Source: an uncultured Bacteroidota bacterium (GTDB taxonomy: Bacteria > Bacteroidota > Bacteroidia > Bacteroidales > F082). Taken from it: a DNA stretch of 37,113 nt. Location of the stretch: NCBI GenBank assembly GCA_913009685.1, contig CAJVXP010000022.1, forward strand, positions 1-37,113, written 5' to 3'. Within the stretch, counting starts at the first letter, position 1; every line of letters begins with the position of its first letter. The position numbers were made by a program, and so were the translations under genes. The notes beneath the pieces are model-generated. The model saw nothing but the letters and a program-made list of their open reading frames with translations, was not told the origin of the DNA and ran no database searches. Positions 1 to 37,113 of this stretch are shown here, one piece after another.

Positions 1-294
1 CTTTTCTCCGTTATTTGATTGTGGGATTTTGGCAGAATATCCTAAAGTGTCAGTTTCTTTGCTTAAATCAGTCATTGTAATAACAATGTCATTCTTTTGT
101 AAAATATAATCATTCGGATATTCAGCATTAAAATATTTGAATTTATCAGATTTGAATCCACCTCCAATATGAAAATTACCTGGTGTTACCAAAATATCTG
201 ATGTTTCTTCTGTTGTTATGTTCTTTCCTTTGAAAGCAAAACCGTGTTTTACTTTAAAGAAATCTCCCAGTTTTACTTCCTTCCACTTACTCAT
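1..294 (-). CDS. hsdS: Type I restriction enzyme specificity subunit HsdS (partial, 3' end outside window)
   Basis: An open frame of 98 codons runs from an ATG at 294-292 to the left window edge without a stop, so only the N-terminal part is seen. The protein starts MSKWKEVKLGDFFKVKHGFA, then shows ILVTPGNF, a GGGF segment and KNDIVITMTDLSKETDTLGY. This is the usual opening of the first target-recognition domain of HsdS, which sets the DNA sequence read by the type I restriction-methylation complex. The start overlaps the stop of the upstream KilA-N gene by 8 nt, so the two are probably translationally coupled. HsdM lies just upstream. The rest of hsdS, and hsdR if present, must lie to the left. 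The family call is firm; the recognition sequence cannot be predicted. Confidence 0.88.
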   Translation of the reverse strand, partial: MSKWKEVKLGDFFKVKHGFAFKGKNITTEETSDILVTPGNFHIGGGFKSDKFKYFNAEYPNDYILQKNDIVITMTDLSKETDTLGYSAKIPQSNNGEK

Positions 295-1159
295 TACCAC
301 TCCCTTTTTTACCTGCCTGTCCTGCGGACGCAGACTGGTCATTCAACAATTTAACGGAATGGTTTTCCACCAAAATTTTCATCTGTTGTATGGCAATTTG
401 GTTTAGTTTTTCAAGTCTTTTGCTTTGTTCGTAGCCTTCGTTAATAAAAACAGCATTCAGGTTTTCAAGATTTACCAGACAAACCAGTTGACTTACATTG
501 GCATAATCACGGATATTACCTTTTTTATCGGGGTTTTCGTCTCGCCACTGTTTAGCGGTTTTTCCAAATAGAGCCATATTTAATACATCGGCTTCGTTGG
601 CATACACAAAACTTGTTTGCTTGGGAGTAAGATTATCGGGTATCAGGTTTCCCTTTACGGCATCGGTATGTATGCGGTAATTTATTTTGGTAAGTTGTCG
701 TTTAATATTCCAGTCAAGTTCTTTTGACTGCTGGCTTTTTAGGTATTGAAATTCCTTAATCAGATAAAATTTGAATTCTACCGAAACCCAGGAAGCAAAC
801 TCCAATGCAATGTCGATGTGTGCATAAGTTCCTCCATATCGCCCGGATTTAGATTGTAAACCAATGGCATTGGTTGTAGAAATCCATTTTTGCGGAGACA
901 AAACAAAATGATTGTAACCGGCTTCATTTCTAAACAGGTCGAATTCGACCTGTTTAAAATTCGGGTTATTGAGTTTTTCCCAAAGTCCGAGTAACTCGAT
1001 AGTATTTTTGCTTCGCATCCAATTTTTTATAATATCTCTTGGAGCTTCAGGATTCTTAAATTTTGCAATGTCAGTTATGCAAATAAAATCCTCTTGCCGG
1101 GTTTGAGTAAAAGCAACTTCTACACCCTTAACTTCTATTTTTGTATTTTTTTTAATCAT
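287..1159 (-). CDS. KilA-N domain protein inside a type I R-M operon
   Basis: A 290-residue protein. The KilA-N DNA-binding domain covers roughly residues 5-140, with the family hallmarks VLSPQKWISTTNAIGLQSK, SGRYGGTYAHIDIALEFASW and FKFYLIKEFQYLK. The rest (150-270) is helical and charged and ends in a low-complexity Ala/Gly/Gln/Lys tail. KilA-N proteins come mainly from phages and mobile DNA; such genes are, as I recall, common beside hsd genes in Bacteroidota, but their role there is not established. The gene sits between hsdM (72 bp upstream) and hsdS (8-nt overlap). Two oddities: residues 68-76 are encoded by a perfect 26-bp palindrome that also occurs just upstream of the start codon, and the C-terminal tail is encoded by a second, imperfect palindrome. 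A regulatory or modulating role is inference only. Confidence 0.85.
   Translation of the reverse strand: MIKKNTKIEVKGVEVAFTQTRQEDFICITDIAKFKNPEAPRDIIKNWMRSKNTIELLGLWEKLNNPNFKQVEFDLFRNEAGYNHFVLSPQKWISTTNAIGLQSKSGRYGGTYAHIDIALEFASWVSVEFKFYLIKEFQYLKSQQSKELDWNIKRQLTKINYRIHTDAVKGNLIPDNLTPKQTSFVYANEADVLNMALFGKTAKQWRDENPDKKGNIRDYANVSQLVCLVNLENLNAVFINEGYEQSKRLEKLNQIAIQQMKILVENHSVKLLNDQSASAGQAGKKGSGNE
310..337. repeat. Short imperfect palindrome at the 3' end of the KilA-N gene
   Basis: The core CTGCGGACGCAG is a 5-bp stem with a 2-nt loop, and the outer bases CCTGCCTGTC and ACTGG pair partly. It encodes the low-complexity QSASAGQAG tail just before the stop. It resembles the element at the 3' end of hsdM. 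Confidence 0.45.
931..956. repeat. Perfect 26-bp palindrome, copy inside the KilA-N coding region
   Basis: The sequence is TAAACAGGTCGAA followed directly by its exact reverse complement, with an EcoRI-like GAATTC core. It encodes residues 68-76 of the KilA-N protein. A slightly degenerate second copy lies at 1174-1198, upstream of the same gene. Confidence 0.9.
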
Positions 1160-1173
1160 AACAAATTCCTTTT

Positions 1174-1198
1174 TAAACAGGTCAAATTCGACCTGTTA
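1174..1198. repeat. Second copy of the 26-bp palindrome, in the hsdM/KilA-N spacer
   Basis: The arms AACAGGTC and GACCTGTT surround an AAATTC centre, so this copy has one central mismatch relative to 931-956. It sits 15 bp upstream of the KilA-N start codon, where an operator or an RNA hairpin covering the ribosome-binding region would be expected. A third short EcoRI-centred near-palindrome, CCCTCGAATTCGGGGG, follows at 1208-1223. Confidence 0.8.
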
Positions 1199-1231
1199 TT
1201 TCTAAAACCCTCGAATTCGGGGGAATTAAAA

Positions 1232-2809
1232 CTACTCATCTTTCAGCCCTGTCTGCGTGTTACGCACAGACAGATCAATTTTAGCAAGGTTTTCAGCAAT
1301 ACGTTTGTTTAAAATTGCTTCCTCTTTTAACTGTTCTTCAAATTCGGCTTTTAAACTTGTAAAGCGTTCGTTAAAATCAAAGTCATCTTCTTCGTCAACC
1401 AAACCAACATAACGTCCTGGAGTTAAAACATAATCCAATTCTTTTACTCTCTCTATACTTGCAGCATTACAAAAACCTTTTACATCTTCATAATCCCCAT
1501 CAGGATTTCGCCAGTTGTGGTAAGTGTCGGCAATTAATTGTATATCTTCTTTTGAGAGTTCTCGTGTTCTACGGTTTATTAAATGTCCCATATTTCGGGC
1601 ATCAATAAAAAGAATTTCATTGCTTCGGTCTCTGTATTTTCCATTGCTACGATTACGGCTCATAAACCATAAGGAAGCAGGTATTTGTGTATTCAAAAAC
1701 AATTTGGCAGGAAGATTTACAATGCAGTCAACCAAGCCTTCTTCAATTAGTTTTTGTCTAATATCTCCTTCTCCCGAAGTTTTAGAAGTTAAAGAGCCTT
1801 TTGCTAAAACAAAACCAGCCTGTCCGCTTGGTGCAAGATGATAAATGAAATGTTGTATCCAGGCATAGTTGGCATTTCCTGTTGGTGGTGTTCCATATTG
1901 CCAACGCCCATCTTTACGCAATAAATCACCACTCCAATCGCTTACATTAAATGGCGGATTTGCAATGATGTAATCAGATTTTAAATCTTTATGTGCATTA
2001 TTTAAAAACGAGCCTTCGTTATTCCATTTTACCTGAGAACTGTCCAACCCACGAATGGCAAGATTCATCTTTGCCAAGCGCCAAGTGGTTTGATTGCTTT
2101 CCTGTCCGTAAATTGAAATATCATTTATTTTTCCTTGGTGTTCAGTAACAAACTTTTCAGATTGCACGAACATTCCACCAGAACCACAACAAGGGTCAAA
2201 AACTCGTCCTTTGTATGGCTCCAACATTTTAACCAATAGTTCTACAACACTTCTTGGAGTATAGAACTGTCCGCCTTTTTTCCCTTCGGCAAGAGCAAAT
2301 TCACCTAAGAAATATTCAAAAACGTGTCCGAGAATATCGGCACTTCTTGATTTTGCATCGCCAAGGGCAATGTTTCCAATCATATCAATGAGTTCACCCA
2401 AACTTGTTGGGTCAAGATTTTGGCGTGCATAAACTTTTGGCAAAACACCTTTTAATGATGGGTTTTCCTTTTCAATTGCGTCCATCGCTTCATCAACGGT
2501 TTTTCCAATGGTCGGTTGTTTTGCTTTTGATAAAAGAAAATTCCAACGTGCATCACTTGGCACGAAGAACACATTTTCAGCTTTGTATTCGTCTTTGTCT
2601 TCGGGGTCTGCTCCTGTGTATTCTCCTTCTCCGGATTTTAACTTTTCAAAAAGTTCTTCAAAAGCATCAGAGATGTATTTTAAAAATATCAATCCGAGTA
2701 CAACATGTTTGTATTCCGCTGCATCAATGTTTTTCCTCAATTTGTCAGCCGATTTCCATAGTTGTTTTTCCAATGGTTCGTCTGTTCCGTTATTATTCTT
2801 TTTTGCCAT
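1232..2809 (-). CDS. hsdM: Type I restriction-modification system methyltransferase subunit HsdM
   Basis: A 525-residue N6-adenine DNA methyltransferase subunit, which with HsdS methylates host sites. Residues ~10-130 form the HsdM N-terminal helical domain ([20 protein letters not shown]). AdoMet-binding motif I is [11 protein letters not shown] at ~204-214 and catalytic motif IV is NPPF at ~284-287. [13 protein letters not shown] at ~181-193 is also typical of HsdM. The length is normal for the family. Start ATG 2809-2807 has a near-consensus Bacteroidetes -7 box (TATCTTTA) about 25 bp upstream. The last ~20 residues are encoded by an imperfect palindrome (1247-1273), possibly a small inserted repeat that extended the C terminus. 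It is first in the order hsdM, KilA-N, hsdS. Confidence 0.95.
1247..1273. repeat. Short imperfect palindrome at the 3' end of hsdM
   Basis: Arms CTGTCTGCG and CGCACAGACAG can form a bulged hairpin within the last codons of hsdM (residues ~513-521). A related palindromic stretch with a CTGCG/CGCAG core and flanking CCTGCCTGTC encodes the C-terminal tail of the KilA-N protein at about 310-337. The two look like copies of one small coding-region palindromic repeat. Confidence 0.5.
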
Positions 2810-2833
2810 ATATTAATTCCTTGATTCAATTCG

Positions 2834-2841
2834 TAAAGATA
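2834..2841 (-). promoter_or_regulatory. Candidate promoter -7 box for hsdM
   Basis: On the minus strand this reads TATCTTTA, one base from the Bacteroidetes -7 consensus TAnnTTTG, about 25 bp upstream of the hsdM start. No clear -33 TTG was seen. Confidence 0.4.
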
Positions 2842-3297
2842 CTTGTTTTTGTCTGAGCGTTGGCTAAAAAATAGCTCTTTTGGTTTTTTCGGGTTGGCTT
2901 TTTTTGCGTGTCGGCAAAAAACCAAATGTGCTATTTGTGCGGTGGCATTTCCTTTTAGTTTTTTATTTGCTAAAAAAATTTCTTTCATTGTTCTGGTTTT
3001 TCTTCGCCTTGCCCATAACGGTTGGGCTATGCTGCGTGCCGCATTTTATTGTTTAATTCATTTTTTGGGTTTAATTCCCCGACGCTCTGCGTCGAAATAG
3101 AAAAGGAATTCCTACTTGATACCTCGTACCCTTGGGTCGAGGTAGTTCATTGAGACAGGCAAGTTACCTGATCTTTTAAAGTGGCACTGTTAGAACCGAA
3201 ATATCCAAACAGCCTCTTTTGTTTTGTTTTGGAAACAATGGCAGGATAGCAACCGTTGTAAATTACTTACTCCCCGATTACACCAACAAGTGCCCGG

Positions 3298-3433
3298 AAT
3301 TACCGATATAAATTTTTCTTTTTACCTCTTATTGTTTGAAAATCTTTCAATAGCTTAGGCTTGTTGAAAGACTTTCTGCCGTAATAAAGATAAGAGGGGG
3401 GGCTCTAATAATTCGATTTATTTATCGGTAATT
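3298..3433. repeat. Nested inverted-repeat element (~136 bp)
   Basis: The terminal 11-bp arms AATTACCGATA (3298-3308) and TATCGGTAATT (3423-3433) match perfectly. Inside them CCTCTTAT (3325-3332) pairs with ATAAGAGG (3390-3397), and inside those TCTTTCAA (3343-3350) pairs with TTGAAAGA (3364-3371). The whole can fold into one long interrupted hairpin. The GGGGGGCTCTAATAATTC at 3396-3413 resembles the start of the repeat at 19193 and 25974. It could be a small non-autonomous mobile element or a structured RNA. Confidence 0.6.
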
Positions 3434-3442
3434 TAGAATTAT

Positions 3443-3466
3443 AATTGGCATAGTTGAGTGCCAATT
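3443..3466 (-). terminator. Candidate terminator hairpin downstream of ddl
   Basis: AATTGGCA and TGCCAATT form a perfect 8-bp stem with an 8-nt loop, 63 bp past the ddl stop. The trailing U run in the minus direction is poor (ATAATTC), so a weak terminator or a simple hairpin is possible. Confidence 0.35.
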
Positions 3467-3528
3467 TTCAAAAAACCAAGGCAAAACAAGTGCACATTTC
3501 TGAAAATCCATATTTTTACCTGTTTTGC

Positions 3529-4503
3529 TTACAAAAACAAATTATCCACCACCATGGTGAAGAGCTCTTTTTTTGTCAGCCCGAAAGCTTCTGCCTGTTT
3601 GGGGATGATGCTGGCTTCGGTCATGCCTGGAATGGAGTTGAGTTCTAAGAAGTAAAGCTCTTTTTCGGTGAGGATATAGTCGAAACGAACAAAACCTTTG
3701 CAGTCTATTTGCCGGTAGAGGAACGAAGAGAGTGTTTTGATGTCGGTTTCTGCTTTCTGTGTGAGGTCGGCGGGGGTTATTTCGTGTGCTTTTCCGTGGG
3801 TATATTTGGCATCATAATCGAAGAAGTCATTTTGTGAGATAATTTCGGTAAGTGGAAAAACCAATAATTCGCAACCTTTTTTTACCAACCCACAGGCAAT
3901 TTCACGACCGACGATGGCCTCCTCAATGAGTATCCGGTTGTCTTCCCGAAAGGCCTTTTCAATGGCCTCATCAAATTCTTCCGGGGTGTTGACTTTGGAA
4001 ATGCCCACGCTGGAGCCGCTTCCCGAAGGTTTAACAAAAACCGGAAGCCCGAGTTGTTTTAATATTTCCATTTTATCTGTTTTTTCTCCTTTTAAAAAGG
4101 AAAAAGAGGCGGCTGTTTTGATGCCAAACGACTGTATAAACCTGTTGCACAGAAATTTGTTGAAACTCAATGCCGAAGTATCCACACCGCAGGAGGTATA
4201 AGGGATGCCCAGCAAATCGAAATAGCCCTGAAGTTTGCCATCTTCACCGGGAGTGCCATGGATGGCATTGAAAACGGCATCAAACCGGATGGTTTCACCA
4301 TCCTTTTCTATGGTAAAATCCGCTTTGTTAACCGGAACTTTTTCTCTGTCGTCGGCGAGCCAGTTCCACTGTTCTTTTTCTATCGCGATAAGAAACGGGC
4401 AGTATTTTTTTCTGTCAATATGTTTGAAGGCCACCTTGCCACTGGCCATTGAAATTTCAAATTCACCAGAATGGCCTCCGCAAACAATGGCTATGTTCTT
4501 CAT
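3529..4503 (-). CDS. ddl: D-alanine--D-alanine ligase
   Basis: A 324-residue ATP-grasp enzyme of the cytoplasm. It joins two D-alanines with ATP to make the dipeptide that is added to UDP-MurNAc-tripeptide in peptidoglycan synthesis. Visible hallmarks are the N-terminal GGHSGEFEIS (9-18), NAIHGTPGEDG (79-89), the ATP-grasp core VFVKPSGSGSSVGISK (155-170), the omega-loop DYDAKYT (229-235, Tyr type as in dipeptide rather than D-lactate ligases) and the Mg-binding end ELNSIPGMTEASIIPKQ (287-303). Length is normal. It is divergent from the PASTA-protein operon, another peptidoglycan-related gene, a neighbourhood I recall as common in Bacteroidota. No clear -7 box was found upstream. Confidence 0.96.
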   Translation of the reverse strand: MKNIAIVCGGHSGEFEISMASGKVAFKHIDRKKYCPFLIAIEKEQWNWLADDREKVPVNKADFTIEKDGETIRFDAVFNAIHGTPGEDGKLQGYFDLLGIPYTSCGVDTSALSFNKFLCNRFIQSFGIKTAASFSFLKGEKTDKMEILKQLGLPVFVKPSGSGSSVGISKVNTPEEFDEAIEKAFREDNRILIEEAIVGREIACGLVKKGCELLVFPLTEIISQNDFFDYDAKYTHGKAHEITPADLTQKAETDIKTLSSFLYRQIDCKGFVRFDYILTEKELYFLELNSIPGMTEASIIPKQAEAFGLTKKELFTMVVDNLFL

Positions 4504-4566
4504 AATTAATCGCTTTGTGATTTTTTACAGAGCCGGAAATTCTCATTTTTCCTTCCCAATAATTTA

Positions 4567-4574
4567 TACCTTTG
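4567..4574 (+). promoter_or_regulatory. Candidate promoter -7 box upstream of the PASTA operon
   Basis: TACCTTTG matches the Bacteroidetes -7 consensus TAnnTTTG in plus orientation, about 250 bp before the PASTA gene. No clear -33 TTG lies at the expected distance. A closer promoter cannot be excluded. Confidence 0.4.
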
Positions 4575-4618
4575 TCGAACTGTTGTACAATGAAGTTATT
4601 TACAGTTAAATGGGATTT

Positions 4619-4728
4619 TCGAGAGGAATATATTGGCTTTAGTGGCGAAGCTCGGTTTTTATTTCATAGCCATGGCTATAAAATAAAAAATAGCTGAAGT
4701 CCAATGAAGTCAAGATATTTCTCGTAGA
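4619..4728. repeat. Long near-perfect hairpin (~53-bp arms) in the PASTA operon leader
   Basis: The centre is ATAGCCATGGCTAT, at 4672/4673. Going outward, GGTTTTTATTTC pairs with AAAATAAAAAATAG, GGCTTTAGTGG with CCAATGAAGTC, and CGAGAGGAATATATTG with CAAGATATTTCTCG, with only scattered mismatches. The arms cover almost the entire element with no spacer, as in a palindromic MITE or REP-like unit. Its apex resembles the centre of the hairpin at 26036-26073. Confidence 0.8.
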
Positions 4729-4824
4729 TTCTCAATTCAACTTTAAACAACTTCAATATTAATTGTTGAACAAAGTTAATGTTTATAGTCGTTTTAAACG
4801 AAACTTTCGATTAAAAATTCAAAC

Positions 4825-5700
4825 ATGGGTTTTTTTTATTTTCTGGGACAAAAGAAATTTTATCTCCAAATTCTGATTTCCATTGTGTTAACGTTGGTAA
4901 TTATTTGGGGGATTTTTGAGTTTCTAAATGTTTTTACCCGTCATGGAGAGGTCTATCTCGTTCCTGATTTTACCGGGCAGACGATACCTGATTTAAAGGA
5001 AAAAGACTTCAGTCAATATTTTGATTTAATTGTTATTGATTCGGTATATGACGTACGTCATGCTCCCGGTTCCATTGTGATGCAGAATCCTTTGCCGGGC
5101 GCCACGGTGAAAAAAGGCCGGCATGTTTACCTTACTGTTGTGGCCAAAAAGCCGGAGATGGTGACAATGCCCGACCTGCGGAATCTGTCGTTACGACAAG
5201 CGTTAGTGTTGCTTGAAGGCAAAGGGCTGAAAGTTCAGGCGCTTCAATATGTGGATTATTTCGCAAAAAATGCCGTTGTGGACCAGCTGCTGAATGGAGA
5301 GCCTGTAGAAGTGGGAACGAAAATTCCTAAAGGAATAGCCATCGGTTTGGTGGTGGGTAAAGGGAGCCATCCCGGGCCTGTTCCTATCCCGTTTATCATT
5401 GGTAAGAAAATAAAAGAGGCACATGAGGCTTTGCATTATGCTTCTTTGAATGTAGGTCATGAGTATTTTCTGGATGGCGATGATACGACTACTGCGCGGG
5501 TATATAAAACAGACCCCGATTTCATAAGCCATTCGATTATGGATATGGGAAGCCCGGTGGATATCTGGTACCGTTCGGACAAAAACTTTGACTTTAAGGA
5601 ATATATACATCAAATGCTGGTTGATACCATGCCACAGGTGCAGGCTGAGACCATACCTCAGGATTCGGCGCAGGTACAGCAACAATCTCAGACGCCATGA
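4825..5700 (+). CDS. Membrane-anchored PASTA-domain protein
   Basis: A 291-residue protein with a short cytoplasmic N terminus, one transmembrane segment (~12-33) and three PASTA repeats in the periplasm, at about 43-107, 111-180 and 184-252. Each shows the PASTA pattern of a PDF/PDL opening and a later P-G/KG-hydrophobic strand (NPLPGATVKKG; EVGTKIPKGIAIGLVV). It ends in a Gln/Pro-rich tail. PASTA domains bind peptidoglycan or beta-lactams in Ser/Thr kinases and penicillin-binding proteins, but here no kinase or transpeptidase domain is attached. A cell-wall sensing or anchoring role is inferred from the domain and from the divergent ddl. It overlaps the next gene by 4 nt (ATGA). Confidence 0.9.
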   Translation: MGFFYFLGQKKFYLQILISIVLTLVIIWGIFEFLNVFTRHGEVYLVPDFTGQTIPDLKEKDFSQYFDLIVIDSVYDVRHAPGSIVMQNPLPGATVKKGRHVYLTVVAKKPEMVTMPDLRNLSLRQALVLLEGKGLKVQALQYVDYFAKNAVVDQLLNGEPVEVGTKIPKGIAIGLVVGKGSHPGPVPIPFIIGKKIKEAHEALHYASLNVGHEYFLDGDDTTTARVYKTDPDFISHSIMDMGSPVDIWYRSDKNFDFKEYIHQMLVDTMPQVQAETIPQDSAQVQQQSQTP

Positions 5701-7832
5701 TAAAACGCCGGTTGATCATAGCGGTATTTGTGCTTATTGTAGTGCCGGCGCTGCATGCACAGGAAGTTTTAACCGGGCTTCCTGTCAACTATATTGTGGA
5801 ACGTCAGGCTCTGAAAATGAAAGAGAATGCGGGTTTCAAGACTGCTGCTCAGAGGCAGGCGTCTTTGCTCACGCTCCCTTTTTTTGATGACTTCACTACT
5901 TCACGGGTGTTCCCCGACAGTCATCGTTGGGTTGAAAGAGCAACATTTATCAACAACAGTTTTTGTTATCGCCCCCCCAACCAATGGGTAGCTACTTTTG
6001 ATGCGCTCGACTCAACGGGAAATGTCTATGGTGCGGCGCGTTCCGAACCTTTTAAAGCGGACAGGCTTACTTCACAACCTTTGCGCCTTGATTCGGTTTT
6101 TGTTCCGGCACCCGTAAAGCTCAGTCCTGCCGATTCGCTTTACCTGAGCTTTTATTATCAGCCGCAGGGGATGGGTGATGCGCCGGAAACCGGTGATTCG
6201 CTGGTGCTGGCCTTTCGTGAACTGACCGGCAATACGGTTTTTTCGCACATTGATTCGATTTGGATTTCGGTAAACAATTTTCTGAACACTCCACAGGACA
6301 CGTTGCATCCCTTAGATACTTTACGGGCAAAAGCGCCATGCGATACCGGTTTTTATCTTGTTAATTATAAAACGCTGGTTTGGGGCGACAGCATCCTGTT
6401 TCCCTGCGATTCGGTTTTTACTCCCGGAACTGCCTGGCATACGGTGTGGAAAGTGCCGGGGATGACATTAAAGGATTTTCAAAAAAAATACGGAAAAGAC
6501 TTTGTCCAGGTGATGGTGCCTATACGCGATACTGCCTGCTTTTATAAAGGTTTTCAGTTTCGGTTTTTTAATTATGCCAGCATTGCCAATAACATCAATC
6601 CGGGTTGGAAAAGCAATGTGGATGAGTGGAATTTGGATTATGTCTATTTGAATTCAGACCGCTCAGCAGCAGATACTACCCACCGGGCTATTGGCTTTTC
6701 GGGTACAAATCCGGTTTTTCTGAAACATTATACCCAAATGCCTTACCGGCAATATCGTTCGAACCCAACCAATTCGCTAACGCCTGATTTTCATGTTTAT
6801 ATTGACAACCTCGATAAAACCAGCCATAAAATTCATTATTATTATGAAGTAAGCCAGGTAAATGGCTTGTTTGCTTATAGCTATGATGGCGGAAACTGTA
6901 CGTTGCCTCCCTTTTATAAGTTTGGATTTCAGAATTGTAACAGCGGTTGTGGTGCAGCGCAGGCCTGTCCTCCCGTAAACAGCCTCTTTTCGCTTGATTA
7001 TGACCGCGATACCACGTCATATCTGATCAGACATTACATCAGCGACTCCACGGTTTCACCACCGTTGGTGGATTCGATGGTTTACCGGCAGGGATTTTAT
7101 AACGAATATGCTTACGACGATGGCGTTCCCGAAATGGGATACAGCCTTGAGCCCGCCGGAGCGGAACTGGCATACCGTTTTAAAATAAATGTAGCGGACA
7201 CGCTACGTGCTCTTAGGATTTATTTTAATAAAATCAAAGATGCGCCTTCGCAGTTTTTTGACCTGCTGGTATGGCGCAATAACAATGGTAAGCCGGGTGA
7301 AGTTATTTACCGGCAGAAAAACCTCAGGGTACAGTGGGAGAAAGGAATTTATCCGTTTTTTACTTATCGTCTTGATACACCGGTTATGGTTTCCGGAACT
7401 TTCTATGTCGGCTATCAGCAACAAAACCAAAGTTTGAATATCGGTTTTGATTCTAACCACGATGCCAGTAATAATATCTTTTATTTTGCTGATAACCAGT
7501 GGTATAAAACCAATTTTACCGGAGCGTTACTTATGCGCCCGGTCGTGGGACAGGATCTGATTATGGGAACCGGAAAACTTTTCCCGGAAAGGGGAAAAAC
7601 ATTTGATGTGTATCCCAATCCTGCTCATGGCCAAATACGTTTTTCCGGTCTTGGCTTAACCTCCGGCGTGCCGGTAGAAGTTGTTGTTTACAATCTTTTC
7701 GGAACGATAGTAAGCCGGCAAACACTGCATCAAAACAATATGAATATACGTTTTCTCAGCAATGGGATGTATCTGCTTCGCGTTAAATCCGGAGACATGG
7801 TTTACCATGCTAAATTTATTGTAAAACATTAG
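5697..7832 (+). CDS. Secreted protein with T9SS type A sorting domain
   Basis: A 711-residue exported protein. A signal peptide covers residues ~1-22 (MIKRRLIIAVFVLIVVPALHA, then QE). The last ~75 residues begin FDVYPNPAHGQIRFSG, contain VVVYNLFGTIVSRQ and end with NGMYLLRVKSGDMVYHAKFIVKH, the type A Por secretion C-terminal signal that directs the protein across the outer membrane to the cell surface. The 600 residues between show no domain I recognise; they are Tyr/Asp-rich and beta-like, with a Cys-containing stretch near 400-425. The start overlaps the PASTA gene stop (ATGA) and the stop lies 2 nt before rluD, so it belongs to the same operon. The function of the mature part is unknown. 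Confidence 0.85.
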   Translation: MIKRRLIIAVFVLIVVPALHAQEVLTGLPVNYIVERQALKMKENAGFKTAAQRQASLLTLPFFDDFTTSRVFPDSHRWVERATFINNSFCYRPPNQWVATFDALDSTGNVYGAARSEPFKADRLTSQPLRLDSVFVPAPVKLSPADSLYLSFYYQPQGMGDAPETGDSLVLAFRELTGNTVFSHIDSIWISVNNFLNTPQDTLHPLDTLRAKAPCDTGFYLVNYKTLVWGDSILFPCDSVFTPGTAWHTVWKVPGMTLKDFQKKYGKDFVQVMVPIRDTACFYKGFQFRFFNYASIANNINPGWKSNVDEWNLDYVYLNSDRSAADTTHRAIGFSGTNPVFLKHYTQMPYRQYRSNPTNSLTPDFHVYIDNLDKTSHKIHYYYEVSQVNGLFAYSYDGGNCTLPPFYKFGFQNCNSGCGAAQACPPVNSLFSLDYDRDTTSYLIRHYISDSTVSPPLVDSMVYRQGFYNEYAYDDGVPEMGYSLEPAGAELAYRFKINVADTLRALRIYFNKIKDAPSQFFDLLVWRNNNGKPGEVIYRQKNLRVQWEKGIYPFFTYRLDTPVMVSGTFYVGYQQQNQSLNIGFDSNHDASNNIFYFADNQWYKTNFTGALLMRPVVGQDLIMGTGKLFPERGKTFDVYPNPAHGQIRFSGLGLTSGVPVEVVVYNLFGTIVSRQTLHQNNMNIRFLSNGMYLLRVKSGDMVYHAKFIVKH

Positions 7833-7834
7833 GG

Positions 7835-8875
7835 ATGAAAGAAAAAGAGCCTTACCTGGTAACGGGGGACAGTCAGGAATTGTATGAACATCACCGTATC
7901 GTTATCGATCCTGGACAGGAGCCGTTGCGTATTGATAAATTTTTGTTCAACCGCATTGTAAACGTTTCGCGAAACAAAATCCAGACGGCTGCCAGGGCAG
8001 GAAACATTCTGATAAATGACAACCCGGTGAAGTCGAATTACAAAGTACGGCCGGGAGATGTTGTTTCTGTGGTTTTAACGCATCCTCCGCGTGAAGTGGA
8101 GATTTTGCCTGAAGATTTACCTCTAGAGGTGGTTTATGAGGACAAAGATGTCATTGTGATAAACAAAGCTGCCGGAATGGTTGTCCATCCTGCCCATGCC
8201 AATTATACGGGAACGTTACTGAATGCGCTGGCGGGTTATTTTCAGAAATCGGGAGCGAAAGAGGTAGAGAACGGCTTTGGATACCTTGTGCATCGTATTG
8301 ATAAGGATACCAGCGGATTGTTGCTGGTGGCCAAAAACGAACTGGCACAAACCAGGCTGGCCAAACAGTTTTTCGACCACAGTGTCGAGCGCATGTATCA
8401 GGCGCTGGTCTGGGGCGACTTTGAAGAAGACGAAGGCACCATCGATGGCAATATTGGCCGCCATCCCAAAGACCGTCGCCAGATGACTGTTTTTCAGGAT
8501 GGCTCGTATGGCAAACCGGCGATAACTCATTTTAAGGTAAAGGAGCGGCTGGGTTATGTGACGTTGGTGGAGTGCCGGTTAGAAACAGGCCGTACCCATC
8601 AAATCAGGGCACATTTCCGGTATTTGCGACATCCTCTGTTTAGTGATGAACGTTACGGGGGTGACATTATCCTGAAAGGGACAACTTTTACAAAATACAA
8701 GCAGTTTGTTCAAAATTGTTTTAAAATTTTATCCCGCCAGGCGCTGCACGCCATGACCCTGGGCTTTGTCCATCCGGTTTCGGGAAAAATGCTCCGGTTT
8801 ACCACGCCCTTACCGGAGGATATGCAGACGGTTATTGAGAAATGGCGTGCTTATGCTTCGCAGCGAGAAGTGTAA
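7835..8875 (+). CDS. rluD: RluD-family 23S rRNA pseudouridine synthase
   Basis: A 346-residue RluA/RluD-type enzyme. An S4 RNA-binding domain covers ~30-90 (LRIDKFLFNRIVNVSRNKIQ). The catalytic domain has YEDKDVIVINKAAGMVVHPA (101-120), the active-site motif HRIDKDTSG with catalytic Asp156, and GRTHQIRAH near residue 250. It converts uridines in 23S rRNA (helix 69 in E. coli RluD) to pseudouridine. Length is somewhat longer than RluD of E. coli. The start is 2 nt after the upstream stop, so translation is probably coupled. Several RluA-type paralogues are usual in this phylum, so the exact target site is less certain than the family. Confidence 0.9.
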   Translation: MKEKEPYLVTGDSQELYEHHRIVIDPGQEPLRIDKFLFNRIVNVSRNKIQTAARAGNILINDNPVKSNYKVRPGDVVSVVLTHPPREVEILPEDLPLEVVYEDKDVIVINKAAGMVVHPAHANYTGTLLNALAGYFQKSGAKEVENGFGYLVHRIDKDTSGLLLVAKNELAQTRLAKQFFDHSVERMYQALVWGDFEEDEGTIDGNIGRHPKDRRQMTVFQDGSYGKPAITHFKVKERLGYVTLVECRLETGRTHQIRAHFRYLRHPLFSDERYGGDIILKGTTFTKYKQFVQNCFKILSRQALHAMTLGFVHPVSGKMLRFTTPLPEDMQTVIEKWRAYASQREV

Positions 8876-8923
8876 TCTTAGCTTTTTGCCGGACTTGCTG
8901 CTGAAAGGTTGAAATTCACTCTG

Positions 8924-9631
8924 CTACCGGCTTATCAGCGTCCCGATTTTTTTGCCCATAACCACCTTTTCAAGGTTTCCTCTTTTGTTCATGTCAAAAA
9001 CGAAGACAGGAAGGTTATTTTCTTTGCAAAGAGTGAAAGCGGTCATATCCATTACTTTCAGACTCTTCTCGTAAGCTTCGTTAAAGGTAAGCGTATCATA
9101 TTTGGTGGCTGTGGGATCTTTTTCGGGATCAGCCGTGTAAACGCCATCTACGCGGGTGCCTTTCAACAAAATATTGGCATGTATTTCGACAGCACGCAGT
9201 GCAGAAGCCGAATCGGTGGTGAAAAACGGATTTCCGGTTCCGCCTGCAATAATTACAACGTAACCTTTTTCTAAGTATCCAATGGCTTTTCTGCCACTGG
9301 TGGTTTCCGTAATGGGGTCAATGAATAAACCCGAAAGGAGTTTGACTTTCAATCCCTGTTTTTCCAGCTCACCCTGTAGTGCCATGGAGTTGATAACGGT
9401 GGCCAGCATCCCCATGTAATCGCCCTGCACGCGGTCGAAACCTTCGGCAGCACCTTGTAGTCCGCGGAAAATATTTCCCCCGCCAACTACTACAGCTGTT
9501 TGTACACCAAGGTTGACAACGGCAACGATGTCGTTGCAGTAGGCTGTTAATATTTCGGGATCAATGCCGTATTGTTTGCTGCCCATGAGGGCTTCGCCAC
9601 TTAATTTTAAGAGAATTCTTTTATATTTCAT
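8924..9631 (-). CDS. pyrH: UMP kinase
   Basis: A 235-residue amino-acid-kinase-fold enzyme that phosphorylates UMP to UDP in pyrimidine nucleotide synthesis. Motifs are LLKLSGEALMG near the N terminus, VVVGGGNIFRG, GTGNPFFTTDSASALRA and GTRVDGVYTADPEKDP. I chose the ATG at 9631-9629 (MKYKRILLKLSGEAL). The frame remains open upstream to a TTG at 9664, but that falls inside a consensus -7 box (9662-9669) and the extra residues do not fit the family. The usual neighbour frr (ribosome recycling factor) is not next to it; the gene downstream is the convergent rluD. Confidence 0.95.
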   Translation of the reverse strand: MKYKRILLKLSGEALMGSKQYGIDPEILTAYCNDIVAVVNLGVQTAVVVGGGNIFRGLQGAAEGFDRVQGDYMGMLATVINSMALQGELEKQGLKVKLLSGLFIDPITETTSGRKAIGYLEKGYVVIIAGGTGNPFFTTDSASALRAVEIHANILLKGTRVDGVYTADPEKDPTATKYDTLTFNEAYEKSLKVMDMTAFTLCKENNLPVFVFDMNKRGNLEKVVMGKKIGTLISR

Positions 9632-9661
9632 GTAATGTGTGTTCAAAAAATTATTGAAAAG

Positions 9662-9669
9662 CAAAGATA
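9662..9669 (-). promoter_or_regulatory. Promoter -7 box for pyrH
   Basis: On the minus strand it reads TATCTTTG, a full match to TAnnTTTG, 30 bp upstream of the chosen pyrH ATG. It supports the shorter pyrH start. Confidence 0.6.
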
Positions 9670-9676
9670 AGGATTC

Positions 9677-10795
9677 TCAGATATCTTTAATAAAACAGCG
9701 CCGGCGCTTATGCTGGATGTAATCGAAATTTTTCCAGTTAGCAATAACATGGCGGTTGGTCTCAAAATTACCGGTGGTCTCCACCACGTGCAGTCCATCT
9801 TTCAACATTTGGTTTTGGATTTCCGAATACAAAATCACAGCAGCACCTTTATGTTCATATTCAGGTTTTACGCCCCCCAAAAAGAGGTCGATAACTTCGG
9901 GGTTCCTAATGGCTTTTTTAATATGATAAAAACCAAAAGGAAATAACTTACCATTAGCTTTTTGCATGGCCTCCGACAAAGAAGGAACGGCAAGTATAAA
10001 ACCAACTATTTCGTCATCTGTTTTTACAAAGTAAACATATTTCGGGTTGATAACTTTAAAATATTTTTTTTTGTACATGTCCACCATTTTCTTGTCGAAA
10101 GAGACAACAAACGGCAGCGATGCGAAAGCAGCATTAAGAATGTCGAAAAGGGTTTCGGTGTATGGGAGAAGCTCACCGGCTTTTTCAAATCTGACGACCT
10201 CAAAGCCATAGCGTTTTCTCATTAGTTCTGCTCCGCGAGTTGCTTTATCAATAGCTTTACGTCCGGCGTTTAAACGAAATTCAAGCCAGTCTATCTCTTT
10301 TCGGAAACCGTAATCTTCAATATGCTTTTGGTAATAAGGATGGTGATAAACAGAAGCAACAGAAGGCAGATAATCAAATCCTTTAATCAAAAGTCCCTGG
10401 TTGTCTAAGTTGGTATATCCCAGTGGGCCGTGGACTGTTTTCATTCCCTTTTCTTTCAGCCATTTAACAGCATTATCCATCAGTGCACGAAAGACTTCTT
10501 TGTCATCAAAAAATTCTATCCGTGAAAAACGCCCCAGCTTTTTGCCGACTTTTTTGTTGTATTTGTGGTTGATGATGGCGCCAATACGCCCTACAGGTTT
10601 CCCATCGCGGTAAGCGATCCAAAATTCCGAATCACAGAATTCCATAGCCGGATTATACTTTGGATTCATTGCTTTTAACTCATCGGTTATTAAGGGCGGA
10701 ACCCAGAAAGCATTGTCGCGATATACCTCAAAAGGCAGCCTGACAAAATCTTGTTTTTGTTTTTTATTTCTGACGACTTGGAGCGTGATAGCCAT
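9677..10795 (-). CDS. GNAT-fold acyltransferase-like protein (YghO-like)
   Basis: A 372-residue protein beginning MAITLQVVRNKKQKQDFVRL, then FEVYRDNAFWVPPL. The middle has KTVHGPLGYTNLDNQGLLIKG and GFDYLPSVASVYHHPYY, and the C-terminal half has a GNAT-like FILAVPSLSEAMQKA and an end HVVETTGNFETNRHVIANW. I recall this arrangement from a family of uncharacterised double-GNAT proteins related to E. coli YghO. The substrate is unknown. It precedes pyrH by 45 bp, but pyrH has its own promoter box, so the two need not be one unit. No -7 box was found upstream of this gene. Confidence 0.65.
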   Translation of the reverse strand: MAITLQVVRNKKQKQDFVRLPFEVYRDNAFWVPPLITDELKAMNPKYNPAMEFCDSEFWIAYRDGKPVGRIGAIINHKYNKKVGKKLGRFSRIEFFDDKEVFRALMDNAVKWLKEKGMKTVHGPLGYTNLDNQGLLIKGFDYLPSVASVYHHPYYQKHIEDYGFRKEIDWLEFRLNAGRKAIDKATRGAELMRKRYGFEVVRFEKAGELLPYTETLFDILNAAFASLPFVVSFDKKMVDMYKKKYFKVINPKYVYFVKTDDEIVGFILAVPSLSEAMQKANGKLFPFGFYHIKKAIRNPEVIDLFLGGVKPEYEHKGAAVILYSEIQNQMLKDGLHVVETTGNFETNRHVIANWKNFDYIQHKRRRCFIKDI

Positions 10796-10907
10796 ATAGT
10801 TTTAATATTTTTTACTTAATCTTAAACAATTCTATGGTAGAACGATAGAATGCTATTTCTTATTCTCTTACTGAATTTCTAATTTTTGTAAAACTAATGT
10901 AAAAAAT

Positions 10908-13568
10908 TTACATGCTAAACCGGTAAGAGAATTTTATGAGAAAAATATTGGTTGCACGGGCTTTGAAAAGCTGTTCGAAATTACTGTCAAAATTAAAATT
11001 TCCATTATCGGAATTGTTGTTTCTACTCTGAGACCAGACAAAAAAGAAAGTTGAACCCGGGACAAATTCCCAGCGAAGCACCATGTTTGATCTGAATTCC
11101 ATAACACTGAAATCGGGGTTATCAAGTGTAAAGTCAGTACTTCCATTGCCATTATCATCAATTAAATATTGATTATTTGTTTCGTCATAGGTAATTTCGC
11201 TCGCGGTGTATTGGTGAAATTGTGAAGCAAAAACTTTTTGGTCGGGATTGATAACTTTCTTAAAACCAGAATAATTCCCTGAGAAAAGGAAAGGTTGCCC
11301 CCAGTATTCCAGCGACAGGTCCGGCGTAAAAGAGAAGTTAACACGCAGGCTTGCCGAGAGTATCTCCTTTTGAATGCCGGAAACCAGGTAGACATTTTTT
11401 CCGTTTTCCTTTTCGTCAGATACATAAATAAAGTCTTTTGATGATTTAGAGTAGTTTGGTCTTACTGAGAGGTTGAGCGCCGGAATGGGACGATAACTGA
11501 TACGCAGTCCAAGATTCATGGATTTGCCGTAATGCCGGTCTCCTTTTCCCGAATTGAAATTAACGCCTGCCGATAACTTTTTCCTGCTGTCTGTCTCGAT
11601 ATCAACACCAAAGTTCCAGCCTCCCGGCAGCTTAACGGAAGGTCCTCCCCGCAATTCGTGACGGTCAAGTTCGTAGCCCCGACGATGGATGCCGATATAT
11701 AAATACCAATAATTTTTAAACTGGGTGTTGAAATTGAGGTTGTATCCGGTAAACGTGTTTCTTCCTTTAAAATCAAACCCGCTCCACTGGCCAAGATTTA
11801 TATTCATGGAACGGAAAATACCGAATGGATCCCAAAGGATATAACTTACCCATGCCGATTGTTTTATCATATCGGCGATACGCATGTAGCCCTGGTCGTT
11901 GATTTCCAACCCGGGACTCAGCATGCTGCCACGTATCCCGTATTGCCAATGGCTTCCGCCTATTTTAGCAAACTCAACGCTGGCACCGGTTCCCTGAAGT
12001 ATTCGCAGTGTCGTATCGAGTTTTCTTGTGCCATCGGGTTTTTGGTAATAACGTCTCGACGACTCCTGTTCACGGGTAATGGCTTCTGTACTTCCGTTTA
12101 TACTGCTTCCTACTACTTTGGCACTCAGGCGATAAGCTTTGTCTTTCCAGAAAGCCTGGAAATCAATGCCGCCGGTATATGCTGACGCCGGCAGGTACAT
12201 CAGACTGCTGTCTTTGATAAAGCGGTTGGTTGCCGTAACCATTCCCCCGATAATAGTTTTGCCTTTGTTAATATCCTTTTGTATTCTGGCATTGAAATAG
12301 TTGGTCATGGGCTCAATCGTCTGTTTGTTACGGACTCCGGCACTGTCGATAGTTGCTTTTGTGTTGTTGGTAAGGCTCTCAAGAACGCCAATGGACCAAC
12401 CGTTTTGTGTTTTTCCCGAAAGTTTAAAAGCGCCGAGAATACGTGTAGCTTCGGGAATTTTTGCATATTCTCCTGCAGATAAAGAAGGATAATTATGCGG
12501 AGCTCGCCCGATACGGCGCGAATAGAACAGGTTTTCACGGCTAAACCTGCCGCCACCAACTGTAAGCGGGAAATTAAAGATATTATTTTCTTCCACGAAA
12601 AAAGGTCTTCTTTCAGGGAAATAGGTTTCAAAAGCGGAAAGGTTTACTACCGATGGGTCTGCCTCTACCTGCCCGAAATCAGGATTTATCGTAAAATTAA
12701 GTGTCAGATCGTTGGCAACGGCAATTTTTCCATCCAAGCCAATAGAATAGCCTGGTGATACACCTGTGGCAAAAGGATTTCCTGACTGTTTTTCCTCTGT
12801 CTTTAGTTTGCCGAGAACATAAGGTGTTAGTGCGACTTCTTTTTTGGGATGTATGTTGTTGATGCCGGTAAGACTTCCCCAGTGGCTCACCCAGCCCGAT
12901 TCTTCTTTGGCTTGTGGCGACCACAAAACCAACTCCTGTTTGCGATAAATTTTCCGCATAACCTGAAGACCCCAAACATGATTTTTTGTCTTTGCAAAAC
13001 GTAATTGCGACAGGGGAATACGCATTTCGGCAATCCATCCCAACGAGTCAATGGAAGTTTTGACGTACCAAACCGGATTCCAGGTAGCATCCATCTGGTT
13101 ATCATTGGTAAACTTACCATCAAATTTTACGCCTACAGCATTAACCGAAAAAACAAAACCTGTCAGCTTATCGTTGTAACTGTCAATACCGATGGCTACC
13201 CAGTCGCCATCGGTTTTATCACGGCGTGAAAGGATTCTTTCAATTTTGGAAGGGTCTGTGTCATAAGCACGTATCGCCACATAAAGATTGTTGTTGTCAT
13301 AAAGAATTTTAAAAACTGTTTTTTGCGTTGGTGGTTTCCCGCTGTAAGGATCAAACTGGGTAAAGTGATCACCCCAGGGAGCTAAATTCCAAACTTTATC
13401 ATTTAAATGTCCATCAATAACAGGAGGTTTTCCTTTTACTTCTTCCGCCTTGTACGAAACATGACGTGTTTGTGCCTTTAGCGTTGAGGTAAAAAAAAGG
13501 GGCAGGAGAGAGAATCCCACCGCCTGCAATAAATATGAAAGATTATGATTTCGCTTTTTCGATAACAT
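10908..13568 (-). CDS. DUF5916 / CBM9-like outer-membrane protein
   Basis: An 886-residue exported protein. The signal peptide spans ~1-32 (hydrophobic LLQAVGFSLLPLFFTSTLKA, then Q). Residues ~35-225 match the carbohydrate-binding family 9-like module: PPVIDGHLNDKVWNLAPW, NNNLYVAIRAYD, VAIGIDSYND and WIAEMRIPLSQLRF. The remainder (~230-886) is the DUF5916 region, rich in alternating aromatic strands such as NFTINPDFGQVEADPS and ending YRFSM, as expected for an outer-membrane beta-barrel with an aromatic residue near the C terminus. The function of the family is not known to me; binding or passage of a glycan or other ligand is a guess. Neighbours give no clue. Start ATG 13568 is the only one giving a proper signal peptide. 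Confidence 0.8.
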   Translation of the reverse strand: MLSKKRNHNLSYLLQAVGFSLLPLFFTSTLKAQTRHVSYKAEEVKGKPPVIDGHLNDKVWNLAPWGDHFTQFDPYSGKPPTQKTVFKILYDNNNLYVAIRAYDTDPSKIERILSRRDKTDGDWVAIGIDSYNDKLTGFVFSVNAVGVKFDGKFTNDNQMDATWNPVWYVKTSIDSLGWIAEMRIPLSQLRFAKTKNHVWGLQVMRKIYRKQELVLWSPQAKEESGWVSHWGSLTGINNIHPKKEVALTPYVLGKLKTEEKQSGNPFATGVSPGYSIGLDGKIAVANDLTLNFTINPDFGQVEADPSVVNLSAFETYFPERRPFFVEENNIFNFPLTVGGGRFSRENLFYSRRIGRAPHNYPSLSAGEYAKIPEATRILGAFKLSGKTQNGWSIGVLESLTNNTKATIDSAGVRNKQTIEPMTNYFNARIQKDINKGKTIIGGMVTATNRFIKDSSLMYLPASAYTGGIDFQAFWKDKAYRLSAKVVGSSINGSTEAITREQESSRRYYQKPDGTRKLDTTLRILQGTGASVEFAKIGGSHWQYGIRGSMLSPGLEINDQGYMRIADMIKQSAWVSYILWDPFGIFRSMNINLGQWSGFDFKGRNTFTGYNLNFNTQFKNYWYLYIGIHRRGYELDRHELRGGPSVKLPGGWNFGVDIETDSRKKLSAGVNFNSGKGDRHYGKSMNLGLRISYRPIPALNLSVRPNYSKSSKDFIYVSDEKENGKNVYLVSGIQKEILSASLRVNFSFTPDLSLEYWGQPFLFSGNYSGFKKVINPDQKVFASQFHQYTASEITYDETNNQYLIDDNGNGSTDFTLDNPDFSVMEFRSNMVLRWEFVPGSTFFFVWSQSRNNNSDNGNFNFDSNFEQLFKARATNIFLIKFSYRFSM

Positions 13569-13645
13569 CTGCTATTTTTTTGATTAAGACGATGGAGATA
13601 GATAATTGTTACATATGTTAAAGTCAAAAAAGATAAAAGATTTTT

Positions 13646-14179
13646 TTAAATATTCTCTTTTACATGAAACCGGAGGTAATATCTCTCCATCACTTTCATG
13701 TCTTTTTCAAAATCTCCGGTGGGATTAAAAACCGGACCCAAGCCACCTCTTTTATACTTGTAATCTATGAAAGCCAAAATGATGGGGACATGACTTTCCA
13801 TTGCTATCTGATAAAATCCTTTTTTCCATTGCTTTACCCGTTTTCGGGTTCCCTCGGGAGTTATTACAAGAAAAAAAGAATCGTCCTTTTGGAAATGGTC
13901 GAAAATCTCACGCAAAAGTCGGGTAGGGCGGGTTTGTTTTACCGGAAGGCCACCCAAGAGAGTCAATAACCAACCTAAAGGCCATTTGAAATATTTTTTA
14001 TTTATTATGAATTTTACATCTACCCCAAGTACCCAGAAAGCAAAACGTCCATAAACGAAATCCCACAATGATGTATGCGGAACCACAATGATAACGGCCT
14101 TTTGAATGGAGTGAGGAATTTTTCCCGTAATTTCCCAACCCAACAACCGGCATAAAATAAAATGTGCAGTCCTTCGCAT
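13646..14179 (-). CDS. PlsC-type 1-acyl-sn-glycerol-3-phosphate acyltransferase family protein (first copy)
   Basis: A 177-residue short acyltransferase. The catalytic HX4D motif is HTSLWD near residue 35, and the substrate-binding motif is ITPEGTRKRVKQWKKGFYQIA. PlsC enzymes acylate lysophosphatidic acid or related acceptors at the inner membrane. At under 200 residues it is shorter than canonical PlsC, which fits the compact Bacteroidota subgroup. The gene directly downstream-facing neighbour at 14204-14797 is a clear paralogue only 24 bp away, so this is a tandem duplication and likely one operon. The acceptor (phospholipid, ornithine lipid or other) cannot be told from sequence. Confidence 0.8.
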   Translation of the reverse strand: MRRTAHFILCRLLGWEITGKIPHSIQKAVIIVVPHTSLWDFVYGRFAFWVLGVDVKFIINKKYFKWPLGWLLTLLGGLPVKQTRPTRLLREIFDHFQKDDSFFLVITPEGTRKRVKQWKKGFYQIAMESHVPIILAFIDYKYKRGGLGPVFNPTGDFEKDMKVMERYYLRFHVKENI

Positions 14180-14203
14180 TTCCGAATTTTAGGGATAGCA
14201 AAT

Positions 14204-14797
14204 TTAGGAAATTTCCTGGTTTTTGTCAGATATTTTATCTTTCAGATATTGGCTGCTGAGGTTGAAGTTCCCGGGATACTTTGCAACTCTTCCTTTATAA
14301 AAAGCCTCAATTTTTTTAAGATCCTCTTTGTAATTACCTGTAGGGTATAAAACCGGACCAAAAATACAGGCTTTTTGTTTGTAGTCGATGGCCGTAAGCA
14401 GAATAGGAACTCCGGCTTTTTCGGCGATATAATAGTAACCCCTTTTCCACTTGGTGCTTAACGACCGCGTGCCTTCCGGTGTTATGGCCATGTTTAATTC
14501 ATCTTTTTCGCGGAACAAAGCGGCAAGTGAATCTACTTTGCTCAGGTTGCCACTGCGGTCCAGCGGAATACCACCCAGTTTTCTTAACAAAGGGCCAACC
14601 GGCCAGAAAAACATCTCTTTCTTGATAATAACATTCACTTTTATTCCAATGGAAGTAATGGCCAACATACCAAATAAGTAATCCCAGTTAGAGGTGTGTG
14701 GCGCTTCTATGATCAGGAGCTTACTGTACTCTGCCGGAACTTCTCCGATGGTTTTCCATCCCAACAAATTCAGTAGCCATTTTGAGAATTTTTTCAT
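14204..14797 (-). CDS. PlsC-type 1-acyl-sn-glycerol-3-phosphate acyltransferase family protein (second copy)
   Basis: A 197-residue paralogue of the adjacent gene, sharing its layout: HTSNWDYLFGMLA (HX4D) near residue 34, GGIPLDRSGNLSK, ITPEGTRSLSTKWKRGYYYIA, DYKQKACIFGPVLYPTGNY. It is transcribed first, followed 24 bp later by the shorter copy. A full-consensus -7 box (TACTTTTG on the minus strand) ends only 5 nt before the ATG, which suggests a leaderless or nearly leaderless transcript. Divergence between copies, for example in the segment between the two motifs, suggests different acceptors, but this is inference. Confidence 0.82.
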   Translation of the reverse strand: MKKFSKWLLNLLGWKTIGEVPAEYSKLLIIEAPHTSNWDYLFGMLAITSIGIKVNVIIKKEMFFWPVGPLLRKLGGIPLDRSGNLSKVDSLAALFREKDELNMAITPEGTRSLSTKWKRGYYYIAEKAGVPILLTAIDYKQKACIFGPVLYPTGNYKEDLKKIEAFYKGRVAKYPGNFNLSSQYLKDKISDKNQEIS

Positions 14798-14801
14798 TGT
14801 G

Positions 14802-14809
14802 CAAAAGTA
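14802..14809 (-). promoter_or_regulatory. Promoter -7 box for the PlsC pair, almost abutting the start codon
   Basis: TACTTTTG on the minus strand matches TAnnTTTG and is followed by CACA and then the ATG. Transcription would begin at or within a few bases of the start codon. Confidence 0.5.
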
Positions 14810-14847
14810 ATTAATTTAGGTGTACCGGTTTGCCGGAATTCAGACAC

Positions 14848-14883
14848 AAAAAACGGCTATAAAGTTTATCCATAGCCGTTTTT
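14848..14883 (-). terminator. Intrinsic terminator downstream of the M13 peptidase gene
   Basis: AAAAACGGCTAT and ATAGCCGTTTTT form a perfect 12-bp stem with an 11-nt loop, with a T run leading out in the minus direction, 22 bp past the peptidase stop. The A/T flanks make it usable in both directions. Confidence 0.85.
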
Positions 14884-14905
14884 ATGATAAATTTCAAAAG
14901 AATTA

Positions 14906-16954
14906 TTACCAAATATAGGCTCTGTCTTTTTTGGGAATAAAAAGTTTGTCACCGGGTTTGATGTTGAACGCTTTAATAAAGACATCCATGTTAAACGGTG
15001 GAATGTTTACCCTGGCTTCCCCCGGGCTGTGAACGTCTGTTTTTAGCCGTTTGGCCATCTCTTTCGGGCGAATGTTTTGACGCCATACCTGAGCAAAGGC
15101 CATGAAAAACCGCTGGGTACCCGTAAAACCATCAATTGTTTTCGGGGTCTTCCCGTTCAGCGATTTTAAATAGGCTTCGTAGGAAATGTTGAGGCCGCCG
15201 AGGTCAGCAATATTTTCACCCATAGTCAGTTGTCCATTTACGTGTAGTGAATCAAGAACCGTATAATGGTCGTAAAGGTCAGCCAGCTTCGTTGTTTTTG
15301 CTTTAAAGCGTTTGGCATCCTGTGCCGTCCACCAGTTGTTCATGTTTCCGTTTTTATCGTATTTCCTGCCCTGGTCGTCAAAACCATGGGTCATTTCGTG
15401 GCCGATAACCACACCAATGGCGCCATAGTTCACGGCATTATCTGCATCTTTGTTAAAAAACGGGGGTTGCAAAATGCCTGCGGGGAAAACAATTTCATTG
15501 TTCGAAGGGTTGTAGTAGGCGTTAACCATTTGCGGCGTCATGCCCCATTCGGACTTGTCCACGGGTTTCCCGACTTTGTTTAGGTTGAAGTTAAAAGCAA
15601 ATTCACTGGCATTTGTAATGTTCTTGAAATAATTATCGGGTACAATATTCAGCCTGGAGTAATCTTTCCATTTGTCAGGATAACCAATTTTTACGGTGAT
15701 GGCTTTCAGTTTTGCGATGGCTTTTACTTTCGTTGTGTCGCTCATCCAATCCAGCTTATTGATGCGATCTGCAAAAGCCAGTTTCAGGTTGTCCACTAAT
15801 TGCAACATGCGTTTTTTTGATTCGGGGGGGAAATACCTGGCTACATAAAGTTCGCCGAGTGCTTCGCCAAGGCCATGGGAGGTAGCGCGCATAACGCGTT
15901 TCCAGCGTGGTTGCATTTTCTGTTGTCCCGACATGGTTTTTCCGTAGAAACTAAAGTTCTCCCGGACAAAGTTTTTGCTAAGATAAGGCGCTGCATCATC
16001 CAGCAGGTTCCATTCTAAATAGGCTTTCCAAGTATCGACCGGTGTCTCTTGCATAATCTTGCTTATGCCGCTGAAAAAGCGGGGCTGCCCCACATCGATG
16101 TCGCCCGGTTTGTCCAAACCGATATTGGTAAAGTAGGCTTTCCAGTTTATGTTATCCGACAGCTTCTGCAAATCAGAGAGTGGCATTTTGTTGTAATTCT
16201 TCTCCGGATTTCTGCGTTCAAGACGTGTGAATGAGGTTTTAGCCAGCTTGGTTTCCAAAGCCAGCACCTCGGTTGCTTTCTTTTCGGCTACCTGAGTATC
16301 ATCTCCTTTTAGCTCAAACATTCTGGCTATATGTTTCACATATTCTCCACGCAGTTTTTTGGAGGCGGCATCATCTTTTGTGTAATAAGATACATCGGGC
16401 AAACCCAAACCGCCCTGGTAGAGGTTGGCTATTTCCATGACACTGTTCTTCTCATCGGCACCGGCATAGAAATAAAAAAGCGGATGAACACCCATGGTGT
16501 GCAGACGTGCGATTTCTTTTTGTACCATTTTCAGGCTGTTAACGGCATCAATATTTTTCAACTCGGGTTCAATGGGCGTTATCCCCATTTTTTCAATCCG
16601 GGCAGTATCCATACCGCTGTTGTAGAAATCGCGAATTTTTTGTTCGATACTTCCTTTTTTGGTATCCTTCTTTTTGGAGATTTCATTAACCAGCGCTTTC
16701 AGCTCCTTCTGGTTGTTTTCGTAAAGCACCGTAAAGGCTCCGTATTGGCTGTATTCGGGCGGGATGGGATGGTTTTTTATCCAGCCGCCGTTTACATATT
16801 CATAAAAATTGTTTCCCGGCTTTACACTTTTGTCCATGTTGGCCGGGTTAATGGCTTCTGTCATTTTTTTACTTTCTTTTTTTTGTCCCTGGTTGCATGC
16901 CCCCAGGACGACGGCAAATAGTGCAACCAAAAAGAATGATACATATTTTTTCAT
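14906..16954 (-). CDS. pepO: M13 family metallopeptidase lipoprotein (neprilysin/PepO-like)
   Basis: A 682-residue zinc endopeptidase predicted to be membrane-anchored in the envelope. I chose ATG 16954 because it gives a lipoprotein signal, MKKYVSFFLVALFAVVLGAC, with a lipobox ending in the acylated Cys; a longer frame adds 13 residues and crosses a -7 box. The N-terminal M13 domain begins PGNNFYEYVNGGWIKNHPIP. The zinc site is in IGHEMTHGFDDQGR (HEXXH) with the third ligand in ENIADLGG. It likely degrades small peptides. It is monocistronic, with a promoter box at 16976 and a strong terminator at 14848. The symbol reflects family, not proven orthology. Confidence 0.92.
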   Translation of the reverse strand: MKKYVSFFLVALFAVVLGACNQGQKKESKKMTEAINPANMDKSVKPGNNFYEYVNGGWIKNHPIPPEYSQYGAFTVLYENNQKELKALVNEISKKKDTKKGSIEQKIRDFYNSGMDTARIEKMGITPIEPELKNIDAVNSLKMVQKEIARLHTMGVHPLFYFYAGADEKNSVMEIANLYQGGLGLPDVSYYTKDDAASKKLRGEYVKHIARMFELKGDDTQVAEKKATEVLALETKLAKTSFTRLERRNPEKNYNKMPLSDLQKLSDNINWKAYFTNIGLDKPGDIDVGQPRFFSGISKIMQETPVDTWKAYLEWNLLDDAAPYLSKNFVRENFSFYGKTMSGQQKMQPRWKRVMRATSHGLGEALGELYVARYFPPESKKRMLQLVDNLKLAFADRINKLDWMSDTTKVKAIAKLKAITVKIGYPDKWKDYSRLNIVPDNYFKNITNASEFAFNFNLNKVGKPVDKSEWGMTPQMVNAYYNPSNNEIVFPAGILQPPFFNKDADNAVNYGAIGVVIGHEMTHGFDDQGRKYDKNGNMNNWWTAQDAKRFKAKTTKLADLYDHYTVLDSLHVNGQLTMGENIADLGGLNISYEAYLKSLNGKTPKTIDGFTGTQRFFMAFAQVWRQNIRPKEMAKRLKTDVHSPGEARVNIPPFNMDVFIKAFNIKPGDKLFIPKKDRAYIW

Positions 16955-16975
16955 AGGTGTGTTTTTTAATTCACG

Positions 16976-16983
16976 CAAAGTTA
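16976..16983 (-). promoter_or_regulatory. Promoter -7 box for the M13 peptidase gene
   Basis: TAACTTTG on the minus strand matches TAnnTTTG, 21 bp upstream of the chosen ATG, and supports that start. Confidence 0.55.
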
Positions 16984-17081
16984 ATAAAACCAACGATTAC
17001 TCATTGCCGGAAAGGGAAAAATATCTCTTGAAATAAAGAGAGTAAAGAAAACTTTAAAACGACCCCTTTGAATGGTTTTGG

Positions 17082-17095
17082 AGGCTCATGAGCCT
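17082..17095. terminator. Palindrome downstream of dnaX, possible weak terminator
   Basis: AGGCTCATGAGCCT is a perfect 14-bp palindrome 30 bp past the dnaX stop. No U run follows in the minus direction, so its role as a terminator is uncertain. Confidence 0.3.
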
Positions 17096-17124
17096 TTATG
17101 CGCTTTCCGGCGTAAAAACTATTT

Positions 17125-18981
17125 CTAAAATTCCAGTTCCAGATCTAATTCATCTTTCAGCCTGTTGAGCTTTGGATATTTCTTTGCCAGGACATCAAAG
17201 CGTTCGCGGTCGGTGTAAGCTTCTTTTTGCCGGGCATGGGAATCCACGACGCCTTCCAGCGTAATCTGATTGTTGTTCAATTCTCTTTTCAGGTAGTCCA
17301 GCAGAATATTAACATTCAGCTTATCATCTTTGATGATGCTGTTGGGAACGTGGTATTCAATTTTAAAATTTTCCTGCAGTTTCGGATTACCTTTGGCGAG
17401 GGTTAACACAAAACTTGGTGATCGTGTCTTATAGTCTTTGACAAAATCATCCCAGACTTTTTCTAACTGCTGCTGGGTAAAGGCGTTGGCTATAACCGGT
17501 TCGGGTTCTCCCGAATTTTTGGCATTTTTGGTTTTTAGCGCATTCAGCGTGTCCTTGATGGAAATATTCCGGATGGTGCTACTCTTGCCATAGGCTGGTC
17601 TGGTAGAGATTGTTTTGGCCTTTTGTTGAACGGGCATTATAGCGGGAGCATTGGCTTCCGGGACTTCCGGATTGTTTTCTACGGCAGGGGTTTCCGCTGT
17701 TTCCTCTGTTTTGGGTTTGCCGGGAACTGTTGTGATCGCAGTTTTTTCGGGGGTTGTTGTGGCTGTCGGTTCCGGTTTATCCGGTTGCTGATAAATATGT
17801 TTTGGGGCAGTGACAGGCGGCTTTTGGTAAACGGGTTTGCTCTCTGTAGAAGCGGTAACCTGCTCTGCATCATTCACCGCCGGCTGGCCTTTGCTCAGCG
17901 TGCTCAGCTGCGTCAGGGCAATCTCCACATGCAACCGTTTGTTGTTGCTGATCTTGTAATTCAGGTCGTACTGGTTACAGGTATCCAGCGCTTTAAACAA
18001 AAATCCTGTGCTGCACAGGGCTGCCTGCTGCTGGTAGTGGTTGCGCAAAGTCAGACTGGTTTGTAAGAGTTCTGCAGTTTGCGGATTTTTGGCCACCAGA
18101 AGTTTGCGAAAATGTTCATTTAACCCGCTGAGGAAATCCTGTCCGTCAAAGCCGTTTTGAAGAACTTCATCAAAAATAATGAGCAGTGTTGTGAAGTCGC
18201 CTTGCAGAATTGCTTCCGTAACCCGGAAGTAATATTCATAATCAAGGATGTTCAGGTTCTCGATTACATTTTTGTAAGTAATCTTTTTGCTGTTGTAGCT
18301 CACAATCTGGTCGAAGGTGGAGAGGGCATCCCGCAAGGCTCCATCCACTTTTTGGGCGATGATGTGCAACGCCTCTTCTTCCGCCTCAATATTTTCACTT
18401 TTTGCTACATAAGCGAGATAGCCGGCAATATCTGTCACGCTGATGCGCCGGAAATCAAAAATCTGGCAGCGCGAAAGAATGGTGGGGATAATTTTATGTC
18501 TTTCGGTGGTGGCGAGAATAAATTTGGCGTAAGCCGGCGGTTCTTCCAGCGTTTTTAAAAAAGCATTGAACGCAGCTGTCGAAAGCATGTGTACCTCGTC
18601 GATAATATAGACTTTGTATTTTCCGGCTTGTGGTGGAATGCGTACCTGGTTGACCAGCGTACGAATATCATCTACCGAGTTGTTGGAAGCGGCATCCAGT
18701 TCGTGGATATTGAAGGATGTGTTTTCGTTGAAAGCTTTGCACGACTCGCATTCGTTGCAAGGCTCGCCTTCGGGAGTCGGATTCAGGCAATTAATTGTTT
18801 TGGCCATGATACGCGCACAGGTGGTTTTACCAACGCCCCGTGGTCCCGTAAAAAGAAATGCCTGAGCCAAATGGCCGGTAACAATGGCATTTTTTAAAGT
18901 AGAGGTAATGGCATCCTGCCCCACAACCTGTGCAAAGGTAGAGGGACGGTATTTCCTCGCTGAAACAATGTAATTATCCAT
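17125..18981 (-). CDS. dnaX: DNA polymerase III subunit gamma/tau
   Basis: A 618-residue clamp-loader ATPase subunit of the replisome. Start ATG 18981 gives MDNYIVSARKYRPSTFAQVV, the family's usual beginning; an in-frame upstream ATG adds 7 residues. Walker A is GPRGVGKT (46-53), zinc-binding cysteines are at ~65, 75, 78 and 81, Walker B is VYIIDEVHMLS, and sensor 1 lies in ILATTERHKIIPTILSRCQ. A Pro/Thr/Glu-rich linker (~370-480) leads to the tau-type C-terminal domain. No A-rich slippery site with a downstream hairpin was seen, so there is no sign of a frameshifted gamma form. A -7 box lies at 19000-19007. Confidence 0.96.
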   Translation of the reverse strand: MDNYIVSARKYRPSTFAQVVGQDAITSTLKNAIVTGHLAQAFLFTGPRGVGKTTCARIMAKTINCLNPTPEGEPCNECESCKAFNENTSFNIHELDAASNNSVDDIRTLVNQVRIPPQAGKYKVYIIDEVHMLSTAAFNAFLKTLEEPPAYAKFILATTERHKIIPTILSRCQIFDFRRISVTDIAGYLAYVAKSENIEAEEEALHIIAQKVDGALRDALSTFDQIVSYNSKKITYKNVIENLNILDYEYYFRVTEAILQGDFTTLLIIFDEVLQNGFDGQDFLSGLNEHFRKLLVAKNPQTAELLQTSLTLRNHYQQQAALCSTGFLFKALDTCNQYDLNYKISNNKRLHVEIALTQLSTLSKGQPAVNDAEQVTASTESKPVYQKPPVTAPKHIYQQPDKPEPTATTTPEKTAITTVPGKPKTEETAETPAVENNPEVPEANAPAIMPVQQKAKTISTRPAYGKSSTIRNISIKDTLNALKTKNAKNSGEPEPVIANAFTQQQLEKVWDDFVKDYKTRSPSFVLTLAKGNPKLQENFKIEYHVPNSIIKDDKLNVNILLDYLKRELNNNQITLEGVVDSHARQKEAYTDRERFDVLAKKYPKLNRLKDELDLELEF

Positions 18982-18999
18982 GAATAATATTTTGAGCTT

Positions 19000-19007
19000 C
19001 AAAAATA
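19000..19007 (-). promoter_or_regulatory. Candidate promoter -7 box for dnaX
   Basis: TATTTTTG on the minus strand matches TAnnTTTG, 18 bp upstream of the chosen dnaX start. Confidence 0.5.
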
Positions 19008-19495
19008 AATAATTTTAGCCTTTGGAATAAGATACAGGATGAAAAAAAGATTCTATGTCGGTTTGTGTGGATAACTTTGTTAAATAACAAATAACAATCT
19101 CCAAATATCAAATAATAATCAATGATTCAAAAAGCAATAACCAAAACCGTATTAAGGGGACCATAAACAACCATCTTTACGCTTTGGATTACAGGGGGCT
19201 TCTAATAATTCCTTTCTTTCAAGAAACAAATTATTAGAAGCTCCCTACAATTATATGTACCATTATTCATGCTAAAATTTGAATATTTTGACATTGAATA
19301 TTGGGATTTATTTGACCTGCTGAGTAGTAACTATTTGTTATTTGTCTCTTTGTTATTTGGAATTTTTTGACGTTACACGGCACCAAGACATCCTGATTTA
19401 CTCACTATAAACAACATAGACCCGAAAAAAAGCAGGTTGAATAATTAATATTTCTGAAAAGGAAAAAGCTTTTGCGGGAAGCTGTCCCGTAATAC
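19008..19495. other. Gene-free region between dnaX and rpsT
   Basis: About 490 bp without a credible gene. Most of it is the interspersed repeat copy A (19163-19424). Just left of it is an AT-rich stretch of AACAAATAACAA-type motifs (19083-19120) that partly mirrors TTGTTATTTGTCTCTTTG inside the repeat (about 19336-19360). A small hairpin CGGGA/TCCCG sits at 19475-19489, just before the rpsT terminator. Confidence 0.6.
19163..19424. repeat. Interspersed repeat, copy A (~262 bp)
   Basis: It is nearly identical to 25942-26400 except for a ~208-bp insert in the latter and a 20-bp ACCTGCTGAGTAG-type segment present only here (about 19313-19332). Both copies start with an ATAAACAACnATCTTTACGC block and end with CACTATAAACAACATAG, so the short motif TATAAACAACA occurs at each end. 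Near the left end AGGGGGCTTCTAATAATT (19193-19210) pairs with AATTATTAGAAGCTCCCT (19229-19246), 17 of 18 positions, with a TTTCTT/AAGAAA stem in the loop. No ORF or transposase is inside. Confidence 0.85.
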
Positions 19496-19527
19496 AAAAA
19501 AACCCGGACACTTTTTCAGTATCCGGA
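19496..19527 (-). terminator. Intrinsic terminator of rpsT
   Basis: On the minus strand, TCCGGATAC and GTGTCCGGG form a 9-bp stem with one G-U-type mismatch around a TGAAAAA loop, followed by seven T residues (A run at 19496-19502). It lies 27 bp past the rpsT stop. Confidence 0.88.
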
Positions 19528-19553
19528 TTTCTACATATCGTAAAATTGACGGC

Positions 19554-19808
19554 TTATGCTAATGTGCCGGCATGTTTTGAAATTTTTGATTTTAAATTGC
19601 CGGCTTTGTTTTTGTGGATAATTTTCTTTTTAGCCAGTTTGTCAATCATTGCATAGAGCTTGGGCATTTGCTCAACGGCTTCTTTTTTATCAGTTAACGA
19701 TCTAAACATTTTCACTGCATTACGTACTGTTTTGGCATAGTAACGATTATGCACTTTTCTTGTTTCGTTTTGTCTGATTCTCTTGAGAGCTGATTTGTGA
19801 TTAGCCAT
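19554..19808 (-). CDS. rpsT: 30S ribosomal protein S20
   Basis: An 84-residue, strongly basic protein of the small ribosomal subunit that binds 16S rRNA early in assembly. The sequence [20 protein letters not shown] at the start and [19 protein letters not shown] near the end are diagnostic. I chose ATG 19808; the longer frame adds 13 non-family residues. It is a single-gene unit with its own -7 box (19845-19852) and strong terminator (19496-19527). Confidence 0.97.
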
Positions 19809-19844
19809 AATTCTAAATATTGTTTTAAATTCCTTTTGGGGGTG

Positions 19845-19852
19845 CAAAATTA
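19845..19852 (-). promoter_or_regulatory. Promoter -7 box for rpsT
   Basis: TAATTTTG on the minus strand matches TAnnTTTG and is followed by CACC, about 36 bp upstream of the rpsT ATG. The G/C-rich CACCCCC after it may be the start of the leader. Confidence 0.6.
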
Positions 19853-19897
19853 AATAAACTTTTTATATAAAAAAGTCTTTGTATTAATTTTTGCAAT

Positions 19898-21187
19898 TTA
19901 TTGCGTTATTATCTTTCCAGCGAGTACCGGTTCATCTTTCATTTCTATGCCATCGGGCATTACCGTATAAAACACATTCTTTTCAAGACCTTGCTGTTTG
20001 ATGATGACCGGAACGTAATGTTCGCCATAGCCCGTGGCAAAGCCACGCTCGTCAAATTGCTCTACCAGTACGGTCTGTTTCCTGCCGATGAAGGATCTCC
20101 GGTAGCCTGATTTCATCTCATCGGAGAGGTTGCGAATGATTTCCGAACGCCGGGTTTTTTCCTTTTCGGGAATCTGATCGGGCATGCGCTCTGCCCGCGT
20201 TCCGTGCCTGACGCTGTATTTAAAAGTGTGGATATGCCCGAATTGCAAACGTTTGGCCATGGTAACACTTTCCTGAAAATCCTCTTCTGTTTCACCCGGG
20301 AAGCCCACTATAATGTCGGTGGTGAGGTTGAATCCTGGATATCGCCGGCGCAGCTCGCCGGCCATATCTTCAAACAATCCGGCGGTGTACATGCGCCGCA
20401 TCTTCAGCAGGACATCCTCCGAACCGCTTTGCAGACAAAGATGCAAATGAGGTGTGAGCCGTGGATGGGCAAACAGCCGGAAAAAACTTTCGGTAAAACC
20501 ATCTGGTTCCATGGATGAAATACGCAAACGAAAATCGCCGGGAATATTAAGAATATTTTCTACCAATTGTTCAAAATCAGTGTTCTTATCCTGATATCGT
20601 CCGATATTGACTCCCGTGAGAACAACTTCTTTGTAGCCGAAGGCAACAACCTGTTTTATGTTTTCATAGACATCTTTTGCCGGGCGGCTAATGGCGCGAC
20701 CCCTCACCTTTGGAATGATGCAAAAAGTACAGAAATTGTTACAACCATCCTGGATTTTAATCAGGCTGCGGGTATGCAACGTGTTGTCGGCGGCATCATA
20801 ACCAAACAGATCCTTCTCAAACTGGTCGGGCGCAGCGATTTCTCCCCCAAAATGGGCTTCCACCAGTGAGGTGATGGCCGTTTTGTGGTCGTTGTCCACA
20901 ACGTAATCCACTTTGTCGCTTTTTTCTAACTGCTCTTTGAAGTTTGTAGCCATGCAGCCGGTAACAATTTTCAACGCTTTGGGATGCAGACGTTTCATTT
21001 GGTTCATCACCTGCTTCGACTTGTGATCGCTTTGGTTGGTAACGGTACAGGTATTCACCACATACACATCGGCTTCTTCACCGAAATCTACTACCTGATA
21101 GTTCATTTTGGCGAATTCGGATACCAGCGCATCGGTTTCAAACAGGTTGAGCCGGCAGCCGAGAGTTTTAAAAGCAATTTTTCTCAT
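19898..21187 (-). CDS. mtaB: tRNA t6A37 methylthiotransferase MtaB
   Basis: A 429-residue radical-SAM methylthiotransferase that turns t6A37 into ms2t6A37 in ANN-decoding tRNAs. The N-terminal UPF0004 domain carries Cys11 (TLGCRLNLFE), Cys47 (NTCTVT) and Cys78 (TGCMA), which hold the auxiliary Fe-S cluster. The radical-SAM cluster motif is CNNFCTFC (Cys149, 153, 156), followed by IIPKVRGRAISR. A short TRAM-like end completes it. The CRLN (rather than CQMN) motif separates it from MiaB. It lies 6 bp downstream of the related miaB, so the two methylthiotransferases of different tRNA targets share an operon. Confidence 0.93.
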   Translation of the reverse strand: MRKIAFKTLGCRLNLFETDALVSEFAKMNYQVVDFGEEADVYVVNTCTVTNQSDHKSKQVMNQMKRLHPKALKIVTGCMATNFKEQLEKSDKVDYVVDNDHKTAITSLVEAHFGGEIAAPDQFEKDLFGYDAADNTLHTRSLIKIQDGCNNFCTFCIIPKVRGRAISRPAKDVYENIKQVVAFGYKEVVLTGVNIGRYQDKNTDFEQLVENILNIPGDFRLRISSMEPDGFTESFFRLFAHPRLTPHLHLCLQSGSEDVLLKMRRMYTAGLFEDMAGELRRRYPGFNLTTDIIVGFPGETEEDFQESVTMAKRLQFGHIHTFKYSVRHGTRAERMPDQIPEKEKTRRSEIIRNLSDEMKSGYRRSFIGRKQTVLVEQFDERGFATGYGEHYVPVIIKQQGLEKNVFYTVMPDGIEMKDEPVLAGKIITQ

Positions 21188-21193
21188 AATTTG

Positions 21194-22648
21194 TCAGGCA
21201 TTAACCAGATTTGGAACTTCTTTGACTACCAGCTCACCTTCCGTGGAGAAGGGAACGGCGCTGTGTATTTTTACTTTTACAAACTGCCCGATAAGTTTTT
21301 TATCGGTTGAGGCAAAACGAACGATAATTTTTCCTTCGGTAAGCGCAGAGAGGTAATCGTTTTTGCGGTCTTTGCCTCTTACCAGTACTTCCACGGTTTT
21401 ACCGATAAGGCTTTGGTTATAAGTTAGCGAATGTTTCATCAATTCATCGGTAAGCATGTGATAACGCACTTTTTTCACCTCTTTGGGAATGTCGTCTGAC
21501 CAGCGGGAACTAACAGCGCCCGGACGTGGCGAATACTGGGCGATGTAAGCCATGTTGAATTTAAACTCAGCAATGGCCTTCCGGGTGTTTTCATTCTGTT
21601 CTTCCGTTTCGCCGGTAAAACCCACAATAATGTCGGTGAACAGCGTGGCTTCAGGAATGAGCCTCCGGATAGTTTGCACAATGCGGCGGTATTGCTGAAC
21701 CGTGTGCTTGCGGTTCATATGCACCAACATGGTATCATCGCCCGACTGAATGGGCAGATGGATCTGCCTGGCAAGACATGGGTATTGTGCAATGACTTCG
21801 ATAACTTCATCGGTCATGTCGCGTGGATGGGGCGAGGTGAAATAGAGCCAGAATTTCTCCGGTGTGTGGTTCCCGAATTCACCTATCATGCGTAGCAAGC
21901 CGGCAAATGAAACCTCTTTGCCTTCTTCTTTGTCCAGACCGTAGGAGTTGACATTCTGCCCCAGCAGGGTAATGCTTTTATAGCCTTTTCCCACGAGGTC
22001 TTTCAACTCTTTCATAATTTCGCCGGAAGGCCTTGAGACTTCACGTCCGCGGGTGTAAGGCACGGCACAGTAAGTACAGAATTTGTTACAACCGTTTTGA
22101 ATAGGAATATAAGCTTCGTAGCCTGATCCGTATTTGGGCGTGATATGCCAAAACTCTTCAATGCCCTTTTCGGGATGCGGCACGCTCTCTTTGCCATGTG
22201 GCAGCACAGCCTTATCCAAACGAAATGCAGCTTCATTACGGTTCTCTTTTTCAGAAAGTTCCATTTCCTGCCACTCTTTGTCCAGACTTTGCATGCCGGC
22301 AGGTGTAACAATGCCGTATTGTTGAACCATTTCCGGTAGTTCGGGGAGTTCACTCATGGTGAAGACCATGTCGAACTGTTTCAGAAACTTTTCTCTGTCG
22401 GCAGGCAACACACATCCGGTAACAAAAGTGATAAGGTTTTTCTTGTTCTTCCATTTGTTCCATTTCTGAATCCGCGAGTAGACCTTGTCGATGGCTTTCT
22501 GGCGCACCGAGCAGGCAATCACTCCCAACAGGTTAGCTTCTTCCTCGCGGTCGGTGGGCTCAAAGCCCATTTTATCCAAAACTTTTTGGACTCTCTCACC
22601 GTCAGAGATATTCATCTGACATCCCAGCTGTACGATGTGGTATTTCAT
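21194..22648 (-). CDS. miaB: tRNA i6A37 methylthiotransferase MiaB (divergent form)
   Basis: A 484-residue radical-SAM enzyme that adds the methylthio group to i6A37 in UNN-decoding tRNAs. All six cluster cysteines are present: Cys10 (LGCQMNISDGE), Cys46 (ACSVRQKA), Cys79 (TGCVLP), and CNKFCTYC (187, 191, 194). A C-terminal TRAM domain carries VEVLVRGKDRKN. Relative to typical MiaB it has ~30-40 extra charged residues before the radical-SAM motif (~115-170) and lacks the usual NTC before SVR (GVIACSVR). It reminds me of MiaB forms from candidate phyla, so transfer is possible. It starts inside the stop of a 36-codon upstream ORF (ATGA) and precedes mtaB by 6 bp. Confidence 0.88.
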   Translation of the reverse strand: MKYHIVQLGCQMNISDGERVQKVLDKMGFEPTDREEEANLLGVIACSVRQKAIDKVYSRIQKWNKWKNKKNLITFVTGCVLPADREKFLKQFDMVFTMSELPELPEMVQQYGIVTPAGMQSLDKEWQEMELSEKENRNEAAFRLDKAVLPHGKESVPHPEKGIEEFWHITPKYGSGYEAYIPIQNGCNKFCTYCAVPYTRGREVSRPSGEIMKELKDLVGKGYKSITLLGQNVNSYGLDKEEGKEVSFAGLLRMIGEFGNHTPEKFWLYFTSPHPRDMTDEVIEVIAQYPCLARQIHLPIQSGDDTMLVHMNRKHTVQQYRRIVQTIRRLIPEATLFTDIIVGFTGETEEQNENTRKAIAEFKFNMAYIAQYSPRPGAVSSRWSDDIPKEVKKVRYHMLTDELMKHSLTYNQSLIGKTVEVLVRGKDRKNDYLSALTEGKIIVRFASTDKKLIGQFVKVKIHSAVPFSTEGELVVKEVPNLVNA

Positions 22649-22755
22649 TTTGGCTGCATTATCCTTAATTTCATTTTTTTGCGTCTGATTCCCGGCATCA
22701 AAGTAGTATCGATGGGCTTCCGTCTGCCCGAAATTTTATAATACTGGTTACTCAT
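22645..22755 (-). CDS. Candidate 36-residue leader peptide coupled to miaB
   Basis: An ATG at 22755-22753 opens a 36-codon frame whose TGA (22647-22645) overlaps the miaB ATG as ATGA. The product starts MSNQYYKISGRRKPIDTT, is very basic (about a third Arg/Lys) and includes RRKKMKLR near its end. It lies entirely inside the miaB leader, which begins at the -7 box at 22814-22821. The coupling geometry is like that of the genuine operon overlaps elsewhere in this window. I recognise no family. It may be a small protein, a leader peptide controlling miaB, or chance. Confidence 0.35.
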   Translation of the reverse strand: MSNQYYKISGRRKPIDTTLMPGIRRKKMKLRIMQPK

Positions 22756-22813
22756 TTACTCTTTTGTTGTTAGTCAGTTAAATCTTCCGGCACAGGTAAA
22801 ATTTACGGGACTG

Positions 22814-22821
22814 CAAAAGTA
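22814..22821 (-). promoter_or_regulatory. Promoter -7 box for the miaB-mtaB operon
   Basis: TACTTTTG on the minus strand matches TAnnTTTG and is followed by CA. It lies 166 bp before the miaB ATG and about 58 bp before the small upstream ORF. Confidence 0.5.
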
Positions 22822-23033
22822 CATATTTTTTCTGCTATGAGATTTTTCGTAAAAGAGGGTTAAATAATATTTTGTGCCGGTTTTTAATGTCTCAACCATG
22901 GTTCAGGTCTTTCCGTCCGGCCTCGCGTGCAGGCGATACCCGGACCTTGTGCATAGCCTGCCACAAACACAATCAAATCACCGTCTGACTATTTGTTTGA
23001 CAGCGCAGCGAATGACCATCGCTAACTCTTGCT

Positions 23034-23114
23034 GGTCGGGATTTGCAATCCTGACCTTTTAGCCGCAGATTTAAAATCTTCATTCCCAAAACTTTCGGAT
23101 TGCAAATCCGAAAG
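23034..23114. repeat. REP-like palindrome pair (no transposase nearby)
   Basis: GGTCGGGATT/AATCCTGACC (23034-23056) and CTTTCGGATT/AATCCGAAAG (23092-23114) flank a weaker AGATTTTAAAATCT-type stem (about 23067-23080). The repeated theme GGATTTGCAATCC is typical, as I recall, of REP sequences linked to single-domain Y1 (RAYT) transposases in Bacteroidota. No such transposase gene is present here. Confidence 0.6.
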
Positions 23115-23171
23115 AGCATCGGTTGATTGCGTTATATTACCTTTATCTTATTGAAAAATAAGGCTTATAAA

Positions 23172-24821
23172 TTATCCTTTGTCCTTCCGTACCCGTTTTA
23201 GCTTCAGCAAATTCACCGGATTTATCCCCAGCCCTGTTACATCTTTTTGCACGAAACGCAGCACCTCGTCGTAATACAAAATTACCACCGGCGCCTGCAC
23301 CATTACCAGACTGTCCATGGTTCGGTACAATTTCCGGCGACTTTTGCCATTAATCATCCGTAACGATTTCTCATACATCCTGTCAAAAACCGGACTCGAA
23401 AAATGGGTGTAATTTGGGCCATTGGGGGTAAAATTTTTCGAGTAAAAAAGCGACAGGTAATTCTCTTCATCCGGATAATCGGCAATCCATGATGCTCTGA
23501 AAAACGGCAGTTTGGCCTGTGCTTTCATTTCGCGCATGGTACCTGCCGGCATCACGTTGATATGTGCATCAAAACCCACATCATTCAGCTGCGCTTGCAC
23601 ATACTTGCACAAGTCCACATACTCCGATGTCGTTGCCAGCGTTATGGGGGGCATGGGATGACCTGGGCCGAAACCCGCCTTCGTTAGCAGTTTTCGTGCC
23701 TTTTCGGGATGAAAGCTGTACCCATAACCGGCATGCACATTAAAAGCCGGCAGTCCGGGTGGAATAATGCCTTTGTTTCCCGGAATGCCAATACCGTTGC
23801 GCAGATATTTTATCATCTTTTTCCTGTCGAAAGCGTAATTGATAGCCTGCCGCACGGCTCTCAGCCGTAACGGGCTGTTTTTCACGGTTTTCAGATTTGT
23901 GTCCACCAAAATGCCGAGATATTCTGTGTTTAGATAAGGCGATTTCAGCATTTTTATGCGATGGCGAAATTTGCTCCGCAATTGTCCGGTGCGCGTGAGT
24001 AGTTCATCTTTGTAGGAGGGGTCGATGCCGGAGATAAAATCCAGTTTTCCTTTGGAGAACTCCAGAAACGCTGTCATTTTATCCCGCAGAAAAGAGATGG
24101 AAACTGCATCGAGATAGGGCAACCGGTGGCCTGCTTTGTCGCATTCAAAATAATCCTGATTTTTCTGCAATACCATTTTTACACCTTCCACCCAGTTTTT
24201 CAGGAAAAACGGCCCTGTCCCCACCGGATGTTTCCGGAATGCGTCTCCGTAAAAAGTAATGGCTTCATGTGGGATCACTGCACAATACTGCATAGCCAAA
24301 ATACCGGGAAATGGCGGAAAGGGGTGTTTCAGCCTGATTTGCAGGGTTGTGTCATTTATTGCACGGAAAACTTTTCCCGTTGTGGTGTCGGCCACATCAT
24401 CAAAAACCCAGCTCCCCGGCGATGCGGTTTTCGGGTTGACAAGCCGCTGAAAACTATACACAAAGTCAGCAGCTGTTACCCTGCGCTTTTTTCCGTGAAA
24501 AACAGGGTCATTGTGAAAAAAGACATCTTTTCTGAGATAAAAAGTGTACGTTTTTCCATCGGAAGAGACAGTCCAGCGCCGGGCAATGGCCGGCCGCACA
24601 TGCAGACTGTCGTCCAACTGCACCAGCCCGTTATAAAGCTGGTTGCACACCCAGATATGCGGCAAATCGCGGGCAAAAGCCGGATCCAGATTGACCAGCC
24701 CGGCACTTTCGTTGTAACGGAAAATCATCTTGCCGGGATGCCGGTGCGCCTGCCGGTTGCAGGAAACCAACCCCGTTAGTAAGATACCAAAAAACAAAAG
24801 AAACAGTTGCCGTACACGCAT
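23172..24821 (-). CDS. Peptide-type ABC transporter substrate-binding lipoprotein (SBP family 5)
   Basis: A 549-residue exported lipoprotein. Start ATG 24821 gives MRVRQLFLLFFGILLTGLVSC with a lipobox Cys; a longer frame adds 11 residues. The family 5 core is evident: NLDPAFARDLPHIWVCNQLY, WTVSSDGKTYTFYLRKDVFF, FVYSFQRLVNPKTAS, VGTGPFFLKNW and INYAFDRKKMIKYL, then a late ADYPDEENYLSLFYS. Such proteins capture oligopeptides (or nickel, haem or sugars in some groups) for an ABC importer. No permease or ATPase gene is adjacent, so it is an orphan; it may use an importer encoded elsewhere or act as a chaperone or sensor. Confidence 0.88.
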   Translation of the reverse strand: MRVRQLFLLFFGILLTGLVSCNRQAHRHPGKMIFRYNESAGLVNLDPAFARDLPHIWVCNQLYNGLVQLDDSLHVRPAIARRWTVSSDGKTYTFYLRKDVFFHNDPVFHGKKRRVTAADFVYSFQRLVNPKTASPGSWVFDDVADTTTGKVFRAINDTTLQIRLKHPFPPFPGILAMQYCAVIPHEAITFYGDAFRKHPVGTGPFFLKNWVEGVKMVLQKNQDYFECDKAGHRLPYLDAVSISFLRDKMTAFLEFSKGKLDFISGIDPSYKDELLTRTGQLRSKFRHRIKMLKSPYLNTEYLGILVDTNLKTVKNSPLRLRAVRQAINYAFDRKKMIKYLRNGIGIPGNKGIIPPGLPAFNVHAGYGYSFHPEKARKLLTKAGFGPGHPMPPITLATTSEYVDLCKYVQAQLNDVGFDAHINVMPAGTMREMKAQAKLPFFRASWIADYPDEENYLSLFYSKNFTPNGPNYTHFSSPVFDRMYEKSLRMINGKSRRKLYRTMDSLVMVQAPVVILYYDEVLRFVQKDVTGLGINPVNLLKLKRVRKDKG

Positions 24822-25000
24822 AAAGCCAAAAGATTTTCGGCTAAGATAAAACAATCCGAAAAACAGACTGTGAGCACAAAGAGTACCGGCTTCAAAGTGT
24901 TTCTAATCCTGAGAAAAAAAGTAATAAAACACCGCTTTTATCCTGATATTGTTGCAATATAGTTGTATGCTTTAAGTGGCTATAAAGCAGCCTTAAATTG

Positions 25001-25045
25001 GCGCAAGTCTTCAAGCGAAGGCATGAGCGCAGGCGAGACTTGTGT
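25001..25045. repeat. Inverted repeat between the peptide-binding protein gene and birA
   Basis: GCAAGTCT and AGACTTGT form the outer stem, enclosing TCAAGCGAAGGC and AGGCGA that repeat GCG motifs. It lies 15 bp past the birA stop. Without a U run it is a poor terminator; I recall similar AAGCGAAGGC...GCGCAGGCGAG units as dispersed repeats in related genomes. Confidence 0.45.
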
Positions 25046-25057
25046 TAGTAGTTGTAG

Positions 25058-25804
25058 CTATGAAACCTTATCCAGAAACTTTACTTCTTTAAAACCGTAA
25101 ACCCGCAGATTTCCCTGCCGGTCGGTCATAAGTAACTGTCCGTACCGGTTGATGCCGGTTATTTTGGCTGTGAAAATGCCAGCTTCATCGCTGTATCCGG
25201 CCCATTCGCCCATGCGATAGAGTTTTTGCAGGTATAAACCCTCAAGGGATTTTATATCCGTCTTTATTTTTTCGTAATAATAACCGAGTTGTTTTAGAAT
25301 CTCATCCAACAGACCGGAAAGTGATTCCTCTTTTTTGGAAAGATGAATTAATGAAACAGGGTTGGGAGCATCCGAAAAGAATTTTTTCTGGTTTACGTTA
25401 AGCCCGACGCCGATGACGGAAAAATCAATTTGGTTTGCCTTTATCATATTCTGTACCAACACGCCGGCCAGTTTTTTATTATTGAAGTATAGGTCATTAG
25501 GCCACTTTATACGTAAGAACTCATGTCCGGGCCGGCGTTCTGCGACATCAAACAGCGCTAAGGAAATCATTTCGGTTAAAGCAAACTGCCGCGATGGTTC
25601 CAGAAAATGTGGTTGCAAAATCACACTAAATGTCAGGTTTCTTCCGGGCTCACTTTCCCAGCTGTTTTCGCCGGTACCTCTTCCATGGGTTTGTTCATGT
25701 GCCCATAAAACCATGCCTTCTCCTGCCATTTCGTCAGATATCAGCCGCAAAGCCTCCTCGTTAGTGGAATCAAGATGGTTATATTGATGTAAAATAATCT
25801 CCAT
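25058..25804 (-). CDS. birA: Biotin--[acetyl-CoA-carboxylase] ligase
   Basis: A 248-residue biotin protein ligase that activates biotin as biotinyl-AMP and attaches it to the carrier lysine of biotin-dependent carboxylases. Motifs are LDSTNEEALRL near the N terminus, HEQTHGRGTGENSWESEPGR (with GRG in place of the full GRGRxGR signature) and RIKWPNDLYFNNKKLAGVLVQ, followed by IGVGLNVN. There is no N-terminal helix-turn-helix, so it is the group I, non-repressor form. A -7 box lies at 25821-25828. It is divergent from rsfS-ftsH, as I recall from other Bacteroidota, but here the spacer is enlarged by a ~460-bp repeat. Confidence 0.94.
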   Translation of the reverse strand: MEIILHQYNHLDSTNEEALRLISDEMAGEGMVLWAHEQTHGRGTGENSWESEPGRNLTFSVILQPHFLEPSRQFALTEMISLALFDVAERRPGHEFLRIKWPNDLYFNNKKLAGVLVQNMIKANQIDFSVIGVGLNVNQKKFFSDAPNPVSLIHLSKKEESLSGLLDEILKQLGYYYEKIKTDIKSLEGLYLQKLYRMGEWAGYSDEAGIFTAKITGINRYGQLLMTDRQGNLRVYGFKEVKFLDKVS

Positions 25805-25820
25805 AATTCAGATTTTTTGA

Positions 25821-25828
25821 CAAAGTTA
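25821..25828 (-). promoter_or_regulatory. Promoter -7 box for birA
   Basis: TAACTTTG on the minus strand matches TAnnTTTG, 16 bp upstream of the birA ATG, predicting a very short leader. Confidence 0.55.
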
Positions 25829-25941
25829 ACAGAAACGAGAGATATATTTGCTGAATTTCGTTTTCGTCTGATTGAAGTTGTTTAAAGTCGAATCGGATTT
25901 TTTTCAGGTTATGGGAACAAATGTGATAAACAATAATGTAA

Positions 25942-26400
25942 CTATAAACAACAATCTTTACGCTTTGGATTACAGGGGGCTTCTAATAATTCCTTTCTTT
26001 CAAGAAACAAATGAGATGAACAAGATGCAAGGCATAAATTTTTCTGAATAGCCGTAGCTATTGAGAAAAATTTTAACGATGTCAGATTGTTTATCTCATT
26101 TGTTCCCGTAGGGTTTCCAGAGTTTTTCATATACTTTTTCAAATTTTCTTGTATTATCCCGATAGTGCATCAAAAATTTTTATCGTCTATAAAAAACTCT
26201 GAAAATCTTGATGCGAAGTAATTATTAGAAGCTCCCTGCAATTATATGTACCATTATTCGTGCTAAAATTTGAATATTTTGACATTGAATATTGGGATTT
26301 ATTTGTTATTTGTCTCTTTGTTATTTGGAATTTTTTGACGTTTTTTTCTTACACGGCACCAAGACATCCTGATATACCCACTATAAACAACATAGCCCCG
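25942..26400. repeat. Interspersed repeat, copy B (~460 bp, with nested insert)
   Basis: This is a second copy of the element at 19163-19424, with near-identity on both sides of an insert. Its stem halves AGGGGGCTTCTAATAATT (25974-25991) and AATTATTAGAAGCTCCCT (26220-26237) are separated by the insert at 26012-26219. The short motif ACTATAAACAACA is found at both ends (25941 and 26380). A further AATTATTAGAAG lies just outside, at 26402-26413. No coding capacity is evident; it occupies the birA/rsfS divergent spacer. Confidence 0.85.
26012..26219. repeat. Two-hairpin insert inside the loop of repeat copy B
   Basis: It is absent from copy A, which reads straight through. The first hairpin has outer arms AAATGAGATGAACAA (26009-26023) and TTGTTTATCTCATTT (26087-26101) and an inner near-perfect 17-bp stem AAATTTTTCTGAATAGC (26036-26052) with GCTATTGAGAAAAATTT (26057-26073). 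The second pairs CAGAGTTTTTCATA (26118-26131) with TATAAAAAACTCTG (26188-26201). The AATAGCCGTAGCTATT apex resembles the apex of the hairpin at 4619-4728. Confidence 0.75.
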
Positions 26401-26487
26401 AATTATTAGAAGTCACCTTATTATACATTTGGATGTTACAGGCGGTATTTTGCAATTTTTAATACTGTCCGTCAACCTAAAAATCCT

Positions 26488-26495
26488 TACTTTTG
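26488..26495 (+). promoter_or_regulatory. Promoter -7 box for rsfS-ftsH
   Basis: TACTTTTG matches TAnnTTTG, 17 bp before the chosen rsfS ATG at 26513, and supports that start over the upstream in-frame codon at 26429. Confidence 0.6.
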
Positions 26496-26512
26496 TCGGC
26501 ACAAACAGTAGC

Positions 26513-26890
26513 ATGAGTAAAAAGACGGTTATTGATAATAAGGAGGACATTCTGCAACAGGTTGTAGCTGCCATGCAGGAAAAGAAAGCCAAAAATATTA
26601 TAAGCCTTGACCTGTCCGGAGTGCCTGATGCTGTTACCGGGTATTTTCTCATTTGTCACGCCTCGTCCAAAATGCAGGTTAACGCCATTTACGATTATGT
26701 GGTTGAAATGGTGACGAAGCATTGCGGAGAACACCCCTACCATCGCGAGGGTTATGAAAATTCGGAATGGATTTTGATAGATTACATTAACGTGGTGGTG
26801 CATATTTTTCTTGAAGAGACAAGAAGTTTCTACAACCTCGAATCGCTTTGGGCTGATGCTGAGATGAAGCACTACAAGAGCGATGAGTAA
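26513..26890 (+). CDS. rsfS: Ribosome silencing factor RsfS
   Basis: A 125-residue protein of the RsfS/YbeB/iojap family. It binds uL14 of the large subunit and blocks subunit joining in poor growth conditions. Diagnostic text includes IISLDLSGVPDAVTGYFLICHASS, the later HREGYENSEWILIDYINVVVHIF and EETRSFYNLESLWADAE at the end. I chose ATG 26513 (MSKKTVIDNKEDILQQVVAA), which follows a -7 box by 17 bp; the longer frame has no family support. It is 30 bp upstream of ftsH and probably in the same operon. Confidence 0.94.
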   Translation: MSKKTVIDNKEDILQQVVAAMQEKKAKNIISLDLSGVPDAVTGYFLICHASSKMQVNAIYDYVVEMVTKHCGEHPYHREGYENSEWILIDYINVVVHIFLEETRSFYNLESLWADAEMKHYKSDE

Positions 26891-26920
26891 TTAATTATAA
26901 ATAATATTTGAAATAACAGA

Positions 26921-29017
26921 ATGGCAGAAGAAAAAGACGAAAATAAAACACAAAATAAGCAAGACAGCAAGAATCCATTTGGTAATTTTATTAAACCGGG
27001 CGGCAAGAAGCCTAAAATTAGTTTTTACTGGATTTACGGTATTCTGGCGCTGGTTTTTTTGGGACTCCAGTTTTTAAATACGGGCGGTGAACCCAAAAAA
27101 ACCGATTGGAAGGATTTTAAAACTATGTTGCAGGACAAAGATGTCCAGAAAATTGTTTTGGTAAATAAAGAGATTGCTGAAATCTACATCACACCCGACG
27201 CCTTGAAAAAGGAGAAGTATAAGGGGCTTAAAGAGACAACCAGTACTTTTGGCCAGAAAACGGCGCAGTTTGTGTACAATGTAGCTTCCCCTGATATTTT
27301 TATTCAGCAGGTGCAGGAGGTACAGAAAGGAAATGATAATCCGGTGTATGTGGAGAGCGAGACCCGTCATAACTGGGGAGGAGAAATTTTAAGCTGGGTT
27401 TTACCCATTCTGCTGCTTTTTGGCGTTTGGTATTTTATCATGCGGATGATGAGCCGGGGTGGCGGTGGTGCCGGCGGCCAGATTTTTAATATCGGCAAAT
27501 CCAAAGCCAAGATTTATGACAAAAATACCAGTGTGAACATTACCTTTAAAGATGTTGCCGGTCTGGAAGAGGCTAAAGTAGAGGTAATTGAGGTGGTTGA
27601 CTTTTTGAAAAGTCCTGATAAATACACCAAGCTGGGAGGTAAAATTCCCAAAGGAGTATTGCTGGTAGGCCCTCCCGGAACGGGAAAAACCCTGTTGGCA
27701 AAATCGGTGGCAGGTGAAGCCCACGTGCCTTTCTTTTCACTTTCGGGTTCTGACTTTGTGGAGATGTTTGTAGGTGTGGGAGCATCGCGTGTTCGCGACC
27801 TTTTCAAACAAGCCAAAGATAAAGCACCGAGTATAATTTTTATTGATGAGATTGACGCCATAGGACGCGCCCGGGGGAAAAATCCCATGACAGGCTCCAA
27901 CGATGAGAGAGAAAACACGCTGAACCAGTTGCTGACCGAAATGGATGGTTTTGTACCCAACTCGGGAGTCATCGTGCTGGCAGCTACCAACCGTGCAGAT
28001 ATTCTGGACAAAGCTTTGTTGCGGGCCGGTCGTTTTGACCGTCAGATTTTTGTGGAGCTTCCCGACCTGGATGCCCGTCGGCAAATTTTCAAGGTACACA
28101 TGCATCCCCTGAAACTGAATAAGAATATAGATATTGAATTTCTTGCACGCCAGACTCCCGGTTTCTCAGGGGCAGATATTGCCAACGTTTGTAATGAATC
28201 AGCGCTGATAGCTGCACGTAAAACGCACAAAAGCATTTCCCGCCAGGATTTTATGGATGCCATCGACCGTATTATTGGCGGTTTGGAAAAGAAAAACAAA
28301 ATTATCTCTCCCAGAGAAAAACAGGTTGTGGCTCACCATGAGGCTGGACATGCCACCGTTAGCTGGCTGCTGGAGTATGCCAATCCGCTGGTAAAAGTAA
28401 CTATTGTGCCGCGGGGAAAATCTCTTGGAGCTGCCTGGTATCTGCCCGAAGAACGGCAGATTACAACCACGGCGCAAATGTTCGATGAGATGTGTGCAGC
28501 GCTGGGAGGCCGGGCAGCCGAAGATGTGATTTTTGGCGAAATCTCTACCGGGGCACTCAACGACCTGGAGAAAGTTACCAAACAAGCCTATGCTATGGTA
28601 GCATACTATGGCTTAAGCGAGAGAATAGGAAATCTCAGCTATTATGATTCTTCCGGACAACAGGAGTTCTCTTTTGGGAAACCTTTTAGCGAGAAAACCA
28701 ATGAAATTATTGACGAAGAAATCAGTAAGTTGGTGGAAAAAGCTTATAAACATGCCAGGGAGATTCTTACCGAAAATCGGGATGGATTGGTAGCACTGGC
28801 AAACAGACTACTTGATAAAGAGGTTATTTTCAGCGAAGACCTGGAGGAGATATTCGGTAAAAGGCCATGGGGCGTAACCATGAGCATTAAAGACCACCTT
28901 ACTGCCGGTAGAAGCCGCAAAAAACGGCTTCCTGCTGCAAAAAAAGGGGAAAAACCGGAAGGGAAACCAAAAACTGTCAAAAAGCCGGGAACTGCCGAAG
29001 CAGAAGAAAAAGCATAA
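26921..29017 (+). CDS. ftsH: ATP-dependent zinc metalloprotease FtsH
   Basis: A 698-residue membrane AAA protease that degrades misfolded or short-lived membrane and cytosolic proteins. It has a charged cytoplasmic N-terminal tail, TM1 at ~34-52, a periplasmic domain (~55-155), TM2 at ~156-174, a Gly-rich linker, Walker A GPPGTGKT (250-257), Walker [13 protein letters not shown], the second region of homology [20 protein letters not shown], and the zinc motif HEAGH (473-477). The C-terminal ~50 residues are Lys/Pro-rich. Length is normal. It lies between rsfS and a LUD-domain gene (3 bp apart) in the plus-strand operon. Confidence 0.97.
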
Positions 29018-29020
29018 ACC

Positions 29021-29665
29021 ATGGACGAGACTACCACCAAAGAAAAAATTCTGAAACGGGTGCGCGATGCCCTCATTAATAAAAAGGAAAATCCTTTTAA
29101 GAATGTTGATTTCACTACTTCTGTTTTTACGCATATAGAGGAGGAGAAAGAAATAGCCTTTGCCCGCAAACTAATGGATATGGACGGTGCTTTTGTCTAT
29201 TGTGAAAATGAACATGCGCTGGGCGAAAACCTTAAAGCGCTGCTCAAACAAAAGAAGTGGACAGATTATTTTGTGGTGGATAAAAAGGTGGAAATGTTGT
29301 TGCAATCGCTGGGTGTTCCTTATCAGAATAACCCGGAGGAGTTTAACAACATGATCGCCGGCATTACCCGTTGCGAGTATCTGATTTCTCGTTTTGGCAG
29401 CGTTTTGGTCTCTTCAGGGCTTGATTCCGGCCGTCGCATGTTTGTCTTCCCCGAGTCGCATATCATCATTGCGTACTCCTCACAGGTGGTTGAAGAATTG
29501 CAGGATGCGCTGGCAGGTATGCGAAGGCGTTACCGTGACCGGTTCCCCTCACAAATGACGGTAATTACAGGTCCCAGCCGCACCGCCGACATCGAGAAAA
29601 CACTGGTTATGGGAGCCCACGGACCGCGCGAACTCTATGTGTTTGTGGTGGATGATGAAGATTAA
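29021..29665 (+). CDS. LUD-domain protein (LutC/YkgG-like)
   Basis: A 214-residue protein of the LUD (lactate utilisation) family, related to LutC/YkgG. The core has KLMDMDGAFVYCENEHALGE, ITRCEYLISRFGSVLVSSGL, FVFPESHIIIAYSSQVVEEL and the typical end VITGPSRTADIEKTLVMGAHGPRELYVF, here cut to the motif GPSRTADIEK and HGPREL. The other Lut subunits (Fe-S proteins LutA/LutB) are absent, so a lactate oxidase role is doubtful. The gene starts 3 bp after ftsH and ends the operon; I recall the same ftsH-LUD order in many Bacteroidota, suggesting a different, conserved role that I cannot name. Confidence 0.85.
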   Translation: MDETTTKEKILKRVRDALINKKENPFKNVDFTTSVFTHIEEEKEIAFARKLMDMDGAFVYCENEHALGENLKALLKQKKWTDYFVVDKKVEMLLQSLGVPYQNNPEEFNNMIAGITRCEYLISRFGSVLVSSGLDSGRRMFVFPESHIIIAYSSQVVEELQDALAGMRRRYRDRFPSQMTVITGPSRTADIEKTLVMGAHGPRELYVFVVDDED

Positions 29666-29755
29666 TTGAATCTTATTTGGATTTTTTGACAGCTGTAGTC
29701 GCTACCCTGACTAAAAAAGTGGAAATTCAATTCTTCAAACAATTATTAATGTCTT

Positions 29756-30346
29756 CTACGGAAAAGTTAGTCCTTTGTAAACACTTGCCTGGGAAGGAGC
29801 ATATACCTGTCCCCCCATTCGCAACACTCCTCCATTTTCCAATGTGACCTGAATATCGGCACTGCCATCATTACTGATATTCATGGTGAAATAAGGACTG
29901 CTTCCACCAAATTTAGGTTGTATGTGAGCCGTTACGGTCATTGCCTGTTTGTTGTTTTTTCCCGGAAAAAACCGGTAATCTGTCAAAAAACCTTCGGCAG
30001 TAATACCGCCAACGCCGTTCCATCCCACCACACCCTGAAAACCGAACTGCAGGATAATTTTATTATCCTTGATGGCCACAAAATTAATATCGGGAGTAAC
30101 CGAATAAAAATGTCCATAGGGCCCGTATAACCGGGTGGCCTGAAACACAAACTGCTTGTTCTTAATCAGCTTGGCATAATATTGCCGGGAAGCCAACGAC
30201 TTCTTTATCCGCTCTTCTTTTTTCTTTTGTTTTTCCAGCTTACGTTGCTCCTTTTTGGTTAGCTGCTTGTTTTGTGCCATTCCGGAATTCGCCGTGAACA
30301 AGGTCAGGGCAAAAACCAAACTGAGGAAATAGATGAATTTTTTCAT
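29756..30346 (-). CDS. DUF4251 domain protein (second copy)
   Basis: A 196-residue exported protein. A signal peptide covers ~1-24 (MKKFIYFLSLVFALTLFTANSGMA). Next is a very charged segment, TKKEQRKLEKQKKKEERIKK (~30-49). The globular DUF4251 domain follows: QFVFQATRLYGP, VTPDINFVAIKDNKIILQFGF, GWNGVGGITAEG and FTMNISNDGSADIQV. The family is Bacteroidota-specific and uncharacterised; many members are lipoproteins or periplasmic. It is a paralogue of the gene at 30478-31065, 131 bp upstream, and likely transcribed with it since no -7 box was found in front. It converges with the LUD gene. Confidence 0.85.
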   Translation of the reverse strand: MKKFIYFLSLVFALTLFTANSGMAQNKQLTKKEQRKLEKQKKKEERIKKSLASRQYYAKLIKNKQFVFQATRLYGPYGHFYSVTPDINFVAIKDNKIILQFGFQGVVGWNGVGGITAEGFLTDYRFFPGKNNKQAMTVTAHIQPKFGGSSPYFTMNISNDGSADIQVTLENGGVLRMGGQVYAPSQASVYKGLTFP

Positions 30347-30477
30347 GGTATGTCTTTTAAACTAAAAACTTACCAAAACCATGCCAAAATGAGGAGAAGA
30401 ATGCTGTTCAGGTGGCCCAAAAAGTAAACGCTTCGCGGGAACAGTATTCCCCAATACAAAGCCATTTACTGTTGTTT

Positions 30478-31065
30478 TTAGAAAAGGCTTTGTCCCACGA
30501 AGATATTGGCCTTTTTCGGAGAAACTATTTGCCCGTAAACAACAAACGGAGGGCCACCAGCCGGCTGAACCATTAATTGCGCTGTTCCATCGTCGGAAAC
30601 ATTCAGGGAAATACCGGGTGGCAATCCCGGACCAATAAGGTACATGTTAGTACTCATGGAAAGATTGTTTTTCTTTTTTCCCAGATGAACCTGATAATTG
30701 GATAATGTCCCGCGAACAGTAATTCCTCCAACTCCGTTCCATCCAATAGCATTGTTGAAGCCAAACTGAAGAATAACTTTGTTTCCGTTTACGGACATGA
30801 AATTGATATCAGGAGACAAAACAAACGACTCTCCATGTGCACCTATTAGAAAGTCTGCCTGAAAAACAAAATATTTTTCTTTTAGAAGTTTCGTATAATA
30901 TTCCCGCGATATCGCCCGCTTCATGCTCCTCTCTTTCTTTTTTCGCAATCGTTCCAAATGATGTTTTTCCTTTTTTGTAAGTTCCTTACTTTGAGCATAG
31001 GCAACCTCGCCGAATAGTAATCCGGCTACGAGAAAGATGCTGATAAAATAAATTAGCTTTTTCAT
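30478..31065 (-). CDS. DUF4251 domain protein (first copy)
   Basis: A 195-residue paralogue of the next gene, with the same plan: signal peptide ~1-24 ending EVAYAQ, a basic charged segment (TKKEKHHLERLRKKKERSMK), then the DUF4251 domain with FVFQADFLIGA, LSPDINFMSVNGNKVILQFGF and GWNGVGGITVRG, and a C-terminal PAGGPPFVVYGQ. The paralogues are most alike in the charged segment and around GWNGVGGIT. A consensus -7 box lies at 31173-31180, ~108 bp before the start. The function is unknown; a periplasmic or outer-membrane location is inferred from the signal peptide. Confidence 0.85.
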   Translation of the reverse strand: MKKLIYFISIFLVAGLLFGEVAYAQSKELTKKEKHHLERLRKKKERSMKRAISREYYTKLLKEKYFVFQADFLIGAHGESFVLSPDINFMSVNGNKVILQFGFNNAIGWNGVGGITVRGTLSNYQVHLGKKKNNLSMSTNMYLIGPGLPPGISLNVSDDGTAQLMVQPAGGPPFVVYGQIVSPKKANIFVGQSLF

Positions 31066-31172
31066 AATGTACAGTATTTCAGTTTCTAATAGAGAAACAA
31101 AAGCCGTACCATTTCAAGCTGTCTGGTGTCTTTTTTTGTTAAAAGATATAAAAAATGGAACAGACTTTTGTC

Positions 31173-31180
31173 CAAATATA
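31173..31180 (-). promoter_or_regulatory. Promoter -7 box for the DUF4251 pair
   Basis: TATATTTG on the minus strand matches TAnnTTTG, 108 bp before the first DUF4251 gene, giving a leader of about 100 nt. Confidence 0.5.
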
Positions 31181-31234
31181 CGCATAATTTCTAAAAAGCA
31201 TTTGGCGACCGGAACAAATAATGTGTGATGAGAT

Positions 31235-31738
31235 TTAACCGCGGGTCAATTTTGTAATCACTTTTCGATGCTGTGGAAACCGGGAAATCATCTCTTCCCG
31301 GCGTGCCAGTTCAAAATCAGTAAAATCAAATCCGGGAGACACGGTACAGCCTGTCAAAGTGAAGCTATTTGCATCTACAACTGTTGCTGCAAACCAGTTA
31401 CCTCCATGGATAACCATTTGCGGTACCTGCCCGTCATTCAGCTCGCGGCCAAGAATTTGAACGGAATATTTTCCGGCTTCCGACAGAATATGAAGTTCAA
31501 GGGGCGATCCATCATAAAAGTGCCACATCTCATCCTGTTTAATTCTGTGAAAAGCCGAAAACGCATTCGATGTCAGCAGAAAATAAATGCCCGTTGCAAA
31601 ATTTCTTTTCCCGTGGTAATCCTGCCCAAGACTTTCCGGCATTATCACACCGGCACTTCGGTAGGTCTCTCTGAAATAACCTCCTTCGGGATGCGGTTTT
31701 AAGTCCAGCTTTTCGATAATGAATTTGATTTTATCCAT
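31235..31738 (-). CDS. Cupin-fold DUF985 protein
   Basis: A 167-residue protein of the DUF985 (YML079w-like) cupin family. Visible motifs are LKPHPEGGYFRETYRS near the N terminus, ATGIYFLLTSNAFSAFHRIK, EMWHFYDGSPLELHIL, GGNWFAATV and GCTVSPGFDFTDFELA. Members bind an unknown small ligand; some are annotated as sugar epimerase-like without proof. I chose ATG 31738 (MDKIKFIIEKLDLKPHPEG), because a near-consensus -7 box (TATCTTTA, 31779-31786) lies 41 bp upstream and the longer frame would start inside that region. It sits 136 bp beyond the glycosylglycerate operon and may or may not be related. Confidence 0.85.
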   Translation of the reverse strand: MDKIKFIIEKLDLKPHPEGGYFRETYRSAGVIMPESLGQDYHGKRNFATGIYFLLTSNAFSAFHRIKQDEMWHFYDGSPLELHILSEAGKYSVQILGRELNDGQVPQMVIHGGNWFAATVVDANSFTLTGCTVSPGFDFTDFELARREEMISRFPQHRKVITKLTRG

Positions 31739-31874
31739 GAGCTTATCCTCTTTTATGACAGGGGAATATTCCTGTAGATAAAGATACAAAAAAAGATTCT
31801 AAATAGGGAGACCCCTTACTTCATCTGCGGCAGCAGGGGCGCCGTGTTCGGTAATAAAAACTTCATACTGCCTG

Positions 31875-33566
31875 CTAAGCAGACTCGTACCAATGATATG
31901 CATAAGGTTCGAGAAAGATTTTATCAGAATGCTCAACATCGCCAGTCATAAGATCTTTTACCCTTATGTTTTGGTAAAAATGAAAGATACGCGTCTTATC
32001 TGAAAAATTAAATACTGCCCAAAAACGTTTCTCCCCCTGCTTTTTTTGAATTACAATAACCTGGTCATCCTCGGTTTTTGTCTCAAACCTTAAGAATGGG
32101 GCAAACCATTTGTAAGAGCGTCTGATTTGTAATAGCTTTTTGTACTCGGTGAAAACAAGATTTCGCAAAGAACCTTCCTCAGCCAATACCTCAGCCAGCT
32201 TATCATAATTAAGTTTTGAACGATTTATCCTTCGCTTAATACCGCTCTTTTCAGCGGCTTCCAAATCGTTCTGTGTTCCCAGAAGGGAATGAATATATAT
32301 CCCGGGTAGTCCGGGTAAAGTGAGCATAAATGCCTGTGTCAGCATGAACTTTTGTGTTTTTAGCCGCTTTGAATCGTTCGGATTGGAAACAATGTTCAGG
32401 TAGGAACAGTTGAGTTCATAGGGAGAATGTGTTCCATCGGTATTACATTTATAAGAAACAAATCCGGAATTTGCTTTAGTCTGATGTTCAAGCATGCCTG
32501 TTTCTTCCTTCGTTAGGATATCTTTTACCGGCTGTAGTCCAATACCATCATGGCTGGCCGTAAAATTAAAATAACAGGCTTCTCCCGAAGGTAAGTCCAG
32601 TCCGGAAAGCCACTTACCAAGTTTTTGTACGTTGGAAGTTATAAGGCTAAAAGCTAACAATGGCGGTAAAGTAAAATTATAAACCAAGTGAGCTTCATTA
32701 TTCCCATTACCAAAATAAGAGATGTTATCTTTGTGAGGGACATTGGTTTCGGTAATAAACAAAATACCCGAAGTCAGGCTTTCAACGATTTTACGGTAAA
32801 GCTGAATAACCAAATGCGTCTCAGGAAGATGTAAACAGGTTGTCCCGAGACGTTTCCAAAGAAACCCTATGGCATCGAGCCGGATTAGGCGGGCGCCTTT
32901 TGAAATGTAAAAAAGCAACAGTTCCAGGATTGCCACAAAAACTCTCCCGTTTGCATAGTTTAAATCTACCTGATCTTCGCTGAAAGTAGTCCAAACAGAC
33001 TTTATTTCTCCGGATTTTGCAGGGTATTTGTGAACCAGGGGCAATGCTCTCGGGCGGAAGACTTGTTTTAACCGCTCGTCTTTCTTATCAACTTCAATAA
33101 AAAAATTTGCAAAATCAGATTTCCCGGCCAGAAAACCCTTAAACCAGTCAGAATCTTTCGACATATGATTGATAACAGCGTCAAACATTAAATGATATTT
33201 GGCCGACAGCCGTTCGATATGATCCCATGTTCCAAATTCAGGATTTACAGCATAATAATCTGTCACAGCAAATCCATCGTCAGACGAAAATGGAAAAAAC
33301 GGTAAAAGATGAATCGTATTAATAAGTTCATTAAGGTTTTCGCCCAGAAATTCATCCAATATTTCTAATGGAAATTGCCCCTCGCGGCGGATAGTATCGG
33401 CATACGTGATTAATACAACATCTTTTTCCGACAACTGTTTCTCATAATACGGAAGGGAAGACCGATATTTTTCAATCACCGCATCCACTTGGTTTTTAAC
33501 TTCGCCGGCCTTTTCTCCGTAAAGTTCTTTCAATCCTTCTAAAACGCATGATTCATCCATGTCCAT
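31875..33566 (-). CDS. GH13_18 phosphorylase, probable glucosylglycerate phosphorylase
   Basis: A 563-residue alpha-amylase-superfamily enzyme close to E. coli YcjM as I remember it. Shared stretches include DVVLITYAD (49-57), HLLPFFPFSSDDGFAVTDY (86-104), FRPRALPL (170-177) and TNVPHKDNISYFG (274-286). Predicted catalytic residues are nucleophile Asp231 (IRLDAIGF), acid/base Glu273 (ITETN) and Asp340 (ASHDGIG). YcjM splits glucosylglycerate with phosphate into glucose 1-phosphate and D-glycerate; sucrose phosphorylases are the main alternative, but their loops differ. It has no signal peptide and is cytoplasmic. Its ATG overlaps the symporter stop by 1 nt (TAATG), the last gene of the operon. 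Confidence 0.82.
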   Translation of the reverse strand: MDMDESCVLEGLKELYGEKAGEVKNQVDAVIEKYRSSLPYYEKQLSEKDVVLITYADTIRREGQFPLEILDEFLGENLNELINTIHLLPFFPFSSDDGFAVTDYYAVNPEFGTWDHIERLSAKYHLMFDAVINHMSKDSDWFKGFLAGKSDFANFFIEVDKKDERLKQVFRPRALPLVHKYPAKSGEIKSVWTTFSEDQVDLNYANGRVFVAILELLLFYISKGARLIRLDAIGFLWKRLGTTCLHLPETHLVIQLYRKIVESLTSGILFITETNVPHKDNISYFGNGNNEAHLVYNFTLPPLLAFSLITSNVQKLGKWLSGLDLPSGEACYFNFTASHDGIGLQPVKDILTKEETGMLEHQTKANSGFVSYKCNTDGTHSPYELNCSYLNIVSNPNDSKRLKTQKFMLTQAFMLTLPGLPGIYIHSLLGTQNDLEAAEKSGIKRRINRSKLNYDKLAEVLAEEGSLRNLVFTEYKKLLQIRRSYKWFAPFLRFETKTEDDQVIVIQKKQGEKRFWAVFNFSDKTRIFHFYQNIRVKDLMTGDVEHSDKIFLEPYAYHWYESA

Positions 33567-35152
33567 TAAAATATATAAGGTAAGGAAACTGAAAACAAAA
33601 CAATTACTACAAAATAAACTGCCAGTATCATATTTTCACGTGTCTTCCACTGGAACTTGTCAATGTGCAGAAGTTCCTTATGATAGTCTTTCCGTATTAA
33701 TGTGCTTAGTGATAAAGCCACAACTACCGTAACAATAGTACCGATTGCATTCCACCAGAACCAGAATAGCTCCGGTACAAAAAGCCAAAGGATAACATTC
33801 ACCAGTACGCCGGTAATAATCCCGACATTTACCCCAAAAGCGTGAGCACGTTTCGACAAAATGGCCAACAGGAAAGCCGCAAGAACAGGTCCGTAAAATA
33901 CGGAACCGATTTTATTGATGGCTTCAATAACTGTATCTGCAATCCCTCCTGCTACAAAGGCAAACAGGATACAGACAATACCCCAAAAAAGTGAGACGAA
34001 CCGCGAAACCCTGACATACTGCCGGTCGTCCATAGTCTTAAACCGCTTAATAAAATCTTCCACGGTAACAGCAGACAATGAATTAATAGTAGAGCTGAGA
34101 GACGACATTGCAGCAGACATGATAGCAACGAGAAGAATGCCAATTATGCCATTGGGAAGATATTTTATTATGAATACCGGTACCAATAAATCCGTACTGC
34201 TTTTCAGCGAAGTGTGCGCTAAAAAGATTTGATGCAGTGCTGCCTGGTAAGAAGGGTCCATAAAGTAAAGTGTCCCAAGCACCAGCCCCATGAAACTATA
34301 GATAAATGTTATGGGAAACCGGAACAGTCCGTTCACGGTCAGTAATTTACGGATTGTACCCGTATCTTTTGCAGACAACATACGCTGCATCTGTGTCTGG
34401 TCAGTGCCGTAATATGAAGTATATAAAAACAGACCACCAATAAGCATGGGCCAAAATCCAAAACCATCGTCATGAAACCCCATTTTACTAAAATTAACGG
34501 CCGTCAGTCTGCTCATATCCATGTGCGTAATAAATTGGTGCCATCCGCCTATCGCATATAAGCCAAAACCCAGACTCACCAAAATACCAACAAAAAGAAT
34601 GATCATTTGAATCATGTCGCCGTACACAACCGCTCGCATACCCCCCTGGAAAGAGTAGATTAAGGTAATAGCTCCAATGATAATAATGGTTTGCCAGAAC
34701 TGAATATTTAATACACTTTGCAGGATCAGCGCCACAGCATAAACCATAACACCTGTTCCGAAAGAACGGCTAATCTGAAATACAAAACTTATTAATAATC
34801 GGGAACTGGCATCAAAACGCTTCTCCAGATATTCGTAGATACTTACCACACCTGACTTGTACAAGGGCGGAACAATAACAACGACAACCAAAATCATGGC
34901 CAGGGGAACAGCAAACTCAAAAGTGAGCCACGACATCCCGCCACCCGGCCGGAGGCCAACAAAAGCCGGAGCAGAAATAAAACTGATGGCTGACAGCTGT
35001 GTTGCCATAACCGACAAACTCAACGGAAACCAACTCACCTCGCGGCCACCAAGAAAATAATCCTTTGATGATTTGTTGTCTTTAAAAAAATAGCCCAACC
35101 CCAGAAAACCTCCGAGGTAGGTAATAATGATGATATAATCTAACCAATTCAT
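33566..35152 (-). CDS. Sodium/solute symporter (SSS family)
   Basis: A 528-residue integral membrane protein with about 13 hydrophobic helices. SSS hallmarks include the first-helix GGREVSWFPLSLSVMATQLS near residue 36, GGMRAVVYGDMIQ near 168, the TSYYGTDQTQMQRMLSAKD segment near 245, and SAAMSSLSSTINSLSAVTVED near 345. Members use the sodium gradient to import sugars, amino acids or similar solutes. It overlaps the upstream GH63 gene by 4 nt (ATGA) and the downstream GH13 gene by 1 nt, so its substrate is probably the glycoside handled by both; glucosylglycerate or mannosylglycerate is my inference. Confidence 0.92.
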   Translation of the reverse strand: MNWLDYIIIITYLGGFLGLGYFFKDNKSSKDYFLGGREVSWFPLSLSVMATQLSAISFISAPAFVGLRPGGGMSWLTFEFAVPLAMILVVVVIVPPLYKSGVVSIYEYLEKRFDASSRLLISFVFQISRSFGTGVMVYAVALILQSVLNIQFWQTIIIIGAITLIYSFQGGMRAVVYGDMIQMIILFVGILVSLGFGLYAIGGWHQFITHMDMSRLTAVNFSKMGFHDDGFGFWPMLIGGLFLYTSYYGTDQTQMQRMLSAKDTGTIRKLLTVNGLFRFPITFIYSFMGLVLGTLYFMDPSYQAALHQIFLAHTSLKSSTDLLVPVFIIKYLPNGIIGILLVAIMSAAMSSLSSTINSLSAVTVEDFIKRFKTMDDRQYVRVSRFVSLFWGIVCILFAFVAGGIADTVIEAINKIGSVFYGPVLAAFLLAILSKRAHAFGVNVGIITGVLVNVILWLFVPELFWFWWNAIGTIVTVVVALSLSTLIRKDYHKELLHIDKFQWKTRENMILAVYFVVIVLFSVSLPYIF

Positions 35153-36468
35153 AGTTTATCGTTCAATAAATCAATAATTAGGGCAGCGGTCCATGAAAAT
35201 TGTTGCCCCCCATAACCAAACTTTTGTTTTTGTGATTTTTTCTTATCCGGCTCAAAATACTCAAAAAAGCCCTGCTCGCGAACCATCTGCAATGTATCTT
35301 CTTTTATTTTGCTTGCCCAGGCACTCTCTCCATAAATTTTTAAGCCCTCGTAAATCAACCAGTTCATATTCGTCCAAGCCGGGCCCCGCCAATAACGCTG
35401 CGACTCGAAACGGTCATTCTCCGGATCAAAAGAAGGTGTAAAAAAATACTTTCCATCCTGGGAAAACCTTTCCAGCGCAGTGAGCATCTTTTTCATCTGT
35501 TGCTGCGATGGTATTCCCGCAAACAGCGGAGCAAAACCCGAAGATGTAAGGCCATCAAGCCACCTGCCGCTTCTCAAATCAAAATGACGGTACATACCGG
35601 CATCGTTATCAAAAAGTTTTTTATTAAAAGCCGAAACGGATTTCTTATTCCATCTTTCCAATTGTTTTACATCCTGTGAAAAACCAAACTGTTCACCAAG
35701 ACGAATCAGACTTTTGTTGGATGCAACCAACATGCTGTTAAACAAAGGATCCTGCACAAGAAAAGGAGATTTTTCGGCAATTGTCTTATCGCTGTAATGC
35801 CATTTTTTAAACAAGTCGATAAGATACAAATAGTAGTCATATTCCCATTTTGATGGTCGTTGCTCTTCTTTGACAACCTGAGTGTCTTTGCGCGAAAAGT
35901 TGTACTCCGGCACCTCAAACGAATTCCAGATTTCATCCCAAACGGGTGAATTATCCGTGCCTGATTCCCAGTTATGTTGAATGTAAACAAGGCCTTCATG
36001 AGAGGGATCACGGTTTTCATACAGGTATTCATGCTGAGCCATTACTTTCGGGAAAAGTTTTTTCACAAAATCCTGAACTTCGGGAAGAAATTTTCTCTTG
36101 CTCAAAATTTTTTCCAGAACCCAACCCTCTACAGGAGGTTGGGTGAGTGTAGTTGTTTCATAGTTCAGATTGGCATTTTCTGAAAGTGAAGAGTGATAAA
36201 AGTCTGCGTTAGGAAAGTAATTTTCCTTTTCAGCCGGAGAATGAAAAATAATATGCGGAACAAAACCGTTAGTCCATTGGACATTGAATAGCGATTCGAG
36301 TTCCGCCATAGCTTTTTGGAAATCAAAATGGCTGAAACCGAGAGCGATAAAACCGGAGTCCCATTTCCACTGAAACGGATAAATTCCTGCCCCTGGAATA
36401 GTGTAACCTTGCCTTCTGTTGGCCAGCAAAATTTGCCGGGCGCGTTTTAACAATAGGATATTATCCAT
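35149..36468 (-). CDS. GH63 glycosidase, probable glucosyl/mannosylglycerate hydrolase
   Basis: A 439-residue (alpha/alpha)6-barrel glycosidase. Motifs recall the short bacterial GH63 enzymes MgH (Thermus) and GgH (Mycobacterium): YPFQWKWDSGF (30-40), IQHNWESGTDNSPVWDEIW (163-181, with candidate general acid Asp172), RYWRGPAWTNMNWLIYEG (358-375), and the end FFEYFEP (401-407, candidate base Glu403) with FSWTAALIIDLL. Those enzymes split mannosyl- or glucosylglycerate to hexose and glycerate; it lacks the N-terminal domain of eukaryotic processing glucosidase. No signal peptide, so cytoplasmic. It is the first gene of the overlapping operon with the symporter and GH13 phosphorylase. No -7 box was seen upstream. 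Confidence 0.8.
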   Translation of the reverse strand: MDNILLLKRARQILLANRRQGYTIPGAGIYPFQWKWDSGFIALGFSHFDFQKAMAELESLFNVQWTNGFVPHIIFHSPAEKENYFPNADFYHSSLSENANLNYETTTLTQPPVEGWVLEKILSKRKFLPEVQDFVKKLFPKVMAQHEYLYENRDPSHEGLVYIQHNWESGTDNSPVWDEIWNSFEVPEYNFSRKDTQVVKEEQRPSKWEYDYYLYLIDLFKKWHYSDKTIAEKSPFLVQDPLFNSMLVASNKSLIRLGEQFGFSQDVKQLERWNKKSVSAFNKKLFDNDAGMYRHFDLRSGRWLDGLTSSGFAPLFAGIPSQQQMKKMLTALERFSQDGKYFFTPSFDPENDRFESQRYWRGPAWTNMNWLIYEGLKIYGESAWASKIKEDTLQMVREQGFFEYFEPDKKKSQKQKFGYGGQQFSWTAALIIDLLNDKL

Positions 36469-36512
36469 AAACTGTTTTTTTTTCTTTTAAGTTATTCGTA
36501 TCCTACTCAAGC

Positions 36513-36544
36513 AAATGTGCCCAACAAAAGGGTTGGACACATTT
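36513..36544 (-). terminator. Hairpin between the TonB receptor and the GH63 operon
   Basis: AAATGTGCCCAAC and GGTTGGACACATTT form a ~13-bp stem with one mismatch and a short AAAAG loop. It follows the receptor stop by about 54 bp. The U run after it in the minus direction is short, so it may be a partial terminator that allows read-through into GH63, or an mRNA-stabilising hairpin. Confidence 0.5.
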
Positions 36545-36597
36545 ACATTAAGGAACCAAAATTATTATTCTATGAAAAATGAAACTATCTGTCTTAT

Positions 36598-37113
36598 TTA
36601 TAAATTAAATGTTGCACGTAAAAAAACACGTCTTGGCAGAATAGGGCGACCTACGAAATATTCGGCAATGGTTTGATTGTTACCCAGACGTGGAGAGCCT
36701 TCCGTTACACCGGCATTGTTGAGCAAGTTAAAGATGGAGAGACCTAAACGCCATGTTTTGCTGGTATGTTTTCCTAAAGGAAAGGTATATCCGGCATCTA
36801 ACCGAACAATATTAATAGGATCTAACAAGATGGCGTTGTTGTCACTTGTGTATTTTTTACCCATATAATTGTTAGAAAGGTTGGCATCCCATTTTCCATT
36901 GTCGTATGAAATTCCCAGCATCGACAAAAGTCGCGGCTGTCTTCTCAACCAGTTTCCTACATATTCAGGATGACCTTCGTATAAATCATAACGATGTTTC
37001 TGATAAGTGAAGTTACCATAAAAGTTCAGGTTCTTTACAAGATTCCAGTTCCAGGTCAATTCTGTTCCAAATGTGGAAGTTCCCACAAGATTAACATCTT
37101 CAATTATGCCTCC
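36598..37113 (-). CDS. TonB-dependent receptor, C-terminal part (partial, 5' end outside window)
   Basis: The frame is open from the right window edge to a stop at 36600-36598, giving 171 residues. The alternating strands TWNWNLVKNLNFYGNFTYQK, YVGNWLRRQPRLLSMLGISY, RLDAGYTFPLG and LGLSIFNLLNN, and the C-terminal RRVFLRATFNL, are those of the last beta-barrel strands of an outer-membrane TonB-dependent receptor. Such receptors import ligands too large or scarce for porins, using energy from TonB. It lies 129 bp upstream of the GH63 operon on the same strand. A receptor for a glycoside feeding this operon is plausible, but the plug and ligand-binding loops are out of view. Confidence 0.85.
   Translation of the reverse strand, partial: GGIIEDVNLVGTSTFGTELTWNWNLVKNLNFYGNFTYQKHRYDLYEGHPEYVGNWLRRQPRLLSMLGISYDNGKWDANLSNNYMGKKYTSDNNAILLDPINIVRLDAGYTFPLGKHTSKTWRLGLSIFNLLNNAGVTEGSPRLGNNQTIAEYFVGRPILPRRVFLRATFNL

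Follow-up and report, generated by a model that had tools for sequence, protein, structure and literature searches.

Why should a bacterium keep two enzymes for the same class of small solute, a hydrolase and a phosphorylase, next to a single transporter? The question is raised by three genes lying near the end of a contig from an uncultured member of the Bacteroidales; the window, that is, the whole stretch of DNA analysed, is 37,113 nucleotides long. The features concerned are the following:

31875..33566, minus strand: predicted GH13_18 2-O-alpha-glucosylglycerate phosphorylase (GGaP), 563 aa, assigned from its signatures, its likeness to YcjM and its clade
33566..35152, minus strand: sodium/solute symporter (SSS), predicted inner-membrane importer, 528 aa, assigned from PF00474 and TIGR00813
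35149..36468, minus strand: putative GH63 mannosyl-/glucosylglycerate hydrolase (MgH/GgH-like), 439 aa, assigned from PF22422, contact positions and a predicted model
36511..36546, minus strand: 15-bp hairpin in the gap between receptor and hydrolase, noted from its fold z-score and terminator-like in sister genomes
36598..37113, minus strand: C-terminal 171 aa of a TonB-dependent receptor (TBDR), cut at the contig end and assigned from its identity to the receptor of sister genome G002

The hydrolase and SSS genes overlap at an ATGA junction (..CTATGAATT..) and the SSS and GGaP genes at a TAATG junction (..TTTTAATGG..), as a sequence-only reading of the window had described. That reading also took the two enzymes to act on glycosylglycerates and the symporter to be dedicated to them; the two enzyme assignments and a dedicated importer are both supported. 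The TBDR fragment shares 94% identity with residues 715-885 of the G002 receptor (885 aa), which carries carboxypeptidase-regulatory-like and plug domains; a Pfam search with the 171-aa fragment alone gave no match. Since the contig stops at 37113 within this gene, any LacI regulator, the remainder of the receptor and any glycerate kinase would lie outside the window. The 138-nt stretch bearing the hairpin folded better than 200 of 200 shuffles (z -3.6). A similar hairpin followed by a T run is present in G002 and G001, while the window copy has no T run and was not among the sites that a terminator scan listed. In the window, neither sigma-70 promoters nor standard terminators were in excess over shuffles.

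The GH13 protein (PF00128 alpha-amylase, 93.1 bits) is 41% identical to E. coli YcjM over 555 positions. A (T/S)ETN motif at the acid/base residue, together with Glu in loop A, is reported as diagnostic of GGaP (PMC7178133), an enzyme described as strict for glucosylglycerate (PMC11009771). The window protein has TETN at 272-275 (context FITETNVPHKDN) and Glu instead of Gln in loop A (DGTHSPYELN, i.e. SPYE); its D231, E273 and D340 were invariant in an alignment of 13 rows. It shares a tree with YcjM (no sucrose phosphorylase was included), and it falls within a seven-member clade of GGaPs from such loci with support of 100/99 and 100/100 in two trees, built leaving out G011, whose GGaP is present as fragments at two contig ends. 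Sucrose phosphorylase, which the sequence-only reading had named as an identity that would overturn its assignment, was rejected on sequence: the TIGR03852 score was 229.5 bits, below the 334.4 cut-off, and the GGaP motifs are present. In a PDB sequence search, sucrose and glucosylglycerol phosphorylases reached at most 180 bits; an identity as sucrose phosphorylase or amylosucrase was discarded on these lower scores and on the GGaP motifs found instead. The assignment as a glucosylglycerate phosphorylase is thus supported at the level of sequence.

The GH63 protein matched PF22422 (MGH1-like) with 312.5 bits. At 18 of the 19 catalytic or substrate-contact positions of MhGgH, the glucosylglycerate hydrolase of mycobacteria, placed by eye on the alignment, it is identical, including the catalytic Asp182 and Glu419 and the glycerate-contacting Tyr36, Trp40, Tyr88, Arg216 and Tyr375. 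The sole difference is Phe in place of Gln434, Phe also standing there in Thermus MgH and in a homologue on a plasmid of R. radiotolerans; this difference is weak evidence, because PDB chain 6g3n ('Mycobacterial hydrolase') has Phe there too. A predicted model (12 input sequences; mean pLDDT of 80, with weak stretches at 66-72, 92-105 and 412-415) best matched Thermus MgH (4wva/4wvc) by E-value, with the MhGgH chains ranking next and giving slightly higher TM values. Both sequence and model searches placed the protein much nearer to MgH/GgH than to YgjK or to the oligosaccharide glucosidases, the grouping that would have told against the sequence-only assignment; a GH63 processing glucosidase or a trehalase, giving far weaker matches, was rejected. 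On the NCBIfam equivalog NF047898 (glucosylglycerate hydrolase) it scored 337.2 bits, below the cut-off of 550, which counts against the explanation favoured below; by this score it is a relative rather than the equivalog itself. Taken together, the sequence and the model support a predicted mannosyl-/glucosylglycerate hydrolase.

The symporter scored 152.8 bits on PF00474 (SSF; cut-off 22.8) and 231 bits on TIGR00813 (cut-off 184). Among proteins of solved structure, those nearest to it in sequence are iodide and monocarboxylate transporters, followed by multivitamin and glucose transporters, and its assignment as a dedicated importer is a supported prediction.

The sequence-only reading treated these three genes as a unit; the sister genomes show that they are part of a larger locus. 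In G002 the order is glycerate kinase, LacI, TBDR, hydrolase, SSS, GGaP, and G001 has the full locus as well, spread over two contigs, so that in both the LacI, TBDR and glycerate kinase genes are linked to hydrolase and SSS, and GGaP occupies the position usually held by the kinase behind the symporter. The order hydrolase-SSS-GGaP, which the sequence-only reading had proposed looking for elsewhere, recurs in G002, G001 (split over its two contigs), G335, Lutibacter sp. B1 and a Flavobacteriaceae MAG; recurrence in two members of the genus and three further genomes places it beyond chance. Two observations count against the favoured explanation: no glycerate kinase match was found in the window's own assembly (88% complete), and the locus is missing from most of the genus members searched, SSS being present in four of 12. 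G008 has just the end of the symporter before GGaP, with no hydrolase match in its assembly.

A scan of named genomes with the hydrolase confirmed 582 loci, of which the best 80 were compared; nearly all of these are flavobacterial, and the alignment used leans the choice towards Flavobacteriaceae. Their core order is LacI // TBDR-hydrolase-SSS-glycerate kinase, with SSS in 78 of the 80, glycerate kinase in 73, TBDR in 59 and LacI in 57, absences being upper estimates because some contigs end within the locus. Only three contain GGaP, which is therefore an accessory to this core. The pairing of enzymes with a dedicated transporter had been regarded as unusual for a Bacteroidota; this stands for GGaP, whereas in marine Bacteroidota it is commonplace for the hydrolase to have a symporter of its own. 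A LacI-type palindrome (GCAAACGTTTGC) occurs with at most one mismatch in 53 of 56 gaps between LacI and TBDR, versus none of 1120 mononucleotide shuffles, although it was first noticed in some of the same loci that were later counted; G001 has it with one mismatch and G002 with two. A search for such an operator in the gap between receptor and hydrolase was abandoned, the best site there being no better than four mismatches. Separately, a site with one mismatch lies near window position 20245.

The pairing also occurs elsewhere. On plasmid pMtWR-220 of Meiothermus taiwanensis the hydrolase and GGaP are paired behind an ABC importer, and among the matches listed (60 of 108 hydrolase records and 60 of 76 GGaP records) this is the only species in both plasmid lists. 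The pairing is thus not limited to Bacteroidota, and the idea that it is an oddity of that phylum was given up. Wherever the 60 plasmid rows listed give a product name for the hydrolase match, it is 'trehalase family glycosidase', 'neutral trehalase' or 'hypothetical protein', so the enzyme is readily overlooked; one row also names the neighbouring ABC gene. Trees of hydrolases and symporters drew on 31 of the 80 named loci, chosen by hand, and on some others, and the program flagged long branches in them; G001, with a hydrolase divided between two contigs, does not appear in the hydrolase trees, and the final one also omits the Meiothermus row and three other long rows. The hydrolase tree splits the five carriers of both enzymes (two changes, two forced by starred branches). 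In AU tests performed with the first trees already in view, a single clade was rejected for the carriers' symporters (p 0.0016) and was not rejected for their hydrolases (p 0.058). With the GGaPs forming one clade, this suggests that the GGaP module and the locus backbone have partly separate histories.

The explanation that we favour, and consider probable, is a LacI-controlled locus for scavenging alpha-glycosylglycerates, with a hydrolase and an accessory GGaP. Passage of the anionic solute through the outer membrane would be the task of the TBDR, and SSS would bring it into the cytoplasm together with sodium. The GH63 enzyme would split mannosylglycerate (and glucosylglycerate) into hexose and D-glycerate, while GGaP would convert glucosylglycerate by phosphorolysis into glucose 1-phosphate and D-glycerate, sparing the ATP otherwise used on glucose. 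Glycerate kinase, which the sister genomes have and which here, if present, would lie beyond the end of the contig, may then feed glycerate into glycolysis. Of all this, the gene content and order, the homologies, the residues of the active sites and the conservation of the architecture are observed, while substrates, flux direction, regulation and transport are inferred. How the two enzymes might divide the sugars is a matter on which the sequence is silent, because MgH-type enzymes can cleave both. Among the downstream genes, 41 unlabelled ORFs were listed in 30 loci, and ten picked by eye for a Pfam scan comprised seven phosphomannose isomerases, one acetyltransferase, one LD-carboxypeptidase and one GntP permease. 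The isomerase genes lie directly behind the kinase in seven of the best 80 loci. They lend indirect support to the earlier suggestion that the hydrolase handles the mannosyl form and the phosphorylase the glucosyl form, but none of the seven loci has GGaP; the genes belong to GGaP-less relatives and not to this genus, which counts against the favoured explanation.

It is also conceivable, though rather unlikely, that only glucosylglycerate is imported, hydrolase and GGaP being two routes for it that operate in differing states of phosphate or energy. The strictness of GGaP would fit, as would the almost tenfold higher efficiency reported for MhGgH on glucosylglycerate than on mannosylglycerate (PMC6608630) and the Meiothermus plasmid, where both enzymes share one importer. 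However, the same source reports the Thermus enzyme, with which the window hydrolase shares Phe at 434, to be similarly active on both substrates; the isomerase genes point to mannose, and GGaP is not seen in 77 of the best 80 core loci, a few of whose contigs end early. An improbable variant is that mannosylglycerate is hydrolysed and GGaP then joins glycerate to glucose 1-phosphate, making glucosylglycerate as the cell's own osmoprotectant; it would account for GGaP standing in the kinase's place in G002 and G001, the two sister genomes whose contigs show enough of the surroundings, and for the lack of a recognised synthase for either solute in the carriers. That the enzymes recycle self-made glucosyl- or mannosylglycerate, with transport secondary, would agree with the proposed role of GGaP in regulating intracellular glucosylglycerate in producers (PMC7178133). 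Yet PF09488 (mannosyl-3-phosphoglycerate synthase) had no match in five of five carrier genomes, the Thermus control being positive; nothing exceeded the cut-off of NF010496, which we take to be glucosyl-3-phosphoglycerate synthase, in six of six genomes (five of them carriers); and the core is linked to an outer-membrane receptor and a symporter. Every genome searched does have glycosyltransferases that score under the NF010496 cut-off (best 73 versus 262 bits), which leaves room for synthesis by an unrecognised enzyme and counts against the favoured explanation, but endogenous recycling was dropped on these searches and appears very improbable. Equally improbable is an alpha-glucoside or alpha-mannoside of another small acid: our literature search found no activity reported for proteins of such loci, but glycerate kinase accompanies 73 of the best 80 loci, the glycerate-contacting residues are kept, and MhGgH is reported not to hydrolyse glucosylglycerol or glucosylglycolate (PMC6608630).

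Scavenging of glycosylglycerates thus remains the favoured explanation, and what is present here looks like a known locus type, common in marine Bacteroidota, with an uncommon second, energy-saving enzyme. Mannosylglycerate (digeneaside) is a major compatible solute of red algae. In Prochlorococcus, glucosylglycerate is reported to be a major compatible solute (PMC11631117). The uptake and cleavage of such small anionic solutes by marine Bacteroidota seem to have been little tested in the literature. The comparison yields a candidate importer pair (TBDR and SSS) and a candidate regulator with a predicted operator, and core loci that have the phosphorylase, set beside those that lack it, are a natural experiment that makes the substrate split directly testable.

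The original digeneaside gene list is said to be that of Barbeyron in 2016 for Zobellia galactanivorans, and digeneaside degradation genes have been reported in Zobellia and Maribacter. The order LacI // TBDR-hydrolase-SSS-glycerate kinase is found in two further species of Zobellia (L077, L091) and in seven records from Maribacter (L075, L080, L081, L083, L086, L087, L096), whose loci are probably of the published type; unlike the window, the loci examined in these genera have no GGaP. The ycj cluster of E. coli K-12 likewise encodes its GGaP, YcjM, with importer genes of its own, but these are for an ABC importer, accompanied by kojibiose phosphorylase and dehydrogenase genes, and no GH63 hydrolase, SSS or TBDR is annotated in the stretch examined. 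The window hydrolase has, in its predicted model, a fold in common with MhGgH and Thermus MgH, whereas MhGgH is reported to act on stored solute during recovery from nitrogen starvation (PMC6608630) and the window protein falls below the equivalog cut-off. Plasmid pMtWR-220 differs in its ABC importer, which replaces TBDR and SSS, and in a GGaP that lies outside the Bacteroidota locus clade; nevertheless LacI, a dedicated importer, a GH63 hydrolase and GGaP follow one another on it, and its enzymes, whose annotation goes no further than 'trehalase family glycosidase' and 'sugar phosphorylase', include a GGaP with TETN and PYE, as in the window.

The three minus-strand open reading frames proposed in the sequence-only reading were recovered at the same positions by ORF calling of the window, and the junction sequences bore out their end-to-start overlaps (ATGA and TAATG). 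The window is the complete contig C22 (37113 bases) of its genome, the end of which cuts a fourth gene running in the same direction:

31875-33566, minus strand, GH13_18 protein, predicted glucosylglycerate phosphorylase (GGaP)
33566-35152, minus strand, sodium/solute symporter (SSS)
35149-36468, minus strand, GH63 protein, predicted hydrolase
36511-36546, 15-bp hairpin between the receptor and hydrolase genes
36598-37113, minus strand, C-terminal 171 aa of a TonB-dependent receptor (TBDR)

In the sister genome G002 the order is glycerate kinase (+), LacI (-), TBDR (+), hydrolase, SSS and GGaP (+); that of sister genome G001 is identical, spread over two contigs. No glycerate kinase was found in the window's own assembly (88% complete).

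The GH13 protein shares 41% identity with E. coli YcjM over 555 positions. Two marks of glucosylglycerate phosphorylases described in PMC7178133 are both present: the acid/base residue sits in (T/S)ETN (here FITETN), and loop A carries a Glu (SPYELN). Another group annotated a GGaP by the same two marks (PMC10608839). Against the sucrose phosphorylase model the protein scored 229.5 bits, under the cut-off of 334.4. PF22422 spans the GH63 protein, whose closest solved structures, by sequence and by fold, are Thermus mannosylglycerate hydrolase (MgH) and mycobacterial glucosylglycerate hydrolase (MhGgH). In the fold comparison, a Foldseek search with a predicted model (pLDDT 80), Thermus 4wva/4wvc ranked top by E-value, at a TM by query of 0.86-0.87, and most MhGgH chains came next with slightly higher TM (≤0.89). 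The protein is identical to MhGgH at 18 of the 19 catalytic and substrate-contact residues described in PMC6608630; the remaining one, Gln434, is Phe here and in all 43 rows compared, the R. radiotolerans plasmid homologue among them. The glucosylglycerate hydrolase equivalog model gave 337 bits, below its cut-off of 550. Since Thermus MgH reportedly has similar activity towards the two solutes (PMC6608630), we name the protein MgH/GgH-type, a label covering either sugar preference. The transporter scored above curated cut-offs for the SSS family. Its nearest solved relatives by sequence are iodide and monocarboxylate transporters, followed by multivitamin and sodium/glucose transporters, a kinship that would suit an anionic glycoside as cargo and proves nothing.

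GGaP is an accessory to a more widespread core locus. Of 582 hydrolase loci confirmed in named genomes, the best 80 (the names nearly all flavobacterial) were scored for their neighbourhoods: SSS was present in 78/80, glycerate kinase in 73/80, TBDR in 59/80 and LacI in 57/80; GGaP was present in three (the MAG that appears to be G002, Lutibacter sp. B1 and one Flavobacteriaceae MAG). A phosphomannose isomerase gene directly followed the kinase in 7 of these 80, five of them type I and the other two PF01050 cupins; this count comes from scanning 10 of the 41 downstream ORFs that bore no label. GGaP occurred in none of the seven, numbers (7 and 3 of 80) that amount to no statistical exclusion. 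Release of mannose fits mannosylglycerate as the core substrate. Degradation genes for digeneaside are reported in Zobellia galactanivorans, with homologues in Maribacter, and flavobacterial loci are named as possibly acting on digeneaside (PMC8072126 and PMC6298971). The core locus also occurs on an Emticicia plasmid; E. oligotrophica pEMTOL04 carries it whole, with sulfatase and recombinase genes within the 17 kb shown, a setting that may help it move. Directly 3' of the hydrolase, 14 of the best 80 loci bear an ORF of 197-210 aa (L079, L096, L097, L103, L105, L108, L110, L111, L116, L117, L122, L125, L127 and L131); that of L103, the one scanned of the 14, and one ORF of genome G142 matched the GNAT acetyltransferase family. 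At locus L149 a GntP-family permease gene (12991-14316) lies right after SSS, at the usual place of the kinase.

Among 12 genomes of the genus, the window's own included, the hydrolase was found in three, SSS in four and GGaP in full length in four, with fragments in a fifth. These partly overlapping fragments lie at contig ends (G011:C157:1-348 and G011:C63:25595-25861), one with an internal TAA within the match, and represent either two copies or an assembly break. The single-contig genome G005 gave no match to hydrolase or SSS, and a GH13 match at 31% only. In the window, as in G001 and G011, no more than one gene separates GGaP from a pair of adjacent DUF4251 genes (29756-31065 in the window); a cupin gene adjoins GGaP in the window and G002. 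The flank genes RsfS-FtsH-LUD are present with DUF4251 genes in G003, G004 and G005, and DUF4251-PepE, as in G001, in G006 and G007; the flank stretches read in these five genomes held no locus genes. Relatives of the window's DUF4251 genes adjoin FtsH-LUD or PepE in other members of the genus, some with the locus and some lacking it. Across the phylum, 395 sampled genomes gave a hydrolase match in 19 (E 1e-30) and a GGaP match in 22 (E 1e-60). Four held both: near each other in the window's genome and G335, on separate contigs in G242 and G325.

The seven SSS-adjoining GGaPs form a single clade (support 100/99; 100/100 after adding two rows), which excludes the other 21 sampled Bacteroidota GGaPs. 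In six GGaP carriers the symporters do not form one: starred branches force four changes of the 'has GGaP' label, the split remains without four long rows, and the AU test rejected one clade (p 0.0016). The best hydrolase tree, with five carriers, likewise splits them (two label changes), but the AU test did not reject one clade (p 0.058). GGaP and at least the symporter thus have partly separate histories, by movement of a GGaP module between standing loci, frequent loss or symporter exchange, which the trees do not tell apart. One Bacteroidota GGaP outside the clade (locus L069, G036:C191, 769-7617) lies downstream of genes weakly similar to mannosylglucosylglycerate synthase and NF010496, perhaps a biosynthetic setting.

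The LacI//TBDR gap contains the palindrome GCAAACGTTTGC, intact or with a single mismatch in 53 of 56 loci, some of which had originally revealed the motif, and in 0 of 1120 mononucleotide shuffles; G001 has one mismatch and G002 two. We take it to resemble general LacI/PurR-type operators. The 138-nt stretch with the receptor-hydrolase hairpin folded better than 200 of 200 shuffles, and the hairpin, mirrored in G002 and G001 and there followed by a T run, may damp enzyme expression relative to the receptor. It is preceded by ATAATTTTGGTT (36554-36565, minus strand), present too in both sister genomes and including TAATTTTG, which resembles the Bacteroidota -7 promoter element TAnnTTTG.

A literature search of titles and abstract beginnings, most subscription journals lying outside it, found no description of a locus that combines the hydrolase with GGaP. 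Plasmid pMtWR-220 of Meiothermus taiwanensis carries LacI, a four-gene ABC importer, hydrolase and GGaP consecutively; as its GGaP falls outside the Bacteroidota SSS-adjoining clade, the GGaP tree makes this an independent pairing. The locus, which makes a clean substrate-split question testable, is real, coherent and predicted to be catabolic; as a system it is mostly of a known kind rather than a new type, and carries an uncommon extra enzyme.
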